A program made the position numbers and the translations under genes. This document shows, one piece after another, positions 1 through 64,000 of a stretch of DNA of 64,000 bases. Every line of letters starts with the position of its first letter. The first letter of the stretch is position 1. The notes beneath the pieces were generated by a model, which was not told the DNA's origin, did no database searches, and saw only the letters and a list, made by a program, of their open reading frames with translations. The DNA is from Brevinematales bacterium (lineage in GTDB: Bacteria; Spirochaetota; Brevinematia; Brevinematales; GWF1-51-8): positions 1-64,000 of the forward strand of contig JABLXV010000010.1 of the NCBI GenBank assembly GCA_013177895.1, written 5' to 3'.

Positions 1-182
1 CTTTAGATACTACGACCATGAAAGACCGCACCAGAGCCTGGGTTATAAGCCGCCGGCTTCGATATACTTTTCGCCTGTTGACAAAACCGGAAAGGCGGCT
101 TAGAATGACTGATGTAAGAAAAGAGCACAGCAAGATTCAACTTAACTTGCCCCTAAATCTGTCCAAACACAGGGGCGCACCT
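1..182 (+). mobile_element. Right end of an IS3-family insertion sequence (cut by window edge)
   Basis: The segment holds the last codons of an IS3-type transposase, followed by a short non-coding stretch ending near position 182 in a GGGGCGCACC-like end. That is typical of the right inverted repeat of IS150-group elements. The left end and most of the transposase lie outside the window, so the inverted repeat cannot be paired here and the exact boundary is inferred. Confidence 0.5.
2..103 (+). CDS. IS3-family transposase, C-terminal fragment (window edge)
   Basis: The frame is open from the first base to a TAG at 101-103 and encodes 33 residues. They contain the phrase YDHERPHQSLGYKPPA, which is the hallmark C-terminus of IS3/IS150-type DDE (rve) integrase domains, just after the catalytic glutamate. 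The motif is seen directly; the family assignment is from known IS3 orfB proteins. Whether the upstream part is intact cannot be judged. Confidence 0.8.
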   Translation, partial: FRYYDHERPHQSLGYKPPASIYFSPVDKTGKAA

Positions 183-187
183 TAAAC

Positions 188-212
188 AGCCGCCCTCGCG
201 GACGGCTATTTA
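188..212 (-). terminator. Intrinsic terminator after the ankyrin gene
   Basis: An 8-bp GC-rich stem (188-195 with 200-207, one G-U pair) closes a 4-nt loop. It lies about 25 bp beyond the stop codon of the minus-strand ankyrin gene. The T-run on the minus strand is weak, so termination may be inefficient. Confidence 0.5.
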
Positions 213-235
213 TGCCTTAACTTGTCACTTTTAAC

Positions 236-3200
236 TTATTTCGCTCCCGCCTTCTTCAGCTTGTCGATGATCGCGAGGTAAATCGACCCTTTCGTTTTAT
301 CGTCCTTATACAGGGTTGCGCGCTGGAGCGGTGTGTACGTTTTCCCGGTGATCTCGAATTTCCCGTTCACGTCGACATTGTTTTTCAGGAGAAGGTCGAT
401 GATATCGATACTGCCCTTCTCGATAGCGTATCCGAGCGGGGTGCAACCGCTTTTCGCGGGTTGATTGACATTCGCGCCCTTCGAGATCAGGAAATCCGAC
501 ATAGTGATGCTATCCCCGATTATCGCGAACGTAAGAGGGGTATATTTCCAGAAGCATTCTTTATTGACATCCGCGCCGCTCTCGACCAGCGTTTTCATCA
601 GGTCGGGATTTTTCTTCTCGATAGCGAAACCGAGCGGGGTCTTATCGCCCATCGATTTTTCGTTGATATTCGCGCCGCTTGCTATCAGGCTTTTCAGCAG
701 GTCGATATTGCCCTTCTCGAGAACCATCCCGAGCGCGTTATAATCGGCGTTATTATACTGGAATTTTGCGCTGAGGTCGGCGCCCTTCGATATCAGGAGA
801 TTGAGGAGCGCGGAATTCCCCTTATCGATCGCGTAGGTGACAGGGGTATACTCGCGGTCGCCGATCAGGAATACGCCGTTGATATTCGCGCCCTTCGAGA
901 GCAGGAGATTGACCATATCGATATTCCCCTTCTCGATAGCGAAACCGAGCGGGGTATATTCGTTATTACTGAATTTGAACTTAGCGTTCAGGTCGACCTT
1001 TTTCTCGATCAGCGCGTCAAGTAACGCGGAGTTGCCCTTATCGAGGGCGTATCCCAACGGGGTATATTCCTTATCGCCGAGCTTGAATTTTCCGTTGGCG
1101 TCGGCGCCCTTAGCGAGCAGGATATTAAATAACGGCATATCTCCTTTTTCGATCGCGTATCCCACCGGCGTGTACTCCTTGCCCTTGAGGGAGAAGACGA
1201 TATTCACTCCCGCGCCTTTATCGATCATCAGGGTCATCAGTTCCTTGTTTTCTTTCTCCATCGCGTAGGATAACGGGGTATAGTCGAGTCCTCCGGATTT
1301 GAACTTCGCGTTGACGTCCGCGCCCTTCTCGATCAGTGACTTCGCGAGCGCGGTATCGCCTTTCTCGATTGCGAAGCCGAGCGGGGAATACTCCTTCTCG
1401 CCGACCATGAAGGTCGAGTTGATGTCCGCGCCCTGTTCGATCAGCATACCGAGCATACTTTTATCGCCCTTTTCGATAGCATAACCGAGAGGGGTGTATT
1501 CCTTCCCGCCGAACTGGAACTTGGCGTCGCCCGATGCGCCCTTCGACATCAAAAGCGCGATCATATCGGTCTTGCCCTTTTCCATCGCATAGGCGAGCGG
1601 AGTATATTCCATTTCGCCGAGCTTGAATTTACTGTTGATGTCCGCTTTCTTGTCAAGCAGTGTCTTCATCAGTTCGATGTTATCCTTGACCATCGCGTAG
1701 CCGAGCGGGGTAATTTCTTTCTGGCTCATTACGGCTTTTATATTAACATCCGCGCCCTTATCGACCAGTTTCTTCAATAGATCGATATTGTCCTTTTCAA
1801 TCGCGTATCCGAGAACGGAGTAGGGTTTGCCCATCGATTCGAACTTCAATCCGGGATTTGCGCCTTTATCGATCAGCAGGTTGAACATATCGGGAATATC
1901 CTTGACGATGGCATACCCGAGCGGGGTAAACGATTCGCCGAGGTAGGTGAATTGCACATTGGCGTCGCCGCCGTTCGCGAGCAGGAACGACACTACGTCC
2001 ATATTGCCGATCACCATCGCGAAGCTGAACGGGTCGTAGGTGCTGCCGGCGAGGTTGATCTTCACCTTCATATCCGCGCCCTTATCGATCAGGTATTTAA
2101 TAGTATCGAGATTGCCCTTCTGGATAGCGAAGATAAGCGGGGTATAGCTCGTAGCGTTTAAAGTAAATCCGCCGTTGATATTCGCCCCGCTGTCGACCAG
2201 TTTCTTAATCATATCGATGTTCTCGCGTTCGATAGCGTAGTAGAGCGGGGTTTTCCCGTTCCGCTCGACATTCACGTCGACGTTACCCTTCGCGATAATC
2301 AGGGTGAATACGTCGTAGTAGTCGCGTTCCATCGCCATCGCGAGGATATCGCCGACCTTCTGGTCGTCCACCAGCCCGAGGCCGATGATATGAGAAAGGA
2401 TATTGGTGCTTTCCATGATGACGGCTTTTTCGAGATAAGCCGCGCCGCTTTCACCGGCCTTGATTTTAGTCATCAGTATATTGACGTCGTCCTCGAGAAC
2501 GAAGTCGGAATTCTTTACTTTCAGCTGTTTATTCTTCGGCTGAATCTGGTTGTATTTCAGAAGAGTGCGGATTATCTTGATGCGCTTCCATTCCTCCATT
2601 TCACGGGGCGCGTCTTTCGCGTTGTTCTCATTATTCCATAGCAGGTAAGCAAATTCGATCAGGTTGAGAGAAAGTTTTTTGGCCGACGGCTTTCCGCCGG
2701 CTTTGGCGTATACCTGCGCGGAGATGGAGATATTATTTTTCAGTGTCGCACCCTTAGAGAGAAGCGCGTCCGCAAGTTTAGCGTCGGCGGAAATAGCGAG
2801 ATCGAGCGGGGTTACCAGTAACGGCGTATTGATCGATATTTCTTTGATAACGATTCCGCTGATATTCGGGATAGTGTCGTTAAACTGGGAGAGGTCGTCG
2901 AGCTTAGCGCCGACAGGGTATTTCGTAGGGTCGAAATCGCCCCGGAACACGTAGACCTTCGTCATCTTGGCCGCGCCTTCCTTGTATTCGACAGTCACCG
3001 TACAATACGGCTTCATCTGGATAGGGGTCTTCATCTTTGCGTCGGCGGATACCCCCTTCTGTCCCATCAGGAGCTGTATCATCGGGATATCCTGATTCTG
3101 CACCGCGAGATGGAGCGGGGTTACCCCGGCCGAGTCGGGAGCGTTGGCCGCCGCTCCGAGCTGAATCAGGTAACGCACCATATCGATCTTCTTAGCCTTC

Positions 3201-3598
3201 ACCGCCTGGTAGAGCGGGGTGGTTTTATCGTCCGCGGCGATGTTGATCATCTTCTTCTGATCCGCCGCCTTGGGCGTCAGTGACAGCAGGAAATTGACCG
3301 CGCTCTGATCCCAGTTAATCGCGATATAATGCATGGCGGTCATACCTTTGTATTTCAGGTTCAGATTCGCTTTATTCATGACGAGATAGTCCAGTAGAGG
3401 CTGAGACCATTTCTTCCCATAAGAGAAGTAGTAGGCGAGAACTGGCTGGGTTTTCAGGTCGAAACCGACTTTCTCGACATAGTTTTTTACAGTCGGCAGG
3501 TCGTTATTGGTGAGCGCCTCCCAGATATCCGCGGCGGCTAACGGTTTTACCGCGGCGAACAATAAGGCGAACGCAAGGAGAGTGCAGAACTTTTTCAT
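236..3598 (-). CDS. Secreted ankyrin-repeat protein with about 20 tandem repeats
   Basis: The 1120-residue protein has an N-terminal signal peptide (about residues 1-22, cleavage after PLAA). It is otherwise almost wholly ankyrin repeats. The N-terminal ones (about 55-190) are ordinary. From about residue 430 to the end they are regular units of about 36 residues carrying the phrase TPLGYAIEKG and then KGADIN. They are three residues longer than a canonical ankyrin unit, with a longer beta-hairpin finger. No enzymatic domain is visible, so a periplasmic or surface protein-binding scaffold is the likely role. The near-identity of neighbouring units at DNA level suggests expansion by recombination. 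A purine-rich ribosome site precedes the ATG. Confidence 0.9.
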   Translation of the reverse strand: MKKFCTLLAFALLFAAVKPLAAADIWEALTNNDLPTVKNYVEKVGFDLKTQPVLAYYFSYGKKWSQPLLDYLVMNKANLNLKYKGMTAMHYIAINWDQSAVNFLLSLTPKAADQKKMINIAADDKTTPLYQAVKAKKIDMVRYLIQLGAAANAPDSAGVTPLHLAVQNQDIPMIQLLMGQKGVSADAKMKTPIQMKPYCTVTVEYKEGAAKMTKVYVFRGDFDPTKYPVGAKLDDLSQFNDTIPNISGIVIKEISINTPLLVTPLDLAISADAKLADALLSKGATLKNNISISAQVYAKAGGKPSAKKLSLNLIEFAYLLWNNENNAKDAPREMEEWKRIKIIRTLLKYNQIQPKNKQLKVKNSDFVLEDDVNILMTKIKAGESGAAYLEKAVIMESTNILSHIIGLGLVDDQKVGDILAMAMERDYYDVFTLIIAKGNVDVNVERNGKTPLYYAIERENIDMIKKLVDSGANINGGFTLNATSYTPLIFAIQKGNLDTIKYLIDKGADMKVKINLAGSTYDPFSFAMVIGNMDVVSFLLANGGDANVQFTYLGESFTPLGYAIVKDIPDMFNLLIDKGANPGLKFESMGKPYSVLGYAIEKDNIDLLKKLVDKGADVNIKAVMSQKEITPLGYAMVKDNIELMKTLLDKKADINSKFKLGEMEYTPLAYAMEKGKTDMIALLMSKGASGDAKFQFGGKEYTPLGYAIEKGDKSMLGMLIEQGADINSTFMVGEKEYSPLGFAIEKGDTALAKSLIEKGADVNAKFKSGGLDYTPLSYAMEKENKELMTLMIDKGAGVNIVFSLKGKEYTPVGYAIEKGDMPLFNILLAKGADANGKFKLGDKEYTPLGYALDKGNSALLDALIEKKVDLNAKFKFSNNEYTPLGFAIEKGNIDMVNLLLSKGANINGVFLIGDREYTPVTYAIDKGNSALLNLLISKGADLSAKFQYNNADYNALGMVLEKGNIDLLKSLIASGANINEKSMGDKTPLGFAIEKKNPDLMKTLVESGADVNKECFWKYTPLTFAIIGDSITMSDFLISKGANVNQPAKSGCTPLGYAIEKGSIDIIDLLLKNNVDVNGKFEITGKTYTPLQRATLYKDDKTKGSIYLAIIDKLKKAGAK

Positions 3599-3752
3599 TT
3601 ATTTCCTCCGGAATCATGTTAAAATATTTCAAAAATGTCAGGTTTATGCTAACATAAAATACGCGGTTTGGCAAAAAATCGGATTAATATCTGCATATAA
3701 TTTCGGTAAATTTATTCCAGATATAAAGTAAATACAAGACGGAGATGTACGA

Positions 3753-4199
3753 ATGATTATCAGAGAAGCAGAACAGTCAGATATTCCCGTAATGGTGGAA
3801 CTGCTGGGCGAATTATTCTCGATCGAGAAGGATTTTCAATTCGACCGCGAGAAGCACGCGAGGGGTTTATCGATGATGATGGAACATTCCGGCGAACGGG
3901 TGATTATGACCGCGGTGGAGAACGGCACGGTGATCGGGATGTGCTCCGGCCAGATGAGCGTATCCACTGTCGAGGGGGGATGGTCGCTATGGATAGAGGA
4001 TATGATTGTCTCGAAGGAGTTTCGCGGGAAAGGGATAGGGACCGTGCTGATTGGCGCGGTTGAAAAATGGGGAAAGAGCATGCACGCATGCCGTCTCCAG
4101 CTTCTCGCGGATATGGACAACACCCCCGCGCTGGAATTTTATCGGCATGAAGGATGGACGCGGGGAAATATGGTCTGCCTGCGAAAAAAACTAGTCTGA
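3753..4199 (+). CDS. GNAT-family N-acetyltransferase
   Basis: The 148-residue protein starts MIIREAEQSDIP and carries the GNAT acetyl-CoA binding loop around residues 88-101 (RGKGIGTVLIGAVEKW, an R/Q-x-x-G-x-G/A pattern). It ends with ALEFYRHEGW, the usual beta-6/alpha-4 motif. A GGAG ribosome site lies upstream of the ATG. The acyl acceptor is unknown. It is followed 7 bp later by a glyoxalase-fold gene, which suggests a two-gene unit. Confidence 0.85.
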   Translation: MIIREAEQSDIPVMVELLGELFSIEKDFQFDREKHARGLSMMMEHSGERVIMTAVENGTVIGMCSGQMSVSTVEGGWSLWIEDMIVSKEFRGKGIGTVLIGAVEKWGKSMHACRLQLLADMDNTPALEFYRHEGWTRGNMVCLRKKLV

Positions 4200-4206
4200 G
4201 GGGAAT

Positions 4207-4590
4207 ATGCGAATTCATCATACGGCATTATGGACAAACGAGTTAGAAAGGATGCGGGAGTTTTACGCCCGTTTTTTCGGCGCGGGGGTATCGGAGAAGT
4301 ACCGGAATCCCGTCACGGGGTTCGATTCCTATTTTCTCCTGTTTGACGGCGGTACGCGGATCGAGATTATGATGAAGCCGGGGATAGCCGAACAAAAGGA
4401 CGGGAATGCGGCTACCGGATACGCGCATATCGCGGTGTCGCTGGGAGATAAAGATGCGGTCGACAGGAAGACGGCGGAATTACGGGACGCGGGATATGCG
4501 GTTATCGGCGAACCGAGGATGACCGGGGACGGGTACTATGAGGCAGTGATCGCGGACCCCGATGGAAATAAAATCGAGCTTACAGTTTAG
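4207..4590 (+). CDS. VOC-superfamily (glyoxalase/bleomycin resistance-like) protein
   Basis: The 127-residue protein matches single-chain VOC proteins. It begins RIHHTALWTNELERMREFYARFFGA (first beta-alpha-beta module) and ends YYEAVIADPDGNKIEL (second module). Conserved metal-site positions are visible as H5 near the start and a glutamate in the final NKIEL. The substrate cannot be read from the sequence. It follows the GNAT gene by 7 bp with a GAGGGGA ribosome site. Confidence 0.85.
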   Translation: MRIHHTALWTNELERMREFYARFFGAGVSEKYRNPVTGFDSYFLLFDGGTRIEIMMKPGIAEQKDGNAATGYAHIAVSLGDKDAVDRKTAELRDAGYAVIGEPRMTGDGYYEAVIADPDGNKIELTV

Positions 4591-5025
4591 CTATAGTTTC
4601 TTTTTCTCTTCGTCGTCGAAGTATTCTTTATAGTGCTTCTCCGCGCAATCCGGGCAGAAACTGTGAGTGAACTGAGTTTCCGAATGTTCGGATATATACT
4701 TTTCGATGGGTATCCACTGATCGCCGACCCGGATTTTTTTACAGAACGAGCAGACCGGCAGAAACCCCTCGAGATATTTGATGCGTCTGATAAAATTACA
4801 AATCGAGAATACCGAAATTACCCAGAGTATAATAACCATCACGCTTTCGACAAGGCTTTCCACCCAGTTAATAGGAGTTTTTTCCGCGCCGAAAAGGTAA
4901 TGCGGCAGATCGAAGATTTCGTCGAGCCATATAATCGCGATTACCAGAATAAACGCGAGAGAGGCGAACAAGACAATTTGATTCTTTATATGTTTTTTAG
5001 TAATCATGTCGCGGACAGTATTCAT
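4591..5025 (-). CDS. Small membrane protein with a four-cysteine cytosolic tail
   Basis: The 144-residue protein has two hydrophobic segments (about residues 17-35 and 58-80). They are followed by a C-terminal domain with CSFCKKIR and SFCPDCAEKHY. The CxxC...CxxC arrangement is that of a small zinc-binding module more often found at the C-terminus of PAS-type sensor kinases. Here it stands alone behind the membrane segments. The stop is immediately adjacent to the stop of the convergent VOC gene. Function is unknown; a membrane-anchored signalling or redox module is inferred. Confidence 0.7.
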   Translation of the reverse strand: MNTVRDMITKKHIKNQIVLFASLAFILVIAIIWLDEIFDLPHYLFGAEKTPINWVESLVESVMVIILWVISVFSICNFIRRIKYLEGFLPVCSFCKKIRVGDQWIPIEKYISEHSETQFTHSFCPDCAEKHYKEYFDDEEKKKL

Positions 5026-5141
5026 TTTTCCCTTCCTGAAGAAAATATATCATAAAAGAGATACATTTTCAACAACGTATTTTGATAGATGCATAAGAAA
5101 ATGTAAAGTAAAAACGTGAAATTGCAAAAATATCCTTTGTA

Positions 5142-5170
5142 TTGACGATTATTGAATATATTACTAGTAT
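5142..5170 (+). promoter_or_regulatory. Candidate sigma70-type promoter of the glutathione peroxidase gene
   Basis: TTGACG at 5142-5147 and TAGTAT at 5165-5170 are 17 bp apart, about 30 bp upstream of the peroxidase ATG. The -35 box matches consensus at 5 of 6 positions and the -10 box at 4 of 6. Confidence 0.45.
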
Positions 5171-5202
5171 GTATATGAGAAGATATTAACCGGAGGCACA
5201 TT

Positions 5203-5721
5203 ATGGAAAAAATAGAAAGTTCTGTCAGTGTGTACGATTTCTCCGCGAAAACCATCACCGGAGAAAATAAGGATTTGTCTTCATATCAGGGGAAAGTGTT
5301 GATGATCGTCAATACCGCGAGTCTCTGCGGGTTTACGCCGCAGTACGCCGGCCTGCAGGAACTTTACCGGAAATACCGTTCGGACGGCCTCGAGATACTG
5401 GGATTCCCCTCCGACCAGTTCGCCCATCAGGAACCGGGTACCGACGGGGAGATACTCAAATTCACGAAGGAAAAGTACGGGGTGGAGTTCCAGATGTTTT
5501 CGAAGATCGAGGTGAACGGCGCGGGCGCGCATCCTCTCTATCAATGGCTGACCACCGCCGCGCGGGGGTTTATGGGCACCAAGGCGATCAAGTGGAATTT
5601 TACCAAGTTCCTGTTCGGCCGCAGGGGTAACTTATTCAAACGTTACTCGTCCCAGACCGAACCGTCCGCGATAGAGAAGGATATCATCGCGCTGATAGGA
5701 CTTGTGGATTTTTTTAACTAA
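5203..5721 (+). CDS. Glutathione peroxidase family (cysteine type), with a CRISPR-repeat-encoded C-terminus
   Basis: The 172-residue protein reduces peroxides, probably with thioredoxin because the active site is Cys rather than selenocysteine. The catalytic set is visible: C42 in NTASLCGFTPQY, Q76 in HQEPG and W131-N132 in KWNFTKF. A GGAGG ribosome site precedes the ATG. The last seven residues (GLVDFFN, 166-172) and the stop codon lie inside the first, degenerate CRISPR repeat (5694-5729). The ancestral C-terminus was therefore replaced or extended. The family usually ends near residue 160-165, so the enzyme is probably functional. Confidence 0.93.
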   Translation: MEKIESSVSVYDFSAKTITGENKDLSSYQGKVLMIVNTASLCGFTPQYAGLQELYRKYRSDGLEILGFPSDQFAHQEPGTDGEILKFTKEKYGVEFQMFSKIEVNGAGAHPLYQWLTTAARGFMGTKAIKWNFTKFLFGRRGNLFKRYSSQTEPSAIEKDIIALIGLVDFFN

Positions 5722-6652
5722 GGTATAATCGAGATACAAATCAAATCGATCATATCGAGGCTGGGACTTGTGGATTTTTTTAACTAAGGTATAATTCGAT
5801 AACCTCCTTCACCTGATCGTCCGTTGCTGGGACTTGTGGATTTTTTTAACTAAGGTATAATTTTAAAAATGTCGCCGTTACAGTATTCAATGCTGGGACT
5901 TGTGGATTTTTTTAACTAAGGTATAATTCCGGCCGTCACGTCCTATATATTTTACAAGCTGGGACTTGTGGATTTTTTTAACTAAGGTATAATAGGTTTT
6001 TTGCGTTCGTGATCGCGGTCTTCGCTGGGACTTGTGGATTTTTTTAACTAAGGTATAATCATGTTTAATTCTTTTGCTATTTCTTCGCAGCTGGGACTTG
6101 TGGATTTTTTTAACTAAGGTATAATCATGCCCAAACAATGGCAGTAGAATTTAACGCTGGGACTTGTGGATTTTTTTAACTAAGGTATAATCCGCCGGAG
6201 TGAGGAGTATTTCTCCCCGAGCTGGGACTTGTGGATTTTTTTAACTAAGGTATAATAGAAGTCAGTTTATCAACGTCACGGATAAGGCTGGGACTTGTGG
6301 ATTTTTTTAACTAAGGTATAATAAACTGTCGGGCGCGCCCGACACTTTTTTCGCTGGGACTTGTGGATTTTTTTAACTAAGGTATAATATGTGTGGGTTT
6401 TATTGCCGCGCGACATTTGCTGGGACTTGTGGATTTTTTTAACTAAGGTATAATGCGATCTGCGTGGATGTGCACGTGCACCGGGCTGGGACTTGTGGAT
6501 TTTTTTAACTAAGGTATAATAAACGGATTGGTTTTCCAGAAGATCGATTTGCTGGGACTTGTGGATTTTTTTAACTAAGGTATAATATCATTAAGGATTT
6601 CCCCATCGTAGAATGAGCTGGGACTTGTGGATTTTTTTAACTAAGGTATAAT
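5694..6652 (+). CRISPR. Type II-C CRISPR array: 15 repeats of 36 bp, 14 spacers
   Basis: Fourteen identical 36-bp repeats start at 5760, 5826, 5892, 5958, 6024, 6090, 6156, 6221, 6287, 6353, 6419, 6485, 6551 and 6617. They begin GCTGGGACTTGTGGAT and end AAGGTATAAT. A degenerate first repeat (5694-5729) matches over its last 32 bp. Spacers are 30 bp, with one of 29 (6192-6220). The plus strand is the crRNA strand: the repeat 5' half pairs with the tracrRNA anti-repeat near cas9. Each repeat carries TTGTGG (repeat bases 9-14) and a perfect TATAAT (31-36) 16 bp apart. This is the internal-promoter layout known from Neisseria and Campylobacter II-C arrays. Starts about 7 nt into a spacer would give roughly 24-nt guides. 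Confidence 0.98.
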
Positions 6653-6696
6653 ATCTCCCGTGTATCTCGTTGATATTTCGGGAGATATTATGCTTT
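6649..6696 (+). terminator. Inverted repeat closing the cas-proximal end of the array
   Basis: A perfect 12-bp inverted repeat (6649-6660 and 6679-6690) with an 18-nt loop is followed by TGCTTTTT. The left arm includes the last four bases of the final CRISPR repeat. Transcripts reading through the array would meet a terminator-like hairpin here. A transcript starting from the last repeat's own promoter (near 6659) would lack the left arm. An alternative role is a leader or integration anchor for Cas1-Cas2. Confidence 0.5.
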
Positions 6697-6709
6697 TTCA
6701 GGAAAAATA

Positions 6710-7048
6710 CTAGAATAATAAGAGTTGATCCGGCGGATCTTCGGCCTTTTTTTTCGTTCGCCCGTAAAATACTTCCATATCGCCGAATTGTTTATCGGTA
6801 ATCATGATCAATCTGACCTGCCCTTCTGTGGGAATAATCTGTTTGATTCGGTTTGCATAGGTTTGGCAGTTTTCTCTGGAGGTCGTGTAACGCGCATAGA
6901 CAGAGTATTGAAGCATGGAAAAACCTTCAGCTAATAGCCTTCTTCTGAAAGTTGTATAAGCTTTACGCTGACGGTGTTCCATAACGGGCAGATCGAATAT
7001 GACGAATAACCACATACCTTTGTATTCCGACGGTATTTCCCGTTTCAT
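6710..7048 (-). CDS. cas2: CRISPR-associated endonuclease Cas2
   Basis: Cas2 partners Cas1 in spacer integration. The protein has the type II Cas2 core GMWLFVIFDLPVMEHRQRK with the conserved Asp after the first strand, then RRRLLAEGFSMLQYSVYAR. The start chosen here (MKREIPSEYKG) gives 112 residues, the usual length. A longer reading to 7120 adds 24 residues with no family match and overlaps cas1 by 32 bp; neither start has a strong ribosome site. It is the last gene of the cas9-cas1-cas2 operon and faces the array across a 57-bp gap. Confidence 0.93.
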   Translation of the reverse strand: MKREIPSEYKGMWLFVIFDLPVMEHRQRKAYTTFRRRLLAEGFSMLQYSVYARYTTSRENCQTYANRIKQIIPTEGQVRLIMITDKQFGDMEVFYGRTKKKAEDPPDQLLLF

Positions 7049-7088
7049 ATGATTTATTTTCGGATAATGATTTATAGAATATAAGTGT

Positions 7089-7985
7089 TTATACGATGAG
7101 CGATTCAGGTAAAACGACATCCTTTCTCTTTTTCTCGAATATATTGAATACGGAAACCGTCAATTTAGTTAAAGCGTCAAAGATAGAAATATTTTCCTTT
7201 TTCATTCTTACGGACCCGGTAAGTATTTCCAGAATTCTTCTTTTTGTATCCTTATCTACTTCTTCGAAGGGGCTTTTTTCATTGAGTAGCTCGAATACTT
7301 TTTTATCCACCATAGGGCGAAAAGGTTCCATAAGATCGTCGGCAAGGCGAAAAGCGTCATATTGATTATGATGGTGTATTCCGAAAGAAGGATGAAGCCC
7401 TGAGGAACAGATGGCCCGGGCAGTACATGCGCGGAGAATAGTGTATCCGTAATTCAGAAAGCGGTTGTGGTCGCAGGCGTCTCTATCCCGCTTGAATTCT
7501 TTCCCGAACAATATTTTCCAATAAATTCGGGATGACTGCCCTTCGATGTTTTCAGGATCCCCCGACTGTACCAGTCCCGCCATTTGCTTCAGTCCGCCGT
7601 CCTGTTTGAGTTTATTAAATAATAACTCCGATTGGAAAAGAATTTTCTTCCGGACGATTTCTTTCCAGATATGTTTTTTTAACGGTAGCGAAGCGTTGAT
7701 CTGTGTGTCATAGTTCTTCGCCGCAGTAGTATGAACACCGACCGGGAGAAACATACCGGCAGGTAAATACCGGTTATCGCATAGTACCACCATGCCCCCG
7801 GATTGAATGATAGCTACAATCGCAGATTGGGTTATTGTGATTGCGGGATTGGACAGTAATAAAACGCCAACCTCTTCCACTGGAATGGTGTGCTTTTCGC
7901 CTTCATGTATCCTTATCTCGATTAAGCTGTTTGTCAGGTGTACATAAGCTCCAGTATCTGATAGCTCGATAATACGGTTAGTCAT
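7089..7985 (-). CDS. cas1: CRISPR-associated endonuclease/integrase Cas1 (type II)
   Basis: The 298-residue protein matches the length and layout of type II Cas1. Catalytic residues are visible: E148 (NIEGQSSRIYW), the histidine cluster H204-H206 (GIHHHNQYDAF) and the acidic D217/E220 (LADDLMEP). The N-terminal beta domain begins RIIELSDTGAYVHL. The start overlaps the cas9 stop in ATGACTAA, so it is probably translated by coupling. No csn2 or cas4 follows, which places the locus in subtype II-C. Confidence 0.96.
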   Translation of the reverse strand: MTNRIIELSDTGAYVHLTNSLIEIRIHEGEKHTIPVEEVGVLLLSNPAITITQSAIVAIIQSGGMVVLCDNRYLPAGMFLPVGVHTTAAKNYDTQINASLPLKKHIWKEIVRKKILFQSELLFNKLKQDGGLKQMAGLVQSGDPENIEGQSSRIYWKILFGKEFKRDRDACDHNRFLNYGYTILRACTARAICSSGLHPSFGIHHHNQYDAFRLADDLMEPFRPMVDKKVFELLNEKSPFEEVDKDTKRRILEILTGSVRMKKENISIFDALTKLTVSVFNIFEKKRKDVVLPESLIV

Positions 7986-10900
7986 TTGCGTATCGCACTT
8001 CGCCGAACGGGGTTAGTATTACTTTCCTACAGTTTGAAATACGTAAGGTATCAGGCATTTTTGAAAACCATTCTTTTGCTTCTTTAATATCTTTTTGTTT
8101 CCTAGCATCAAGAGATTTGACAAACATAATTTGAAGACTTTCCGGTATAGATCGAACTACAAAGAGTTCTCTTTTATCGTTCATATCCAATTCAATCATT
8201 GTTTTTTCATGAAGGCTGAATTTAAACTTCTTCCCTTCTCCAAAGTCGCGTAGGATCACAGGCTCGTGGTTCTTTTTTCTCCGATAAGCCTCGAACATCG
8301 ATACGCAATAACCTTCCCATTTGATTTCCTGCCCATTTTCGTCCAATACCGCTACAATTTCCATATGGTGATTGGATTCGTTTGCGACCCTGCGTAATCT
8401 ATCCCCGGATCCGATTGTAAACGTTTTTAAATTAGTCTCGATTATTACCGATTTAACGGGAATATTGATACCGTCTTTCCCCTCGATAACAGGAAGGTTG
8501 ACAGGGTCGGAAAATATTTTCTGCGGTTCCGCTTCACTCTTCTGCAGTAGTATCTGCTCGACTTTTCCTCTGATAAAGGAGTCCTTGATTTTCTGCACTT
8601 CATTTTTAGAAAGCGATTCCAGTTTCTTGCGGATAGTGACTTTCCCTTCTTCTCCGGTATCCCCGTAAAAGGTATCTGCGTGAAGTTTCCCGCTGACCTT
8701 ATTGCTGATGTGGTGAATCGGGATAATCGTTTCCACCTTTTTTTCCAGTTCGGAGAAGAATCCTTCCCACGGTTCGGCCTTTCCGGGAATCCTGGCCTTC
8801 CCGTAAATCCAGCTATGTTTGGCATAGTCCGCAAGTTCTTTGATCGAACGCCCGCTGGTCAGCGCGATGGCGACCGCATCCACAGCATGATGACGGTGAT
8901 CATCCCGGTTCTTTTTGTCGCCGCCCAAGGCTCGGTTCATCCCGTAATATCCGCGCAGATAGGCGGTAATCGCGCCCGAATTGCAGTATATCTTTCTATT
9001 TCCGTCTTCGTCCCATAATCCGCCATAAAGATATGATAGGTACTGCATGGCGAGTTTAGAAGCATAGCGGGTATCGTTCATATGCCGGTCGGTAAAGTCC
9101 TCGAAATAACTGGCATCGGCCATCATGAACCGGTCCAGCTTAATATCCCTGAATTTTCCCCTGAAACGGCTGACCCGTTCCTGTATAAGATTATATTTAT
9201 CGGGATTTGATATATATGCCTCGTAAGGCGTCTGGTCTCGTTTCACCGTGCGGTTCTCTTCATTATAGCAAAGTGTTTTATTAGCAAAAGAATCTTCGAG
9301 GCTCCTGCTGAGCGGAATAATATGCTCGATATCGAATTCCGGGGTAGGCCCGAAAAGAGCGGCGTGACTAATCGATTTCCCGGTATAAGGGCATTCCCAA
9401 TGGCTTTCTTCGGCAAGAAGGTATTTAGTGATCGTTTCACGCGACGGGTTCGTAATCCCGTTGCTTTCCAGATAGGCCTCCGCGCGTTTCCGCTCCTTCT
9501 CGTTCTCCCGGTTATCCTGAATCATCTTGGCGCGCCTTTCTTTGGACGCCTTCATCTCACGGGCAAGCTCAATGTGAATTTCCTGTGGGAGTCCGTATCG
9601 GGTAATAACCGCGTTCACACATCGTCTAACCTCTGTTAAACAGCGTTTGACTAACGGATTTGTTAAATTCTGCAGGCTCTTTTCCAGCATCGGTATTTGT
9701 TCGAGAATAGTCGTCTTTTGATGAAATTCGCCATATATATCCTTCACTGCCTCGGGGTAGGAAATCCCCTTTTTCATTCCGGGAAGTATTTTCTTCAGTG
9801 CCTTGAGCGATAATCCGCAGTACCCTTCTTCGAGTACTGCCTCACTGAGCAATTCGGCTTTTTCTGCCGTTAATCCCCATTTTGTCTTTCCTAAAGCTTT
9901 TAACCTCTCGATACTTTGAATGGAGTTGATATCGTGAAGGAGGTCCTCTTTTTGTACTCCCGTAAACGTTTCATATTCATCGCCGAATATCTGGGAAAGC
10001 ACATGATTGGTCTTGTTCCCTAATAGCCGTGTTTCGCCCCCCTCTTCAAAATTGATCTTGGTACCTTTTGCAGGGAGATTGAGGAGTTTTTTGGTTTCCG
10101 TAAGCGTCAGCCGATCGGTTTTATCAAGAGCCTTAAAAAGTATGTCACTTTCTTCATAGGACAGTTTCCGGCTCGGTTTCTTCTCCTCCATTATCCTCAG
10201 GTTATTCAGGGTTTGGAGAATCCTGAATTGCTGAGCCTCGATCCGGTACCACGGACAGCGCTTTGATGTTTTCTCATATTCGCACATTCCCACCAGATGG
10301 CGCGAACTTTTTAGAGGCCGCTGGAAGAATAGCGCGTCTTTGAGTTTGTTCTTATAATCTTCGTTTAGAAGTTGTGGATAGAATTGCCGTTGTTTTTCGA
10401 AGATGGTCTCGAATTCATCGAGGTACATATCCCTTCCGGTATATCTCCCCCTGATCCTTTTCTCCAAGGGATTGCTTTTCGAGTAATGCTCTCCGATTGT
10501 CCGATTGCCTGAGTTCTCGATTTCTTGATGTAGTTCTGATATTCCTTTTTTTACTTTTCCGTAGTCGTCCTGCTTTCTTAATTCCTTTCGATTGGATAAA
10601 AAGCCCCTACGTTGTGCGAGATGGTACAATACTCTTGCGAGTTCTTCAGGGGATAGTTGATGGTCGAGCGCGCGGGTGCGGAGATAGTACGGGATGATGT
10701 GGAAAAACTGCTTCGGATCGAAGGATTGGTCGAGATATTTTCCTACGGTTTCCTTATCGATCCGTTCGATAAATCCTTCCCTCGTTTCGCCTGACGGGAA
10801 TAAACCAATATTTTTCAGAAGATAATAAACTTTCAGTTTCCGGCGTCTTCTTCGATCCGATTGCCGCCTGATCTGGCGGGCGTTTCTCCTGTCGCTCGCG

Positions 10901-11070
10901 GCGGTGACCGGATTGGATGTCTCAAGGTCTTTCATTCCCGGATTGAATATCCTGACACCCATGCCAAGAATGGCTTTGGGATTCTTTTTACCGTCGTTTT
11001 GGATCACAGCCCACCCTAAGGAATTACTACCCAAATCCAGTCCTAGGATGTAATCTGATTTTTTATCCAT
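7978..11070 (-). CDS. cas9: Compact type II-C CRISPR effector nuclease Cas9
   Basis: The 1030-residue Cas9 is an RNA-guided DNA endonuclease loaded with crRNA and tracrRNA. All catalytic residues are present: RuvC-I D12 (GLDLGSNSLGWA), RuvC-II E501 (IHIELAREM), HNH H583 with N606 (FDIEHIIPLS) and RuvC-III H728/D731 (HRHHAVDAVAIA). The arginine-rich bridge helix spans about 60-80. The length is close to the Campylobacter and Neisseria II-C enzymes. The C-terminal PAM-interacting region (about 850-1030) has no recognised match, so the PAM is unknown. An ideal GGAGG site lies 6 bp before the ATG. The gene heads the cas9-cas1-cas2 operon, opposite in strand to the tracrRNA and array. Confidence 0.98.
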   Translation of the reverse strand: MDKKSDYILGLDLGSNSLGWAVIQNDGKKNPKAILGMGVRIFNPGMKDLETSNPVTAASDRRNARQIRRQSDRRRRRKLKVYYLLKNIGLFPSGETREGFIERIDKETVGKYLDQSFDPKQFFHIIPYYLRTRALDHQLSPEELARVLYHLAQRRGFLSNRKELRKQDDYGKVKKGISELHQEIENSGNRTIGEHYSKSNPLEKRIRGRYTGRDMYLDEFETIFEKQRQFYPQLLNEDYKNKLKDALFFQRPLKSSRHLVGMCEYEKTSKRCPWYRIEAQQFRILQTLNNLRIMEEKKPSRKLSYEESDILFKALDKTDRLTLTETKKLLNLPAKGTKINFEEGGETRLLGNKTNHVLSQIFGDEYETFTGVQKEDLLHDINSIQSIERLKALGKTKWGLTAEKAELLSEAVLEEGYCGLSLKALKKILPGMKKGISYPEAVKDIYGEFHQKTTILEQIPMLEKSLQNLTNPLVKRCLTEVRRCVNAVITRYGLPQEIHIELAREMKASKERRAKMIQDNRENEKERKRAEAYLESNGITNPSRETITKYLLAEESHWECPYTGKSISHAALFGPTPEFDIEHIIPLSRSLEDSFANKTLCYNEENRTVKRDQTPYEAYISNPDKYNLIQERVSRFRGKFRDIKLDRFMMADASYFEDFTDRHMNDTRYASKLAMQYLSYLYGGLWDEDGNRKIYCNSGAITAYLRGYYGMNRALGGDKKNRDDHRHHAVDAVAIALTSGRSIKELADYAKHSWIYGKARIPGKAEPWEGFFSELEKKVETIIPIHHISNKVSGKLHADTFYGDTGEEGKVTIRKKLESLSKNEVQKIKDSFIRGKVEQILLQKSEAEPQKIFSDPVNLPVIEGKDGINIPVKSVIIETNLKTFTIGSGDRLRRVANESNHHMEIVAVLDENGQEIKWEGYCVSMFEAYRRKKNHEPVILRDFGEGKKFKFSLHEKTMIELDMNDKRELFVVRSIPESLQIMFVKSLDARKQKDIKEAKEWFSKMPDTLRISNCRKVILTPFGEVRYAND

Positions 11071-11096
11071 TTATTCCTCCGAAAGTGAATATTCTA

Positions 11097-11125
11097 TTGA
11101 CTCTTTTTTTGAAAACAATTAGAAT
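11097..11125 (+). promoter_or_regulatory. Promoter of the tracrRNA
   Basis: TTGACT (11097-11102) and TAGAAT (11120-11125) are 17 bp apart, each 5 of 6 to sigma70 consensus. The expected start near 11132 is the first base of the anti-repeat. Confidence 0.7.
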
Positions 11126-11131
11126 AATACT

Positions 11132-11212
11132 ATCCACAAGCCCTAGTAAGGGTACACCACGCGGGCAAGTTCCTACGGGAAATCCCTCAGCGGCCTTCGG
11201 GCCGTTTTTTTT
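11132..11212 (+). ncRNA. tracrRNA of the type II-C system
   Basis: Bases 11132-11147 are the anti-repeat. They pair with the first 16 nt of the CRISPR repeat with 13 Watson-Crick pairs, two G-U pairs and one C-A mismatch. After it come short stem-loops, including GGGAAATCCC at 11178-11187, and a GC-rich tetraloop terminator. The predicted RNA is about 80 nt. It is divergent from cas9 and lies 60 bp upstream of its ATG. The pairing is seen directly; the 5' end is inferred from the promoter. Confidence 0.88.
11191..11212 (+). terminator. Intrinsic terminator of the tracrRNA
   Basis: CGGCC-TTCG-GGCCG (11191-11204) is followed by eight T residues, a textbook rho-independent terminator. It also serves as the last stem of the tracrRNA. 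Confidence 0.9.
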
Positions 11213-11216
11213 ATTT

Positions 11217-11244
11217 ATTATAACCCCTCAGGAATATTTGTCAA
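11217..11244 (-). promoter_or_regulatory. Perfect consensus promoter for the cas9-cas1-cas2 operon
   Basis: Read on the minus strand, TTGACA (11244-11239) and TATAAT (11222-11217) are both exact and 16 bp apart. The start would fall near 11210. The cas9 leader would then be about 140 nt and complementary to the complete tracrRNA. Confidence 0.65.
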
Positions 11245-11300
11245 TTATACGAATATTATACTCATTTGTTATTGATTGTAGTTTAAGAAAGAAATGACCG

Positions 11301-12653
11301 CTAGGGCAGGGTGACCTGAATCGCCGCGCGGATTTCCTTGAGGATAGCCCCGTTGGTGGATTCCTTATTCAGCCATACGTCCGATACGGTGACTCCCCCG
11401 ATAATGCGATTGATCTGGTTGGTATCGGCGTATGCCCATGTGTCGTGCATGATATACGGGACATTGCCTACCTTGCCGAGGTACAGCATGATATGCCCCT
11501 TCTTGTAGATCAGCGAGGTCGCGGGCGGGAGTTTCAGGAGCGCGGGGATTTTCGCGTCATACGTCGCGTTCGTCTCGAACCTGCATATCAGCTTTCCGCA
11601 GAGGATTTGTTCCGACGTGTTGCGCGGGAGATAGATACCCGCGCACGCGAACACCTGCCAGATAAACCGCGAACAGTCCTGCTCGCCCCACATATCGCCC
11701 CATCCGTAGGGAGTATACAGCAGCCGGAACGCCTGATCGAGGATGACGCGCGGAGTATAGGGGAGATACCCCTTATGGACGTCGGATTTCTTGATATATG
11801 CGGGCTTGACCTCATACTCGCCGTTCTTGGTCTTGACCGGCACTTTAACCTTCCATACCCACGCGTTCGCCTCGCCGGTCAGCGGAAGGCGAGTCCCCAT
11901 TCGGACGAATTCGAACGGCTTGGTCAATCCCTTGTCCCAGTACAGGTCGGCCTTGGGGCTGGTCACGACGAGAAATAGTTCGGACGATATGTAATTTTTA
12001 AGCTGGGTGAGCGAGCAGTAAACTACTTTCGACGACTCGATCCAGCCCTCGGTCTGGTCTCCCCGGACGAATAGCCATTTTCCGTCCTTCGACTTATGCA
12101 TGATCGCGAGCGGGGTGCCCACCTCGGCGAGACTGAGCTGGAGACGGTCGAAATTCTCCTCCGGCTCGTTGAAAATCCCCTGCATGGTCGGCATAACGCG
12201 GAGATTCGCCATCGCGGTCACGAGACCGTACTTCAGCTTGACCTTATACGGAAACCACTCCGCGTTCATATTTTTTTTAACATCCATGAGATTTGTCAAT
12301 GTGATTTTTTGCCCCGCCGACACGAGCGGCCCGATATCGTTAAGGATATAATAAAAATTGCCCCATATCAGGTTTTTAACGGTTTTCCCCTTTTTGGTCG
12401 GGCCGTAGTCAGGGATAGATGCGACCCCTGTTTGCGCGATGATGTACTGGTTGAGTTTACTGATCTGCTTGGATGTTAGGATGGCTTTATCGGGCGAGGG
12501 GTGTATGCCTATCCAGAATCCCGCCGACATCATCTCGGGTCTGATCCCCGGCAGGATTGCGGGGGCGGTCGTGGACGGCTGAATATTCGCGGAATAGACC
12601 GCCGCGATAAATAGAACGGTTACTGTAGGAATATAAAGTATTATCCGGCGCAT
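11301..12653 (-). CDS. Periplasmic SH3-NlpC/P60 family cell-wall hydrolase (paralogue 1)
   Basis: The 450-residue protein has an N-terminal signal peptide, an N-terminal stabilising domain, SH3b-like regions in the middle (GTPLAIMHKSKDGKWLFVRGDQTEGWI) and a C-terminal NlpC/P60 papain-fold domain. The nucleophile is C327 in EQDCSRFIWQ; the histidine is in KGHIMLYLG, followed by YIMHDTW. Such enzymes cleave peptidoglycan stem peptides. A GGAGGG site precedes the ATG. A paralogue with the same layout lies at 20162-21517. The two share GYTPR, AFRLLYTPYGW and the active-site blocks. Confidence 0.9.
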   Translation of the reverse strand: MRRIILYIPTVTVLFIAAVYSANIQPSTTAPAILPGIRPEMMSAGFWIGIHPSPDKAILTSKQISKLNQYIIAQTGVASIPDYGPTKKGKTVKNLIWGNFYYILNDIGPLVSAGQKITLTNLMDVKKNMNAEWFPYKVKLKYGLVTAMANLRVMPTMQGIFNEPEENFDRLQLSLAEVGTPLAIMHKSKDGKWLFVRGDQTEGWIESSKVVYCSLTQLKNYISSELFLVVTSPKADLYWDKGLTKPFEFVRMGTRLPLTGEANAWVWKVKVPVKTKNGEYEVKPAYIKKSDVHKGYLPYTPRVILDQAFRLLYTPYGWGDMWGEQDCSRFIWQVFACAGIYLPRNTSEQILCGKLICRFETNATYDAKIPALLKLPPATSLIYKKGHIMLYLGKVGNVPYIMHDTWAYADTNQINRIIGGVTVSDVWLNKESTNGAILKEIRAAIQVTLP

Positions 12654-12700
12654 TTTTCCCTCCGATACGGCGGGATTATTTTAGCATATCCCCGCCGTAA

Positions 12701-12858
12701 TCGCAACCCCTGCGACCCCACGGAAGGGGAAGCCCCGCAGCGACATGGATGTCAAGATGCGGGGCGGAGGGCTAACCCCATTATTAAAATTGCTGATATT
12801 ATAGAGAAATAGCCTGCGGCAAGGTAAATAGCCAAGAATTAGCGTACGCAGTACCTGC
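12701..12858 (+). repeat. Dispersed repeat copy A (106 bp) carrying a 52-bp palindromic insert
   Basis: Removing bases 12715-12766 leaves 106 bp that align without gaps to the reverse complement of 52897-53002. The flanks TCGCAAC...CTGCG and GTACGCAGTACCTGC are conserved. The 52-bp insert has a stem GCCCCGCA/TGCGGGGC around the core GACATGGATGTCAAG. The intergenic region 12654-13146 holds these repeats and no credible gene. Confidence 0.8.
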
Positions 12859-12992
12859 GACATGGAGTATAGCCGAACATCAATATGCGTAAAACACATA
12901 ACGGCATAGTTCGACAGGCTCACTATGACATTTTTGCTTTCATCACGAGCTATATCTTCATCGTTATAAATAGTTTGATATCGGGTATAGTG

Positions 12993-13080
12993 TACGCAGT
13001 ACTACTGCGACCCCGCGGAAGGGGAAGCCCCGCAGCGACATGGATGTCAAGATGCGGGACGCAGGCTAACCCCATTATAT
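12993..13080 (+). repeat. Dispersed repeat copy C (partial) with the same 52-bp insert
   Basis: It starts with GTACGCAGTAC, then CTGCG, then a 52-bp element at 13010-13061 almost identical to that in copy A, then CAGGCTAACCCC. The insert sits at the same position within the host repeat as in copy A. It lies between copy A and the sensor kinase gene. Confidence 0.75.
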
Positions 13081-13146
13081 GGGAATAGATTGGTATTAAC
13101 CACCGGCCAGTGGTGAAGTACTTACTATGAAAAAATAATTAATTGC

Positions 13147-16008
13147 CTACGAAACGGAATCCTTCCCGATCACGTCACGGATTTTTTTCGCGAGAGCGGA
13201 CATAGTGTAGGGTTTCCCGATAAAGTTAAGGTTTTCGTCCAGGATACCGTGATGCGCGATGACGTTCTCCGGGTATCCCGACGTAAAAAGTACCTTAATT
13301 TCCGGGAGGATTTTTACCATCTTCTCCGCAAGTTCCCGGCCGTTCATCCCCGGCATGACCACATCTGTAATTAATAGGTCGATAGGCGTTTTATTTCCTT
13401 CCGTGAAGATTAACGCTTCTTCCGCGCTGGAAGCGGAGAATACCTGATATCCCAGACGCTCGAGGATGGATAACGTCAGTCTGAGTACATTGGCCTCGTC
13501 CTCGACCAGCAGGATGGCCTCGTTTCCGCCGGGTAAATCCTCTTCGGAACCGTCAAATCTTAATTTTACCGCGGCCTCGTCGAATTTAGGGAGGTAGATT
13601 TTAAACGCGGTACCCTTACCGTGCTCCGAATACACCTCTATTGACCCTCCGGCCTGACGGACTATCCCGAAGATGGTCGCCAGTCCCAAACCCGTACCCA
13701 ATCCCTGCGGTTTTGTCGTAAAGAACGGCTCGAAAAGGTGATCTTTTACCTCGTTGCTCATCCCGATTCCGGTATCGGAGATTTGAAGCAGAATATATTC
13801 CCCGGGCTGTATCAGCGGGTGCGTCTTCGAATATTCTTCGTCCAGAATCACGTTGGCGGTCTCGATAATCAGTTCGCCCCCATCGGGCATAGCGTCGCGG
13901 GAATTGATCGCCAGATTGATGATTACCTGTTCGAATTGCCCGGCGTCTACCTTGACTGACCACAGGTTATCTTCGACAATAGACTGAACTTTTATATTCT
14001 CACCGATCAAACGATGCAGCATTTTTCGAAGATTATTGATAATGTCATTGAGATTCAGGACATTCGGTTCAATAACCTGTTTCCGTGAAAAAGTAAGGAG
14101 TTGTCGTGTCAGGGATACCGCGCTGTCAACGGCATTCATAGCCTCGTCCAGATGGATGATTTGGGGGTCGTGCGGGCTAAGATCAAGTTTTGCGATTTCA
14201 ATGTTTCCCTGAATAGCGGTAAGGAGGTTGTTAAAATCGTGAGCGATTCCCCCCGCCAACCGTCCGACCGCCTCCATTTTCATCGCCTGCTGGAGCTGTT
14301 CCTGGAGCTTCTTCCTTTCCTGTTCGGACGCCACCCGTTCCGAAATATCCAAAGTAAACCCGGCAAGCATATTCGGCTTCCCATCGATAAATACCGGGAA
14401 CTTCGTCGTCTCATACGTCTTCCCCGCCAGTTCCTCGATAATTTTTACAACCTCGCCCTTTTCCAGTATCCTTTTATCATCCTCCACCATGCTTTTCGCG
14501 AGGTCGGATGGGAATAACTCGTCCATATTTTTACCTAGAGCGTCTTCGAGGGGCATTCCCAGCATCTGTTCGTAATTTCTGCTCAGGCGGAGGGAACGGA
14601 TATTTTTATCCTTAAAAAAGACATACACGGGACTATGTTCCATGAAGGAGGAAAAGATAATCTCATTTTCGCACAACGCTTCCTCGGCTTTCATGCGTTC
14701 CGTAACATCCATTTGAATACCGTCCCACCTAATCAGCCCATCGGGCAGCACGGTCGGAAATGAAGAAAATTCCATCCAGCGGAGTTGTCCGTCAGGCTTT
14801 CTTAACCGCACTATAGCGTGAAATTGAGACATTGCCTTCAAGGCAGCGTCTTCCAGTTCCGCGACCTTTGCGCGGTCTTCTTCGATAAACAAATTATATA
14901 GTGCGTTAGCGTCATTTAATACCTCGGCCACGGTAACTCCGTTGATACGTTCCATCCCCGCGCTGACATATTGAAATTTCCTGCTCTTCCCCTTATCACT
15001 GATGATCTGGTAGACCATCCCGTTCTGAATATTGTCCCCGAGGGATTTTATTCGTTCCCGTTCTTCATGCGCGGATATTTCCACAGAGGATTTTTCTTTA
15101 ATGGTCGCCGCCAAAATCAACCCGGCGAACGACGCCACACCCATGAACATCTGGGCTAATATCACCCGGTCGGTAAAAGTATCCCCTCCCCATAATAACG
15201 GGCCGGAGGTGACAGCATTACCCGTAACCGCAATGACAAACCCCGCTGCCAGTGCGAGTGTAACGCTTTTTATGCCTAAGCGGAGGCTTCCCCATATCAG
15301 GAGTAAGTAGAGAAAGTAAGGTTGGGGATACAGCAGGGATGTGGTTTTATGGGTGTTAAAGATCATCTGACTGACGATACACCATCCGATGATAAAAACA
15401 GTCGATTCGATAATCCATTTCCAGTCTTTTTTAAACTTGAAATCCTTGAAGTCGCTCCACGATACGATGAACGGGGTAACTATCAGAATTCCCAGTCCGT
15501 CTGCTATCCACCACGCACCCAGGAAACTCCAGAACGAGGCGGTATTCGATAATGCCGCGGTACCCGCGCCGAGAAGCCCCGTAAAAAAATTAAGTACAGT
15601 CGCGGCTAAGATTAATGCGAATATCTCTTTAATCCGGGTAAAACGGATTTTTTGACCGCATAGTCGGGTTATTAACCATGCGCTCCCGAACGATTCAAGG
15701 ATGTTCGCGGTCATGAAGCCGAGGCTATTCAGGAGGGGGCGTCCCTCTATCAGATTTGCAGTATTCCCCGCGATAAAAAGGGTAATCAGTATCGCGGGCC
15801 AGAGCCGCTTGGGATTGAGCAGGAGCGCCGCTAATCCGATACCGCCAGCCGGCCAGATCGCCATAAGGATTTTTTGGGTATCGGGAAAGAAAAAAGAAAT
15901 TTTATGGGCTAAAAAATAAACAAACCCGATGGATACGATTTTTGATATATCCTTCAAGTAGGAAATATGAATGGAGCTATGACCATTCTGATCTTTTATT
16001 TCCTGCAT
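13147..16008 (-). CDS. Hybrid sensor histidine kinase: MASE1-PAS-PAS-HisKA-HATPase-REC
   Basis: The 953-residue protein opens with a multi-helix membrane sensor of the MASE1 type (about 20-310). Two PAS domains follow (about 330-440 and 455-565), the second containing MDELFPSDLAKSMVEDD. The phosphoacceptor is H590 in GGIAHDFNNLL. The ATP-binding domain shows NLAINSRDAMPDGG (N box), DTGIGM and GTGLGLATIFG. A C-terminal receiver domain carries D882 (LLITDVVMPGMNG). The HDFNN H-box is typical of orphan hybrid kinases. No response regulator is adjacent, so the output is unknown. Confidence 0.94.
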   Translation of the reverse strand: MQEIKDQNGHSSIHISYLKDISKIVSIGFVYFLAHKISFFFPDTQKILMAIWPAGGIGLAALLLNPKRLWPAILITLFIAGNTANLIEGRPLLNSLGFMTANILESFGSAWLITRLCGQKIRFTRIKEIFALILAATVLNFFTGLLGAGTAALSNTASFWSFLGAWWIADGLGILIVTPFIVSWSDFKDFKFKKDWKWIIESTVFIIGWCIVSQMIFNTHKTTSLLYPQPYFLYLLLIWGSLRLGIKSVTLALAAGFVIAVTGNAVTSGPLLWGGDTFTDRVILAQMFMGVASFAGLILAATIKEKSSVEISAHEERERIKSLGDNIQNGMVYQIISDKGKSRKFQYVSAGMERINGVTVAEVLNDANALYNLFIEEDRAKVAELEDAALKAMSQFHAIVRLRKPDGQLRWMEFSSFPTVLPDGLIRWDGIQMDVTERMKAEEALCENEIIFSSFMEHSPVYVFFKDKNIRSLRLSRNYEQMLGMPLEDALGKNMDELFPSDLAKSMVEDDKRILEKGEVVKIIEELAGKTYETTKFPVFIDGKPNMLAGFTLDISERVASEQERKKLQEQLQQAMKMEAVGRLAGGIAHDFNNLLTAIQGNIEIAKLDLSPHDPQIIHLDEAMNAVDSAVSLTRQLLTFSRKQVIEPNVLNLNDIINNLRKMLHRLIGENIKVQSIVEDNLWSVKVDAGQFEQVIINLAINSRDAMPDGGELIIETANVILDEEYSKTHPLIQPGEYILLQISDTGIGMSNEVKDHLFEPFFTTKPQGLGTGLGLATIFGIVRQAGGSIEVYSEHGKGTAFKIYLPKFDEAAVKLRFDGSEEDLPGGNEAILLVEDEANVLRLTLSILERLGYQVFSASSAEEALIFTEGNKTPIDLLITDVVMPGMNGRELAEKMVKILPEIKVLFTSGYPENVIAHHGILDENLNFIGKPYTMSALAKKIRDVIGKDSVS

Positions 16009-16145
16009 AACACCCCGCAGAATTATTTCAGGAATTTTTTTATTAATAAATATTCAATACATTCAGGTAATTCTAAATGATAAGGGAAAAAAAGGCAAGG
16101 TGAATGGGAAGAAAATATAATTTATTATTGCGTTAATCCATCGAA

Positions 16146-16268
16146 CTATGATCGTTCTACGGGGCACAGGTATACCACGTCATATAAGCCGTCGATTCCT
16201 TCGAGTATAACCGCGCTGATTCCCGTGTTGTAAAGTTCTTTCATTTTCGCCGATAATGTATTCAGACG
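16146..16268 (-). pseudogene. Short coding remnant in the 16009-16387 gap
   Basis: The 380-bp gap contains a minus-strand open frame of about 40 codons with protein-like composition (KELYNTGISAVILEG then YDVVYLCPVERS, stop at 16146-16148). An in-frame stop lies just upstream. There is an internal ATG at 16244 but no clear ribosome site. It resembles the 3' end of a decayed gene. The rest of the gap shows nothing recognisable. Confidence 0.3.
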
Positions 16269-16387
16269 TTATTTCTCAGTAGAAAATTTAATAGATTATA
16301 ACGGTTGTAAGAAAATGTCAATGTATACATGGTTTTCTATTTATGTGCGGATAATAAGAAACGCTTCGGGTTTATCCGTAAGACCGG

Positions 16388-17404
16388 TTATTTGTTCATG
16401 GGAATTTTCCCCGCGTAAATCTGCTTGACTATTTCCTCCATCCCCACTTCCTCGATGACAATGTCGCGGATACTCGCGCGTTTCAGTACCGCCGAGATAA
16501 TCGCCCCGATATCGAAACGGTCACGCTCGAAACGGATCAGTATCCCGCCCTCGGGGTAGGTCACTTCGAACGAGCCTTTCGGCGCCTTGAGAGCCTTATC
16601 TAGATCGGGCAATTCCGCCGCTCCGGTATCCTCACCCCGGATGAAAAGGATTTCCTTGCGGCGTCCGTACTTCACCTTCAATTCGCTGATGGAACCGTCG
16701 TAAATCCGGCGTCCCTGGTCGATTACGATAATCCGGTTACAGATTTCCTCGATATCGTTCAGGTCGTGCGTGGTCAGGATGACCGTCGTTTTTCTGAGCG
16801 CGTTCAGGTCGCGTATCGCGCGGCGGATGTTATCCTTGACCAGAATGTCGAGCCCGATGGTGGGTTCGTCAAGATAAACAACCTTCGGGTCGTGCAGGAA
16901 CGATGCCGCGAAGTCGGCGCGCATTTTCTGGCCGAGGCTCAGGTTACGGACGGGGGACAAGTAAAACTCCTCCAGTCCGAGCATCTCCTTGAAATAGGCA
17001 AGGTTTTCCTTGTAGCGCTTCTCCGGGATTTCGTATATTTTTTGAAGGATACCGAACGATTCGGATACGGGCAGGTCCCACCAGAGCTGGGTGCGCTGGC
17101 CGAATACCACCCCTATATTACGGGCGTTATCCTGACGGCGCTTGTACGGAATAATCCCATCGACAGTGCATTCCCCGGCGGTCGGCACCATGATGCCGGA
17201 AAGCATCTTGATCGTAGTGGATTTTCCCGCGCCGTTGACGCCGATATACCCGACCATCTCGCCCTTGCCGATGGAGAAACTGACATCATCGACCGCGCGC
17301 TTGATATCGTACTTCCGGGTGAATAGCGACCGGATCGCGCCGCGGAAACCGGGATATTTCTTCGGGGACTTAAATTCTTTAGTCAGCGATTTTACTTCGA
17401 TCAT
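16388..17404 (-). CDS. ABC-2 type exporter, ATP-binding protein
   Basis: The 338-residue ATPase has Walker A GVNGAGKSTTIKML (about 56-69), Q-loop FGQRTQLWWDLP, signature LSLGQKMRADFA, Walker B VVYLDEPTIGLD and switch histidine TTHDLNDIEE. The QRTQLWWDLP phrase and the approximately 80-residue C-terminal extension are typical of ATPases paired with ABC2_membrane_6 permeases. It is the third gene of a three-gene operon with two membrane subunits directly upstream (8 bp gap). The substrate is unknown. Confidence 0.93.
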   Translation of the reverse strand: MIEVKSLTKEFKSPKKYPGFRGAIRSLFTRKYDIKRAVDDVSFSIGKGEMVGYIGVNGAGKSTTIKMLSGIMVPTAGECTVDGIIPYKRRQDNARNIGVVFGQRTQLWWDLPVSESFGILQKIYEIPEKRYKENLAYFKEMLGLEEFYLSPVRNLSLGQKMRADFAASFLHDPKVVYLDEPTIGLDILVKDNIRRAIRDLNALRKTTVILTTHDLNDIEEICNRIIVIDQGRRIYDGSISELKVKYGRRKEILFIRGEDTGAAELPDLDKALKAPKGSFEVTYPEGGILIRFERDRFDIGAIISAVLKRASIRDIVIEEVGMEEIVKQIYAGKIPMNK

Positions 17405-17412
17405 GTTTCCTC

Positions 17413-18240
17413 CTATGTGCCTGTCGCCTGGAATCGCTTCAACCCCGCGCGCCAGACAATCAGGCTTATCCCGAGGGTCATAAGCGCGACGGCGGGGATG
17501 AACAGGATGAGCCAGTTTTTATCGAACCCCGCGATACCGAAATACGCCCCGATCTGCGCGCTGTCCCGCAGGTAGTAAATCATCGGAAAATAACTGACCA
17601 CCGCGAACGGCAGGACGAATGTGATGAAGAACTGGATGAACTTATTATTATAGATTTCGAGCGGGTAAAGGGTATAAGAATTAACTTCGTAGGCGAGTGA
17701 CATAATTTCATTGGACGTGACTGTCCATAACGCGATGCTCGCGAACGCGAGTTTGATGCCGAAGTAGATCACCAGACCGCAAACGGTGAACAGGAGGAAA
17801 AGTCCCCATCCGGCCAAGCCGAACGAGAGTCCGAGCGAGGACTTCGCGTAAAGGAATATCACGAGGCCGAGCAGGAACTCCCCGAACCCGTCCGCGCAGA
17901 TTCGTTCCATGACGATATGAAGGAGCGGGTCGATCGGGCGGATCAGGAACTTGTAGAAACTTCCCTCGCGGATATAGAAGGTCGCGACGAACCAGATATT
18001 ATCGTTGTAAATATGATCGATGCCCCGGATGATCTGGGCGTACCCGAACAGCATGAGTACCTCGTGGAACGTATACCCCGCGATCGTTTTTATCTGGGTG
18101 AATACCGCGAAGAGCGCGAAAAATGTTCCGATCTGGACGATCGACAATCCGATCAGCCCCAGCATGAAATCCATCTTATATTCCATCAGGCTCTTGAAGA
18201 ATTGTTTGATAAATGCGGCATACAGCCTCAGGAAACGCAT
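17413..18240 (-). CDS. ABC-2 family permease subunit (ABC2_membrane_6/DUF990-like), second
   Basis: The 275-residue membrane protein has six predicted hydrophobic segments. It contains EVLMLFGYAQIIRGIDHIYNDNIW and YIREGSFYKFLIRPIDPLLHI, the conserved cytosolic motif of this permease family. It probably forms a heterodimer with the product of the gene at 18242-19123 and is driven by the ATPase at 16388-17404. The three genes are nearly contiguous on the minus strand. Confidence 0.88.
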   Translation of the reverse strand: MRFLRLYAAFIKQFFKSLMEYKMDFMLGLIGLSIVQIGTFFALFAVFTQIKTIAGYTFHEVLMLFGYAQIIRGIDHIYNDNIWFVATFYIREGSFYKFLIRPIDPLLHIVMERICADGFGEFLLGLVIFLYAKSSLGLSFGLAGWGLFLLFTVCGLVIYFGIKLAFASIALWTVTSNEIMSLAYEVNSYTLYPLEIYNNKFIQFFITFVLPFAVVSYFPMIYYLRDSAQIGAYFGIAGFDKNWLILFIPAVALMTLGISLIVWRAGLKRFQATGT

Positions 18241-18241
18241 A

Positions 18242-19123
18242 TCAGCCCCCGAATATGGTGACGCGGTTCAGCGCCTTTTTCCACAGCACTTTATTGACCA
18301 GCAGGAAAAACACGATCCAGAGTACCTGTAAGCCGAGGTGGAGCAGGACTTCCTTATCCGATGCGAACATCCCGCTGTATATCGCCGCAGGCGTATTGTA
18401 CATCGCCTGAAACGGCAGACAGTACGCGATCACCCCGAGGGCATGGAAAACACCCTTCACCCCGGCGGTGTCGAGCGACTGGAGCGGAAAATTCTGTATC
18501 TTCACGCCTTCCTTGGCGATTTTAAAAAAGAACGTGATAGCGATGATTTCCCCGGAAAACAGCATCCGCAATCCTCCGCGCAGCAGGAACAGCCCCCATA
18601 CATTGACGACCCAGAACGCGATACTGCCGATAAACACCGAGAAGAGAAAGTTGAGGGCGAACGCGAAGATCAGGCTGACGAGGTAGTACCCGATATAGGG
18701 CAGGGTCTGGAGCGGTATCTGCGCTATCAGTACGATCATCACGACCATCGGGATGGATTGTATCCCGAACGCGAGACGCTGACCGAGATGCTGGAAAAAG
18801 TTCATAGTGATATAGTCGTAGGGTTTAGTGAGTGCAGTCGCGACATTTCCGTTTTTCAGTTCATTAGAAATCATCCCCTCGCGTCCGCATGAGGCAAAAC
18901 GGATGGTGATATACCCGATCCCGATATAGGTGAGGTACTGCGAAAGTTTAATGGAATAAAGGGTTCCGCCGGCGCTGTCGAATATACCCGTCCAGAGAAA
19001 GTACTGGATGAGTATGAATACGACCGGGAATATCATCCAAATCAGCGCGCCGAAACGGTACGCTAGAATGGTTTTCAGCGAATTCGAGATAAACCCGGTA
19101 TATTTCCCCATTTCCTTGAACAT
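18242..19123 (-). CDS. ABC-2 family permease subunit (ABC2_membrane_6/DUF990-like), first
   Basis: The frame is open to 19234, but the family N-terminus (MGKYTGFISNSLKTILAYR) and a GGGG ribosome site support a start at 19123, giving 293 residues. Six hydrophobic segments are visible, and GMISNELKNGNVATALTKPYDY is the conserved cytosolic loop equivalent to that of its partner. One base separates its stop from the next gene. It heads the exporter operon. Confidence 0.87.
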   Translation of the reverse strand: MFKEMGKYTGFISNSLKTILAYRFGALIWMIFPVVFILIQYFLWTGIFDSAGGTLYSIKLSQYLTYIGIGYITIRFASCGREGMISNELKNGNVATALTKPYDYITMNFFQHLGQRLAFGIQSIPMVVMIVLIAQIPLQTLPYIGYYLVSLIFAFALNFLFSVFIGSIAFWVVNVWGLFLLRGGLRMLFSGEIIAITFFFKIAKEGVKIQNFPLQSLDTAGVKGVFHALGVIAYCLPFQAMYNTPAAIYSGMFASDKEVLLHLGLQVLWIVFFLLVNKVLWKKALNRVTIFGG

Positions 19124-19272
19124 TTTTACCCCGCCGTTGACGGCAGACAGAAACAGCATCGTGACGAATCCAAAGGAATAATATTGTATCATACCCTTGC
19201 GCGGTTCGCAAATATGGTTGACACCGGGAAACAACGCATTATAATATATGCAAGTCAGTTAGCGGAGTTTCT

Positions 19273-20175
19273 ATGAAATTCATCATTTTTTTCATCACCC
19301 TCCCCGTCGGGGCGTTCGGCGCGCTGTTCGCCGTATCGTTGGGCAGACCGTTGGAGTATATCGCGAGCGCGGATCCGCTCATGGTGATTATCCCGGTCGC
19401 GGCGGCGATGGCGCTGATCAGCTTCGTGTTCGGCCTGATCTTCGACGAGTACTCATGGGTCGACCGCCTCTGGAGCATCCTCCCCGCGGCGTACTCATGG
19501 ATACTGACCGCGAGGGGGTGGCCGGACGCCCGCCTCATTCTTATCTCGGCGCTCATTACGTTATGGGCGGTACGGCTGACATTCAACTTCGCGCGGAAAG
19601 GGGGATATTCCGGCAACGAGGATTACCGTTGGGCGGTAGTCCGTCAGTTTATCGGGAACGAGTTCCTCTGGCAGGCGTTCAATTTCGGATTCATTTCCGG
19701 CTACCAGAACGCACTATTCGTCCTTTTCGTGCTTCCGGTACATCAGGCGTATATCCTGCGCGGGAAGCCGTTGGGAGCCCTCGATATCGTGTGGGCGGTC
19801 CTGTTCGTCGGGCTATTGGCCATGGAAACAATCGCCGACCAGCAGCAGTGGGATTTCCACCAACTGAAGAAGACCGGGAGGATATTCGAGAAATTCGTAT
19901 CGCACGGGTTGTTCCGCTTCTCGCGGCATCCGAACTATTTCGCGGAGATTATGATATGGTGGATGGTGTACCTGTTCGGCGCTGCCGTGTCCGGCGAATG
20001 GCTGGGGTGGAGTATCATAGGCGCGGTACTGTTGACCGTGCTGTTTCAGGGCTCGACTGCGCTGACCGAACGGATATCGGCGGGGAAGTACCCGGAGTAC
20101 AAGGAGTATAAAAAGCGAACGAGCCGGATTATCCCGTGGTTCCCGCGCGGGGGAAAGCCCGCTAAGGTAATCTGA
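19273..20175 (+). CDS. DUF1295 family membrane protein (steroid 5-alpha-reductase-like)
   Basis: The 300-residue integral membrane protein has about eight hydrophobic segments. It carries the family signature FVSHGLFRFSRHPNYFAEIMIWW (about 213-235) and the C-terminal ISAGKYPEYKEYKKRTSRIIPW. The RHPNY block binds NADPH in related 3-oxo-5-alpha-steroid 4-dehydrogenase-like proteins. The substrate in bacteria is unknown. A GGAG site lies before the ATG. Its 3' end overlaps that of the convergent NlpC/P60 gene by 14 bp. Confidence 0.9.
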   Translation: MKFIIFFITLPVGAFGALFAVSLGRPLEYIASADPLMVIIPVAAAMALISFVFGLIFDEYSWVDRLWSILPAAYSWILTARGWPDARLILISALITLWAVRLTFNFARKGGYSGNEDYRWAVVRQFIGNEFLWQAFNFGFISGYQNALFVLFVLPVHQAYILRGKPLGALDIVWAVLFVGLLAMETIADQQQWDFHQLKKTGRIFEKFVSHGLFRFSRHPNYFAEIMIWWMVYLFGAAVSGEWLGWSIIGAVLLTVLFQGSTALTERISAGKYPEYKEYKKRTSRIIPWFPRGGKPAKVI

Positions 20176-21517
20176 TTACCGTCATCGCTTCCATCTGCAT
20201 GGCGAGCGACCCGTTGGTGGAGTACTGGTTCAGCGACAGGTCGGAGATAGTCACCCCCGCAATCTGCCAGTATTTCTTATCCTTGTCAACATACCCCCAT
20301 GTATCGTGTATGACGTAGGGTATGTTACCGACCGAGCCGATGTAGAGCAGGATATGCCCGGTTGTGCGGATCAGGGTGATACCCCCCACGCCCTTTTTTA
20401 CCACCAGCGCGAGCCGGTCTTTCTCGGAAAGGTCTTTCGGGAACTTGGTGTCGTCGCCCGTGGAAATCTGGTAATAACTGTATCGCGGAAGGACGACCCC
20501 GGTGCACGCGAACACGGCGCGCAGGAAGTCGGAGCAGTCGTAGAAGCCCATCGAACCCATCCACCCGTACGGAGTATATAGGAGCCGGAATGCCAGCTCG
20601 TAGATATTCCGCGGGGTATATCCGAGGTATCCCCTCGAGACATCGGACGGTTTCACATACCCCACGCCCCACTTGATCTTACCGTCGTCCCCCCGGAACG
20701 GCAGGACGATCTTGAGCGAGCCGCCGGGCTGTTTCTTCGAGACGGGAAGTTTCACCCCTATCCGCAGGACTGTGTAGAACTTCGTCATCGACGGGTCGAG
20801 GTACAGGTCGGTGCGGACTGCGGTGGTCACGGCGAATACGGGATATCCCTCGAAGTCCTTGATATCCTGCAGCCCGCAGAACGCGACTGCCCCGGTCTCG
20901 ATCCATCCCTCGGTGAGCGGGGCGACCGTGTAAAGCCATTTCCCGTCGGCGGTAGCGTGCTTGACCGCGACAGGTGTGCCGATATCGAGATGGTTGACCA
21001 GATTGCGGTCGAAGTTCGTCTTAGCCGGGGAATCGTAAAGCGGCTCGACGGTCGGAAGGTTCCGCTGGGGTGCGTACCGCACGATAATCCCGTACTTCAA
21101 TGTATTGGTCGCGGGTATCGCCGCGATATTCATTTTATCCTTCATCGAGTTGAAGTAGGCGAGGTCGAGCTTTTTCAGCTTGGAGTTGACGAACGGCCCC
21201 CTGTTGGTCAGGTCGTTCCATGTCCACATCAGGGTCTTGACCAGTTTCTCGCCCGCGTCGGACTGCGGGAGTTCGGGGATACTTTTTACGAGCTTCTGTT
21301 CGATCAGCATCCTGTTCCATTTGTCGATCTGCGCGGAGCTCATAATAATCTTGTCAGGATAGGGGTGCATACCGATCCAGAATCCCGGCGTCTTCATCTT
21401 TACCGATACGTTGGGAAGAGGCTTGGTAACCTTATAAACCCACTCCGGATCGGCGGCGGAGATCAGCCCCACGGCGGCGGAAAGGGTGAGAACGGTCAGT
21501 AATAGTATCTGGCGCAT
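20162..21517 (-). CDS. Periplasmic SH3-NlpC/P60 family cell-wall hydrolase (paralogue 2)
   Basis: The start at 21517 (MRQILLLTVLTLSAAVGLISA) has a GGGAG site 5 bp upstream and gives a clean signal peptide; the frame runs 12 codons further. The 451-residue protein has the same order of domains as the gene at 11301-12653. The nucleophile is C328 (YDCSDFLRAVF), the histidine is in TTGHILLYIG, and YVIHDTWGY follows. The paralogues diverge in surface regions but keep the catalytic blocks, which suggests separate peptidoglycan targets or regulation. Confidence 0.9.
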   Translation of the reverse strand: MRQILLLTVLTLSAAVGLISAADPEWVYKVTKPLPNVSVKMKTPGFWIGMHPYPDKIIMSSAQIDKWNRMLIEQKLVKSIPELPQSDAGEKLVKTLMWTWNDLTNRGPFVNSKLKKLDLAYFNSMKDKMNIAAIPATNTLKYGIIVRYAPQRNLPTVEPLYDSPAKTNFDRNLVNHLDIGTPVAVKHATADGKWLYTVAPLTEGWIETGAVAFCGLQDIKDFEGYPVFAVTTAVRTDLYLDPSMTKFYTVLRIGVKLPVSKKQPGGSLKIVLPFRGDDGKIKWGVGYVKPSDVSRGYLGYTPRNIYELAFRLLYTPYGWMGSMGFYDCSDFLRAVFACTGVVLPRYSYYQISTGDDTKFPKDLSEKDRLALVVKKGVGGITLIRTTGHILLYIGSVGNIPYVIHDTWGYVDKDKKYWQIAGVTISDLSLNQYSTNGSLAMQMEAMTVIRLP

Positions 21518-21661
21518 ATCGACTCCCGGAAAACGAAGGGAATAGTTTAACATGCTACGGACGCGCGGTCAAACTATGGTTAATATATATCTGTTCTTAG
21601 CGCCTTGTGTTTTTCCCCGCGCCCCGTTAAAATATCATCTCAATACACCATGGGGATATAT

Positions 21662-22360
21662 ATGCTGCCGTTGGGTACACTGGTAAATATGGGGGCGGTC
21701 TTAATCGGCGGGACTATCGGCCTGCTCCTTCATAAGGGATTTCCCGACCGCATCCGTGGGATGATCTTCAACGCGATGGGGCTTTTCACGCTGGTTATCG
21801 GGTTTATGATGGCTGTCAAGATGCGCGAGCCGATCGCGGTCATAGTCAGCGTCATCCTCGGCGGATTGATCGGCGAAGTCCTGCGCCTGGAGGATCGTTC
21901 CGTGCAGGCCGGGGATTTCCTGAAGAAGAAGATCAAAGCGAAGGACGAGAAGTTTACCGAGGGGCTGGTAACGGCGTTTATGATATTCTGCGTGGGCTCG
22001 ATGACGATTGTCGGGGCTATCGACGAGGGGGTGCGTAACGAGCATACCCTGCTGTACACGAAGGCTATTATGGACGGGATACTGTCGGTCACGCTCGCGG
22101 CCAGTTTCGGCGCGGGGGTGCTGTTTTCCGTTATCCCGATGCTGATCTACCAGTACGGGATCACCCTCCTCGCGGTACTGTTCAGGGGGTTATTTAACGA
22201 CGAGATGATCGCGCAGATGACCGGGGTCGGGGGAGTCCTGATACTCGGGGTGGCGGTCAATCTGCTCGAACTGAAAAAGATACGGGTCATCAATTTCCTG
22301 CCCGCGTTGATTATTATCGCGATCATAACGGTAGGGCTCCGGTTAATTTTTCCCAAGTAG
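21662..22360 (+). CDS. DUF554 family membrane protein
   Basis: The family N-terminus MLPLGTLVNMGAVLIGG places the start at 21662, 19 codons inside the open frame, giving 232 residues. About seven hydrophobic segments are seen, with the conserved AMGLFTLVIGFMMA and FCVGSMTIVGAIDEGV. DUF554 proteins (YdfK/YqgA type) are inner-membrane proteins of unknown function, sometimes proposed as transporters. It stands alone, followed by a structured intergenic region. Confidence 0.9.
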   Translation: MLPLGTLVNMGAVLIGGTIGLLLHKGFPDRIRGMIFNAMGLFTLVIGFMMAVKMREPIAVIVSVILGGLIGEVLRLEDRSVQAGDFLKKKIKAKDEKFTEGLVTAFMIFCVGSMTIVGAIDEGVRNEHTLLYTKAIMDGILSVTLAASFGAGVLFSVIPMLIYQYGITLLAVLFRGLFNDEMIAQMTGVGGVLILGVAVNLLELKKIRVINFLPALIIIAIITVGLRLIFPK

Positions 22361-22385
22361 AACTTGAAATTCACGGAACCGGTGG

Positions 22386-22484
22386 TATACTTCCTATACG
22401 AAAGGGCGTATATGAAGTAAGAGGGTCAAGGGCTGGTGGTTCCGTAGAGAATACGGGAATGGGGTAACGGCACAGCCCTTTTAT
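22386..22484 (+). ncRNA. Structured intergenic RNA candidate ending in a terminator-like hairpin
   Basis: Two hairpins are visible. The first (22389-22418) has a 5-bp outer stem ACTTC/GAAGT and a 6-bp inner stem TATACG/CGTATA. The second (22428-22480) has an 8-bp stem AAGGGCTG/CAGCCCTT with an inner TTCCGT/ACGGGAA helix, then TTATTATTA. It could be a riboswitch-like element, a small RNA or simply the DUF554 terminator. I do not recognise a known riboswitch class. Confidence 0.35.
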
Positions 22485-22611
22485 TATTAGCAGAAGTATA
22501 GTATATAAATTCGGGAACAGGATGAAAATAGGTAAATATCAGTCCCGAAAAATTTGATATGAATCGAAGGTACATGTTAAAATATGGGAGAAATATATCA
22601 GGAGGATCAGT

Positions 22612-23358
22612 ATGAAAGTTAAAGTTTTAGCGGTTATGGCTTTATTGACGATGGGTTTCATGGTCGGGTGTGATATTACGATTACGGACACTACTCCCCC
22701 GAATCCCGATACGATTGTCATGGATTTCGGCGGCACGGGCGCGGGTGTTTTCTGTTTCTCTAACTCAACCTCGCAGTACACGTTAAAGACATTTATAATG
22801 GATACCGTATTCGGTGAATGGAATGATAAGGGTTTCACCAATGTAGATGTCGCTCCGGGAAAAACCGGGATGATTATCAATCTGGATGCCGGTACGTATT
22901 ATTTCTGCATGGAAATGCATAATAATTCCTACAGCTTCGATTTTACCATGTCTAACTCAATTTATAACACCATAATTACTACCTCGAATACGAACTTTGC
23001 CTCGATTGAGCCCGCATGGATTGGAATCACCAACAGTTCATGTTATTCTGTTAGTAATTTTATTATTTTAGATGCGTCTACTTTTGATTTTTGTTCTATC
23101 TTAATTGAAGGGACTGATGATGCAAAAGCAAATCATATTGATGCTGGATATACACATACCGCCGCTCCTTATTACACAAACTGGTATGAAATGATTCCAG
23201 CGGAAATTCCTGCTGGTATGTATAATATATTAACTGTGAATGGAATTTTAACAAAGTATTTTCTCACTAACTCTTCAGTAAGTTTACAAGGGAGAAAAAC
23301 TAATGCATTCACAATGACCTCTGTTCCTTTCTTAAACGGTACTTGGTATTGGAATTAA
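22612..23358 (+). CDS. Putative lipoprotein of unknown function
   Basis: The 248-residue protein has a lipoprotein signal (MKVKVLAVMALLTMGFMVGC, lipobox FMVGC, C20). The mature part is rich in Asn, Ser and Thr with no recognised domain. Two similar halves suggest repeated beta-sandwich modules: TYYFCMEMHNNSY in the first and AGMYNILTVNG in the second. The last third of the gene is clearly more AT-rich than its start, which may reflect transfer or relaxed selection. An AGGAGG site precedes the ATG and a strong terminator follows. Confidence 0.7.
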   Translation: MKVKVLAVMALLTMGFMVGCDITITDTTPPNPDTIVMDFGGTGAGVFCFSNSTSQYTLKTFIMDTVFGEWNDKGFTNVDVAPGKTGMIINLDAGTYYFCMEMHNNSYSFDFTMSNSIYNTIITTSNTNFASIEPAWIGITNSSCYSVSNFIILDASTFDFCSILIEGTDDAKANHIDAGYTHTAAPYYTNWYEMIPAEIPAGMYNILTVNGILTKYFLTNSSVSLQGRKTNAFTMTSVPFLNGTWYWN

Positions 23359-23377
23359 TCGATTACTAAATAACAAA

Positions 23378-23407
23378 GGCCCCGCATCGAGCGGGGTCTT
23401 TTTTTTT
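23378..23407 (+). terminator. Intrinsic terminator of the lipoprotein gene
   Basis: GGCCCCGC (23378-23385) pairs with GCGGGGTC (23391-23398) around a 5-nt loop, followed by a long T-run. Confidence 0.9.
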
Positions 23408-23463
23408 ATTCAGGATTTGACCGGAACGAAAGGATAGGGTATATTATTAAAAAGGAGAAATCA

Positions 23464-23703
23464 ATGTTAAACGATTCGCTTTCTTCCAGAATAATAATTA
23501 ACCCGAGTATTCTTGCCGGTAAACCGATTATCCGGGGAATGAGAATATCCGTGGAACAAGTGTTACAATCATTGGCGGGGGCTTTGAATATCCCGGATAC
23601 TCTTCAGGAATATCCCGAATTGGAATTAGACGATATTAAGGCGGTTTTATTATATGCGGCGGATTTAGTAAAAGAAGAAAAGGTTTTACTTTTGGAAAAA
23701 TAA
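23464..23703 (+). CDS. DUF433 family antitoxin-like protein
   Basis: The 79-residue protein contains INPSILAGKPIIRGMRISVEQVL followed by YPELELDDIKAVLLYAADL, the signature of DUF433 winged-helix proteins. These usually pair with a DUF5615 PIN-like protein in a VapBC-type toxin-antitoxin unit. The stop codon overlaps the next start in TAATG, as in intact pairs, but the partner here is truncated. An AAGGAG site precedes the start. Confidence 0.88.
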   Translation: MLNDSLSSRIIINPSILAGKPIIRGMRISVEQVLQSLAGALNIPDTLQEYPELELDDIKAVLLYAADLVKEEKVLLLEK

Positions 23704-23801
23704 TGAAATTTCTAATCGATGTGAATATTGGAAAATCTATTGAAAGGTTTTTAAAAGAACAGGGCTTTGATATACTATATAATCAATTGAGAATTAAGTA
23801 G
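23703..23801 (+). pseudogene. Truncated DUF5615 PIN-like toxin remnant
   Basis: An ATG overlapping the DUF433 stop opens a frame of only 32 codons, MKFLIDVNIGKSIERFLKEQ and a short tail. It matches the N-terminus of DUF5615 toxins (MKFLxDxNL..., with the first catalytic Asp as D6) and then stops at 23799. Intact proteins are about 110-120 residues. The remaining acidic active-site residues are missing, so it should not be a functional nuclease. Confidence 0.7.
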
Positions 23802-23836
23802 TATCAGCATTCAGCTAAATCTCCGGTCTATTTTCT

Positions 23837-25819
23837 CTACTTTTCCCCGCTTTTCCGTAGTTCCCGTAGCTCATCCCTGATGATCGCGGCGTTTTCGAAA
23901 TCGAGATTCTCGGCGTACTGGTACATCAGCTTCTCGAGTTCCTCCTCGAGGGTCTTCCGTTCGATAAACTTCCGCTTATACTCCTTGAGCGCCGATCTCC
24001 CGTCCTTCTTTTCCTCTTCCTGCTGGATCTTCCGCTCGAGGATATCGTGAATATCCTTCTGTATCGATAACGGCGTGATGCCGTGCGCCTCGTTGTAGTC
24101 GGCCTGAATTTTCCGCCTGCGGTCGGTTTCCCCGATAGCCTCGGTCATCGCGTCGGTCATTTTATCCGCGTACATCAGTACCTTTCCGTTGACATGGCGG
24201 GCGCTGCGGCCGATAGTCTGGATGAGGGATCGCGCCGAACGAAGGAATCCCATCTTATCGGCGTCGAGGATAACCACGAGCGACACCTCCGGGAGGTCGA
24301 TCCCCTCGCGGAGCAGGTTGATACCGACCAGTACGTCGTATTTCCCCGTCCGCAGGTCGCGCAGGATTTCCACCCGCTCGATCGTCTCGATCTCCGAATG
24401 GAGGTAATTCACCTTGAGGCCGTTCTCGGTCAGGTACTCGGTGAGGTCTTCCGCCATCTTCTTGGTGAGCGTGGTGATCAGGATACGTTCACCGCCCGCG
24501 ATACGCGACCGCGCCTCGAGTATAATATCTTCGATCTGCCCCTTCGACGGGCGTACCTCGATCTCCGGGTCGAGCAGTCCGGTCGGGCGGATGATCTGTT
24601 CGACAATCGCCTCGCTGTGCTCCATCTCGTAGACAGCGGGGGTCGCCGATACGAACAGCGTCCGGCGTACCATACCCTCGAACTCCGGGAAGTTGAGGGG
24701 GCGGTTGTCGAGCGCGGACGGGAGGCGGAATCCGAAGTCCACGAGGTTCTGCTTGCGCGCGCGGTCGCCGTTATACATCCCCCCGATCTGCGGGATCGAC
24801 ACGTGCGATTCGTCAATTATCGTCAGCGCGTCCTCGGGGAAATAATCCAACAGGACGAACGGCTTCTCGCCGGGCTTGCGGAACGAGAGGTGGCGGGAGT
24901 AGTTCTCGATCCCGTTACAGTACCCCATCTCGACCAGCATCTCCATATCGTAGACGGTACGCGTTTCGAGACGGTACGCCTCGATCTCCTTGCCCTGCGA
25001 CTTGAGCTCCTGTACCCGCCCGGCAAGTTCCGCCTCGATCGTCTCGAGCGCGCGTTTGAGCTTGTCGTCGGTCGTCAGGAAGAGCTTCGCGGGATAGATC
25101 ACCATCTGGTCGAGCACGGCGAGCACGTTCCCGTTGATATAATGCACGATCTTGATCGCCTCGATCTCGTCGCCGAAGAACTCGATTCGGACGACCTCAC
25201 GGGCATACGCGATATGGATATCCACCACGTCGCCCTTCACGCGGAATCCCGCGCGCGCGAGGTCGAAATCGTTGCGCTCATACTGGATACGGACGAGGTG
25301 CTTCAGGAAATCCTCGCGGTCGAGCTGCATCCCCTTTTTGACATGGAGCATCAGTTCGCGGTAATCGGTCGGAGCGCCCAACCCGTAGATACACGATACC
25401 GAAGCGACCACCACGACGTCCCGGCGGTCCATCAGCGACGCGACCGCGGATACGCGCATCCGGTCGATCTCGTCGTTGATCTCGGATTCCTTCTCGATAT
25501 AAAGGTCGCGCTGGGGGACATACGCCTCCGGCTGGTAATAATCGTAATAGGAGACAAAGTACTCGACCGCGTTATCGGGGAAAAAGTCCTTGAATTCGCG
25601 GAATAGCTGAGCGGCGAGGGTCTTGTTATGCGAGATGATGAGCGCGGGCACCTGGAGATTCTGGATCACCCCCGCCATCGTGAAAGTTTTCCCGCTGCCG
25701 GTGACCCCGAGCAGGGTCTGACGGGTTATCCCGCTTTGGAAATTCTCGGAAATCTGCTCGATTGCCGCGCCCTGATCCCCGGCGGGCTGAAACTTGGACT
25801 TCAGTACGAACCCGGACAT
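23837..25819 (-). CDS. uvrB: Excinuclease ABC subunit B
   Basis: The 660-residue UvrB is the damage-verification helicase of nucleotide excision repair. Walker A is GVTGSGKTFTMAG (about 38-50). The damage-probing beta-hairpin is YYDYYQPEAYVP (about 90-101). Walker B/DEAD-like is IIDESHVSIPQ, and helicase motifs V-VI include GINLLREGIDLPE and QTIGRSARH. The C-terminal UVR domain (LEEELEKLMYQYAENLDFE) binds UvrC. Length is normal. No uvrA or uvrC is nearby. Confidence 0.98.
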   Translation of the reverse strand: MSGFVLKSKFQPAGDQGAAIEQISENFQSGITRQTLLGVTGSGKTFTMAGVIQNLQVPALIISHNKTLAAQLFREFKDFFPDNAVEYFVSYYDYYQPEAYVPQRDLYIEKESEINDEIDRMRVSAVASLMDRRDVVVVASVSCIYGLGAPTDYRELMLHVKKGMQLDREDFLKHLVRIQYERNDFDLARAGFRVKGDVVDIHIAYAREVVRIEFFGDEIEAIKIVHYINGNVLAVLDQMVIYPAKLFLTTDDKLKRALETIEAELAGRVQELKSQGKEIEAYRLETRTVYDMEMLVEMGYCNGIENYSRHLSFRKPGEKPFVLLDYFPEDALTIIDESHVSIPQIGGMYNGDRARKQNLVDFGFRLPSALDNRPLNFPEFEGMVRRTLFVSATPAVYEMEHSEAIVEQIIRPTGLLDPEIEVRPSKGQIEDIILEARSRIAGGERILITTLTKKMAEDLTEYLTENGLKVNYLHSEIETIERVEILRDLRTGKYDVLVGINLLREGIDLPEVSLVVILDADKMGFLRSARSLIQTIGRSARHVNGKVLMYADKMTDAMTEAIGETDRRRKIQADYNEAHGITPLSIQKDIHDILERKIQQEEEKKDGRSALKEYKRKFIERKTLEEELEKLMYQYAENLDFENAAIIRDELRELRKSGEK

Positions 25820-25880
25820 ATGCCCTCCCGAATGATATAAGTATTATAACTTAATCGCGCGGATAGGGCAAACCAAGTAT

Positions 25881-25911
25881 TAAAAATTAAAGAGGCAGTC
25901 GAATGACTGCC
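25881..25911 (-). terminator. Intrinsic terminator of the alpha-2-macroglobulin gene
   Basis: GGCAGTC (25894-25900) pairs with GACTGCC (25905-25911) around GAAT, with a T-rich tract on the minus-strand 3' side. It now lies some 180 bp beyond the stop codon because of the inserted repeats at 25970-26090. Confidence 0.8.
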
Positions 25912-25933
25912 CCCGTTAAATGTGAACAAAAAT

Positions 25934-25969
25934 TATTTCTGCTTATCCACCGCTATGTTCTGATTCTCC
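25934..25969 (+). repeat. Duplicated 3' end of the alpha-2-macroglobulin gene
   Basis: These 36 bp match 26091-26126 with one mismatch. Read on the minus strand they encode the same last residues (ENQNIAVDKQK) plus a TAA stop. This copy adjoins the terminator and is probably the original gene end, displaced by an insertion. Confidence 0.8.
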
Positions 25970-26090
25970 GACTCCACGGATGGAGGAGTCCCGTGGTGAC
26001 AGGATGTCAAGGAACGGGACTATTCCACGGATGGAGGAGTCCCGTGGTGACAGGATGTCAAGGAACGGGACTATTCCATTATTACATAAC
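25970..26090 (+). repeat. Tandem pair of 51-bp palindromic elements
   Basis: Two near-identical 51-bp units start at 25973 and 26024. Each has a stem AGTCCCGT/ACGGGACT around GACAGGATGTCAAG. They align almost without gaps with the 52-bp elements at 12715-12766 and 13010-13061, so all four belong to one family. The block is flanked by a 36-bp direct duplication. Confidence 0.85.
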
Positions 26091-29000
26091 TATTTCTGTT
26101 TATCCACCGCTATGTTCTGATTCTCCTCTATTATAGTCACGTTAGGCTGGTACGAATACCCGAACGTCTCCGGGAAGTACATCTCCTCAGCCCATATCTG
26201 CGGCACCTGATAGTTACCGGGCGTGGTCGCGCGCACGACATAAGTAATCGTATGGTTGCCGGAGTAAAGATAATCCGCCGAGAAAATCACGCGGTCGAAG
26301 TATTTCTCGTTATGGTAGAAACTGCCCCACCACCATTGTCCGCCTTCCTTGACTTTCTTCTCGTTCCCTTCGGTGGCGAAATCGAGATTGACCGGTTCGA
26401 AACCCGCGGGCAGCTGGTCGTTGATCACGGCGAACACCCGGTCCTTCGGGGTATAGAGGTATATTTTCACAATATACCGTTTCCCGCGTATAAACACGTT
26501 GTTCTTGATCTCCTCGCCTGTATCGTAATCGAAGAACGCCTTCGAAACGTTAAAGCCCGCGTCCTTCTTCTTCGGGTACTCCTTCAGCATATACTGGTAC
26601 TTCACATAATAATAGAGCATACCCGTGCCCAGCTTCTCGATATCCATATTCAGTTCGCCCTTTGTGCCTGGCTTGAATTTATACCCTTGGGTATATACCG
26701 GATCGGTGGGGCTGGTAAACATCTTGTTGATAATTTTATCCTGGTTGATATAGACGTTTGCGGCAAAGTTCGGGTCTTCCTTCTCGTACTTGCGGAGATA
26801 GGTGCTCATCGACCAGAATACCATCGCGTTCTCATGGGTGGACGTCCAATGGTCGCCCTTGCGCGCCTTGAGGAGCCAGTTGATGACCTTGTGGGAGTCC
26901 TTGAAGTCCGCGTCGGATTCCACCAGCGCCTGCAAAATCAGCGATGTGGAAATGATGTTATTATAGTAGAACCATCCCCATTCGTTGTACCCCTCGAAGT
27001 AGACCGTCGACGCTTCCACGCGCGCGAGGGCGTAGAAGTCGGTCTGGATATCCTCGATTATCGCGGATACGTCCTGAACGTTCTTACCCGCCTTTTTATA
27101 GTAGTACGCGGCTTTCAGAATATTCGCCTTCGCGGGGAGATTATCTTTGAGCTTCGTGCTGACATAATTGTACACCCGTTTCAGAGATTGGATATTATAG
27201 CTGCCGTTCATCGCGGACACATAGAGCGCGAACGCCTGCGTCAGGTAACGGAAGTATTCGGAATACTGCCACCCGTAGGTGCTGAAACTCCCGTGGTCGG
27301 TGGCGTAGTCGAGAACCCATTGCGACGCCCTCGCCATCACGTCATTGGGGACATGATACCCCGCCTGCTTCGCCATCGACAGCGCGAACGTGACGTAGAT
27401 CGTCAGGTAGGGGCAATGGTACGAACTGTCGGGATAGTAGCCGAAGCCGTAGGATTTCATATATTTCTTCACCTCGCCGAGGTACGAATTAATGATATCC
27501 TTGATATCCTCGGGGGTTTTATCCTTCAGCAGCTTGTGCTTGATAATGATATCGCTCCCTAGTATCAGCGGCAGCACCATCGAAGTTTTCTGCTCGAGAC
27601 ATCCGTAGGGGTAGCGCACGAGATAGTCGACGTTGCCGGAGAGTTCCGAGAACGCGGACGGGGAGAGATTGAATTCGAGACGGCTCATCTCCGGGACGAC
27701 GTTTTCGGTGATCAGGAGCTTTTCCTTCGCCTTATCGGGAGTTTTCTCGTAGATCGCCGTGGTTTCGAGGAACTTGGGCATCTTGACCGGCAGAGTCTTT
27801 TGTACCCCATCGGTATAGCTTCCCGCCTGCGCGGTAATTACAAAGTCGAGTTTTTCGCGCGTGGTCGGGATAATTTTAAACTTGAACTTCACCTCGGTCG
27901 AACCGTTTTTCGGTATGGACACGTTGGTCGAGGTCTTGCTGATAAATTGAACGATGCTGTCGGCTTTCATGGAGACAGTAACGTTCGCGTCCGCGCCGGT
28001 ATAATTGTAGATCATACCGCCCGCTTCGACCTCGTCGAGGAGACGGACGAATTCCGGCAGGGTCGTCAGTATCATCAGCGGCTTCGCGACCGTGATCGCG
28101 GAATCCGCGTACCCGAACTTAGAGTCCTTAGTCTGCGCGACCGCCATGATTTTAAATGTCGACAGGTTATCCGGCACGGTGAATGTCACCGAACCGCTGC
28201 CTTGTTTAATAATCAGGTTCGCCGTATAAAACGGGGTGGCCTGGAAATTGATACGAGGGACAATCATCCCGGGCGCGCCCGCGCCGCCGTTTTTCTTTGC
28301 ACCCTCCGCGGAAGAGGGTGATTCCGCCGATTTTTCCATCATCTGATCACCGTCGCCGCCGACCACCTCACCCTTTTCGGCGAGATAACGCTGGCCGATA
28401 ATCAGATCGGCGATGTCGCTTGTATAGATCGCGTCGGAACGCTGGGCGTAGAAATAATTCAACGGGTTGGGTATCTGGTAACCGACCAGATTGAGTACGC
28501 CCTTATCCGCTACCACGAGTGTTACCTCGGCGGGCACGGTCTTATTCTGGTAATCCTTCACCGTGACCGTAACCGTCGCCTTCTGACCGGGCTCGTACTT
28601 TTCTTTATCCGCCTTGACGGTGACTGAAAGTTTCTTCTCCTTCGGGACTACCGACAGGTTATAGTTACCCATCTTGAACGCCGGTTTTGCCATATCTACG
28701 CCGTCGACGATATTCGATACGCCTGTTCCGCTGCGCGCGGTGTAGAGCATCACGGATACATAGACGTTGGGGATATAATCCTCGGTAATCTTCACCGGGA
28801 TAATCAGCATACTATCGTTGGCGTCCATGAACTGCACGGAATGAATCTTCTCGCGTTCGATTGTGATCATCGCCTTCGCGTTCTTATAAGGGTTCTTTAC
28901 GAGGATTTTCGCGGTATCGCCGACCTCGTACTCTTTTTTATCGCTTTCCATCGACAGGATGTTATCGTTCTCTATCTTCCATCCCACATTACCTTTACCG

Positions 29001-31768
29001 ATTACATAGAACGACCATGAACTGGTCAGTTCATGCCCGCGGATAATCCCTTTCAGGCTGGCGTGGTAGTATCCCGGTTCGTTACATTTAACCGGGACTG
29101 TTTTTTTACCGAGTACGACGTTTTCCTTATGTACGATCTTTTTATTGAGCTTCCATTCCCAGTAAACCTTACCGCCGGTCTCCACCTTCTGCACGGACTT
29201 CCATTCCTGTTTCTCTATTTCAAGCGTAGCCTTCTGACCGTCGTAAATATTTTCCTGCGGGTCGAGGGCGATCAGGTTGACATTGAACGGTTTGCCCTCC
29301 TCGACGAAATAGTTGTCGATATTGATGCCCAGATGGACGGGGTTATAGAGCCACATTCCCGACTTGGAGGAATAGACCGTGGACTTATCGTCGAGAACGG
29401 TGGTCGCGGAAATCGTAATCAGGCCGTCGCCCTGAAAATCCTTGTTTTCGAGCAGCTGCTCCACATTGACGCGGCCGTCCTTATCCGGCATAATCGTCTC
29501 GGAAGCGAGGGTGAACGAGTAATCGCGTTCGTAGGTCTCGTCCCAGTAATAGGAGTATTGCCCGAAACTGTATTGCGGATAATGAGAGCTCCAGTATGTC
29601 GCGGGGGATACCTGAATATTATAGGAGATCGGCATGATAATAGGCGCGCCGAAGAGGTACCACCCGATCAGGTCGCACTTGAATTTCTCGCCCCATACGA
29701 AACTGTTCTGGAGGGGGATAATCTTCATCTCGGCTTTGGCGGGTTTATAGTCCTCCACGCGGAAGCTGTAATACCCGATACTGTTGCCTTCATAATAAGC
29801 ATAGATATAATAATAACCCGTCGGCCCGTTGGGGTCGGAATTGAACTTGAAATGATAGCTGCCCCAATCGCTGAATGTGGTCTGGAAATTGGTCACTTTT
29901 TCGCTCTTGCTGTTATACACATCGATAGTCACGGGTTTTTTCAGCTTCGACGAATCGAGCGTCCATTGGTCGAGACTGCGGAAGCGGACGATACCCTTTA
30001 TTTCGATGCTGTCTCCCGGTTTGTAGAGGAAGCGGTCGGAGAACATCATCAGACGGGTCTCGTTGATATAGTAGGGATTGCCCCACCATTCGGTATTCCC
30101 GCCGTAGCTGATACCGATAGAGCCCTGATAATCTACGCCGATCAGGGGAGTGGTCGAGTGGGTCTTGCATACGAGGATTCCGTCCATCCCCGTGACCCCG
30201 AGTTCTTTAGCCTGGCCGTCGTACATCTCGTAGACCGTGGCGCCCTTGATCGACTGGTTATTCTTCAGACTGCGGACGTATACCATCGTTTCGCCCGTGC
30301 CGTATTTTACGGTGACTCCGAGGTCGGTAAACAGGATGATGCCGTGATAGTCGTAATCGTAGTAATCGTAGTCGCTGGACACGTTCTCGCGCTGGGGGTA
30401 TGCCGAATAGAACATCAAGCCCGACTTTTTCGGCACCTTCTTGGATAGGTCGAGTTTATAGAAGTAAAGTTTGTCCCATTTCCATTTTAATTCGATCGTA
30501 TCCGACTTCTGGTTCTTGCTGTTCTCATAATCCAGATTTTTCGCGATCTCAGGAATAGTGGAAAAGAATGCGTAACTGAAATCGATCGAGCTGACATTGC
30601 GGACTTTGAACGGCAGGAGATAGGGGAGATAATTCTCCATCACCATATATCCCGATGGGAAGTTAAAGTAGGAGTACGCGTGCTCGAAGTAGATAGTCTG
30701 CTCGTCTCCATTCTGGAGCTTCTGTTGGTACACATCCACGATACCCGGCTTCACGGAAACCGTGTAAGATTCGCCGCCGGTAAAATCCCCGTTTATATAG
30801 AGATAATCCCCGCTCGCGGATACGTTGAAATTAGCGACCTTCGGGGTGACAGTGACATACTGCTTCAGGATATTGGTCTCGACAAGGGTGTTGTTAAACT
30901 GGACGACGATCGCAGAGCCGGGATAGTATTTTCCCGACGAGTAATAAGAACTGCTCCTCCAGTCGACTATCTCAAGGATATCATAGGTATTGAACTTATA
31001 GAAATACGACTTCTTCATCGGTATCGTGCCGCCCTCGGCTTCAAGGCCGGTCTTGATAGTCACATAATACTGCGTGGCGGGTTTCAGTCCCTTGGGGTAG
31101 ATATAGAAGTTATTATTATTCGTGTAGACATACCATACGGGCTGGCCGTTATCGGTAGTCTTGTTAGTGACGACAACCCATCTTACTGAAAAATCGACGG
31201 GATTGTTATTCTCGTCCTCGATCTCGAAGGACTTATTAAAACTCCCGATGTCGACGGGAGAATTAAAGGAAACATAGAGATACGGCGAAAGTGTTTTATC
31301 CTGAATGTAGCAGGAATTGACCGCGATCAGCGGAGTGGAGTATTCATACTGGTTATTTTTCACCTTCTCGTAGTTGATGGAGGTGACTACATCCTTACCG
31401 TCGACCGACTTGATCTCGCCGGCGTTAATGGTAAACACATACTTTGTCGAAGGCCTGAGGGGTTCCTGGAAGATAAACGCCGCGGTCTGCGTACCCTTTG
31501 CGACAATAAACCCCTTGAGGGCGGGGGTGACGGTTATCTTTATCTTTTTCGCGAGCAGGTTGGTCATCGCGTCATAATCGGATAATGCCACAATCGGGAG
31601 TGAGAACGATATGGGGAATTCCCCGTACATTCCGGCCTTGTAGACCTGAGGCGGTTTGGAATAGATGATTTTAGGCTTTTTCGCGGCGGTCTGCACGAAA
31701 AGAACTCCCGGCAGCAGAAAGAGAAGAGTCAGAATGAATACAATTCGATTCCATAATAATTTTTTCAT
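26090..31768 (-). CDS. Bacterial alpha-2-macroglobulin family protein with intact thioester
   Basis: The 1892-residue protein has a signal peptide (about residues 1-28) without a lipobox. Several Ig-like macroglobulin domains follow, and an A2M core (YTANLIIKQGSGSVTFTVPDNLSTFKIMAVAQT). The thioester motif GCLEQ has C1390, then the helical thioester domain (YGCLEQKTSMVLPLI). Such proteins trap proteases covalently in the periplasm. The usual partner, penicillin-binding protein 1C, is not adjacent, and the protein is longer than E. coli YfhM. The 3' end carries an inserted repeat and a duplicated tail (see 25934-26126). It is probably monocistronic. Confidence 0.93.
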   Translation of the reverse strand: MKKLLWNRIVFILTLLFLLPGVLFVQTAAKKPKIIYSKPPQVYKAGMYGEFPISFSLPIVALSDYDAMTNLLAKKIKITVTPALKGFIVAKGTQTAAFIFQEPLRPSTKYVFTINAGEIKSVDGKDVVTSINYEKVKNNQYEYSTPLIAVNSCYIQDKTLSPYLYVSFNSPVDIGSFNKSFEIEDENNNPVDFSVRWVVVTNKTTDNGQPVWYVYTNNNNFYIYPKGLKPATQYYVTIKTGLEAEGGTIPMKKSYFYKFNTYDILEIVDWRSSSYYSSGKYYPGSAIVVQFNNTLVETNILKQYVTVTPKVANFNVSASGDYLYINGDFTGGESYTVSVKPGIVDVYQQKLQNGDEQTIYFEHAYSYFNFPSGYMVMENYLPYLLPFKVRNVSSIDFSYAFFSTIPEIAKNLDYENSKNQKSDTIELKWKWDKLYFYKLDLSKKVPKKSGLMFYSAYPQRENVSSDYDYYDYDYHGIILFTDLGVTVKYGTGETMVYVRSLKNNQSIKGATVYEMYDGQAKELGVTGMDGILVCKTHSTTPLIGVDYQGSIGISYGGNTEWWGNPYYINETRLMMFSDRFLYKPGDSIEIKGIVRFRSLDQWTLDSSKLKKPVTIDVYNSKSEKVTNFQTTFSDWGSYHFKFNSDPNGPTGYYYIYAYYEGNSIGYYSFRVEDYKPAKAEMKIIPLQNSFVWGEKFKCDLIGWYLFGAPIIMPISYNIQVSPATYWSSHYPQYSFGQYSYYWDETYERDYSFTLASETIMPDKDGRVNVEQLLENKDFQGDGLITISATTVLDDKSTVYSSKSGMWLYNPVHLGINIDNYFVEEGKPFNVNLIALDPQENIYDGQKATLEIEKQEWKSVQKVETGGKVYWEWKLNKKIVHKENVVLGKKTVPVKCNEPGYYHASLKGIIRGHELTSSWSFYVIGKGNVGWKIENDNILSMESDKKEYEVGDTAKILVKNPYKNAKAMITIEREKIHSVQFMDANDSMLIIPVKITEDYIPNVYVSVMLYTARSGTGVSNIVDGVDMAKPAFKMGNYNLSVVPKEKKLSVTVKADKEKYEPGQKATVTVTVKDYQNKTVPAEVTLVVADKGVLNLVGYQIPNPLNYFYAQRSDAIYTSDIADLIIGQRYLAEKGEVVGGDGDQMMEKSAESPSSAEGAKKNGGAGAPGMIVPRINFQATPFYTANLIIKQGSGSVTFTVPDNLSTFKIMAVAQTKDSKFGYADSAITVAKPLMILTTLPEFVRLLDEVEAGGMIYNYTGADANVTVSMKADSIVQFISKTSTNVSIPKNGSTEVKFKFKIIPTTREKLDFVITAQAGSYTDGVQKTLPVKMPKFLETTAIYEKTPDKAKEKLLITENVVPEMSRLEFNLSPSAFSELSGNVDYLVRYPYGCLEQKTSMVLPLILGSDIIIKHKLLKDKTPEDIKDIINSYLGEVKKYMKSYGFGYYPDSSYHCPYLTIYVTFALSMAKQAGYHVPNDVMARASQWVLDYATDHGSFSTYGWQYSEYFRYLTQAFALYVSAMNGSYNIQSLKRVYNYVSTKLKDNLPAKANILKAAYYYKKAGKNVQDVSAIIEDIQTDFYALARVEASTVYFEGYNEWGWFYYNNIISTSLILQALVESDADFKDSHKVINWLLKARKGDHWTSTHENAMVFWSMSTYLRKYEKEDPNFAANVYINQDKIINKMFTSPTDPVYTQGYKFKPGTKGELNMDIEKLGTGMLYYYVKYQYMLKEYPKKKDAGFNVSKAFFDYDTGEEIKNNVFIRGKRYIVKIYLYTPKDRVFAVINDQLPAGFEPVNLDFATEGNEKKVKEGGQWWWGSFYHNEKYFDRVIFSADYLYSGNHTITYVVRATTPGNYQVPQIWAEEMYFPETFGYSYQPNVTIIEENQNIAVDKQK

Positions 31769-31937
31769 ACACTTCCTCCGATGTTTGGATAATTATAATA
31801 CGGGAATCCCGAAAGTCAATAACATAAACCGAATAATATTTCTTTCCCCGGACGGAATCTATGCCCTTCATTGATAAAAACTGAAGTATTCGTTATAATG
31901 ACTCCCCTGCATCCGGCTATAAAAAGAGGAATCTATT

Positions 31938-33017
31938 ATGCGTAGGATTTATGCCGCCGCGCTGATGGCGGTTCTGATAACGATTATCGCGGTAATCATT
32001 ATTTCGGCCCCGGGAAAAAAGATTCCCCGAACGGTAAGCATCGTCTTTGTCGGGGATATCTGTTTCGACTGGGGCGTGAAAAAAGTCATCGCTTCGGGAT
32101 ACGACCCGTTTGCGCATACGAAGGGCCTGATTCGCGCGGCGGATGTCTCGATATTCAATCTCGAGACGCCCATTTCGACGGGCGGAGCGAAGGTCGAGAA
32201 GACGTACAATTTCCGTTGCCCGCCGGAGGTACTGAAATATATCACCAACGCCGGGTTCGATTGCGCCATGCTCGGCAATAACCATTCTATGGACTACGGC
32301 CCCGACGCGCTTGCCGATACGTTGAAAAATGTGCGGAAGTACGGGCTTCTTTACACCGGCGCGGGAATGAACCTGAAGAACGCGGCGCTCCCGATAATAA
32401 TAGAAACGAACGGCATCGCTATCGGGATACTCTCGTTCGGATATATCAATCCCCCGGAACTCGCGGCGGAGGTCTCGAAGCCGGGAGTCGCGCCCATTAA
32501 GACCTCGTTAATGACCGCCGAAGTGAAAAAACTCCGCCCGAAGGTGGATTTCCTGATCGTGTCGATTCACTGGGGCACGGAATATGTGTACTATCCCAAT
32601 GACTCCCAGACGCTGACGGGGCACGCGCTGATCGACGCGGGCGCGGACCTGGTAGTCGGGCATCATCCGCATATCCTGCAGGGCATCGAGAAATACAAGA
32701 CGGGGATGATTTTTTACAGTATGGGGAATTTCATGTTCCCGCAGACGGATAACACCAACCTCCGCGCGACGATGCTCGGAACGGTATTGCTGACGGAGAA
32801 GCTGAGCACGATGAAGCATCCTCCCTCGCCCGTGTACTCGTTTATCCCGCTGTGGAGGAATATGAAAACCTACGACCCGGAGTTCCCGTCGATAACGACC
32901 AATAACCAGATAGTGAAACTGATTACCGGTATATCGAAGGGGTTGAGCGCGAAGACGATGAAATTGGACGAGGCCGTATCGAACGATTACCGGACTTACA
33001 CTATTGAATGGAAGTAG
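31938..33017 (+). CDS. CapA/PgsA family metallophosphatase-like protein
   Basis: The 359-residue protein has an N-terminal membrane anchor or signal (about 1-28) and a PGA_cap domain. Visible motifs are FVGDICFDWG, NLETPIST, CAMLGNNHSMDYG, VSIHWGTEY and VVGHHPHILQGIE. These supply the metal ligands of the calcineurin-like fold. Family members are tied to poly-gamma-glutamate capsule synthesis, but no capB/capC genes are here, so the substrate is open. A GAGGA site precedes the ATG. A ParA gene follows after 30 bp. Confidence 0.9.
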   Translation: MRRIYAAALMAVLITIIAVIIISAPGKKIPRTVSIVFVGDICFDWGVKKVIASGYDPFAHTKGLIRAADVSIFNLETPISTGGAKVEKTYNFRCPPEVLKYITNAGFDCAMLGNNHSMDYGPDALADTLKNVRKYGLLYTGAGMNLKNAALPIIIETNGIAIGILSFGYINPPELAAEVSKPGVAPIKTSLMTAEVKKLRPKVDFLIVSIHWGTEYVYYPNDSQTLTGHALIDAGADLVVGHHPHILQGIEKYKTGMIFYSMGNFMFPQTDNTNLRATMLGTVLLTEKLSTMKHPPSPVYSFIPLWRNMKTYDPEFPSITTNNQIVKLITGISKGLSAKTMKLDEAVSNDYRTYTIEWK

Positions 33018-33047
33018 GAAATCGGTTATAATACTATGGAGCGTGCG

Positions 33048-33791
33048 ATGAAAGTGATCGGGGTATATAATTCTAAGGGCGGAGTGGGCAAGACCACGTC
33101 ATGCGTCAACCTGTCGTATCTCGCGTCGGTCGGCGGAAAGAAGGTGCTGGTGTGGGATATCGATCCGCAGGGCGCGGCGACCTATTACCTGAATGTCCGC
33201 GCCGGGTTCAAAGGCGGGGCTAAGAAGATGATTAACCGTAAGGGCAATATCGCGGATTATGTCAAACCCACCGAGTACGACTTCATAGATATTCTCCCCG
33301 CCGATATATCCGAACGCCATATCGATATTATTCTCTATGGGATGAAGCATTCCAAGAAGAAGGTGCGGAGTTTCCTGAAGGAGTTCGAGGAATATTACGA
33401 TTACGTATTTATCGATTCCCCGCCGGGCTTCTCGCTCCTGTCGGAAAATCTTTTTATCGCGGCGGATTTCCTTCTGATACCGCTCATCCCCACACCGTTA
33501 TCGATCCGCGCCTACGAGCAGATCACCCAATACTTCGACGATAATTCGCTCGACCGGACGCACATCCTGCCGTTTTTTTCGATGGCGGACGCGCGTAAAA
33601 AAATCCACAGGGATTTCATCAAACAGTATGTTTCCAAGAACCCGGTATTCCTAAAATCGGTGATCCCGTATTCCTCGGAAGTCGAGCAGATGGGCATCCG
33701 GCGCGCGCCGCTCCCGGTATTCTCGCATAAGTCGAAGCCCGCCCAGAGTACGGTTAAACTGTGGGGGGAGATTCTGTCGCGGATCGGGTAA
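33048..33791 (+). CDS. ParA/MinD family ATPase (first of two)
   Basis: The 247-residue ATPase has the deviant Walker A KGGVGKTTS (about residues 10-18), Walker A' VWDIDPQGAATYY and Walker B YVFIDSPPG. The ATG at 33048 is chosen because a GGAG site lies 6 bp upstream; the frame also has an ATG at 33036. No parB or parS is adjacent, so this is an orphan ParA that may position a protein or envelope complex rather than segregate DNA. Confidence 0.9.
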   Translation: MKVIGVYNSKGGVGKTTSCVNLSYLASVGGKKVLVWDIDPQGAATYYLNVRAGFKGGAKKMINRKGNIADYVKPTEYDFIDILPADISERHIDIILYGMKHSKKKVRSFLKEFEEYYDYVFIDSPPGFSLLSENLFIAADFLLIPLIPTPLSIRAYEQITQYFDDNSLDRTHILPFFSMADARKKIHRDFIKQYVSKNPVFLKSVIPYSSEVEQMGIRRAPLPVFSHKSKPAQSTVKLWGEILSRIG

Positions 33792-33875
33792 CGGCTATTT
33801 CTTTTTTTATATTTCAGGGTATGCTTGCAAATAAACTTCAACCATGGTAGAATTTTTATGGAAAGGAGGTTTACA

Positions 33876-34250
33876 ATGCTGAAAAAAATCCGTAGACTTC
33901 TCCGTTGGCTTCTCGGGGGATCGTTTACCATGCTGATTGCGGCGTGTTACGGCGTTCCGGCTGATTATATGGGGAAAGACGTCAAGGTAAAGTGCGACGA
34001 TTCGAGCGGCAATCCCATTCCCGGGCTTACGGTAACTTTGCACAACAGTTCCGGGGTTGTCGCGTCGACATCCGCGGACAGTTTTGGCCAGGCATTCCTT
34101 TATATCCCGAAAGACCCTGAAACGTATTCGGTGATTATCGAGGATACCGACGGGACGAACAACGGCGGGGATTTCAAGTCCCACGCGATCAGTAATATTA
34201 CTTATTCATCGGTACTGAGCGAGTATGATGTAACTATGACCAATAAGTAA
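33876..34250 (+). CDS. Putative lipoprotein partner of a radical SAM enzyme
   Basis: An AAGGAGG site supports the ATG at 33876. The 124-residue protein has a lipoprotein signal with lipobox LIAAC (C24). The mature start is CYGVPADYMGKDVKVKC, followed by a carboxypeptidase-regulatory-like beta fold (GNPIPGLTVTLHNSSG). The C-YG-P...Y-G head and coupling to a radical SAM gene match the rSAM/lipoprotein system described in TIGRFAMs (recalled from memory). Its stop overlaps the next start in TAATG. The modification is unknown. Confidence 0.75.
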   Translation: MLKKIRRLLRWLLGGSFTMLIAACYGVPADYMGKDVKVKCDDSSGNPIPGLTVTLHNSSGVVASTSADSFGQAFLYIPKDPETYSVIIEDTDGTNNGGDFKSHAISNITYSSVLSEYDVTMTNK

Positions 34251-35317
34251 TGGGGATTGTAAAAAAACTTTTACACCGTGTATACAGGAAACTTGAAAAC
34301 GATGCTCACGAGCTCCTCTACCTTTTTCTGGAGGTTACCCGGAAGTGCAATCTTACCTGCCTTCATTGCGGGTCGGATTGTAAGGCCGCGAGCGATACCC
34401 CGGAACTGACCCTCGATAGCTGGCTTCGCATCGTCGATTATTTCACTAATCATTATTCACCCGAACTGATGTTTGTCATTACCGGCGGAGAACCGTTAGT
34501 CTACGACGGGCTGGAGGAGATAGGCGGAAGGATTTCCCGCGCCGGACGGCGTTGGGGGATGGTTACCAACGGGCTTATGTTGTCCCCCGAGAAACTGAAC
34601 CGTCTGGCCGGCGCCGGGCTTTCCAGTATCACGGTCAGTCTGGACGGTTCCCGGGAGGCGCACGATAGACTGCGGAATAAAAAGGGCGCATACGACAAAG
34701 TACTTAGCGCGCTCGACGCGTTATCCGGTTCGGAGATACGTCTGCGCGATGTAGTCACATGCGTCTATCCCGGCAATGCCGGGGAGCTCGACGAGATCGC
34801 GGAGACACTGATTTCCAAAAAAGTACCGGCATGGAGACTGTTTCGTATTTTCCCGAACGGGCGCGCCCGGAATAATCCCGCGCTCGAGCTGGATTTCGAA
34901 GCGACCCGGATGATGCTGCAATGGATCGCGGAGAAGCGCCCGGTATACCGTGAACGCGGTCTGTCGGTGGGATATAGCTGCGAGGGGTATCTGCCCCCGT
35001 CTCTGGACGCCATGGTGCGCGATAACCTGTTTTTCTGCCGCGCCGGGGTGAATATCGCCTCCATCCTTTGCGATGGAACGATCACGGGGTGTACCAATAA
35101 TGCGCCGATGTTCTATGAGGGAAATATCCTCGAATGCGATTTCGCCGCGTTATGGGAGAAAGGATTTACCCGTTTCCGGCAACGCGATTGGATGCGCGCG
35201 GGGCGTTGCGCCGACTGCGGGGAATTCCGGGATTGTCAGGGCGGATCGATCCATCTGTGGCATGACGAAAATAGGGGATCGGAATTCTGCTATATTCACG
35301 GGGATGGGAATAAGTAA
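34250..35317 (+). CDS. Radical SAM enzyme with SPASM-like C-terminus (rSAM/lipoprotein system)
   Basis: The 355-residue enzyme binds a 4Fe-4S cluster through C33, C37 and C40 (RKCNLTCLHCGSDC) and SAM through the following TIM-barrel motifs (VITGGEPLVY, SLDGSREAHD). The C-terminal SPASM-like region has C-rich blocks: FFCRAGVNIASILCDG, GCTNNAP, RCADCGEFRDCQGG and EFCYIH. Such enzymes commonly modify peptides or proteins. Overlap with the upstream lipoprotein gene (TAATG) makes that protein the likely substrate. Confidence 0.9.
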   Translation: MGIVKKLLHRVYRKLENDAHELLYLFLEVTRKCNLTCLHCGSDCKAASDTPELTLDSWLRIVDYFTNHYSPELMFVITGGEPLVYDGLEEIGGRISRAGRRWGMVTNGLMLSPEKLNRLAGAGLSSITVSLDGSREAHDRLRNKKGAYDKVLSALDALSGSEIRLRDVVTCVYPGNAGELDEIAETLISKKVPAWRLFRIFPNGRARNNPALELDFEATRMMLQWIAEKRPVYRERGLSVGYSCEGYLPPSLDAMVRDNLFFCRAGVNIASILCDGTITGCTNNAPMFYEGNILECDFAALWEKGFTRFRQRDWMRAGRCADCGEFRDCQGGSIHLWHDENRGSEFCYIHGDGNK

Positions 35318-35420
35318 AATCAACTATTTACTCCCAATTCGGCGCGAGAGATACAATTCAATGGCTTGACTTATCGATAAAGCACATTATAATCATGCTA
35401 ACATATACAGGCGGCGGCGA

Positions 35421-36491
35421 ATGTTTAGAATCCGGATTATCCCATTCGTGATTTTCATCGGACTGGTATCCGCGCTCTATTTTATTATCGGTTCATTCAA
35501 CGGATCAAAGCCGCTAGTATACACAAAAGCGATCACCGTCGATACAAACACCATGTTCCCGATTAGCATGGGTAAAAAATGGGGATATATGAACAGTTCC
35601 GGGGAAATGGTGATACCTTTTCAGTATACTGCATGTGATTATTTCATCGGAGGGGTAGCGCGCGCGGGGATGGGGGATAAATTCGGGTTTATCGATAACG
35701 ACGGGCGTTTTGTAATCCCATGCGTCTATGAGGAAGTATTTCCATTCTCGGACGGACTTGCGGCGGTCATGTCGAATAAGCGGTACGGTTATATTGATCC
35801 GAACGGAAAGACGGTCATCCCGTTTGTGTACGAGCACGCGAACTCATTCAGCGAGGGGAAGGCCGCAGTCGGCATCAATGGAAAGTGGATGTTGATCGAT
35901 AAAACCGGGAAAAACGTTTTCGGGTATCAATTCGATTATATTCTTCCGTTTTCAGAGGGGCTTGCCGCGGTAAAAACGAACGGAATGTGGGGTTATATTG
36001 ATAGTTCCGGGATAATGAAAATACCCGCGGGTAAGAACTACGGCTCCGGCTCTTTTTCCGGGGGTTTGGCCGCGGTTCCGATAGGCGGAAAATTCGGATA
36101 TATCGATAGGAACGGGAGTATCGTTATTCCGCCGAAGTATTTATCGGCGAAACCGTTCTCCGAGGGGCTCGCGCTCGTATATAATGAAGACGGGTATCGG
36201 TTTATTACCGCCGCCGGACAGCCCGCGTTCGATACCGTGTTCGATAATGGGGAATCCTTCCATGAGGGGTTGGCCGCAGTCAGGATTAACGGTAAATACG
36301 GGTTTATCGACAGGCAGGGAAAATTTGTAGTAGAACCTCAGTTCGATATTGCGCTTTCTTTTCGCGAGGGGATGGCGTTTGTAACTATCGGTAACGAGAG
36401 TATGTATATAAATCACCAGTTTCAACAGGTGAAACCGTTACAGAAGCAGGAGATTTCCCCCGGCATGAAAAAACCCATTCCGGGAAAATGA
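35421..36491 (+). CDS. WG-repeat protein (beta-propeller-like), membrane anchored
   Basis: The 356-residue protein has an N-terminal hydrophobic anchor (about 5-25) and about nine WG/KWG repeats of 35-40 residues with the pattern G-K-x-G-Y/F-I-D-x-x-G-x-x-V-I-P (for example KFGFIDNDGRFVIPCVYEE). No enzymatic motif is visible. A periplasmic or surface protein-interaction role is likely. It follows the radical SAM gene by about 100 bp and precedes a TPR gene. Confidence 0.9.
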   Translation: MFRIRIIPFVIFIGLVSALYFIIGSFNGSKPLVYTKAITVDTNTMFPISMGKKWGYMNSSGEMVIPFQYTACDYFIGGVARAGMGDKFGFIDNDGRFVIPCVYEEVFPFSDGLAAVMSNKRYGYIDPNGKTVIPFVYEHANSFSEGKAAVGINGKWMLIDKTGKNVFGYQFDYILPFSEGLAAVKTNGMWGYIDSSGIMKIPAGKNYGSGSFSGGLAAVPIGGKFGYIDRNGSIVIPPKYLSAKPFSEGLALVYNEDGYRFITAAGQPAFDTVFDNGESFHEGLAAVRINGKYGFIDRQGKFVVEPQFDIALSFREGMAFVTIGNESMYINHQFQQVKPLQKQEISPGMKKPIPGK

Positions 36492-36527
36492 CAGGCATTA
36501 AACAGAACACTTTCGGCGGTATTGATA

Positions 36528-37859
36528 ATGGAAGGATCATTGATATTTTTCATTGTTCTAGCGAGTATTACGGTAGTAGTAGTTGTCGTTATACTGATTG
36601 TGCGTTCGGTGACGCTAAAATACAATCCTGTTCAGGAGATTGATAAAAGTATAAATGCCGGGGATTTTAAAAAAGCCCAGGAGATCGCCCAAAAAGAACT
36701 CCAGAAAGCCCCGAATAGCTTCGTCCTGAAGTATTATCTGGGACAGGCCTACGAGGGGCTGCAGGAATATTCTCAGGCCGCGTCTTATTATGAGAAAGCC
36801 GCCGTATCCGCTACCGCCGAGGGTAACGACGAGATGAAACCCGTCATATTTCTGAAGGTCGCAAATCTGTATAAAAAGAAACATAAGTATGAGGAATCTA
36901 TCGGGTATTATATGATGGTGCTCGAAAAAGCCCCCCAGAACCCGAAAGCCCTTCTGGAGGTCTCGGAAATTCTGGTAGAAACCAATAAAACCAAGCGGGC
37001 TCAGGGATTTCTGGAAACACTTTTAAAGATCGCGCCGAATAACCTCAAGGCGCGTTACCTGATGGCGCAGGTCGGTTTCAATAATCAGGATTATAATCAA
37101 TGCACCGAGCACCTGAATTTTCTACTATCGCATCTTCCGCCGAATGACCCGCTATTTCCGAAAGCCTCGCTTTTATTGGCGGATTCCTACCTTCATATGA
37201 AACGATACGAGGACGCGTTACCGGTACTGGAACCGTTGATAGGGGTGCCGGAGGTATCGGACGATTCGGTCATAAAAGTAGTCGAGATATATCTCGCGAT
37301 GAATCAGCTCGATAAGGCCGTGAATATCATGAATGATTCCATAATGACGGTGGGAGAGGATCATAAAGTCGAGCTATACTATCTTATCGCCAGCGGGCAT
37401 TATAAATTCGGGGATATTAATAACGCCTTGAAAAACTGGAAAAACGCAATCGCAATCGATCCGGGTTACAAGGACCTCAAGGGTATCGCGGATCAGTTTA
37501 AGCTTCATTTTGAGAATCCCAAGCTGGAGAATATTTTCACGCTCGACCATAATGTTTTCGAGGAATTTATCCATCGGGCTCTGAAACTGAAAAATATCGA
37601 CCAGACGTTACAAAAACGGAGCTATACCGTTTTCAGAACCCATGACGTCGATTATATAATCTATCGCGCTCCGTTCGCGATTACCTTCCATGACCTCGCG
37701 GATATAGAGACCAACCTTCATAACGATTTCATGTCGAATCTGGCGATCAACATTTATTCATTGTACGGATTTACCGATGAAGCAAAGGGGCATACAGTGT
37801 TTAGAAAAATACTCGAAGTCAGCGGCGAAGAGTTTATTAAGATGATTAATGCGGCATAA
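36528..37859 (+). CDS. TPR-repeat protein with an N-terminal membrane helix
   Basis: The ATG at 36528 is preferred over a TTG two codons upstream. The 443-residue protein has one hydrophobic helix (about 5-27), then tetratricopeptide repeats: AGDFKKAQEIAQKELQKAP, QEYSQAASYYEKAA, HKYEESIGYYMMVLEKAP and GDINNALKNWKNAIAIDP. A C-terminal domain of about 110 residues is unrecognised. It is probably a membrane-bound scaffold. It may be co-transcribed with the WG-repeat gene 36 bp upstream. Confidence 0.88.
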   Translation: MEGSLIFFIVLASITVVVVVVILIVRSVTLKYNPVQEIDKSINAGDFKKAQEIAQKELQKAPNSFVLKYYLGQAYEGLQEYSQAASYYEKAAVSATAEGNDEMKPVIFLKVANLYKKKHKYEESIGYYMMVLEKAPQNPKALLEVSEILVETNKTKRAQGFLETLLKIAPNNLKARYLMAQVGFNNQDYNQCTEHLNFLLSHLPPNDPLFPKASLLLADSYLHMKRYEDALPVLEPLIGVPEVSDDSVIKVVEIYLAMNQLDKAVNIMNDSIMTVGEDHKVELYYLIASGHYKFGDINNALKNWKNAIAIDPGYKDLKGIADQFKLHFENPKLENIFTLDHNVFEEFIHRALKLKNIDQTLQKRSYTVFRTHDVDYIIYRAPFAITFHDLADIETNLHNDFMSNLAINIYSLYGFTDEAKGHTVFRKILEVSGEEFIKMINAA

Positions 37860-37884
37860 TGTATTTTAGAAAGAGGGTATAAAA

Positions 37885-37913
37885 AAGCCGCCCATCATGG
37901 ACGGCCTTTTATT
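37885..37913. terminator. Bidirectional terminator between the TPR gene and tRNA-Arg
   Basis: A GCCGCCCA/TGGACGGC stem is flanked by six A residues on one side and TTTT on the other. It can serve both the plus-strand TPR gene and the minus-strand tRNA. Confidence 0.8.
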
Positions 37914-37914
37914 T

Positions 37915-37988
37915 CGGAGCTAAGTGGAATCGAACCACCGGCCTTCGCATCCGGAGTGCGACGCTCTATCCAGCTGAGCTATAGCCCC
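37915..37988 (-). tRNA. tRNA-Arg (anticodon CCG)
   Basis: The 74-nt cloverleaf has acceptor stem GGGGCTA/TAGCTCC (one G-U), a D-arm, and anticodon stem TCGCA/TGCGA around loop CTCCGGA (anticodon CCG, reading CGG). The T-arm contains GGTTCGATTCC. The 3' CCA is not encoded. Confidence 0.95.
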
Positions 37989-38082
37989 ATTTACCGGATA
38001 TTATTATAACTACGATCCGTATCCCCGTCAAGTAATAACAGGGCGGCGTCTGCGAAACATAACTATTACTTAGGAGAGATAA

Positions 38083-38574
38083 ATGGATACCACTGAGATG
38101 CGCAAAATATTCGTAGGCCAAAACTCAGATTACTATGTGACCCAATGGGATTTGAACGAGAAGACGGGGATCAGAATGACGGCGAACAAAGCGGCATTCG
38201 ATATATTTTGGTTTTTTTACCGCAAAATGTACCTGATCGGAACGGGAATACTGCTCGGATTAATAACCATTTCTTTTATCGTTCAGATTACCCTGAGTTC
38301 CTTGGGGGTGCCCGAAAATATCAGTATTCAGATAGGCCGTATAGCGGGCATGGTATTCTGGGTATTTGCCGGTATAAAAGCGAATTATATCTATCTGAAA
38401 CATGTCGACCGTAAAATCGCTAAAATTAAAGAACGTAACCCTGAGAATCTTGAGGAGGAGCTAAAAAGAGCGGGAGGCGTGAGCGTTGTCGCCTTACTAC
38501 TGCCGATTGCAATGCTCGCGGGGTATGCGGCTTTTCTTATCTGGTTTATATCTGTGATGGTAAAAATGATCTGA
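38083..38574 (+). CDS. Small membrane protein of unknown function
   Basis: The 163-residue protein starts MDTTEMRKIFVGQNSDYYVTQW and has three hydrophobic segments: about 52-72, about 83-100 after the SLGVPENISIQIG loop, and about 135-158. A charged cytosolic stretch lies between the second and third. I do not recognise the family. An AGGAGAG ribosome site precedes the ATG. It lies between tRNA-Arg and the amylase promoter region. Confidence 0.7.
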   Translation: MDTTEMRKIFVGQNSDYYVTQWDLNEKTGIRMTANKAAFDIFWFFYRKMYLIGTGILLGLITISFIVQITLSSLGVPENISIQIGRIAGMVFWVFAGIKANYIYLKHVDRKIAKIKERNPENLEEELKRAGGVSVVALLLPIAMLAGYAAFLIWFISVMVKMI

Positions 38575-38761
38575 ATCCGCAAAATCTCATCAACTCGAAA
38601 AAAATCGGCTGAAAAATGTCCGTTTATCTACTGATAATTACCTGAATTATCGCTAAAATCCATAAATCATCATTTTTGCATATCTTTCGAGAAAAATATT
38701 TTTAAAATTTCAGCAAAACTATTGCAATTTTTTTTGGATATGTTAAGCTATGTAAGTTGTA

Positions 38762-38775
38762 TAAAAGCGCTTACA
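38762..38775 (+). promoter_or_regulatory. LacI/CcpA-type operator upstream of the amylase
   Basis: TAAAAGCGCTTACA fits the cre consensus TGWAARCGYTWNCW at 13 of 14 positions. GCTTACA half-sites recur at 38779-38785 and, inverted, just upstream at about 38750. The site is 70 bp before the amylase start, as expected for repression by a sugar-responsive LacI-family regulator. No such regulator is in the window. Confidence 0.55.
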
Positions 38776-38844
38776 TATACGCTTACATCCACAAAATGAA
38801 AAAATATTGTTTTACAGAAAATAATGAAAAAGGATAGGAGGACC

Positions 38845-41800
38845 ATGATGAAAAAAAGTGCTGTTTTTAGCATTCTTTCCCGTTTCGCTATGGTTCTTGC
38901 TTCTCTGCTGATGTTTTCCTGTTCCAATGTGGAAGATCAGCTAGGGATGCAGGACGGTAATGGTAAGGGTATCAGTTCGCCTGCGACTGCCGCTACCTTT
39001 GTCGTATATCTAAAGAAACCCGCCACATGGGGAAATACTCCCCGGGTGTATTACTGGGGCGGCGACTGCGGTACAGCGACATGGCCCGGACAGGCTATGA
39101 CCGCCGCGACCGAAGCCGGCACCGATTGGTACAAATTCACCTTCACCGGTACTACCACCAAACTCATCTTCAACAACAACAGCTCTCCCCAGACCGCCGA
39201 CCTGACACGGGCTAAGACGGGATACTTTATGAACAACCAATGGTACGATACCAATCCCGAAGCGCCGATTACCAATCCGCTCACAGTCTATATGAAGAAA
39301 CCCTCCGCATGGGTGAATACGCCGTATGTCTACTACTGGAACGGCAACTGCGGTACGACGACATGGCCGGGTATGGTGATGACCGCCGCTCCCGAGGCCG
39401 GAACCGGATGGTACAAGTACACATTCTCCGGTACTACCACCAGTCTTATTTTCAGCGATAAGGGGAACTCCCAGACCGCCGACCTTTCCCGCGGTACGAA
39501 CGGCTATTTCTATAACAATCAATGGTATAACTCGAACCCTGAGACTCCCGTAACAACCACGTTCACCGTTTATTGCAAAAAACCGACGACATGGACGTCC
39601 ACCCTCAAGGTGTATTACTGGGGCGGCGATTGCGGAACAGTATCATGGCCGGGCGCTACGATGGCAGCGGCCGCCGACGCCGGAACCGGATGGTATAAGT
39701 TTTCATTCACCGGCACTACCACCAAGCTCATCTTTAACAACAACGGTTCGCCCCAGACTGCCGACCTGACCCGGAATAAAACGGGTTACTACGCGAATAA
39801 CACATGGTACGATACCAATCCAGACCTGATCCCCACCACGAATAAACTCCCCGTCGCTAACGCCGGTAACGATATCTATATTCAGCCCGGCGGGACTGCC
39901 TACTTCGACGGCAGCGCATCCTACGATCCCGACGGTTCTATTGTGACATACGCATGGAATAACGGACTGACCGGCGCGGAGCCGTCCAAGGTATATTCCA
40001 CTGTGGGAACCTATACGGTTACCCTGACTGTTACCGATAACAAGGGCGGAAAAGCCACCGATAAAGTCATCGTTAATGTGAACGCTATCCCGACGCCCTC
40101 GCAGAGTATCGATTTCCGCGAAGAAACTATTTACTTCCTGATGACCGCCCGTTTCTATGACGGCGACCCCGATAACAACCGTCCCAGCCGGTGCTATGTG
40201 ACCAGCGGTAACGCCGCGAATAACGATCCCGGCTGGAGAGGCGACTTCAAGGGACTTATCCAGAAGCTCGATTATATCAAAGCTATGGGTTTTTCGGCTG
40301 TATGGATAACGCCCATAGTCCTGAACAGAAGCGACTACGATTTCCACGGTTACCACACATGGGATTTCAATAAAGTCGATGCGCGTCTCGAATCCCCCGG
40401 CGCGGGCTACCAGGATCTGATAAACGCCGCGCATGCGAAAGGGCTCAAGATCATACAGGATATAGTGATCAATCATACCTCCCGCTACGGCGCGGTCGGC
40501 CTCCAGACCGTGAAGTACTGGGGCGATTCAGCCGATCCCCAGTGGGGCGACGGGACCACGATCGATTATTACGATAAACCGAATACCAGCTTCGTTTATG
40601 ACGGAAAGAGCTATGAACCTGTTTCCGGTAAAAACTACTACAACGGAGACTTGTGGACTAAGGTAAAACCGACCTTATCATGGGACGCTCTCGCCGGATG
40701 GGGTTTGCCTTCCGGTTACTATAGCCCCGAGGGTTACAAATGCTATAACTATCAATGGCCGAATCTCCAGCTCTTCAATCCCAAGTACTTCCATAAGGAC
40801 TGGTTGAAGAACTGGGAAGATTATACCTGCCAGATCGGTTCGATCCACGAGGATTGTATCGACCTGAATACCGAGGACGCCGACGTCCAGCAGTTCCTGA
40901 TTGCCGCCTATAAGAAATATATCGATATGGGCGTGGACGCGTTCCGTATGGACACGGTCAAACATATCAGCCGGTGGACGCTCACCCAACGTTTCCTCCC
41001 TGCGTGGAACAACTATGCTAAGCCGGGCTTCTATATCTTCGGCGAAGTATGCACCCGCGTCCATGAAATATGGAACAAGGGCGTAGCCCCGTTATCGGTG
41101 CCGTTCTATACATGGAACGAACGCCAGACCTTCTCCGGTACCGACGCACAATGCGCGCAGGCCGCGTATAACTACGAATGCGGGATCGGGACAGGCAACC
41201 AGCCCACCAGCGGCAACCATTACCTCAACGGCAATACCTATCATACCCCGGATTATTCCAAAGCCTCCGGTATGGGCGTGATCGACTTCCATATGCATTG
41301 GAATTTCAGTTCGGCGGGCAGCGCGTTCTATGCGGCTACCGGAACCGACCAGTACTTTAACGATGCGACATGGAACGTCTGTTACGTGGATTCGCACGAT
41401 TACGGCCCGGGCACGGATAACCGTTTCGCCGGGAGCGAGGCCGATTTCGCGGAAGACTTCAGCCTGCTGTGGACATTCCGCGGTATCCCGTGCATCTACT
41501 ACGGCAGTGAAATCCAGTTCCAGAAAGGCGCGCCCTGCGATAAAGGCCCCAGCGCACCGCTCGCCAGCACCGGACGAGCATACTTCGGTAATTATATCGA
41601 AGGTTCCGTCAACGTCACCGATTACGGCGTATGGAACAATGCCAGCGGTACGATGGCGAACACGTTGAACCACCCGCTTGCTAAGCATATCCAGCGTCTG
41701 AACCAGATTCGCAAGAAAATACCCGCGCTCCAGAAAGGCCAGTACTCGTTGGACGGATGCAGCGGATTTATCGCCTTCAAGAAACGTTTCACCGACGCGG

Positions 41801-42033
41801 CTAAGGGTATCGACAGTTTCTGTCTGGTAACCATTTCCGGCGGCGCGACGTTCAGCGGTATCCCCAACGGGACCTATGTCGACGCGATCACCGGCGACAC
41901 CAAAGTCGTGAGTAACGGCATACTTTCATGCTCGTGCTCCGGTCAGGGAAATATGCGCATCTATGTTCTCAGCCTGCCGGGCAATCCCGCACCGGGTAAA
42001 ATCGGTTCGGACGGGACATACCTGCACCCGTAA
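38845..42033 (+). CDS. Surface lipoprotein alpha-amylase (GH13) with three starch-binding modules and a PKD domain
   Basis: The ATG at 38845 has an AGGAGG site; the protein is 1062 residues. A lipobox (LLMFSC) anchors it. Three similar modules of about 85 residues (about 50-330) with VYYWGGDCGTATWPG resemble CBM26-like starch-binding domains. A PKD domain follows (about 335-415). The GH13 barrel has nucleophile D703 (FRMDTVKH), acid/base E734 (IFGEV) and D852 (VDSHDYG). It would hydrolyse starch-like polymers outside the cell. A LacI-type operator upstream points to sugar control. The gene is monocistronic with its own terminator. Confidence 0.94.
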   Translation: MMKKSAVFSILSRFAMVLASLLMFSCSNVEDQLGMQDGNGKGISSPATAATFVVYLKKPATWGNTPRVYYWGGDCGTATWPGQAMTAATEAGTDWYKFTFTGTTTKLIFNNNSSPQTADLTRAKTGYFMNNQWYDTNPEAPITNPLTVYMKKPSAWVNTPYVYYWNGNCGTTTWPGMVMTAAPEAGTGWYKYTFSGTTTSLIFSDKGNSQTADLSRGTNGYFYNNQWYNSNPETPVTTTFTVYCKKPTTWTSTLKVYYWGGDCGTVSWPGATMAAAADAGTGWYKFSFTGTTTKLIFNNNGSPQTADLTRNKTGYYANNTWYDTNPDLIPTTNKLPVANAGNDIYIQPGGTAYFDGSASYDPDGSIVTYAWNNGLTGAEPSKVYSTVGTYTVTLTVTDNKGGKATDKVIVNVNAIPTPSQSIDFREETIYFLMTARFYDGDPDNNRPSRCYVTSGNAANNDPGWRGDFKGLIQKLDYIKAMGFSAVWITPIVLNRSDYDFHGYHTWDFNKVDARLESPGAGYQDLINAAHAKGLKIIQDIVINHTSRYGAVGLQTVKYWGDSADPQWGDGTTIDYYDKPNTSFVYDGKSYEPVSGKNYYNGDLWTKVKPTLSWDALAGWGLPSGYYSPEGYKCYNYQWPNLQLFNPKYFHKDWLKNWEDYTCQIGSIHEDCIDLNTEDADVQQFLIAAYKKYIDMGVDAFRMDTVKHISRWTLTQRFLPAWNNYAKPGFYIFGEVCTRVHEIWNKGVAPLSVPFYTWNERQTFSGTDAQCAQAAYNYECGIGTGNQPTSGNHYLNGNTYHTPDYSKASGMGVIDFHMHWNFSSAGSAFYAATGTDQYFNDATWNVCYVDSHDYGPGTDNRFAGSEADFAEDFSLLWTFRGIPCIYYGSEIQFQKGAPCDKGPSAPLASTGRAYFGNYIEGSVNVTDYGVWNNASGTMANTLNHPLAKHIQRLNQIRKKIPALQKGQYSLDGCSGFIAFKKRFTDAAKGIDSFCLVTISGGATFSGIPNGTYVDAITGDTKVVSNGILSCSCSGQGNMRIYVLSLPGNPAPGKIGSDGTYLHP

Positions 42034-42060
42034 ATTTTGGACATCTACTGATATATTTGA

Positions 42061-42086
42061 GGAGACCCGCAAGGGTCTCCTTTTTT
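42061..42086 (+). terminator. Intrinsic terminator of the amylase gene
   Basis: GGAGACCC (42061-42068) pairs with GGGTCTCC (42073-42080) around GCAA, followed by six T residues. Confidence 0.92.
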
Positions 42087-42101
42087 ATTGAGAGTCACCG
42101 A

Positions 42102-42233
42102 TGTCACTGCGAACCCTGCGCAACAATCTGCTTTCAAAGCGCGGGGTGAAGCAGTCTGTTTCATTCATTGGGCAGTAATAGTGAGATTGTTTCGGTTATG
42201 GTTCGGCGTTCACCATAACGCCTCGCAATGACA
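42102..42233 (+). mobile_element. MITE-like inverted-repeat element after the amylase terminator
   Basis: The 132-bp block has termini TGTCACTGCGA and TCGCAATGACA, inverted repeats matching at 10 of 11 positions, and no coding capacity. The terminator sequence AAGGGTCTCCTTTTTT (42071-42086) recurs almost unchanged at 42245-42260. The element therefore appears to sit within a duplicated target. Elements with TGTCATTGCGA ends are widespread in bacterial genomes. Confidence 0.65.
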
Positions 42234-42341
42234 ATGAGTCCATGAAGGTCTCCTTTTTTTATAGTCTACGCGCCGTGAAGTATTTAATATCCCTAAGTTA
42301 AACCGATATATAGGTAATGACAAGCATGCCCGGAGGGGAAA

Positions 42342-43364
42342 ATGAAATTATATATCCCGTTTTTTATGGCTCTGTTATGCGTATCGTTTATTCATGCCGC
42401 CGACAACGGCAAACTGATATGGAAGACTAAGACCGGCGGGACTATCCACATCAGCCCGTGTATCGCGGACGGTAAGGTGTATATCCCCAGCGAGGACAAG
42501 GCGCTGTACTGTCTCGACGCGGCTACCGGTAAGACGGTGTGGACGTTCCAGACGGAGGCGGGGATCGGCACGATTCCAACGGTGTCCGGGGGAGTTGTTT
42601 ACTTCGGCAGTCCGCACGGGTTTCTCTATTCGGTGGATATCAAGACCGGGACGAAGCTATGGACATTGAAAATCGGGGGATCGGTTTATTCCGCGCCGCT
42701 CGTGTGGAACAATAAAATCTACGTCGGCAGTAAGGATAATAACCTCTACTGTATCGACCCGAAGGCGGGTAAGACGTTGTGGACTTTTGCCGCAGGAGCG
42801 ATGATTTACTCCAACCCGGCGATTGTGGACGGTAAGGTTTACTTCGGGAGCTACGATAATAACGTGTACTGTGTGGACGCCTACACCGGGAAGAAGGAGT
42901 GGTCGTTCGAGACCGGGAGCTTTATCTCGTCCAGCCCGTGCGTGTCCGGCGGAATGGTCTATATCGGGAGCTACGATACCGTATTTTACTGCCTCGACGC
43001 GAAGACCGGGAAAAAGCAGTGGACGCTCGAAACCGGCGCGCCGGTGTACGCGAGCCCGGTAGTGATGGACGGGAATGTCATTATAGGGAGTTCCGCGGGT
43101 AAGCTCTTCTCCCTCGACGGGAAAACCGGGAAAAAGGCGTGGACATACGCTACGGGCGAGGACGTGTTTTACTGCGCGTCTGACGGTAAGCTCTATGCCG
43201 GGGGCGCGGCGAACGGGGTGTATTGTCTGGACGCGAAGACGGGGAAGAAGCTCTGGACGTATAAGGGTAAGTTGCCGTTAATCTCTACCCCCGTGATGGC
43301 TGGCGGGAAGCTGTATCTGGGGAGCGCGGATAAGAATGCGTACTGTATCGACCCGGGGAAGTAG
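42342..43364 (+). CDS. Secreted PQQ-type beta-propeller repeat protein (BamB-like fold)
   Basis: The 340-residue protein has a signal peptide (about 1-19) and eight repeats of about 39 residues with the pattern G-K-V-Y-x-G-S-x-D-x-x-x-Y-C-x-D-x-x-T-G-K-x-x-W. It is a quinoprotein-like propeller without visible dehydrogenase residues. It could act like BamB in outer-membrane assembly or as a generic binding platform. A GGAGGGG ribosome site precedes the ATG. Blade sequences are very alike, suggesting recent repeat homogenisation. Confidence 0.9.
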   Translation: MKLYIPFFMALLCVSFIHAADNGKLIWKTKTGGTIHISPCIADGKVYIPSEDKALYCLDAATGKTVWTFQTEAGIGTIPTVSGGVVYFGSPHGFLYSVDIKTGTKLWTLKIGGSVYSAPLVWNNKIYVGSKDNNLYCIDPKAGKTLWTFAAGAMIYSNPAIVDGKVYFGSYDNNVYCVDAYTGKKEWSFETGSFISSSPCVSGGMVYIGSYDTVFYCLDAKTGKKQWTLETGAPVYASPVVMDGNVIIGSSAGKLFSLDGKTGKKAWTYATGEDVFYCASDGKLYAGGAANGVYCLDAKTGKKLWTYKGKLPLISTPVMAGGKLYLGSADKNAYCIDPGK

Positions 43365-43452
43365 GCGTCCCGACGATGGTTGATAGCCGCATCCCGGCTA
43401 CGCTCGATGACCGCTCCCGACTGAGAATGTCTCCGTTGATATAAAACTCAGT

Positions 43453-43860
43453 TTATTTATAGTCCGGAGATTCAATAATGCGTAATACGAAGTTTCTTGT
43501 TGTATCCGCTAGTTTTATTGCTCTTAACGTTTCATCCAATTCGGGCATATAAAAATCATCGGGATAACGAATCGTTGTACCATATGGAGTTAGCTCGTCT
43601 ATTCCTATATCACGCAGCTCTATAAAGGAATTATTTTTTATAATGCACTTCTGAAGGATAGTAGCGATGTCATGAGTTTTTTCAATTTCCGATTCATAAA
43701 AAACCAGATATCCTTTTAAAAATTTCTCTACACATTGCTGCATATGGAAACAAATGGCATCTGTTGCCGGTTCTTCGGTTTCCAGTTCATCCTTACCGAT
43801 TTTCAGATCGTTTTCCGCTTTTTTAAACCAAAGATTTGCCGTTTTGATATTATAACTCAT
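43453..43860 (-). CDS. HEPN domain protein (partner of a minimal nucleotidyltransferase)
   Basis: The 135-residue protein has the HEPN pattern: AENDLKIGKDEL, then CFHMQQCVEKFLKGYLVF and KTHDIATILQ. These match the HEPN family (PF05168) next to MNT genes. The canonical RNase motif R-x4-6-H is not evident. Its start overlaps the stop of the nucleotidyltransferase gene by 4 bp. In HEPN/MNT pairs the MNT protein can AMPylate and neutralise the HEPN toxin. Activity here is inferred. Confidence 0.87.
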   Translation of the reverse strand: MSYNIKTANLWFKKAENDLKIGKDELETEEPATDAICFHMQQCVEKFLKGYLVFYESEIEKTHDIATILQKCIIKNNSFIELRDIGIDELTPYGTTIRYPDDFYMPELDETLRAIKLADTTRNFVLRIIESPDYK

Positions 43861-44186
43861 ACCGTTATGCCCAGCTTGTTTGCATAATACGTTACTTTGC
43901 CGGTATCGGTTTTGTCACGTTCGAAATCTTTTTCATATTTTATAATGATATCCGCGGTACAACCGATTTCAGCAAGATTTCTATTAATCGGAATCCAAAG
44001 CTTCATTTTTTCTTTCCAACTAATCGGTTTATTAAGTACTATTAAAAAATCCCAATCGCTATCAGGGCGGGGGCTTCCTTGGGCGCGGCTCCCGAATAAA
44101 ATAAATTTCTTTAATTGGTAGTTTTGTTTTTTACATTCTGCGCGAATAATTGAAATAATCTTTGATTGCTTTTCATTATCAGTCAT
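43857..44186 (-). CDS. Minimal nucleotidyltransferase (MNT), antitoxin-like
   Basis: The 109-residue protein carries the nucleotidyltransferase signature FILFGSRAQGSPRPDSDWDFLIV, with G32-S33 and metal-binding D44/D46. It is the first gene of a two-gene HEPN/MNT module. Such modules act as toxin-antitoxin or stress systems. Confidence 0.92.
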   Translation of the reverse strand: MTDNEKQSKIISIIRAECKKQNYQLKKFILFGSRAQGSPRPDSDWDFLIVLNKPISWKEKMKLWIPINRNLAEIGCTADIIIKYEKDFERDKTDTGKVTYYANKLGITV

Positions 44187-44240
44187 AAAGGACTGCCTTC
44201 ATTGATTTAGAAGAATATATACCGGGAATCAAGATATAAC

Positions 44241-45101
44241 TCATTCTCTAATCTTAGCGAGTTTCTTTTTATCGTCGCGGTACACGTCCTCGAGAATGAG
44301 GGTTTCGCCGTGAAAACGGAATCCCGTCTCGTCGGATTTGCCGTCGCCGATATATTCCTTAACCGACGCGGGCTCGCCGCCGAATTCGAGACTGAGTCGT
44401 CCGCTCTCGACTGTGATCTCGAGGATACCCTCGCGGGGTATGCGGAAGGTTGTATTGAGGGTGAGGCGGTAACGGTACGAACGGTCGTCGTCAAGCACGC
44501 CCCCGATATCCGTCTCCTTGAGGCAACCCTTTTTATTGAAGTCGAATGTTTCCGACATGGTGACGCTTTTAAAGCGCTGTCCGTTCAGATGGGACATCTC
44601 GAAATAAAGGCGGTAATCGTCGCCGCTGGTCGTATGCGAAACCACAGTCCATTTACCGATCAGTTTTTTCAATGAATCCTCTGGACTTTCAGAAGCAGTC
44701 GATTCCTTCTCGACAGGAGCGGGTTTAACCGCGGTGGGAGAAACCTTCGGTGTGAAAGGGGCAGCGGGTTCAGACTCTTTTTTTTCAGGAGCAACTGTGA
44801 CCGGTGCTGGCTCTTCCTTCGGCGGCTCAACAGTTACGGGCACAACCTCCACTTCCGGGGGTGAAATGATGATAGGCTCGACCTCGTCTTTCGGGAGGGT
44901 AACTGTGATTGGTTCGGATTCTTTTTTTGGGGTCTCGGCTGTCTCGGTGAAGTCGGGTTTAAGCGACATCCCCGTCTCTTCATCCGTGCGGATTGCCTTC
45001 GACGGGGTTTCCCCGTGCAGTTTGGATTTAATGCTTTCTATCAGATTTTGCTTCTCGCGGAGAAGATCGGCGGTATTGATACGTTTTCTTTTTTCACTCA
45101 T
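44241..45101 (-). CDS. Hypothetical protein with Pro/Glu-rich linker, co-transcribed with parA
   Basis: The 286-residue protein begins with a basic, probably helical segment (KRINTADLLREKQNLIESIKSKL, about 8-30). It continues with a low-complexity P/E/V-rich linker (about 50-130). It ends in a compact beta-rich domain (about 145-286, LIGKWTVVSHTTSGDDYRLYF) that I do not recognise. Its start overlaps the parA stop by 8 bp. The position and the basic N-terminus suggest a ParA partner in place of ParB, but no DNA-binding domain is visible. Confidence 0.7.
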   Translation of the reverse strand: MSEKRKRINTADLLREKQNLIESIKSKLHGETPSKAIRTDEETGMSLKPDFTETAETPKKESEPITVTLPKDEVEPIIISPPEVEVVPVTVEPPKEEPAPVTVAPEKKESEPAAPFTPKVSPTAVKPAPVEKESTASESPEDSLKKLIGKWTVVSHTTSGDDYRLYFEMSHLNGQRFKSVTMSETFDFNKKGCLKETDIGGVLDDDRSYRYRLTLNTTFRIPREGILEITVESGRLSLEFGGEPASVKEYIGDGKSDETGFRFHGETLILEDVYRDDKKKLAKIRE

Positions 45102-45888
45102 CGTCAGTCCCCAGGAATACTTGTGTAATTATATGATAATAATCCGCTGCCGCGAAACCGGTAGGCGCGTTTTCCCATATCGTCTTTCCCGTCTCGATGG
45201 ATTTCGGCAGCGATTCCGATTTGCATACCTCGAAGATCGGGATACGGAAGTTGCTGAATATCTCGCGGTACTCGTTCATCCGGTTGATCCGTTTCTCGGT
45301 CTTGGTGAATATCAGCGCGTCGACGGATATTTCCCGCCCGGTCTCGTTACCCCACACCTTGATTTCGTCCAATAAACCGCTGAGTCCCGATATGGAGAAA
45401 ACCTGGAATTCGAGGGGGACGATGACCGTGTCGCACGCGGAGACAAGGGTTCGTTCGAGCGCCCCGTTGGACGGCGAACAGTCGATCAGTATCCAGTCGT
45501 AGGAGGATTTCATTTCGCGCAGGATTTCTATAAAGCGGGGCGCGATCTGGGTGATCTGGGTATCGTGCATCAGGGTACGGAGTTCCCTCTGCTGATTGGG
45601 AATAATATCGAGATTATCCCGGATATCCCGGAGGATATAATTTTCGGTATTCGTGTATGCTCCCTCGTTCAGGTCGCGGAGGAGATCGTAAAATCCGGGT
45701 TTCTTATCTGGGGTAAAGAACATGGAAAGGTTTCCCTGGGGGTCTCCGTCGACAAGGAGGACTTTCTGGCCGGATAGCGCGAGACCCGTGCCGATACTCA
45801 AGGTAGATGCGGTCTTTCCTACACCGCCCTTCTGATTGACGAACCCGATGATACGTTTACCCGTGTTATAGAGCGACTGCGTATTCAT
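45094..45888 (-). CDS. ParA family ATPase (second of two)
   Basis: The 264-residue ATPase has Walker A KGGVGKTASTLS (about 19-30), Walker A' LLVDGDPQGNLSMFF and Walker B WILIDCSPSNG. It resembles chromosomal or plasmid Soj/ParA proteins more than the copy at 33048. It lies next to an S24-type repressor and an acidic linker protein rather than parB, so this could be a remnant of an integrated plasmid or prophage. ATPase and DNA-binding activity are inferred. Confidence 0.92.
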   Translation of the reverse strand: MNTQSLYNTGKRIIGFVNQKGGVGKTASTLSIGTGLALSGQKVLLVDGDPQGNLSMFFTPDKKPGFYDLLRDLNEGAYTNTENYILRDIRDNLDIIPNQQRELRTLMHDTQITQIAPRFIEILREMKSSYDWILIDCSPSNGALERTLVSACDTVIVPLEFQVFSISGLSGLLDEIKVWGNETGREISVDALIFTKTEKRINRMNEYREIFSNFRIPIFEVCKSESLPKSIETGKTIWENAPTGFAAADYYHIITQVFLGTDDE

Positions 45889-45966
45889 TTCAATCCTTTA
45901 TTAGGGTTATTCAAGACAATTTATTATAATACCGAAAAGGAAAAATACGCAAAAAAATGGAATGGA

Positions 45967-46608
45967 TTATGAAATAAGCTGGATACGCAGTATCACTTTA
46001 CCGAATATATTCAGCTTTTTTATATCCGATGCGGCGATTTCTTCCGACGGGTAACGGTTATTATCGGGATTGATGAGTATTTTCCCGTCGAGACGGAAAT
46101 AGATACGCCGGGAAAAAAGATACCCGTTACGGTTCAGGATGTATATCCCGTCAGATAACAGCTCGGGATTGGATTGCAGGAAAAGATAATCCCCGCGATA
46201 AATAGTAGGCTCCATTGAGTCGCTGGTCTCGCGGATTGCGAATAGTTTTTCCTTATCGATATCTTTTACTAAGGTCGAGGAGATTGGGAAATAATCGTGA
46301 ACATCGGGGGTTTCTTCCTTACCCTCGCCGGATACCGGGGTCTCGTTAGAAATAAGCGGAATCATCAGGATAGATTCCTCGTTGAGGGGAACCGGGTGAT
46401 GGTGGAACGGGGCGCCTTTACCCAGCATAAGCCATTCGAGATTAACGTTCCATTCCCTGTTCATAATCTGCATCACGGGAATAGTAGGACGATTTTTACC
46501 GGTCTCAATCGCGCTGATCGAGTCCTGCGATAGACCCAGTTTGTTTCCGAAGGTCTCCTGATTGAGTGAAAGATACTTTCTTATCTGACGAAATCTTTGA
46601 GCAATCAT
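45967..46608 (-). CDS. XRE-family repressor with S24 (LexA/CI-like) C-terminal domain
   Basis: The 213-residue protein has an N-terminal HTH (about 4-60, LNQETFGNKLGLSQDSISAIETGK) and a C-terminal S24 domain. The serine of the cleavage dyad is S131 (TSDSMEPTIYRGDYLF). The lysine expected in the VKRI-like strand is Arg (R167 in LFSRRIYF), so self-cleavage may be lost or altered. Phage CI-type and stress-response repressors share this plan. It probably controls the adjacent parA operon or itself. Confidence 0.9.
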   Translation of the reverse strand: MIAQRFRQIRKYLSLNQETFGNKLGLSQDSISAIETGKNRPTIPVMQIMNREWNVNLEWLMLGKGAPFHHHPVPLNEESILMIPLISNETPVSGEGKEETPDVHDYFPISSTLVKDIDKEKLFAIRETSDSMEPTIYRGDYLFLQSNPELLSDGIYILNRNGYLFSRRIYFRLDGKILINPDNNRYPSEEIAASDIKKLNIFGKVILRIQLIS

Positions 46609-46761
46609 AGTACTACCCGCTTTTAAAATTAGTATAATCCTAGTTTACGATGGAAATTCATATAAATTTAATAAACTTTATTATCTGTTAATAATATATA
46701 CACAATCTGGATTTATGTCAATTAGAATTTAGTTAATCGAAAAAAAATAATTGATGATTGA

Positions 46762-46795
46762 ATAAAAAAGGAGCCGTCCCATGAAGGACGACTCC
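46762..46795 (-). terminator. Intrinsic terminator of tRNA-Pro
   Basis: GGAGCCGTCC pairs with GGACGACTCC (one mismatch). On the minus strand the stem is followed by a T6 run just beyond the tRNA 3' end. Confidence 0.8.
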
Positions 46796-46800
46796 GAAAT

Positions 46801-46874
46801 TCGGGCTGGAGAGATTTGAACTCTCGGCCTCTTGGTCCCGAACCAAGCGCGCTACCGAGCTGCGCTACAACCCG
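46801..46874 (-). tRNA. tRNA-Pro (anticodon CGG)
   Basis: The 74-nt cloverleaf has acceptor CGGGTTG/CAGCCCG (one G-U) and anticodon stem CTTGG/CCAAG around loop TTCGGGA (anticodon CGG, reading CCG). The T-arm contains AGTTCAAATCT. The first base C and discriminator A are typical of tRNA-Pro. CCA is not encoded. Confidence 0.95.
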
Positions 46875-47008
46875 CGATTTTATGAACATTATTATATTCG
46901 GGATTATAAAAAATATCAATTTTCCATCGCATCGGCGGAATACCCGAAAACTTCCTTTATGACTTCAAATATTGTATAATATGAGTATTATTTTTTACCG
47001 GAGGATTT

Positions 47009-48733
47009 ATGCTCTACTCGAAAATGCTGATACCCACATTACGTGAAGAACCTAAGGACGCGGAAATAGATTCTCATAAACTCATGCTGCGCGCGGGAAT
47101 GGTGCGGAAAAGCGCAGCCGGCCTGTACTCGTTCCTCCCGCTGGGGTTTCGTACCCTCCTCAAAGTAACCGGGATTATCCGCGAAGAGATGAATAACGCG
47201 GGCGCGCAGGAACTTTTACCCCCGTTTGTGACTCCCGCCGACCTATGGAAAGAATCCGGGCGTTTCGATATAATGGGTAAGGAGATGCTTCGATTCAAGG
47301 ATCGTCACGATAACGAGATGGTGCTCGGGCCGACTCACGAGGAGGCGTTCACCAATATCGTGCGCGAAAACGTGCATTCCTACCGCGACCTTCCGCTGAA
47401 TCTCTACCAGATCAATACGAAGTTCCGCGACGAGATACGCCCGCGTTACGGTATCATGCGGTGCCGCGAGTTTATTATGAAGGACGCGTACTCGTTCGAC
47501 GCGGACGAGGCGGGGCTCGACGCGAACTATCAGGCGATGCGCGCCGCGTACCGGAACATTTTCCGCCGGTGCGGGCTGAGTGTCGACCCGGTGCTCGCCG
47601 ATTCCGGCGCGATGGGCGGTTCCGGCTCCGAGGAGTTTATGGTACCTTCGCGGGTCGGCGAGGAACTGATCGTGAAATGCCATTCCTGCGGGTATGTGGC
47701 GAATACGGAACGCGCGGCCGCGTACAGGGAGTATCCCGCATCATCCGAAGCTCTCGAACCGATGTCCGAGGTATCCACCCCGTCGGTCAGGACGATTGAG
47801 GAGCTCACGGCGTTCTTCTCGACCACTCCCCGGAAATTTATCAAGACCCTGATCTATATCGCGGACGGCGCGCCGCTGGTGGCGCTGATACGCGGAGATA
47901 TGGACGTGAATGAGGTCAAGCTGAAAAATGTCGCCGGAGCGGTCGAGATCGAGCTCGCCTCGGAGGACAAGGTCTACGAGGTGACCGGAGCTCCGGTGGG
48001 GTTTGCCGGGCCTGCGGGGATGAAGAAAGTCCGCATTATCGCGGATGCATCCGTCCCCGCGATGGTCAACGCGATCACCGGCGCGAATAAGAAAGACCTG
48101 CACCTGAAGAATGTCAATCCCGGCAGGGATTTCCAATGGGAGAAGGCCGCGGATATCCAATCCATACGCGAGGGCGATCTTTGCCCGGAATGCAGGAAGC
48201 CCCTGAACGCCTACCACGGAATCGAGGTCGGACATATCTTCAAGCTCGGGTATAAATATACCGATTCGATGAACGTCGTATTCCTCGATAAAGAGGGCAA
48301 GGAACAGAAGCCCATCATGGGGTGTTACGGCATCGGGGTCGGGCGTACGATCGCGAGCGTGATCGAGCAGTCGCACGACGACCACGGTATCATCTGGCCG
48401 ATGAGTATCGCGCCGTTCCATATACTGATAGTCCCCGTGAATATCTCCGATGAGAATCAGATGGAGGCGTCGCGGAAACTGTACGATACCCTGAAGAAGA
48501 AGTACGAAGTCCTGATGGACGACCGTGACGAACGCGCCGGGGTAAAGTTTAACGACGCCGACCTGATCGGAATCCCGATACGGATTACAGTCGGGAAGAC
48601 ATTCGCGGCGGAGGGAAAGTTCGAATTGAAACTCCGCGCGGAGAAGGATAAAGAAGTATTAAGCGAATCGGAACTGATAAGCCGGATAGGAGTAATATAT
48701 GATCAGGAATTGGCTAAGTATCGCGGCGATTAG
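47009..48733 (+). CDS. proS: Prolyl-tRNA synthetase (bacterial type)
   Basis: The 574-residue class II synthetase has motif 1 near GFRTLLKVTGIIREEM, motif 2 (FRDEIRPRYGIMRCREFIMKDAYSF) and motif 3 (GCYGIGVGRTIASVIEQ). The editing insertion lies at about 240-400 (KTLIYIADGAPLVALIRGD). A C-terminal anticodon domain follows. It charges tRNA-Pro; one such tRNA gene lies 135 bp upstream on the opposite strand. Length is that of the bacterial form. A lipoprotein gene overlaps its 3' end by 35 bp. Confidence 0.98.
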   Translation: MLYSKMLIPTLREEPKDAEIDSHKLMLRAGMVRKSAAGLYSFLPLGFRTLLKVTGIIREEMNNAGAQELLPPFVTPADLWKESGRFDIMGKEMLRFKDRHDNEMVLGPTHEEAFTNIVRENVHSYRDLPLNLYQINTKFRDEIRPRYGIMRCREFIMKDAYSFDADEAGLDANYQAMRAAYRNIFRRCGLSVDPVLADSGAMGGSGSEEFMVPSRVGEELIVKCHSCGYVANTERAAAYREYPASSEALEPMSEVSTPSVRTIEELTAFFSTTPRKFIKTLIYIADGAPLVALIRGDMDVNEVKLKNVAGAVEIELASEDKVYEVTGAPVGFAGPAGMKKVRIIADASVPAMVNAITGANKKDLHLKNVNPGRDFQWEKAADIQSIREGDLCPECRKPLNAYHGIEVGHIFKLGYKYTDSMNVVFLDKEGKEQKPIMGCYGIGVGRTIASVIEQSHDDHGIIWPMSIAPFHILIVPVNISDENQMEASRKLYDTLKKKYEVLMDDRDERAGVKFNDADLIGIPIRITVGKTFAAEGKFELKLRAEKDKEVLSESELISRIGVIYDQELAKYRGD

Positions 48734-49541
48734 TTTTATTGCCCTGACTGCCGCGTCCTGCGGCGAGAAAATCGTCCGGCAGGATATCACTCCCAAATAT
48801 GTGTGGGCGGATAATGTCCCGCATTATTACTTCATCAGCGGGAAATTCTCCGTGGTCGTCGACGCGGCGATCGTGCGGTATGAGGGTACTATCGAGGCTA
48901 CTATGGAGATAGAGCTCAGGCATATTCCAACCGGCGACGGAAAGTACGGGATGGCGATCCAGATGTTGATCCGCGACCCCCAGATTTACGGGGGCGAAAG
49001 CAAGGTGAACACCTCGTTAATCGCGTACCTGAACAAGCTCCGCGAATGGTTTCATACTATCTATATGACGCCGCAGGGCGTTATCAATGTTATCTACGGG
49101 AATGCCCCGCATATCGTCCTGAATACCATCGCGCAGTCGGTATTCCCGGAATTTTCTAATATGGATGCCCTTTGGGATGTATACACCTTTAAAACAAATT
49201 ATCCCGCCGATGTCGCGGGAAATTTAACCCTGAATACCTACGAACGGACTTCCGAAATCACCGGGTATGACGAAAATAATATCGAGATAGGGACGCACCT
49301 TGTCTTCACTACCTACGACCAGATGCAGTACCTGAAATCGGTCGAACCGATCAAGATGGGCGTCGCGGTGATGGATTTTACCGATATATTTAATTATACC
49401 AAAGGGAAATTGGTCGAAAAGACCGGCACGGCGGATGTGCGTTATAATATGCCTGTTTCGCAGGGCTTCCTGTCGGTAATCGTTTCCGTTCAGGTAATAG
49501 GAGATTTTAAAGTGACCGAGACGAACAAGGGGGGCGCATGA
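48699..49541 (+). CDS. Putative lipoprotein of unknown function
   Basis: The 280-residue protein has a lipoprotein signal (MIRNWLSIAAISFIALTAAS then C21, lipobox TAASC). The mature domain is mostly beta-strand in character with no recognised match; it looks like an export or binding lipoprotein. A GGAG site lies upstream of the ATG, inside the end of proS. The stop overlaps the start of xth in ATGA, so proS, this gene and xth probably form one operon. Confidence 0.75.
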   Translation: MIRNWLSIAAISFIALTAASCGEKIVRQDITPKYVWADNVPHYYFISGKFSVVVDAAIVRYEGTIEATMEIELRHIPTGDGKYGMAIQMLIRDPQIYGGESKVNTSLIAYLNKLREWFHTIYMTPQGVINVIYGNAPHIVLNTIAQSVFPEFSNMDALWDVYTFKTNYPADVAGNLTLNTYERTSEITGYDENNIEIGTHLVFTTYDQMQYLKSVEPIKMGVAVMDFTDIFNYTKGKLVEKTGTADVRYNMPVSQGFLSVIVSVQVIGDFKVTETNKGGA

Positions 49542-50311
49542 AACTTTCGCTGATCTCGTGGAATGTAAACGGGATTCGCGCCGCGGTGAAAAACGGTTTT
49601 CTCGCGTGGCTCGATACCACCTCTTATGATATCGTAGGATTGCAGGAGATTAAGGCGATACCAGACCAGTTGAGCGAGGACATTCTCCAGCCGGAGGGTT
49701 ATCACGCGTACTGGAATCCCGCGAAACGAAAGGGTTACAGCGGTACCGCGTTATACTCCAAGCAGGCGCCGAATGAAGTCACGATGGGTTTCCAGATACC
49801 CCGTTTCGACGAAGAAGGACGGGTGATTGTCGCGGACTACGATGCGTTTACACTGATGAATATTTATTACCCCAACGGGCAGAAGGACGAGGAGAGGCTG
49901 AAGTACAAGATGGATTTCTATGACGCGTTCCTCGATTACGCGGACGGCCTGAAGAAGAGCGGGAAAAACCTGATTATCACCGGGGACTTCAATACCGCCC
50001 ATACCGAGATCGACCTCGCGAACCCCAAGGCGAACGAGGGTTATTCGGGATTCCTCCCGATAGAGCGGGCATGGCTGGATAAGTTCATATCCCACGGGTA
50101 TATCGACACGTTCCGGCGCTTCCATCCGGGGGAGACCGATCAGTATACATGGTGGACTTATCGCGTAAATGCGCGCGAACGGAATATCGGGTGGCGTATC
50201 GATTACTTTTTCGTGAGCGAGGGATTCCTGCCGAAGGTGAAGGACGCGTTTATTCTCCCGGGGGTGCAGGGCTCGGACCATTGCCCCGTAGGAATCGAGA
50301 TAGAAGTCTAG
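49538..50311 (+). CDS. xth: Exodeoxyribonuclease III / AP endonuclease
   Basis: The 257-residue enzyme has all the exonuclease III motifs: SWNVNGIRAAV, DIVGLQEIKA (catalytic Glu), YSGTALYSK, NLIITGDFNTAH (Asp and Asn) and GSDHCPVGIEI (Asp-His). It cleaves at abasic sites in base excision repair and degrades 3' ends. A pyrimidine-dimer glycosylase gene lies 1.4 kb downstream. The start overlaps the upstream lipoprotein gene by 4 bp. Confidence 0.97.
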   Translation: MKLSLISWNVNGIRAAVKNGFLAWLDTTSYDIVGLQEIKAIPDQLSEDILQPEGYHAYWNPAKRKGYSGTALYSKQAPNEVTMGFQIPRFDEEGRVIVADYDAFTLMNIYYPNGQKDEERLKYKMDFYDAFLDYADGLKKSGKNLIITGDFNTAHTEIDLANPKANEGYSGFLPIERAWLDKFISHGYIDTFRRFHPGETDQYTWWTYRVNARERNIGWRIDYFFVSEGFLPKVKDAFILPGVQGSDHCPVGIEIEV

Positions 50312-50351
50312 TATATATAAATAGAGAGATGAGATTCTGCGGGAGTATGAT

Positions 50352-51683
50352 ATGCGGAACAAGGACTGGGAATTACGCGTAAATTCCGCGCCTATCCATG
50401 AAGTTCTCGCGGTAGTGCTGGCGGGGGGAGTCGGGACGAGACTGTATCCGCTGACGAAAGACCGTTCCAAACCGGCAGTCCCGTTCGGCGGAAATTACCG
50501 TCTTGTCGATATCCCTATCAGCAACTGCCTCCATTCCGGAGTATACCGGATATTCGTCCTGACCCAGTTCAACTCCGCGTCGCTCAACCGTCATATCAAC
50601 CAGACCTACAAATTCGATATCTTCCATAAAGGTTTCGTCGAGGTGCTCGCGTCCGAGGAAACGATTGAAATAATGAATATGGGCTTCCCGCATGGGACTG
50701 CCGACGCGGTACGGAAAACGATGAAGCATCTCAAGGCGATCCGCGATATAAAATATGTCCTGATACTCGCGGGCGACCAGCTCTACCGTTTCAACTTCCG
50801 CGAACTGCTCGCCCGGCATATCGAAAGCGGTGCGGATATCACGCTCGCCTCGCATCCGGTACCCCACGGGGATGTGAACCGTTTCGGTATTCTCAGGATG
50901 AATAAGGATATGCGGGTGACCGCGTTTAAGGAGAAGCCCGAAGATGCGGACGAAATCGCCGATTGGCGGATACCGTCGCCCTTCCGCGGGAAAATATTCT
51001 CGTCCCCGCATTTCTACGCGTCGATGAATATGTATATTTTCAACCTTGATGTGCTGGAAGACGTCCTCAAAGGCGACATCGAGGCGCTGGACTTCGGGGA
51101 GCAGGTTATCCCGATGGTGATACCGAAGTACAAGGTGCACGGGATGATTCACGACGATTACTGGGACGATATCGGTACGATCGAGACTTACTACTACGCG
51201 AACATGCGGCTGACGAAAAAAATCCCCGATTTCAATCTCTACGAGGAAAGCCGCCTTTTTTATACCAAGCCCCGTTTCCTTCCGCCGGGACGCGTGCATC
51301 GCGCGCTCCTCGAGAACACAATCCTCAGCGACGGTATCTATCTTGAAAACTGCGAAATCGTTGACAGTATTATCGGGGTGCGCAGTATTATAGAAAAAGA
51401 TACGAAGATTGAGAAATCCATCGTCATCGGGAACGACTACTACGAGAACTTCGTGCAGAAGAAGAACAACCTCAAGCATCGCATTCCCAACCTCGGTATC
51501 GGCCGGAATTGCGTCATCCGCAAGGCGATTATCGATAAAAACTGCCGCATCGGGAATAACGTGCATATCGTCAACAAGTCGGGAGTGTGCAACGACGACG
51601 GGCATGATAATATGTACGTCATCCGAGACGGGGTAGTGGTTATCCCCAAGGGCACGGTCATCCCCAACGGCACAGTGATTTAA
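50352..51683 (+). CDS. glgC: Glucose-1-phosphate adenylyltransferase
   Basis: The 443-residue enzyme makes ADP-glucose for glycogen. Visible motifs are AVVLAGGVGTRLYPLTKDRSKPAVPFGG (nucleotide-binding loop, about 19-46), AGDQLYRFNF, VTAFKEKPED and a C-terminal left-handed beta-helix (about 310-443) with hexapeptide-like repeats. A GGGAG site precedes the ATG. The stop overlaps the next start in TAATG. With the secreted amylase elsewhere in the window it points to alpha-glucan use and storage. Confidence 0.96.
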   Translation: MRNKDWELRVNSAPIHEVLAVVLAGGVGTRLYPLTKDRSKPAVPFGGNYRLVDIPISNCLHSGVYRIFVLTQFNSASLNRHINQTYKFDIFHKGFVEVLASEETIEIMNMGFPHGTADAVRKTMKHLKAIRDIKYVLILAGDQLYRFNFRELLARHIESGADITLASHPVPHGDVNRFGILRMNKDMRVTAFKEKPEDADEIADWRIPSPFRGKIFSSPHFYASMNMYIFNLDVLEDVLKGDIEALDFGEQVIPMVIPKYKVHGMIHDDYWDDIGTIETYYYANMRLTKKIPDFNLYEESRLFYTKPRFLPPGRVHRALLENTILSDGIYLENCEIVDSIIGVRSIIEKDTKIEKSIVIGNDYYENFVQKKNNLKHRIPNLGIGRNCVIRKAIIDKNCRIGNNVHIVNKSGVCNDDGHDNMYVIRDGVVVIPKGTVIPNGTVI

Positions 51684-52120
51684 TGCGGCTATGGTCGCTC
51701 CACCCGAAATACCTCGATCCTAAAGGACTTGTAGCGCTATGGCGCGAGGCGCTTCTCGCACAGAAGGTGTTACAGGATCAAACAAAGGGATACCGGTATC
51801 ACCCCCAGCTCATCCGTTTCAGGAATACCCCTTACCCTGTTGCAACTATTTGTGCATATCTGGAGGTTATAGCAGACGAGGCGGCGCAACGCGGGTATCG
51901 TTTCGAAAGGTCGAAGATTAGTATTACTCCCGATGATACTTCGCTGATCGCAGTTACCGACCAACAACTTAAATATGAAGCCGCTCACCTGCGGAATAAA
52001 CTCATTACCCGGGCTCCAGGATGGAGTAATACTCTCCCGGAGATGCCGGAAGCCCACCCGTTATTTTTGGTTATTAAAGGCGCGATTGAGGCATGGGAAC
52101 GGGGCTTCAAGAAGAATTAA
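51683..52120 (+). CDS. Pyrimidine dimer DNA glycosylase family protein
   Basis: The 145-residue protein opens MRLWSLHPKYLDPKGLVALWREALLAQKVL, the signature of the Pyr_excise family (PF03013), related to T4 endonuclease V. RFRNTPYPVATICAYLEVI follows. Such enzymes remove UV-induced cyclobutane dimers, producing abasic sites that AP endonucleases such as the nearby Xth process. The start overlaps the glgC stop (TAATG). Confidence 0.85.
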   Translation: MRLWSLHPKYLDPKGLVALWREALLAQKVLQDQTKGYRYHPQLIRFRNTPYPVATICAYLEVIADEAAQRGYRFERSKISITPDDTSLIAVTDQQLKYEAAHLRNKLITRAPGWSNTLPEMPEAHPLFLVIKGAIEAWERGFKKN

Positions 52121-52160
52121 CCGATGTATACTTTAACAGATGTGATTCTTATGTATCATT

Positions 52161-52571
52161 TTACTCATCCATATCCATACCGGGAGCATCGTTGCCGCGT
52201 TCGAAAAATCCCAGTTTCCGGTAGAATTCCCTCTTACCGGGGGCGGCGAATAGCTGTACCTTGGAAATATCCGCTTCTTTGCAGCGTTCCAACAGGTACT
52301 GCATGATTGCCTTACCCGCGCCGTGTCCCTGCCATTCGGGGAGCACGAACACTTCGGTAATAAACGCGTGGATTACCCCGTCGGAGATAATTCTCCCTGA
52401 GCCGATCAGTTCGTCTCCGGCATACGCGCAAAGGATTAGCCAGCTTCGGCTGAGCGCGAGCTTTACCCGTTCCGCCCCGTGGTATCCCGGCTGTTTCCAC
52501 CCGGTAGAAAAGTAGAGACGCATGTACGCTTCCATTTCGGGCATCCCTTCTTTTAGCGTGAATTTATTTAT
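52161..52571 (-). CDS. GNAT-family N-acetyltransferase, possible AUA start
   Basis: The GNAT fold is clear: AYAGDELIGSGRIISDG, then VLPEWQGHGAGKAIMQYLLERC (acetyl-CoA loop) and FYRKLGFFERG. The first ATG (52544) has no usable ribosome site. It truncates the N-terminus, which family members continue upstream (here NKFTLKEGMPEMEAYMRLY). Reading upstream in frame reaches an ATA at 52571-52569 placed exactly 6 bp after AAAGGAGG, with no ATG, GTG or TTG between. An AUA start is therefore proposed (136 residues); the conservative end is 52544. It converges with the glycosylase gene. Confidence 0.8.
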   Translation of the reverse strand: MNKFTLKEGMPEMEAYMRLYFSTGWKQPGYHGAERVKLALSRSWLILCAYAGDELIGSGRIISDGVIHAFITEVFVLPEWQGHGAGKAIMQYLLERCKEADISKVQLFAAPGKREFYRKLGFFERGNDAPGMDMDE

Positions 52572-52587
52572 AGCGCGCCTCCTTTAG

Positions 52588-52803
52588 ATAGCCGGTAGTT
52601 CACAAGGGTATATCGGTAATCGGTACCCCGTATATAATTATTATAGGGAAGTTCTGATAACTCTCCCAGAGATACCAAATTCACCTGTTCTTTCTTTCTG
52701 CGAACCCGCCAACTCATCTAAATTTTTTGAAGTGCCCTATATAAAGCCGTTCCGCAAGCTGAAAGAAATTCCGGTAGATGCCGTGATGAAAGGGCGGGTA
52801 TGA
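52588..52803 (+). pseudogene. Start-less open frame, probable gene remnant
   Basis: After a TAG at 52585-52587 the plus strand is open for 71 codons to a TGA at 52801. Its last 24 codons are very protein-like (EVPYIKPFRKLKEIPVDAV then MKGRV). There is no start codon with a ribosome site and no recognised family. It lies in the 480-bp gap before purL and may be the decayed C-terminus of a lost gene. The rest of the gap is the dispersed repeat at 52897-53002. Confidence 0.3.
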
Positions 52804-52896
52804 TATCGGGGTTTGATTATATTTTTACATATGTTGCTATTTTTATTACGGGCTGACCGGTAGGGAGAGCGTCCTGTTGAAATCTGGATTAGGGTA

Positions 52897-53002
52897 GCAG
52901 GTACTGCGTACCCTGATATTTGGCTATCTGTATCGCCGCAGGCTGCTGCTTTATACTGCCACATGCTATTGTAATGGGTTTAGCCCTCCGCAGGAGTTGC
53001 GA
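52897..53002 (-). repeat. Dispersed repeat copy B (106 bp, without the 52-bp insert)
   Basis: The reverse complement aligns end to end, without gaps, to copy A at 12701-12858 once the 52-bp palindromic element is removed from copy A. It represents the empty site of that insertion. Confidence 0.8.
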
Positions 53003-53051
53003 TACCCGCCGTTTTCCTTTATAATATCCTATCAATCATAGGAGTGTCCGC

Positions 53052-55265
53052 ATGACCTTCGAACGCGCAGTCGAATTATCAGGATTATCGAAAAGCGAGA
53101 TTCAACTGATAGAGAAACTTATTGACCGTAAACCGACCGTCGAGGAACTCGGCGTATTCGGCGCGCTCTGGAGCGAGCATTGCGGGTATAAGAATACCAA
53201 GCCGATGCTGAAGAAACTTCCCACTACGGGTAAGCATATTATCCAGGGGCCGGGCGAGAACGCCGGGGTGGTCGGTTTCGACGATTACGCGATCGTTTTC
53301 AAGATCGAGAGTCATAACCACCCGTCGGCGGTCGAGCCCTACGAGGGCGCGGCAACAGGCGTCGGCGGCATCCTCCGCGACATATTCGCGATGGGGGCTA
53401 TGCCTATCGCGATGGTCGACTCCCTCCGGTTCGGGCGGCGCGACTCGAAACGCACCCGCTATCTGGTCGGCGGCGTGATCGCGGGCATCAGCGACTACGG
53501 CAACCGCGTGGGGGTTCCCACTATCGCGGGCGAACTGGTGTTCGAGGACTCCTACGAGGGCAACCCGCTTGTGAACGTCATGTGCGTCGGGCTCGCGAAG
53601 AAGGACGGTATCTGCAAGGCGACCGCGATCGGCGAGGGCAACCTGATGTTTTACTACGGCTCGAAGACGGGCCGCGACGGACTCGGCGGCGCGACCTTCG
53701 CGTCGGCGGAACTCTCCAGCGAGGGCGAGGACAAACGCCCGTCGGTGCAGGTCGGAGACGCGTTCACCGAGAAACTTATCCTCGAGGCGACCCTCGAACT
53801 GATCGATAAAAAACTGGTCGTCGGTATCCAGGATATGGGCGCCGCGGGTATAACCAGTTCCTCGTGCGAAATGGCCGCCCGCGGAAATTCCTCCATCGAA
53901 ATAGATATCGATCAGGTTCCCGCGCGCGAAGAAAATATGTGCGCCTACGAGTTCCTCCTCTCCGAGAGCCAGGAGCGGATGCTTGCGACTGTCGAGCCCA
54001 AGATGCTGAATAAGGTTATCGAAGTGATAAAGAAGTACGAACTGGATCATGCCGTCATCGGGAGGGTCACGTCCCCTGTGACCGACAACCCCCGCGTCGT
54101 GGTACACGAGCATGGCAAGACGGTCGTCGATCTCCCTCTCCGTCCGCTGGTGCATGACGTCCCGCTGTACGTGCGCGATGTTATCCGCCCGGACTATCTC
54201 GATAAAGTAAAAAAGATTCCCGATTATAAAATTCCCGCGTATAAACAAGTCCTGCTCGACCTGCTCGCCGACCCGAATATCGCGTCGAAGGAGTGGGTGT
54301 ACGAACGGTACGATCACCATGTACAGACGAATCTGCTGGCGGAGCCGGTGATGGCCGGGGGCGCGATGCTCCGTGTCAAGGGCACTACTAAGGGGATTGC
54401 GATATCCACCGACGGGAACGGGCGTTATACGTATCTCGACCCGTACACAGGGGGCATGCAGTCGGTCGCGGAAGCGTGCCGGAATATTTCGTGCATGGGC
54501 GCCGAGCCCTACGGGATTACAAACTGCCTGAACTTCGGCAACCCCGAGAAACCGATGCCGTACTACCAGATGGTGAAAGCGATCGAGGGGATGGCGGACG
54601 CGTGCCGGAAGCTCGAAGCTCCGGTGACCGGGGGTAACGCCTCGCTGTATAATGAGACCGACGGCGAGCCGATACTCCCGACTATAGTTGTCGGCGCGGT
54701 CGGCGTGATAGACGATTATAATCTGTCGATGTTTAACGGGTTTAAGAAGGCCGGGGACAGGATAGCCCTGCTCGGCGCGAACAAAAATGAAATCGGCGGG
54801 AGTCTCTTTCTGACGAAGTATGCCGGAAAGGTCGCCGGGGAATGTCCGTCGCTCGATATCGATGCCGAAGTGCGGCTCCAGAAGCTTATCCGCGGCCTGA
54901 TCGCCCAGCAGAGGGTGCATTCCGCGCAGGATATTTCCGACGGCGGCCTCGCGGTCGCGCTCAGCGAATGCGCGGTTAACTCCGGCAGGTTCGGCGCGGC
55001 GGTCGATCTGCGGGACGATATCCCGCTCGACGCGCTTCTTTTCGGCGAGTCCCAGTCCCGCATTCTGATAAGCTATCCCGCGAACGATAAAGGGAATCTC
55101 GACGTGATCAAAGAACTCTGCCTCTCGCACGATATCCCGTTCACGGAGATCGGCGAGGTTACCGCCGACGGTAAAATATCTATTAAAGTAAATGGCAATC
55201 CCGTTATTGACGCAGGATTGGACGAAGTGACGAAGGCGTACCATACGAGGTATATAGAAGAATGA
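53052..55265 (+). CDS. purL: Phosphoribosylformylglycinamidine synthase subunit PurL (small type)
   Basis: The 737-residue enzyme catalyses FGAR to FGAM in purine synthesis with PurQ and PurS, which are not adjacent. Signatures are ALWSEHCGYKNTKPML (about 38-53), GPGENAGVVGFDDYAIVFKIESHNHPS, EGAATGVGGILRDIFAMGA and the second half GGAMLRVKGTTKGIAIS and TGGNASLYNE. The length is that of the non-fused bacterial form. It starts a tight run: the thioesterase gene overlaps its stop by 4 bp. Confidence 0.97.
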   Translation: MTFERAVELSGLSKSEIQLIEKLIDRKPTVEELGVFGALWSEHCGYKNTKPMLKKLPTTGKHIIQGPGENAGVVGFDDYAIVFKIESHNHPSAVEPYEGAATGVGGILRDIFAMGAMPIAMVDSLRFGRRDSKRTRYLVGGVIAGISDYGNRVGVPTIAGELVFEDSYEGNPLVNVMCVGLAKKDGICKATAIGEGNLMFYYGSKTGRDGLGGATFASAELSSEGEDKRPSVQVGDAFTEKLILEATLELIDKKLVVGIQDMGAAGITSSSCEMAARGNSSIEIDIDQVPAREENMCAYEFLLSESQERMLATVEPKMLNKVIEVIKKYELDHAVIGRVTSPVTDNPRVVVHEHGKTVVDLPLRPLVHDVPLYVRDVIRPDYLDKVKKIPDYKIPAYKQVLLDLLADPNIASKEWVYERYDHHVQTNLLAEPVMAGGAMLRVKGTTKGIAISTDGNGRYTYLDPYTGGMQSVAEACRNISCMGAEPYGITNCLNFGNPEKPMPYYQMVKAIEGMADACRKLEAPVTGGNASLYNETDGEPILPTIVVGAVGVIDDYNLSMFNGFKKAGDRIALLGANKNEIGGSLFLTKYAGKVAGECPSLDIDAEVRLQKLIRGLIAQQRVHSAQDISDGGLAVALSECAVNSGRFGAAVDLRDDIPLDALLFGESQSRILISYPANDKGNLDVIKELCLSHDIPFTEIGEVTADGKISIKVNGNPVIDAGLDEVTKAYHTRYIEE

Positions 55266-55660
55266 CGGAAGAATTCACCCTGTCCAACCGGTTCGTGGTC
55301 ATGCCGCGCGAGGCCAACCATTACGGGAATGTTCACGGCGGAGAAATCATGCACGCCGCGGACAATCTCGCTTACATGATCGCGAGCAGTTACAGCCGTA
55401 AGAATGTGGTGACCGCGCGGGTGAATGAAATAAACTTCAAGTCTCCGGTTAAGATAGGCGATATGGTAGAAATGGACGGGCGGATTACACGTGTCGGCAG
55501 GACGTCGATGGATGTGGAAATCTGCATCCGCGCGGAGAAACTTCGGACGGGGGAAAAGTTCGAGGTGGCGGACGCTCGGTTTACGATGGTCGCGGTGGAT
55601 TCCGGCGGCAGGCCCGTTCCGGTCAAAGACGACGAGGGAATAGAGAGAGGTGCTGTATGA
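55262..55660 (+). CDS. Acyl-CoA thioesterase (hotdog fold)
   Basis: The 132-residue protein has the YciA/BFIT-type hotdog pattern: VMPREANHYGNVHGGEIMHAADNLAYMIAS, with the catalytic-region N/H-G-G-x-I-M. It continues NVVTARVNEINFKSPVKIGDMVEM and ends before the basic tail. It hydrolyses acyl-CoA thioesters; chain preference is unknown. It overlaps purL and hisG by 4 bp each, so the three are translationally coupled. Confidence 0.88.
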   Translation: MTEEFTLSNRFVVMPREANHYGNVHGGEIMHAADNLAYMIASSYSRKNVVTARVNEINFKSPVKIGDMVEMDGRITRVGRTSMDVEICIRAEKLRTGEKFEVADARFTMVAVDSGGRPVPVKDDEGIERGAV

Positions 55661-56289
55661 TTACGATTGCGCTCCCGAAAGGGCGTTTAGGCGAGGAAGC
55701 GGAAGAGATTATGATAAAAGCGGGGGTTATCCGTAAAAAAATCCCGCAGGATTCCCGGAAACTGATCTTCGATCTGACCGATACGGTGCGGATTCTTCTT
55801 GTCCGCGCGCAGGATGTCGCTACCTATGTCGAGATGGGGACTGCCGATATCGGCATTGTCGGGAAGGATGTGCTGGTCGAGCATAACAGCGAAGTGCTCG
55901 AACTTACCGATCTGAAGCTGGGATACTGCAAGATGGTGGTCGCGGCGAAAAAAGGCGCGACGAAAGAGAATCTTTTATCGATGGATTTTTTAAAGGTCGG
56001 GACGAAATATCCCTCTATCGCGAAAAAATTCTTTTCGAATATTTCCATCCAATCGGAAATTATTAAACTGTACGGCTCGGTGGAACTAGCCGCGGTCACC
56101 GGGATGTCCGATTGCATTGTGGATATCGTATCCACCGGCGCGACGCTGAAAGATAACGGGCTCGAAGTGATCGAGGAGTTATTCGAATCGACCGCGCGCC
56201 TCGTCTGTAACCGTTCGTCCTACTACCGGGAGTTGGATGCGATTGAGGCGATGACCGGCGCGATCGCTAAAACGGTCGCCGGAGCCTGA
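55657..56289 (+). CDS. hisG: ATP phosphoribosyltransferase, short form
   Basis: The 210-residue HisG lacks the C-terminal regulatory domain and so belongs to the short form that needs HisZ, which is not in this window. Family motifs are TIALPKGRLGEEAEE (N-terminus), YVEMGTADIGIVGKDVLVEH and the PRPP loop region DCIVDIVSTGATLKDNGLEVIEE. It catalyses the first step of histidine synthesis. Other his genes are absent here. It overlaps the thioesterase gene by 4 bp. Confidence 0.95.
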   Translation: MITIALPKGRLGEEAEEIMIKAGVIRKKIPQDSRKLIFDLTDTVRILLVRAQDVATYVEMGTADIGIVGKDVLVEHNSEVLELTDLKLGYCKMVVAAKKGATKENLLSMDFLKVGTKYPSIAKKFFSNISIQSEIIKLYGSVELAAVTGMSDCIVDIVSTGATLKDNGLEVIEELFESTARLVCNRSSYYRELDAIEAMTGAIAKTVAGA

Positions 56290-56290
56290 C

Positions 56291-56731
56291 TTGGACGGCT
56301 CGGTTCTGCGCGTACTCGACGCGAATATTAACAGGGCGTGCGAGGGACTGCGGGTGGTCGAGGAAGTCGCGCGGTTCGTGCTCGATCACGCGGAGATGTC
56401 CGAACGGCTGAAATCCCTGCGCCACACCGTGCGATCCCTCATTGACCCTTCTCTATTATTACCGAACCGCGACAGCGTGAACGATGTCGGGATGGGCGTG
56501 CTGAGGTACGGTTCCGCCGAGCGTGACGGGATCCCCGCGATAGTCGGCGCGAATCTCAAGCGCGCGCAGGAGGCAATCCGGGTTATCGAGGAATTCTCGA
56601 AACTTTCCGAATTGAATATCCCGGTCGATAAAATCGCCGCGATTGAGCGCGCCCGTTTTGAAGTCTATACTATCGAGAAGGAATTAAACGACATAATCGA
56701 TAAAACCCCTGACGGGGGAGCGATATGCTGA
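56291..56731 (+). CDS. ThiD2-domain protein (thiamine-phosphate synthase N-terminal module)
   Basis: The TTG at 56291 is chosen: a GGAG lies 6 bp upstream and the protein start (LRVLDANINRACEGLRVVEEVARF) then matches the family. The 146-residue protein has RHTVRSLID and VNDVGMGVLRYGSAERDG and ends in ANLKRAQEAIRVIEEFSKL. This module (PF17792) is usually fused to ThiE; here it stands alone. It is thought to act in thiamine pyrimidine phosphorylation. It overlaps tsaD by 7 bp. Confidence 0.82.
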   Translation: MDGSVLRVLDANINRACEGLRVVEEVARFVLDHAEMSERLKSLRHTVRSLIDPSLLLPNRDSVNDVGMGVLRYGSAERDGIPAIVGANLKRAQEAIRVIEEFSKLSELNIPVDKIAAIERARFEVYTIEKELNDIIDKTPDGGAIC

Positions 56732-57741
56732 TACTGGGAATCGAGACCTCCTGCGACGAGACCTCCGCCGCGATTGTCGCCGACGGAACAAATATCCTGT
56801 CCAACGCGGTGTTTTCCCAGATCGAGATTCATAAAAAGTTCGACGGCGTAGTCCCCGAGGTCGCGTCGCGAAACCATCTGATAAAAATTATCGAAATTAT
56901 CGAGGAAGCGATGGGGGATATTCCCCTCGCGCGGATCGACGCGGTCGCGGTCACTAACGGGCCGGGATTGCTCGGTTCGCTCCTTGTCGGCCTCTCCACC
57001 GCGAAGGGCATCGCGTTTACGCGCGGCATCCCGCTGATCCCGGTGAACCATATCGAGGGGCATATGTACGCCCCGCACCTTGTCAACGATATCCCGTTCC
57101 CGTATATCGGGCTGGTCGCGTCGGGCGGGCATAGCCTCATATTCCGCGCCGATTCGTTCCATGACTACGAACTGATGGGGACGACTATCGACGACGCGGC
57201 GGGCGAGGCGTTCGACAAGGTAGCGAAAGTATTGGGGCTTGGCTATCCCGGCGGGCCGGAAATCGACCGCGCGGCGAAAGGGGGCGACCCGGAATTTATG
57301 AAGCTCCCGCGCATGCTCGCGGAACGCCCCGAAGACCGTTACAATTTCAGCTACAGCGGGCTCAAGACGGCGGTCGCGTTCCGTATGAAGGGGATGGCGA
57401 TGACCCCTGAGACGGTGAAAAATGTCGCCGCGAGCTTTCAGGCCGCCGCTATCGGCGCGCTCCTCCTGAAGGCGGGCAACGCGCTTGCCGATACCGGGAT
57501 AAAACGTCTCGTGGTATCGGGCGGCGTCGCCGCGAATTCCTTCCTCCGCGCGAGGCTGGATTTCTTGAGACAGGATGGAATTGAAGTTTATACTGCGCCG
57601 ATCGAGTATTGCGGGGATAACGCCGCGATGGTCGCCGGGCGCGGATATGTCGATTATGTCGCCGGGAAGACGGGAGACCTCCGTACCGACGCCTACTCGC
57701 GTCTGCCGTTCGTACAGAAAGGCAGGAGGGTGTTCGGATGA
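56725..57741 (+). CDS. tsaD: tRNA N6-threonylcarbamoyladenosine transferase TsaD
   Basis: The 338-residue ASKHA-fold protein has the start GIETSCDETSAAIV, the metal-binding VNHIEGHMYAPHL (His pair) and LVASGGHSLIF. It continues DDAAGEAFDKVAKVLGLGYPGGPEID and VVSGGVAANSFLRARL. It transfers threonylcarbamoyl to A37 of ANN-decoding tRNAs with TsaB and TsaE, which are not nearby. Length is normal. It overlaps both neighbours by a few bases. Confidence 0.97.
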   Translation: MLILGIETSCDETSAAIVADGTNILSNAVFSQIEIHKKFDGVVPEVASRNHLIKIIEIIEEAMGDIPLARIDAVAVTNGPGLLGSLLVGLSTAKGIAFTRGIPLIPVNHIEGHMYAPHLVNDIPFPYIGLVASGGHSLIFRADSFHDYELMGTTIDDAAGEAFDKVAKVLGLGYPGGPEIDRAAKGGDPEFMKLPRMLAERPEDRYNFSYSGLKTAVAFRMKGMAMTPETVKNVAASFQAAAIGALLLKAGNALADTGIKRLVVSGGVAANSFLRARLDFLRQDGIEVYTAPIEYCGDNAAMVAGRGYVDYVAGKTGDLRTDAYSRLPFVQKGRRVFG

Positions 57742-59447
57742 AACGCGCCGCGCTGTTTATCTGCCGTTCGGGACATTCCCACGGTATGGGGCATCTCGTC
57801 CGCATGTCGCGTTTCGCGCGGGTATTGCAGGACTCGGGGTGGGACGTGCGGTTGGGCGTGATTTCCGGCGACGCCGGAATTATCAATAAAACGTCCGGCA
57901 TAACCGAAGGTTTGGACGCATTCCGGTTCGGCGAGGAGGAACTCGCGGGAATTCTGCCGGGCGCGGATGTGATATTCGCCGATATGCGGGAGATTTCGCA
58001 GGGGCTGAACGACGTCCTCCGGGGCGCGGGGAAGCCTGTCATGGTGTTCGACGATTACGGCGCCGCGCGGGATACCTCGGAAGCGGTCGCGAATATCCTG
58101 CCTCATTATGCCGACAAACGGGCTAATTTTACCGGCATCCGTCTCAATCCCGTGAAGACTATCGAAGGCAGCGGCGAGGGAATACTGATAGCGTTCGGGG
58201 GCAGCGATCCTGCCGGGATAGGCCTGCGCGCGGCAAAGGCGCTCGCCGGAAAGGGCAGGCCGGTCTATTGGATACGCGGGCCTCTCGCACCCGGCGAGGA
58301 TGTTCCTGAATTACCCGGCGTAGAGATCGTCCAATCGCCGCCTGAGATTATGACGTACCTCGCGAAATGCAGTACGGTTATTACTACTGTCGGGATGACG
58401 ATGATCGAAGCGCTCGCGGGCGGCAGGAAAGTAGTCGCGATCCACCCTACGATCTATCACGCGAGAGTCGGCGCGTCGGTCGATGGAATAATCGACCTCG
58501 GCCTCCATACCCTTTTTTCCCCGTTCGCCCTTCGCAAGGTATGCGGGAAATTATCCGAACAGGGCGGCGGGATGATATGGGATACGCGCGAATCGAGCGC
58601 ATGGATAAAAGAAACCGCGGATACGCTCGCGGAAAACGGCGCGGCGGTCTGCCCGGTATGCGGGAGCGTGAAGCGCGCGGCAATGTTCCGCGACGGCTCA
58701 ATAAGCCTGTTCGAGTGCCTCCATTGCCGCAGCAACTACCGTTACGGCACAGCCCGCGCGGAGGAAAATTATCAGGAAAACTATTTTGAGGAAACCTATA
58801 AAAAGGCATACGGCAAGACCTACGACGAGGATATCGCGGCGATCCGGGGATATTCCGCCCGGCGGCTTGAAATAATCGAAGGGCTTACCGGAGGCGCGCG
58901 CGGGAAAAAAATTCTCGATATCGGGTGCGCTATCGGCGTATTTCTCGATACGGCGCGCGCGAGGGGATGGGATATTGCCGGCGCCGAGGTGAGCGAATAC
59001 GCATGCCGCGCGGCGGAGCGGCGTTTCGGTATCCGTCCCGCCGGTAGTATCGGCGCGGTTACGGGGAGTTTCGACGCGGTAACGTTATGGTTCACCCTCG
59101 AGCATATGCATGACCCGGCCGCGCTTCTGCGGAAAGCGCACGGGATGACGAACCCCGGCGGGATACTCGCGATGGGGCTTCCGCACGCGGAGGGATGGTT
59201 CGCGGCGGGCAACAGGAAGGGGTATACCGCGGTACGCCCGAGGGAGCACGAGTTCGAACCGTCGATATCCGCGATCGGCGAACTCCTTACCCGAACCGGA
59301 TATACGGTAACGGAGATAAAAATATTCGGACTGCACCCGGAGCGGATAGGCCTGCCGGGGTGGGATATTATAAAAAAGATACAGGAAATAACACAGAAGG
59401 GAGATACATTCGAAATCTATGCGCGAAAAACTAGTTCACCCGATTGA
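57738..59447 (+). CDS. Fusion of a PseG-like glycosyltransferase/hydrolase domain and a methyltransferase
   Basis: The 569-residue protein has an N-terminal GT-B-like half (about 1-290) resembling PseG/SpsG: FICRSGHSHGMGHLVRMSRFA, MVFDDYG, ILIAFGGSDPAGIGLRAAKAL and TVGMTMIEALAGGRKVVAIHP. A zinc-ribbon-like link follows (CPVCGS and ECLHC, about 304-330). The C-terminal class I methyltransferase has SAM motif I KILDIGCAIGVFLDTAR and VTLWFTLEHMHDPAALLRKA. PseG removes UDP in nonulosonate synthesis. The fusion suggests modified sugar-nucleotide or glycan chemistry, but no pse genes are nearby. It overlaps tsaD (4 bp) and dus (29 bp). Confidence 0.85.
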   Translation: MKRAALFICRSGHSHGMGHLVRMSRFARVLQDSGWDVRLGVISGDAGIINKTSGITEGLDAFRFGEEELAGILPGADVIFADMREISQGLNDVLRGAGKPVMVFDDYGAARDTSEAVANILPHYADKRANFTGIRLNPVKTIEGSGEGILIAFGGSDPAGIGLRAAKALAGKGRPVYWIRGPLAPGEDVPELPGVEIVQSPPEIMTYLAKCSTVITTVGMTMIEALAGGRKVVAIHPTIYHARVGASVDGIIDLGLHTLFSPFALRKVCGKLSEQGGGMIWDTRESSAWIKETADTLAENGAAVCPVCGSVKRAAMFRDGSISLFECLHCRSNYRYGTARAEENYQENYFEETYKKAYGKTYDEDIAAIRGYSARRLEIIEGLTGGARGKKILDIGCAIGVFLDTARARGWDIAGAEVSEYACRAAERRFGIRPAGSIGAVTGSFDAVTLWFTLEHMHDPAALLRKAHGMTNPGGILAMGLPHAEGWFAAGNRKGYTAVRPREHEFEPSISAIGELLTRTGYTVTEIKIFGLHPERIGLPGWDIIKKIQEITQKGDTFEIYARKTSSPD

Positions 59448-60417
59448 AGTCGCGGGAGTGACGGTTCCCAATAATTTATGGTTTGCGCCGCTTGCGGGAT
59501 ATTCCTACCACGCGCTCCGGGTGACCGCGAAAAAGAACGGCGCGGGGCTGACCTATACCGAGATGATCAGTGTTGAAGGGATAGTGCGCGGCGATAAACG
59601 GACGATGCGGATGGCGGCGCCGGAGGACGGGAACACCGCCGTGCAGTTATTCGGCGGGGCGGAGCCGGAAAAATTCCATAACGCCGCGAAGATTATGATG
59701 CGGGAATTCGGATATAAAATAGTCGACATCAATTTCGGATGCCCCGTCAGGAAGGTAATCCGTATCGGCGCGGGCTCGTGCCTGCTGAAAGAACCTTCGG
59801 CGATGGGCGAGATCGTGCGCGCGGTGAAGGAAACGGGCGCGGTGGTGTCCGCGAAAATCCGCGCGGGTTACTCCTCAGTCAATATAGAAAAAACTGTCCC
59901 GATAATCGACGAGGCCGGCGCGGATATAATTATCGTGCACCCGCGTCTCGCGACGCAGATGTTCGGCGGCACGGCGGACTGGGACTTGATTTCCCGCGCG
60001 CGTGAGATGACCCGCCGGATACTGATCGGCAACGGCGATATCGACTCTCCCGAGACCGCGCTTGCGAGACTGCGGGAATCGAAGGTAGACGGCATTATGC
60101 TGGGACGCGCGGCGATCGCGAAACCGTACCTTTTCAGGTTAATCGCCGACCTCGATCGAACAGGGTCGTATGCCAGTCCGACGCTACCGGAAGTGCGGGA
60201 CGGACTGATTGAATTCGCGCGCCTCTTTGTCGCGACATCCCATGCGCGAAGCCTTTCGCCTCTGCGGTCGGCGGCGCTTAGCACGGTGAAGAGTATGGGG
60301 AACAGCCGCGAGGTTCGCGGGAAGGTATCGAGCGTTACAACATTAGACGAATTGATCGAGGCATTGGACGGATGGCACGAACGGGAGGGTTACCCGCATG
60401 AAACAACTGCTCATTGA
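59419..60417 (+). CDS. tRNA-dihydrouridine synthase family protein
   Basis: The 332-residue FMN TIM-barrel enzyme starts with NNLWFAPLAGYSYHALRVTAKKNGAGLTYTEMIS. It has the catalytic cysteine in DINFGCPVRKVIRIGAGSCLLK and the FMN-phosphate loops KIRAGYSS, IIVHPRLATQMFGG and LIGNGDIDSPETALARL. Dus enzymes reduce uridines in the tRNA D-loop using NADPH. The specific subfamily cannot be fixed by eye, so no symbol is given. It overlaps both neighbours (29 and 20 bp). Confidence 0.93.
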   Translation: MREKLVHPIEVAGVTVPNNLWFAPLAGYSYHALRVTAKKNGAGLTYTEMISVEGIVRGDKRTMRMAAPEDGNTAVQLFGGAEPEKFHNAAKIMMREFGYKIVDINFGCPVRKVIRIGAGSCLLKEPSAMGEIVRAVKETGAVVSAKIRAGYSSVNIEKTVPIIDEAGADIIIVHPRLATQMFGGTADWDLISRAREMTRRILIGNGDIDSPETALARLRESKVDGIMLGRAAIAKPYLFRLIADLDRTGSYASPTLPEVRDGLIEFARLFVATSHARSLSPLRSAALSTVKSMGNSREVRGKVSSVTTLDELIEALDGWHEREGYPHETTAH

Positions 60418-61348
60418 CGCCTTCGGGCTTATCAGGACTTATAAAAATGTATACCTGATTACGGCGCTGATATTTATCATCGGGGTCGTCATCGGTATGT
60501 TCGGCTATGCGGGCGAACCGTTCCCGCTCGCGCTGATGCTGAACGGGATTTTCGGCGCGGAGGGGAACGATTTTTGGATCACACTGTTTAATTCCGTGAA
60601 GATCGCGATTTTTATGCTGACCTTCGGGGTCATCGTGATTATCCCGCTATTCATTACGTTGTTTCAGGGTATGACGCTCGGGATGACATTGATGCTTCTG
60701 CCCAAGTGGACGGACGGATGGACGGCGGCGGTTTATCTCGTGCTGACGGGAATCCTGTTCTATCCCGCGATTATACTGACCGGGGGGAACGGCGCGATTT
60801 TAGGGCTGAAACTGATCCGGCAGATAAAGGAGCGCTCATGGAGCGCTCTCCTGCAGGAGACGGCGGTACTGACGATGACCCTCGTGCTTCCCGTCCTGCT
60901 GTTATCGGCGCTACTCCGTTACGGGGTAGCCTCGCAGGTAATCGGGGATTATGTAGAGAGGCATACTTCTACGGCGTCCGCCGCAGATGCGGAGAAAGTA
61001 CTGCTGAACAACGGTTATTTTATCGCCGGGAGAGCCGTCGATCCCGCGGGATTTCAGATTTTTAAGACCGCCTTCGCGGTCGAGGGTAAACACCCGGACA
61101 CTATCCCCCCCGTGCTGAGTTTCACTAATAAGGAAGGGATGAAGATAGGGGTATGTTACTGTTGGGAGACGAACCTGATGATGGTAATGCAGAGTAATAA
61201 AATATCCGCCCCGCAAAATCAATTAGTGTATTCAGATAACGGGAATCCTCCTCTAATAGAAATAAATTTCGCGGGGAGTAATCAGGTTATCGGCGGTATA
61301 ATGACCGGATTAAGCGATCTGGGTTACCGGGTCTGGATTTCCAAATAA
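60398..61348 (+). CDS. SpoIIM family (stage II sporulation protein M-like) membrane protein
   Basis: The 316-residue protein has an N-terminal cytosolic helix and at least four membrane segments, including YLITALIFIIGVVIGMFGY and VIVIIPLFITLFQGMTLGMTLML. These are typical of the SpoIIM/DUF95 family (PF01944). A C-terminal soluble domain follows (about 195-316). The family is widespread in non-sporulating bacteria, so sporulation is not implied. It overlaps the dus gene by 20 bp. The extra domain is of unknown function. Confidence 0.8.
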   Translation: MKQLLIDAFGLIRTYKNVYLITALIFIIGVVIGMFGYAGEPFPLALMLNGIFGAEGNDFWITLFNSVKIAIFMLTFGVIVIIPLFITLFQGMTLGMTLMLLPKWTDGWTAAVYLVLTGILFYPAIILTGGNGAILGLKLIRQIKERSWSALLQETAVLTMTLVLPVLLLSALLRYGVASQVIGDYVERHTSTASAADAEKVLLNNGYFIAGRAVDPAGFQIFKTAFAVEGKHPDTIPPVLSFTNKEGMKIGVCYCWETNLMMVMQSNKISAPQNQLVYSDNGNPPLIEINFAGSNQVIGGIMTGLSDLGYRVWISK

Positions 61349-61418
61349 TGTATAGAAAATAAAATTATCCTTGAAAAATATTTGTTATTGATACATAATA
61401 TAGCTCTAGGAGGAAGGT

Positions 61419-61697
61419 ATGGAAGGTGTCGTGCACGATCCGGAGAATAAGACATTTTTTATCGAAGCCGACGGATACCGTTCCTATATGAAGTACCGGA
61501 AGATTTCAGACACAGTCCTCGAATACTATACCACCTATGTCCCGGAGGAACTCAGAAGCCGGGGTCTCGCCCAGCAAGTAGTCAAGACGGCGCTGGATTT
61601 TGCGCGCGAAAACAATATGAAAGTCATACCTGCTTGTTCCTTTGTAGATAAGTACTTACAGAAAAATAAAGAATATCAGGATCTAAGATCTAATTGA
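61419..61697 (+). CDS. Short GNAT-like N-acetyltransferase (YjdJ type)
   Basis: The 92-residue protein is a minimal GNAT domain: FIEADGYRSYMKYRKISDTVLEYYTTYVPEELRSRGLAQQVVKTALDFARE, then VIPACSFVDKYLQKNKEYQDL. The motif is RSRGLAQQ. This short class often modifies small-molecule or ribosome-linked targets. An AGGAGGAAGG site precedes the ATG. The Gfo/Idh gene follows after 10 bp. Confidence 0.88.
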   Translation: MEGVVHDPENKTFFIEADGYRSYMKYRKISDTVLEYYTTYVPEELRSRGLAQQVVKTALDFARENNMKVIPACSFVDKYLQKNKEYQDLRSN

Positions 61698-61707
61698 GGG
61701 TAAACCA

Positions 61708-62661
61708 ATGCTGAAAGTCGGTGTAGTTGGAATCGGCCATATGGGCCGTTATCATGTTAACATCCTGTCCATTATTTCTAAAGCTGAACTTGCCGCCGTA
61801 TGTGACTCCGATGCAGAGGCGGTCAAGAAAACCTCCGAAGCGTACAATATCAAAGGATATACCGATTACGATGAGTTTCTGGATCAGGTGGATGCGGTTA
61901 TCGTGGCCGTCCCGACCTTCCTGCATTTTAAGTTCGCATCGAGGGCGTTGGAAAAAGGCAAGCATGTGCTGGTAGAGAAACCGATTACCGAGACAATATC
62001 CGACGCCGAGAAGCTGATTGAAATGGCTGAGAAGAAAGACCTTTTCCTGCAGGTGGGTCATGTAGAACGGTTTAACGCCGCCGTACAGGAACTCGAGCAT
62101 ATTGTGAAGAATCCCTACCTGATACAGGCGCAGCGGCTCGGGCCGCGCAGCCGTATTGTCGATGTGGGAGTGGTGCTCGATCTGATGATTCACGATGTGG
62201 ATATTATTCTCGCTATCGCGGGCGCGCCTGTTAAGGAAATAACCGCCTATGGTAAAAAAATCTACAGTAACCATGAGGATCTCGCCAACGTATCCCTACT
62301 GTTCGAAAACGGGGTTATCGCGAATATCGCGGCAAGCCGTGTCACCGATAATAAAGTGCGCACGCTCTCGATCTCGCAGGAAGGATCGTTTGTACTCCTC
62401 GATTACGCCACGCAGGATATTACCATATTCCGCCAGCCTCACACCGAATATCTTGTGATGCGCGAGGAAATTAAATATACGCAGGAATCTATAGTCGAAC
62501 GCATGTTCGTGCATAAGGATAATGCGCTGAAGCTGGAACTCGAACATTTCATCGAGTGCGTCAGCGAGGGGCGCGAACCGGATTATCATTCCGAAGCCGA
62601 CATCAGCGCGCTTAAACTGGCTACGGAAATAACGAAGAGGATATATGAAAAAGGAATTTAA
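61708..62661 (+). CDS. Gfo/Idh/MocA family oxidoreductase
   Basis: The 317-residue protein has a Rossmann start ([18 protein letters not shown]), the conserved EKP motif [17 protein letters not shown] and the C-terminal substrate domain with [18 protein letters not shown]. It is an NAD(P)-dependent sugar or polyol dehydrogenase-type protein. The substrate is unknown. It overlaps the start of trpB by 17 bp. Confidence 0.9.
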
Positions 62662-63829
62662 TATCGCCCGGTACTTCGGGGACTTCGGGGGCGCGTTCAT
62701 TCCCGAAAGTTTCATCCCCATTCTTGACGAGCTGGAAAACGCTTATGGGAAATATAAGGACGACCCTGAGTTTATAGCAGAGTATAATTATTATATGTCG
62801 GAATATGTCGGGCGTCCGTCGCCGTTATTCTACGCGGATAATATCTCCCGCGACCTCGGGTTTAAAGTTTATCTCAAGCGCGAAGACCTGAATCATACAG
62901 GCGCGCATAAAATCAACAACGCTATCGGTCAAATTCTCCTCGCGAAACGGATGGGGAAGAAGCGGATTATCGCCGAAACCGGCGCCGGACAGCATGGAGT
63001 CGCCACTGCCACGGCGGCGGCTATTATGGGAATGGAGTGCGTGATCTATATGGGCGCGGAGGACGTCAAACGGCAAGAGCCTAACGTATTCCGTATGGAA
63101 CTCCTCGGCGCGAAGGTGGTATCGGTCACCGACGGCAGCCGGACGCTCAAGGACGCGATGAACGAGGCGTTCCGCGACTGGCTTACCAATGTCGAGCATA
63201 CCTATTACCTGATCGGCACTGTCGCGGGTCCGCATCCGTACCCGACGCTCGTCAGGGATTTTCAGGCGATCATCGGCCGCGAAGCCCGCGAGCAAATCCT
63301 GAAGAAGGAGAAACAACTGCCGGATTACCTGGTCGCGTGTATCGGCGGGGGTTCCAACGCGATGGGATTGTTCTACGCGTTTCTCGACGACGACAAGGTC
63401 GCGCTGATCGGAGTAGAGGCCGGCGGGCGCGGGGTGGATCGCGGGGATAACGCCGCGAGTCTCAAGTACGGCCGCAAGGGCGTGTTGCACGGGTCCAAGA
63501 GCAAGGTGCTTCTCGACGATTACGGGCAGGTCAGCGACGTGCATTCCATATCGGCGGGGCTGGATTACCCGGGGGTCGGGCCTGAGGTGGCATACCTGCA
63601 CGACGAAGGCCGTCTCGAAGCGGTCAATGTTACCGATAATGAGGCGCTCGACGGGTTCCGTTATCTGACACGGAAGGAAGGGATTATTCCCGCGCTCGAG
63701 TCCAGTCATGCGGTCGCATATTTATTAAAGGATAGAAATAGATTTAAAAAAGACGATATCGTGATTGTTAATATATCAGGGAGAGGCGATAAAGACGTAA
63801 ACACTATTTATCAGTTGATGCGAAAATAA
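62645..63829 (+). CDS. trpB: Tryptophan synthase beta chain
   Basis: The 394-residue PLP enzyme joins indole and serine. The PLP lysine is K89 ([12 protein letters not shown]). The catalytic glutamate is in [13 protein letters not shown], and the phosphate loop is [13 protein letters not shown]. The C-terminal half has [31 protein letters not shown] ribosome site precedes the ATG inside the upstream gene. trpA and other trp genes are absent from the window, so the gene is detached from its usual operon. Confidence 0.97.
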
Positions 63830-63941
63830 GGAAGGATAAGGTTATTATTCAGACGATACACGATATGAAATAAAACTACTGACGGCCGCTTCCATTTACC
63901 GGGTGTTAAGGAGCGGTAAAAAACTCTATGAGGAGACGAAT

Positions 63942-64000
63942 ATGGTACTCGGAATTCCCGATCCGTCTATTTGGGTGGCGTATCTATTACTCATTTTCCT
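63942..64000 (+). CDS. Symporter small accessory protein, N-terminal part (window edge)
   Basis: The ATG at 63942 has an AGGAG site 7 bp upstream and opens IPDPSIWVAYLLLIF, which matches the start of the small single-helix proteins (about 45 residues) found immediately before sodium:solute symporter genes. The rest is cut by the window end. The gap 63830-63941 holds no other recognisable feature. Confidence 0.6.
   Translation, partial: MVLGIPDPSIWVAYLLLIF

Follow-up and report, generated by a model that had tools for sequence, protein, structure and literature searches.

In the type II-C system of Neisseria meningitidis, each repeat of the CRISPR array reportedly carries a promoter, and experiments attributed to Zhang in 2013 are said to have shown processing-independent crRNAs made in this way. 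In Campylobacter jejuni, transcription starts at position five of each spacer, and the repeat ends in GGTAAAAT (Dugar 2013, PMC3656092). Pearson 2015 (PMC4607530) describes the motif gnTAnaaT at the ends of II-C repeats, together with convergent arrays and a degenerate proximal repeat. According to Feussner 2025 (PMC12080349), a promoter is contained in each II-C repeat, spacers are added at the last repeat, and upstream terminators and hairpins act against extraneous crRNA. In PMC5006608 a putative II-C leader is noted to contain a palindrome, whereas no promoter was found in the repeats of R. anatipestifer. An earlier note on the DNA analysed here had stated that repeat-internal promoters are already known in II-C arrays, and PMC3656092, PMC4607530 and PMC12080349 bear this out.

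The window is a stretch of 64,000 nucleotides from a Brevinematales bacterium (contig JABLXV010000010.1, positions 1 to 64,000). It contains cas9 (7978–11070, 1030 aa, TIGR01865), cas1 of type II (7089–7985, TIGR03639) and cas2 (6710–7120, TIGR01573). All three are on the minus strand, convergent with an array on the plus strand (5694–6652). The locus is a type II-C CRISPR-Cas9 system. These are the sole cas genes seen, the absence of csn2 and cas4 being judged from the layout of open reading frames alone; the remaining frames of at least 80 aa in the insertion described below all overlap cas genes or the array.

The locus resembles that of C. jejuni in the order cas9-cas1-cas2 and in repeats ending in an extended -10, GGTAAAAT there and GGTATAAT here (PMC3656092). 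It shares the motif, the convergent layout and the degenerate proximal repeat with the arrays of Pearson 2015 (PMC4607530). Unlike in C. jejuni, where the starts were mapped, those of this locus are predicted from sequence. Besides, the -10 is exact here, the predicted tracrRNA is divergent beside cas9 instead of downstream of the array, and its anti-repeat covers about 15 nt instead of repeat bases 2–25 (PMC4607530). We consider it quite probable that the window holds an acquired II-C locus in which every repeat would be a sigma-70-type promoter and a hairpin at the array end would stop transcription.

The array and its junction with a host gene

The array consists of 15 repeats of 36 nt (starting at 5694, 5760, 5826, 5892, 5958, 6024, 6090, 6156, 6221, 6287, 6353, 6419, 6485, 6551 and 6617) and 14 spacers. 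Fourteen repeats, which occupy 5760–6652 with 13 intervening spacers, are identical, with the sequence GCTGGGACTTGTGGATTTTTTTAACTAAGGTATAAT. In all 15, TTGTGG is at bases 9–14 (-35-like) and TATAAT at bases 31–36 (-10), with a spacing of 16 bp, just as the earlier note had described. The 3' end is GGTATAAT in 15 of 15 and fits the sigma-70 -10 motif gnTAnaaT. Spacers of 30 nt, the length given in that note, account for 13 of the 14; the remaining one is 29 nt. An exact search of the 3.6-Mb assembly (95% complete) with repeat bases 2–36 finds 14 copies, all in this array.

TATAAT is expected anywhere in one shuffled repeat with a frequency of 3.0%, and at its 3' end with 0.09% (200,000 shuffles). 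The presence of the boxes in 15 of 15 repeats adds little beyond one repeat, because the repeats are copies by descent; it was rejected as independent support, and relatives carry the weight instead. A strong -35 was also rejected, since TTGTGG matches TTGACA at only three of six positions. A consensus promoter scan of the plus strand (at least 4/6 per hexamer) listed none within the repeats.

The first repeat (5694–5729) is different from the others at positions 2 and 4 only and retains both boxes. It overlaps the 3' end of a glutathione peroxidase gene (gpx, 5203–5721, plus strand), whose stop codon (5719–5721) falls inside the repeat. The reading frame runs through A-L-I-G (A-L-L-G in a relative) and continues inside the repeat as L-V-D-F-F-N-stop. 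In a same-genus locus (L151), a match to an NlpC/P60-family gene begins no more than about 60 nt after gpx. The gene of this family in the window ends at 11301 (minus strand), and the match of L151 begins at 11302. The alignment with another locus near a contig end (L150) breaks off exactly at 5694, with a similar follow-on by eye. The insertion has a G+C content of 43%, whereas the remainder of the window has 51%, and no Cas9 match is present in the same-genus genomes G001–G003. The same-genus genomes show the empty site, and judged from these alignments the CRISPR locus is therefore a 5.6-kb insertion into the last codons of gpx. Most simply, the odd opening bases of the first repeat would be gpx sequence and not decay of the oldest repeat. 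The degenerate repeat of the earlier note is probably a junction with gpx. This is a difference from the II-C arrays of Pearson 2015 (PMC4607530), since the first repeat here is a junction with a host gene. Elsewhere in the window, a long open reading frame (236–3598, minus strand, 1120 aa) contains many ankyrin-like repeats, as judged by eye only.

The orientation of the array was set independently of the -10, from the strand of the anti-repeat and the trailing TAAGGG, as in relatives such as L040. Protospacers were found neither in the phages and plasmids searched nor in viral contigs, for which six of the 14 spacers were each represented by a single piece; three viral-contig hits aligned over only 18–22 of 30 spacer bases. 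Orientation by PAM is therefore not available. The variant first repeat sits far from cas2, which fits addition at the last repeat, although this is confounded by the gpx junction. PMC12638026 contains a warning that II-C groups may differ in the end of acquisition.

Repeat ends in relatives

Two sets of relatives were compared. For the wide set, genome contigs were scanned by alignment with Cas9, and the best 80 loci were kept; an array was found in 46. Fifteen Bacteroidetes-type arrays were set aside by repeat and title, one of them (L054) by title only, with a repeat that resembles the main group and ends in TATAAAAT. L051 was dropped for its short repeat. The final set contains 30 arrays and that of this window, 31 in total, with 30 distinct repeats. 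Transcription convergent with cas9 was assumed throughout the group, an orientation with which the best anti-repeat fit agrees in 26 of 32. The six that disagree (L039, L055, L078, L098, L108 and L110) mostly have stray repeat copies or near-ties scoring higher. Among the Bacteroidetes loci, L057, L060, L067, L072 and others have repeats co-directional with cas9, and in several of them part of the repeat start is present in inverted form immediately 5' of the first repeat.

For the host phylum, a Cas9 match is seen in 53 of the 392 genomes searched. From 45 fetched loci, 25 have a usable repeat (22 distinct), 11 have no array, three have no usable array, and six are II-A-like. This set was sorted by repeat, not by Cas9 subtype, and includes large Cas9s of about 1260–1460 aa.

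The pattern T-A-N3-T is at the 3' end of 25 of the 30 distinct non-Bacteroidetes repeats of the wide set, against 11 of 900 other positions. In the host phylum it ends 15 of 22 repeats, against 18 of 660 elsewhere. II-A-like repeats of the phylum (GTTTGAGAG...CTCAAAC) show no such end in five full ones by inspection; the sixth is incomplete. A TTG precedes the end hexamer by 16 bp in 15 of the 30 wide-set repeats and by 15–19 bp in 20 (shuffles: mean 5.1, maximum 12). At 16 bp it is seen in 18 of the 22 host-phylum repeats. The end is exactly TATAAT in four of the 30 wide-set repeats (L047, L070, L099 and this locus) and in 12 of the 22 of the host phylum. The exact-consensus -10 pointed out in the earlier note is confirmed, yet it is usual for this phylogenetic neighbourhood, and its reading as something exceptional was rejected.

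The host itself uses this promoter type, as far as the upstream regions of its tRNA genes tell. Of the 45 tRNAs found, 30 upstream regions were examined; 18 of these reach a sigma-70 promoter score of 10 or more, compared with 4% of shuffles. An exact TATAAT is contained in 15 of the 30, and 12 of these 15 contain TTGACR; host tRNA promoters are often TTGACR-17-TATAAT.

Based on the relatives and the analogy with C. jejuni, the -10 part of the proposed promoter is well supported. The -35 part is weaker, with three of six matches inside the stretch predicted to pair with the tracrRNA. As the TTG lies within this paired part, its conservation is ambiguous and gives no sign of promoter use. A promoter borne by the repeat is very likely the right reading, and an ordinary one for II-C. 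Each repeat would act as a sigma-70-type promoter. With the -10 as the last six bases of the repeat, RNA polymerase would start about 6–8 nt into the next spacer. The product would be a guide of 22–24 nt followed by the next repeat, made without 5' processing. The locus would thus resemble that of N. meningitidis, with its reported promoter per repeat and short guides free of 5' processing. All of these putative promoters face the convergent cas operon from its 3' side.

The hairpin at the end of the array

A hairpin is located directly 3' of the last repeat (6648–6698, plus strand). Its 13-bp arms (6648–6660 and 6679–6691) are followed by GC and TTTTT, GCTTTTTC, which is a stable stem with a T-run on the transcribed strand, as in intrinsic terminators. 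The first arm starts within the -10 of the last repeat. RNA of 6617–6760 folds at -45.8 kcal/mol (z -4.75), and RNA of 6648–6697 at -23.3 (z -7.6). A start at about 6659, as predicted for the last promoter, would remove most of the first arm, and the RNA that begins at 6659 shows no better fold than shuffled sequence does (z 0.98); it can still form a hairpin that ends beside the T-run.

Folding of the 62 nt that directly follow the last repeat was compared with that of shuffles (p<=0.05). In the wide set, 19 of 31 loci are significant, whereas on the upstream side of the array 4 of 23 are. In the host phylum, where 24 loci were included and the leader of L153 was masked, 14 of 24 are significant, against 1 of 22 on the other side. 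A significant hairpin is thus absent from 12 and 10 loci of the two sets, respectively. The Bacteroidetes-type arrays (13 of 15, with repeats of at least 33 nt) give 1 of 13 and 2 of 11 on the other side. The II-A-like arrays (L214–L219) give 0 of 5, and 2 of the 3 testable on the other side. The far side covers fewer loci because contigs end. With contiguous stems as the measure, the counts are 16 of 31 against 3 of 23 for the wide set, 2 of 13 for the Bacteroidetes type, and 5 of 24 against 1 of 22 for the host phylum. Folding, which tolerates mismatches, was adopted after the host-phylum sequences had been inspected for contiguous stems, and therefore its host-phylum result is not a blind replication.

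Hairpins are seen directly after the last repeat, on the side of cas2, also in L039, L042, L091, L096, L105, L107, L155, L186, L187, L191–L194, L197 and L198; those of L039 and L042 have no following T-run. Nine host-phylum leaders have a hairpin that starts at base 1, followed by (A/G)TTTTTTTT or (A/G)TTATTTTT. Compensatory changes are found in 10 of 12 pairs, pairing holds in 96.3% of cells, and each of the five measures is reached by 0 of 500 shuffles. These nine were picked from the 24 for looking alike, and as related leaders they are not nine independent cases.

Based on the structure, the covariation and the strand bias of the T-run, the hairpin and T-run would stop transcription of the array. 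It can be proposed, with somewhat more confidence than doubt, that II-C arrays with promoters in their repeats often share an intrinsic terminator that begins on, or close to, the first base 3' of the last repeat. It would be kept by compensatory changes and not by sequence. Such a terminator would cap the last promoter, which has no spacer, and shield the cas operon from antisense transcription, with new spacers entering between it and the old array.

The hairpin might instead serve spacer integration as a DNA site, or form a cruciform. This is possible but doubtful. It sits where II-C systems add new spacers (PMC12080349), a T-run of at least four is missing from 15 of the 33 significant hairpins, and covariation cannot separate a DNA palindrome from an RNA hairpin. 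However, the arm sequences differ between most lineages (L105 and L117 share part), which speaks against a site read in sequence by a protein. The T-run also favours the strand of the array. In the host phylum, a T-run of at least four follows the fold on the array strand in 11 of 14 and on the cas strand in 3 of 14 (p=0.005). In the wide set the counts are 7 of 19 and 1 of 19 (p=0.052), so that such a run is absent after 12 of the 19 significant hairpins. Another measure, by stem ends, gives 10 of 18 against 2 of 18 (p=0.003). The same counts make it improbable that the hairpin is merely the terminator of the cas operon, even though it lies between cas2 and the array, where terminators are often held; in the nine look-alike loci, the array strand has T5–T9 and the cas strand at most T2.

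The proposed terminator at the array end has a parallel in the hairpins and terminators that shape the transcription of II-C arrays in Feussner 2025 (PMC12080349). Those elements are located upstream of the first (oldest) repeat, while the hairpin here follows the last repeat, on the side of acquisition. No mention of an array-end hairpin was found in the available part of PMC4607530. The literature searched, as far as its texts were available and with most subscription papers outside it, yielded no description of a terminator that follows the last II-C repeat.

Predicted pairing with the tracrRNA and transcription of the array

The predicted tracrRNA (11132–11212, plus strand) adjoins cas9. 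It would be transcribed from its own predicted promoter, TTGACT-17-TAGAAT (11097–11125, plus strand), with a start near 11132, and would pair with the 5' part of the repeat only. It contains an anti-repeat to repeat bases 2–16, hairpins and a T-tailed terminator. It was chosen for its location, for its promoter and terminator, and for a TAAGGG that trails the anti-repeat as it does in relatives, and not for its pairing: its anti-repeat score of 33.5 is not the best of the window, which has 36.5 at 46275 (minus strand) and 34.5 at 33596 (plus strand). Rfam gives no tracrRNA match at the gathering score.

By eye, repeat bases 2–6 and 8–16 pair, with an A-C mismatch at base 7. A scripted fit continues weakly to base 28, and the predicted start is 13 nt inside it. 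Repeat bases 17–36 have no partner in the predicted tracrRNA. Since the predicted tracrRNA starts opposite repeat base 16 or so, TATAAT is not accounted for by pairing in this locus. Ten of the 25 host-phylum loci (L153, L155, L186, L187, L191–L194, L197 and L198) have a predicted tracrRNA that covers repeat bases 1–30 and leaves the -10 uncovered. In the wide set, anti-repeat DNA extends to the last repeat base in 12 of 30 loci. In at least L040, L044 and L049, the predicted start would include this base, and there pairing could also keep the 3' end of the repeat. These comparisons are limited by a tracrRNA promoter predicted in only 33 of 56 loci; poor scripted fits in L047, L070 and L116 came from a misplaced search window, and another fit located their anti-repeats.

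The predicted anti-repeat of about 15 nt (11132–11160) is very short. The best Cas9 match of the wide-set scan is L039. A short anti-repeat unique to this locus was rejected, as about 18 nt is predicted for L039 and about 17 nt for L160, L162 and L208.

Spacer 10 (6323–6352, plus strand) resembles a terminator. This palindrome has a 7-bp GC-rich stem (6327–6344) and then CTTTTTT, a run of six T, and four spacers lie beyond it. No exact viral match to it was found. Under one upstream promoter it should silence the four later spacers, and with a promoter in every repeat it would matter less; this is no more than suggestive.

The array could be transcribed mainly from outside, by gpx mRNA from a promoter-like TTGACG-17-TAGTAT upstream of gpx (5142–5170), with pre-crRNA then processed. 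As gpx continues into the first repeat and stops there, and no terminator intervenes, its mRNA can run into the array. This source is nevertheless unlikely as the main one. Spacer 10 would cut off spacers 11–14, the predicted tracrRNA duplex of only about 15 nt with an A-C mismatch would be poor for RNase III, and the -10 is kept across phyla. Such transcription need not exclude internal promoters. It is equally unlikely that the 3' end of the repeat is conserved as a terminal inverted repeat for integration by Cas1-Cas2: the ends of many II-C repeats are indeed partly inverted (GTTGTGA/TTACAAT), with 3.13 of 8 matches on average, but swapped 3' ends give 2.92 and 88 of 2000 permutations reach the observed mean. 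On inspection, the motif is absent from the five II-A-like control repeats of the phylum. The repeat of this locus matches at only 2 of 8 positions, so that its perfect -10 is combined with a poor inverted repeat.

The repeat-borne promoter is published for II-C, and this locus is mainly a confirmation from one more lineage. It adds an example of a -10 that predicted pairing with the tracrRNA leaves unexplained. The array-end hairpin appears to be the fresher finding, a terminator-like structure that closes this array and many of its relatives. If it is a real terminator, it would explain how II-C systems keep identical promoters from driving antisense transcription through their own cas genes, and part of the II-C 'leader' would be defined structurally.

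Follow-up and report, generated by a model that had tools for sequence, protein, structure and literature searches.

How does a conserved bacterial enzyme come to end in residues encoded by a CRISPR repeat, and why do the gene and the array put up with each other? The question is raised by a 64,000-nucleotide stretch of DNA from a Brevinematales bacterium (GCA_013177895.1, contig JABLXV010000010.1, positions 1 to 64,000; hereafter the window), in which a 172-codon gpx gene for glutathione peroxidase (5203–5721, + strand) runs into a CRISPR array. The gene was identified by Pfam PF00255 (GSHPx, E=2.3e-40), TIGR02540 and orthologue comparison. Its frame extends 28 nt into the terminal repeat, whose positions 26–28 (5719–5721) provide the stop; from codon 166 at 5698, GGA CTT GTG GAT TTT TTT AAC TAA is read within the repeat as GLVDFFN*. 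A first-pass annotation of this DNA had described a conserved protein with a C-terminus written by a CRISPR repeat and had proposed a comparison with orthologues lacking the array, which was run and bears the description out. The gene is present in three of the four genomes of the genus, the window's own included. In the array-free relative G003 (87% identical) the protein ends in ALLGK*, and in the array-free relative G002 (79% identical) in KALGLE*; the same seven-residue end is absent from both. Residues 166–172 and the stop had all been assigned to the repeat. These codons do lie in it, but protein alignment places Gly166 in all three proteins (window, G002 and G003), with LVDFFN in neither relative, and the repeat-derived part of gpx therefore comprises six residues, 167–172 (LVDFFN), and the stop. 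The tail and stop sit outside the conserved fold, because the TIGR02540 model stops at residue 165 in the profile search and none of the 42 solved-structure sequences matched to gpx aligns beyond residue 167; a structure prediction for gpx, with a mean pLDDT of 35.5, was too poor for use. The 39-bp stretch 5691–5729 contains ATA, which was considered as a 3-bp insertion into the repeat; this reading was rejected, as the protein alignment aligns ATA as a native gpx codon.

The array comprises 14 perfect copies of the 36-nt repeat GCTGGGACTTGTGGATTTTTTTAACTAAGGTATAAT (5760–6652, + strand), which together with the repeat fused to the gpx 3′ end (5694–5729, + strand) enclose 14 spacers of 30 nt, one of them 29 nt. 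Throughout the genome, the 32-nt repeat core was found at 15 places with at most three mismatches, all of them in this array, and the control gave no match. As had been noted at first pass, the fused repeat is identical to the consensus over its last 32 nt; the accompanying claim that gene sequence replaces its first four bases holds in so far as these are altered (GATA for GCTG), but only two of them differ (C2A and G4A). On the − strand follow cas2 (6710–7120; TIGR01573 above cut-off), a type II cas1 (7089–7985; TIGR03639, 269.9 bits against a cut-off of 120) and cas9 (7978–11070, 1030 aa; TIGR01865, 713 bits against a cut-off of 100). Upstream of cas9, a tracrRNA candidate on the + strand (11131–11213, ends approximate) carries the 15-nt anti-repeat ATCCACAAGCCCTAG, followed by a terminator-like hairpin and a T run; Rfam returned no tracrRNA match and only two weak, irrelevant ones. 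From the array to the neighbour gene, the cas strand holds no further long ORF, hence no csn2 or cas4 among long ORFs. Placed by gene content and the tracrRNA candidate, the system is classified as an ordinary type II-C CRISPR-Cas. Because the anti-repeat of the tracrRNA candidate sits on the + strand, this is taken as the crRNA strand; the gpx-side repeat is therefore the first on it, from which we infer that it is the oldest, "extra" repeat, at the 5′ end of the array.

Neither the genus mates nor the listed members of the same order and class have a match to this Cas9; matches occur in 53 of 392 genomes of the phylum (the window's own included), the best other being about 36% identical. A genome scan retrieved two closer relatives, 40% and 38% identical, neither with a detected array, while a Pigmentibacter plasmid encodes a Cas9 that is 35.8% identical and has a repeat sharing 10 of the first 12 nt. 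Exact searches of viral contigs with four of the 14 spacers, whole or trimmed, gave no match for any of them, and two matches of the whole array to phages, both at E=1, were taken as chance. Spacer 10 (6323–6352) forms an almost perfect palindrome with a T run behind it and is thus terminator-like (6327–6344 plus the T run); 27 of its 30 nt have no other copy in the four genus genomes at up to three mismatches. Directly 3′ of the last repeat and before cas2, an inverted repeat at 6653–6686, ATCTCCCG ... CGGGAGAT, may belong to the acquisition end. Two 26-nt stretches, at 6695–6720 after the array and at 11104–11129 at the likely tracrRNA promoter, are 77% alike, which may be chance.

The original end of gpx was found on the far side of the cas genes. 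Positions 11292–11303 read AAA TGA CCG CTA, where CTA corresponds to the reverse-complemented stop codon of the following gene, a convergent reading frame of 450 aa (11301–12653, − strand; NlpC/P60-like by eye) that adjoins gpx in G002 and G003. The equivalent sequence is GGG AAA TAA CCG TTA in G003 and TAA CGA TCA in G002, and the convergent stops of gpx and its neighbour are 3 nt apart in the window, G003 and G002 alike. Homology to the relatives and this stop spacing identify AAA (Lys) and TGA at 11292–11297 (+ strand) as the displaced native gpx end, which now lies 5.6 kb from gpx, with about 75 bp of A+T-rich DNA separating it from the tracrRNA terminator. Because the native AAA TGA was found there with its 3-nt spacing, the cassette lies between the Gly166 codon and the Lys–stop codons, and empty-site comparison places the whole insert at 5701–11291 (boundaries within about 3 nt). 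In G003, the contigs with gpx and with the neighbour overlap by 92 bp, giving a CRISPR-free site; in G002, the two genes are adjacent except for an HNH-like gene flanked by the copied 3′ end of the neighbour. These comparisons demonstrate both junctions, the CRISPR-free sites and the altered gpx C-terminus. The G+C content of the insert is 42.8%, compared with 47.0–58.0% in 98 segments outside it, and the most plausible reading of the CRISPR-Cas block is that foreign DNA has inserted here. A check for gpx DNA duplicated on both sides of the insert revealed neither a target duplication nor any other signature. Of the relatives' own insertions, that of G002 (L056 5940–7430) has two copies of the 3′ end of the neighbour bracketing the HNH-like gene, and at the L055/L057 junction of G003 an 84-column near-repeat of both gene ends surrounds a short insert; the gpx–neighbour boundary seems to be an insertion hotspot.

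It is very probable, in our view, that the cassette was acquired and joined inside the gpx end and that the fusion has been tolerated by way of the extra repeat. A type II-C cassette of about 5.6 kb (array, cas2, cas1, cas9 and tracrRNA; about 5701–11291) would have been gained horizontally and joined between the Gly166 codon and the Lys–stop codons, most simply by illegitimate recombination at a microhomology of 2–3 nt (GG/GGA), although this mechanism is a guess. The first repeat of the cassette would then have become the new gpx 3′ end, supplying six residues and a stop, and the old end would have been pushed to the far side. Had the genus instead started out with the CRISPR-Cas locus, to be lost later from G002 and G003, deletion would have had to recreate the complete gpx end, together with the 3-nt spacing of the stops, on two occasions. 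Only three genus genomes inform the site, two of them with other insertions there, which leaves some room for such a history; the low G+C content of the insert and the lack of a Cas9 match in the listed order and class mates make it very unlikely. Still less probable is an assembly artefact: the genome is in 112 contigs, arrays often break assemblies and G003 breaks near the site, but a single 83-kb contig holds both flanks in the relatives' gene order, and the very gpx codons that are missing open the far flank, a coincidence that a random chimera would not produce. The native gpx ends do resemble the repeat start (GCTGGGA in G002, GCTGGGG in G003), as if the repeat had been born from the gpx 3′ end by off-target Cas1–Cas2 integration, founding a new array in the gene. 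The native stop, displaced to the far side of the tracrRNA, contradicts this origin, and all of the cas block is contained in the insert; moreover, the repeat of the Pigmentibacter plasmid shares 10 of the 12 first nucleotides and the tracrRNA matches the repeat, which argues that the repeat predates the junction. We give it next to no credence.

A further alternative accepts the junction but supposes that the fusion was selected, coupling gpx expression to the array and protecting the terminal repeat. The gene is co-directional with the crRNA strand, and a scan of the interval from the gpx stop to the first spacers showed nothing terminator-like; transcription of gpx running into the first spacers is therefore plausible, as far as the DNA can tell, and same-strand gene stops recur at extra repeats, as described below. 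Since spacer 10 is terminator-like, however, transcripts entering in this way could cover no more than part of the array, and type II-C repeats usually carry their own promoters according to PMC12080349, which speaks against control of the array by gpx. The genes at other fused arrays are unrelated (a CAP protein and a UvrD-like helicase), so that no gpx-specific logic emerges. The suggestion, made at first pass, that the gene protects the terminal repeat from deletion finds no support by reasoning: recombination between two identical repeats leaves one, so the terminal repeat always survives without help from a gene. Selection for the fusion is thus quite unlikely. A further reading would have a class of type II-C loci place the extra repeat in a gene's coding end, where ribosomes block the tracrRNA and read-through feeds the oldest spacers. 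Repeat positions 1–16, the tracrRNA-pairing part, all lie upstream of the gpx stop. We regard this reading as improbable, if a little less so; were it true, translation through the extra repeat would be a further, ribosome-based silencing of extraneous crRNA.

Under the favoured reading of an acquired cassette and a tolerated fusion, tolerance would follow from what the extra repeat has to do. In type II-C systems new spacers are described as entering at the last repeat, the extra repeat being the oldest (PMC12080349 and PMC12638026); each repeat has its own promoter and 60% of extra repeats are mutated (PMC12080349), and PMC12638026 warns that type II-C orientation is hard to predict. The acquisition polarity used here is taken from these two papers, and the window represents one strain. 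With this polarity, new spacers would enter at the other end, next to cas2, and the extra repeat would be unused for acquisition and dispensable for tracrRNA pairing, having to keep only its promoter-like 3′ part for the first crRNA. TATAAT is kept in the extra repeat at 5724–5729; this hexamer is perfect at the repeat end, the −35 element is weak (3/6) and the site is absent from the promoter scan listing. Both changes, C2A and G4A, lie in the first 4 nt near the 5′ end and cost the repeat its terminal pairs with the tracrRNA, and the predicted duplex with the tracrRNA is −18.6 kcal/mol for the extra repeat versus −22.8 kcal/mol for the consensus; the weakened pairing should reduce useless "extraneous" crRNA with a gpx guide. 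In a first survey set, 16 of 24 extra repeats were mutated, and the mutated ones keep 56% of positions 1–8, 91% of positions 9–22 and 99% of positions 23–36; any sequence seems acceptable at the 5′ end, including the end of a gene. Stops occur in all three forward frames of the window repeat (positions 22, 26 and 33) and would end any incoming gene. The same holds for 26 of 37 distinct consensus repeats, which are partly related and so not 37 independent cases, whereas shuffles gave a mean of 6.0 and a maximum of 13. Because the 5′ end of the extra repeat may decay, its promoter-like 3′ part is intact and all frames are closed, the fusion would be tolerated by both partners, and spacer gain or loss would leave it undisturbed.

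To place the gpx junction among other arrays, 73 loci were fetched and examined together with the window, L043 and L044, and 38 arrays with a visible 5′ end were counted. Left out were loci in which no array was detected, arrays truncated by a contig end, one locus with Ns (L070), arrays of odd period or short consensus, and seven loci with II-A-like repeats (L098, L113–L117 and L119), judged by repeat only. The strand was set from the repeat ends in all arrays, without the tracrRNA. The set was counted without dereplication (L072 and L074 represent orthologous sites, and L130 contributes two arrays from one plasmid), and the first repeat of L072 was shifted 66 nt upstream to a weak copy recognised after L074. 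A same-strand ORF of at least 100 aa has its stop inside the extra repeat in 7 of 38 arrays, and between 10 nt before this repeat and its end in 10 of 38, compared with 1.03 and 1.34 expected from random places in the same loci, which include coding DNA. Without the window and one orthologous site, the counts are 5 of 36 inside (P=0.003) and 8 of 36 with the 10 nt before (P=3e-5), P values that assume independent arrays, an assumption that related genomes violate. Positions up to 10 nt after a same-strand stop make up 2.0% of intergenic positions, and 3 of 38 arrays start there besides the overlaps. Type II-C arrays thus show an apparent tendency to begin within the upstream gene's stop codon or immediately at it.

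Besides gpx, the same-strand stops inside a repeat are those of a CAP protein (L072 and L074) and a UvrD-like helicase (L091, stop at positions 1–3), both assigned by Pfam, an annotated plasmid CDS in an array fragment (L130, stop ending at position 1), and two ORFs that have no Pfam match and may not be genes (L102 and L105). Stops just before the repeat belong to a transposase-like ORF, judged by eye (L081, −6), YbjQ (L106, −6) and DUF3800 (L101, −10). An 85-aa ORF at L109, below the 100-aa limit and with no Pfam match, was not counted. The CAP gene is most like gpx, with its stop inside the extra repeat and a CRISPR-less orthologue, found in G156 (88% identical), whose last residues are the same, with different DNA beyond them. 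Unlike gpx, the CAP gene retains its native protein end (EK*), and the extra repeat is down to roughly its final 14 nt; here the array joined at the native stop, sharing the TAA. Of these cases, gpx goes furthest, with 28 nt of repeat read as gene.

The closest described systems are the type II-C loci with mutated extra repeats (Feussner et al. 2025, PMC12080349). The cas9–cas1–cas2 content is common to both, as are a 5′ extra repeat on the crRNA strand altered in its first nucleotides, weaker tracrRNA pairing and a retained promoter-like part; in the gpx case, by contrast, the altered stretch comes from a gene, and the repeat forms part of a coding sequence. Feussner et al., by their account of methods, dropped upstream regions below 30 nt, so that a case of the gpx type would fall outside their structure tests. 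A second likeness is that of a gpx transcript ending in a repeat to the precursors of the noncanonical crRNAs of Jiao et al. 2021 (PMC8224270), described in that paper as tracrRNA-pairable mRNA with a gene-derived guide upstream; here, pairing would instead involve a genuine CRISPR repeat located at a gene end, and Cas9 binding is putative. Pairing at the anti-repeat 3′ end mattered there, and this is the end weakened in the gpx extra repeat. Searching a partial library of the literature, we came across no paper recognisable as an account of a protein end encoded by a repeat. The individual components are known, and the array–gene fusion is an unusual junction and a mildly novel architecture. 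With insert-free sites in relatives, it offers a clean case of a CRISPR-Cas locus rewriting the end of a conserved protein. More interesting as a lead is the repeated occurrence of gene stops in contact with extra repeats, and the stop-codon tendency bears on how type II-C loci settle in genomes and how the extra repeat stays harmless. The same genome carries a second CRISPR array (L138 1–1420, contig C50) of 61-nt period beside another cas1, which by eye looks like type I-E.

Follow-up and report, generated by a model that had tools for sequence, protein, structure and literature searches.

A consensus cas9 promoter beyond the tracrRNA gene of a Brevinematales type II-C CRISPR-Cas9 locus predicts an mRNA leader antisense to the tracrRNA

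Introduction

From which promoter is cas9 transcribed in a locus whose tracrRNA gene lies divergently in front of it, and what would the position of this promoter mean for the two transcripts? The question is raised by a CRISPR-Cas9 locus of a Brevinematales bacterium (assembly GCA_013177895.1, contig JABLXV010000010.1), of which a stretch of 64,000 nucleotides, hereafter called the window, was analysed. The initial annotation had placed a promoter at either end of the tracrRNA gene, and it had suggested that a cas9 leader antisense to the entire tracrRNA could provide built-in dosage control.

The type II-C locus and its tracrRNA

The window contains a complete type II-C CRISPR-Cas9 locus with a cas9-cas1-cas2 operon on the minus strand:

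7978-11070, minus strand: cas9, 1030 amino acids (TIGR01865, 713 bits)
7089-7985, minus strand: cas1 of type II (TIGR03639, 270 bits)
6710-7120, minus strand: cas2 (TIGR01573, 68 bits)
5694-6652, plus strand (crRNA sense): CRISPR array of 15 repeats, the first of which is degenerate; the repeat ends in GGTATAAT
11132-11212, plus strand: tracrRNA, recognised by covariance-model match, antirepeat and fold; divergent from cas9
11132-11146, plus strand: shortened antirepeat ATCCACAAGCCCTAG, 13/15 match, 15 pairs with the crRNA repeat
11189-11212, plus strand: intrinsic terminator of the tracrRNA (hairpin 11189-11206); one-way, the minus strand having no U-run

The cas genes of the operon are limited to cas9, cas1 and cas2, without csn2 or cas4, as expected for type II-C. 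The same assignment is suggested by the array repeat, GCTGGGACTTGTGGATTTTTTTAACTAAGGTATAAT, whose 3' end forms a predicted -10-like box, and by the tracrRNA antirepeat, which is complementary to the array repeat, though over a short stretch of 15 pairs. Moreover, an RNase III gene is present in the genome. The degenerate first repeat (5694-5721) and a glutathione-peroxidase-like gene (5203-5721, plus strand) overlap at the 3' end of the latter, so that the repeat encodes the last residues of the gene product (GLVDFFN, stop). Two direct copies of 61 nt (12710-12770 and 13005-13065), which are 95% identical and 295 nt apart, are located between an NlpC/P60-like gene and a histidine kinase gene.

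Judged from its sequence, the tracrRNA at 11132-11212 is real. A covariance model that was built from the tracrRNA bodies of 14 relatives, with the window left out, matches 11144-11212 on the plus strand with 38.8 bits (E-value of 8.5e-7 for the 64 kb), and this is the only good match in the window. The runner-up at 23276-23405 (plus strand, 15.2 bits, E-value of 0.11) starts with CAGTAAG, ends in a terminator-like hairpin and is probably a chance match. A search of Rfam with the tracrRNA gave no family match, and no second tracrRNA or antirepeat was found in the genome. The tracrRNA is predicted to start around 11132, about 7 nt after the -10 box of its promoter, and its duplex with the crRNA comprises 15 pairs (-22 kcal/mol).

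Promoters at both ends of the tracrRNA gene

Transcription of cas9 and of the tracrRNA would depend on the following elements:

11097-11125, plus strand: tracrRNA promoter TTGACT-N17-TAGAAT, 10/12; relatives have a promoter at the corresponding position
11217-11244, minus strand: predicted distal cas9 promoter TTGACA-N16-TATAAT, sigma-70, 12/12; 5 nt beyond the tracrRNA
11091-11118, minus strand: weak proximal cas9 promoter candidate TTGTTT-N16-TAGAAT, 8/12
11071-11210, minus strand: predicted cas9 5' leader of about 140 nt, antisense to the tracrRNA from 11132 to about 11210
11076-11080, minus strand: cas9 Shine-Dalgarno sequence GGAGG, about 50 nt outside the tracrRNA-complementary stretch
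11301-12653, minus strand: next gene beyond the distal cas9 promoter

The initial annotation had located the minus-strand promoter at 11244-11217 and the plus-strand promoter at 11097-11125, and both were recovered there, with 12/12 and 10/12 consensus positions, respectively. The pattern TTGACA-N16-18-TATAAT occurs at 89 sites in the bacterium's own genome and the backward-read pattern at none. Thus, the consensus is truly in use, and its occurrence at 11217-11244 by chance is improbable. Furthermore, when the 158 nt beyond the tracrRNA were shuffled with dinucleotides preserved, only about 1/200 of the shuffled sequences reached a score of 12/12. The 16-nt spacer of the distal promoter is slightly too short relative to the usual optimum. 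Weaker minus-strand boxes are present upstream (ATAACA-N17-TATAAT, 11272-11244), from which the antisense overlap would be the same. The class of the tracrRNA promoter, TTGACN-N17-TAGAAT, is represented by 30 genomic sites versus 0 for the control, 13 of the 30 being copies of one sequence. At 78-106 on the plus strand, the window carries TTGACAAAACCGGAAAGGCGGCTTAGAAT, which occurs 13 times in the genome, often equidistant from a contig end, and is probably a multicopy element that breaks the assembly.

Between the tracrRNA and the ATG of cas9, TTGTTT-N16-TAGAAT is the sole promoter candidate. Its class comprises 35 genomic sites versus 22 for the control (28 after removal of TTGAC-type sites), which is background frequency in this genome, and shuffles of the interval equal the best score in 41% of the cases.

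The cas9 mRNA is predicted to start around 11210, about 7 nt after the distal -10 box. Its leader would then span the whole tracrRNA, possibly with the exception of the last few U's, and would share about 80 nt of perfect complementarity with it. The antisense leader proposed in the initial annotation thus follows from the promoter geometry. A search for minus-strand terminators from the upstream gene to cas9 found none, so that read-through from this gene would be antisense to the tracrRNA as well. Given this and the background frequency of the proximal candidate, the cas9 leader should be antisense to the tracrRNA, unless transcription starts in the 60-nt gap from a site that cannot be recognised as a sigma-70 promoter. 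The fold of the leader is unremarkable (z-score of -0.49). At -175 kcal/mol, the predicted duplex of the tracrRNA and its antisense is much more stable than that of the crRNA and the tracrRNA. The claim that either promoter fires through the transcript of the other is correct but needs a qualification. The arrangement is asymmetric, as polymerases making the tracrRNA stop at its terminator before they reach the cas9 promoter.

Comparison with related II-C loci

About 40 related loci were collected by profile and pattern searches. Most of them belong to the planctomycete phylum, a label that we presume for the majority from general knowledge and a single named record (L011), and two are on contigs filed as viral. 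The latter, L091 (IMGVR_UViG_3300033149_005344) and L092 (IMGVR_UViG_3300018080_000328), are complete II-C loci, their arrays having 31 and 58 repeats, respectively, and represent either virus-borne CRISPR systems or misfiled host DNA. Other genomes of the genus were searched for a relative of cas9, and none was found. The II-C loci from the spirochaete phylum (L041-L058) were set aside because they belong to another branch and no repeat-complementary tracrRNA was recognised beside their cas9 genes. The repeats of L041-L054, which come from the phylum of the window, contain a near-complete sigma-70 promoter, TTGACC-N16-TATAAT (for instance, GTTGCAGGTTGACCAGAAAAATTAATCAGTTATAAT).

Antirepeats were compared in the 28 related II-C loci with a readable array, all of which have a divergent tracrRNA just upstream of cas9. 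In nearly all of them, the antirepeat complement can be aligned over essentially the full repeat, the match being 97% at repeat positions 22-36, with almost no G-U wobbles, and 75% at positions 1-21. An antirepeat of full length copies the -10-like box of the repeat towards cas9. Indeed, the last six bases of the repeat, which form this box, are kept exactly on the cas9 strand in 24/28 relatives and point at cas9. By its position, a cas9 mRNA starting from this repeat-derived box would not overlap the tracrRNA. RNA pairing alone could also account for the conservation of the box, and the -35 part of the repeat-derived copy is weak in many relatives.

The 28 relatives form predicted crRNA:tracrRNA duplexes of 24-36 pairs (-39 to -65 kcal/mol), compared with 15 pairs and -22 kcal/mol in the window. 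In most of the relatives, 6-8 nt separate the end of the best tracrRNA promoter from the antirepeat. Relative to these loci, the window has lost the 5' half of the antirepeat together with the repeat-derived box, and its tracrRNA promoter is located about 20 nt further in. In the Cas9 tree, a large clade of loci with long antirepeats forms the sister group of the window, and the outgroups have long antirepeats too, so that the short antirepeat of the window is the derived state.

Conservation of both promoters across related loci, the check proposed in the initial annotation, was borne out for the position of the tracrRNA promoter but not for the distal cas9 promoter, since most of 35 relatives have no promoter above 9/12 in the distal stretch. 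This lack is weak evidence, as the consensus may differ from that of planctomycete promoters. Weaker candidates are present in L114, which carries TTGATA-N16-TATGAT at the distal position, and in its sister L112, which carries TTGATA-N16-TATTAT. In both, the block abuts the tracrRNA terminator, points at cas9 and is conserved while its flank is not. The two loci have the repeat-derived proximal box as well as the distal block. In L095, TTGACA-N18-TACATT is found further out. Going by these motifs, a distal cas9 promoter appears to be recurrent but uncommon among the relatives.

Probable transcription of cas9 and a possible effect of the overlap

The best explanation, to which we assign a probability of about 0.7, is that the cas9 operon is transcribed mainly from the distal promoter after the loss of a repeat-derived proximal promoter, and that its leader is a full antisense of the tracrRNA. 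In the relatives, the repeat-derived -10-like box could act as a proximal cas9 promoter whose transcript stays clear of the tracrRNA. In the window, loss of the box with the 5' half of the antirepeat would have made cas9 dependent on the distal promoter. The terminator of the tracrRNA comes before the cas9 promoter, so that cas9 polymerases would cross and disturb the tracrRNA promoter, and not the reverse. If the duplex of about 80 bp were cut by RNase III, the whole tracrRNA would be destroyed, and the leader of the mRNA would merely be trimmed. Increased transcription of cas9 would thus lower the supply of tracrRNA, unless binding to Cas9 protects the latter. As about 50 nt separate the GGAGG sequence from the complementary stretch, pairing cannot mask the ribosome-binding site. 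Any effect would thus require cleavage or transcriptional interference, and the tracrRNA should be harmed more than the cas9 mRNA. Dosage control through the overlap, as envisaged in the initial annotation, is plausible from the layout, and we consider a measurable effect possible, at somewhat less than even odds. Strong head-on transcription would fit poorly with a tracrRNA that is abundant and made constitutively.

The overlap could also be neutral. In that case, the distal promoter would drive cas9, excess tracrRNA would be bound by Cas9 at once, and the antisense leader would be a by-product of the loss of the proximal promoter. We regard this as a serious competitor, although not as the likelier outcome. 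It agrees with the lack of a conserved regulatory feature in the leader, the ordinary fold of the latter, the position of the ribosome-binding site beyond the overlap and the rarity of the distal promoter among the relatives. However, 80 bp of perfect complementarity are present in a genome with an RNase III gene, and the promoter is aimed across that of the tracrRNA. Either long complementarity in the presence of RNase III or a promoter facing across another one usually has some effect.

It seems improbable that cas9 has its main start in the interval from the tracrRNA to the ATG, with the distal promoter being minor or serving an antisense RNA only. The proximal candidate has a good and sensibly placed -10 box, and a start from TTGTTT-N16-TAGAAT (11118-11091) would give a leader of about 13 nt that includes GGAGG. 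Moreover, this is the interval in which the 24 relatives mentioned above have the exact repeat-derived box. However, it is precisely this box that the window has lost, and the candidate reaches merely 8/12, in a class at background (35 versus 22) and with a score that 41% of the interval shuffles match. A separate regulatory RNA, antisense to the tracrRNA and ending before cas9, is highly improbable as an explanation of the minus-strand transcript. The minus strand has no terminator between 11210 and 11071, and the equivalent promoter of Streptococcus agalactiae later turned out to drive the cas operon (PMC12216829).

Comparison with known systems

In the type II-A system of S. agalactiae, an antisense RNA of about 100 nt at the tracrRNA was observed in 2015 and first proposed to be regulatory (srn036 promoter; PMC4448216). 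In a later study, the cas operon was found to be driven by P2cas, a distal promoter located at the 3' terminus of the tracrRNA gene. Where P1cas has been lost, P2cas is both necessary and sufficient, and in CC-17 strains it is the only cas promoter (PMC12216829). The predicted layout of the window is of this type, with a divergent tracrRNA at whose 3' end a promoter is aimed at cas9 and gives a leader antisense through the tracrRNA gene. Proximal loss and distal use in the window would thus parallel P1cas loss and P2cas use, which is the best reading by analogy. However, S. agalactiae has tracr-L and a P2cas that is repressed by CovR, whereas the II-C locus of the window has a shortened antirepeat, no tracr-L and no known regulator. 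An effect of P2cas on the tracrRNA itself is not reported in the passages of PMC12216829 that were consulted.

In the II-C systems of Campylobacter jejuni and Neisseria meningitidis, each repeat contains a promoter and the crRNAs start within the spacers (PMC3656092). The window resembles them in having only three cas genes and in the expected start of its crRNAs inside the spacers, the -10 box at the 3' end of the repeat being GGTAAAAT in these species and GGTATAAT in the window. However, the literature searched yielded no description of a repeat-promoter copy that lies opposite the antirepeat and is aimed at cas9, and in the window this copy has been lost. In Streptococcus pyogenes, tracr-L autorepresses cas9 as a DNA-binding guide (cited in PMC12216829 and PMC11417352). 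There, as may hold for the window, the tracrRNA locus controls the expression of cas9. However, the tracrRNA of the window has no repeat-like 5' extension of the kind needed for tracr-L. A tracr-L was rejected, as the surroundings of 11085-11131 hold no repeat-like match to the 15-nt core, even when up to 3 mismatches are allowed.

Implications

As far as the sequence tells, the only convincing cas9 promoter of this locus lies beyond the tracrRNA, in a layout that is real and unusual among the relatives. A similar layout is known from S. agalactiae, and the II-C locus described here would be a variant of it. No report of a cas9 promoter formed by the antirepeat complement in II-C systems was found in the literature searched, which covered few of the subscription journals. 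It may be that the cas9 promoter of divergent II-C loci is generally a copy of the repeat promoter, and that loci losing it turn to a distal promoter whose cas9 mRNA acts as an antisense sink coupling the doses; as a general scheme, this is rather doubtful. The rule suggested here is that a full-length antirepeat provides cas9 with a promoter copy for free wherever the tracrRNA is divergent and the repeats bear promoters. If true, it would account for the expression of cas9 in minimal II-C systems. Caution is advisable when tracrRNA regions are trimmed or moved, as this may silence cas9. If the distal promoter is used, each cas9 message bears a stretch antisense to the very RNA on which Cas9 depends, and the bacterium would possess a simple built-in link between the supply of nuclease and guide that does not involve tracr-L.
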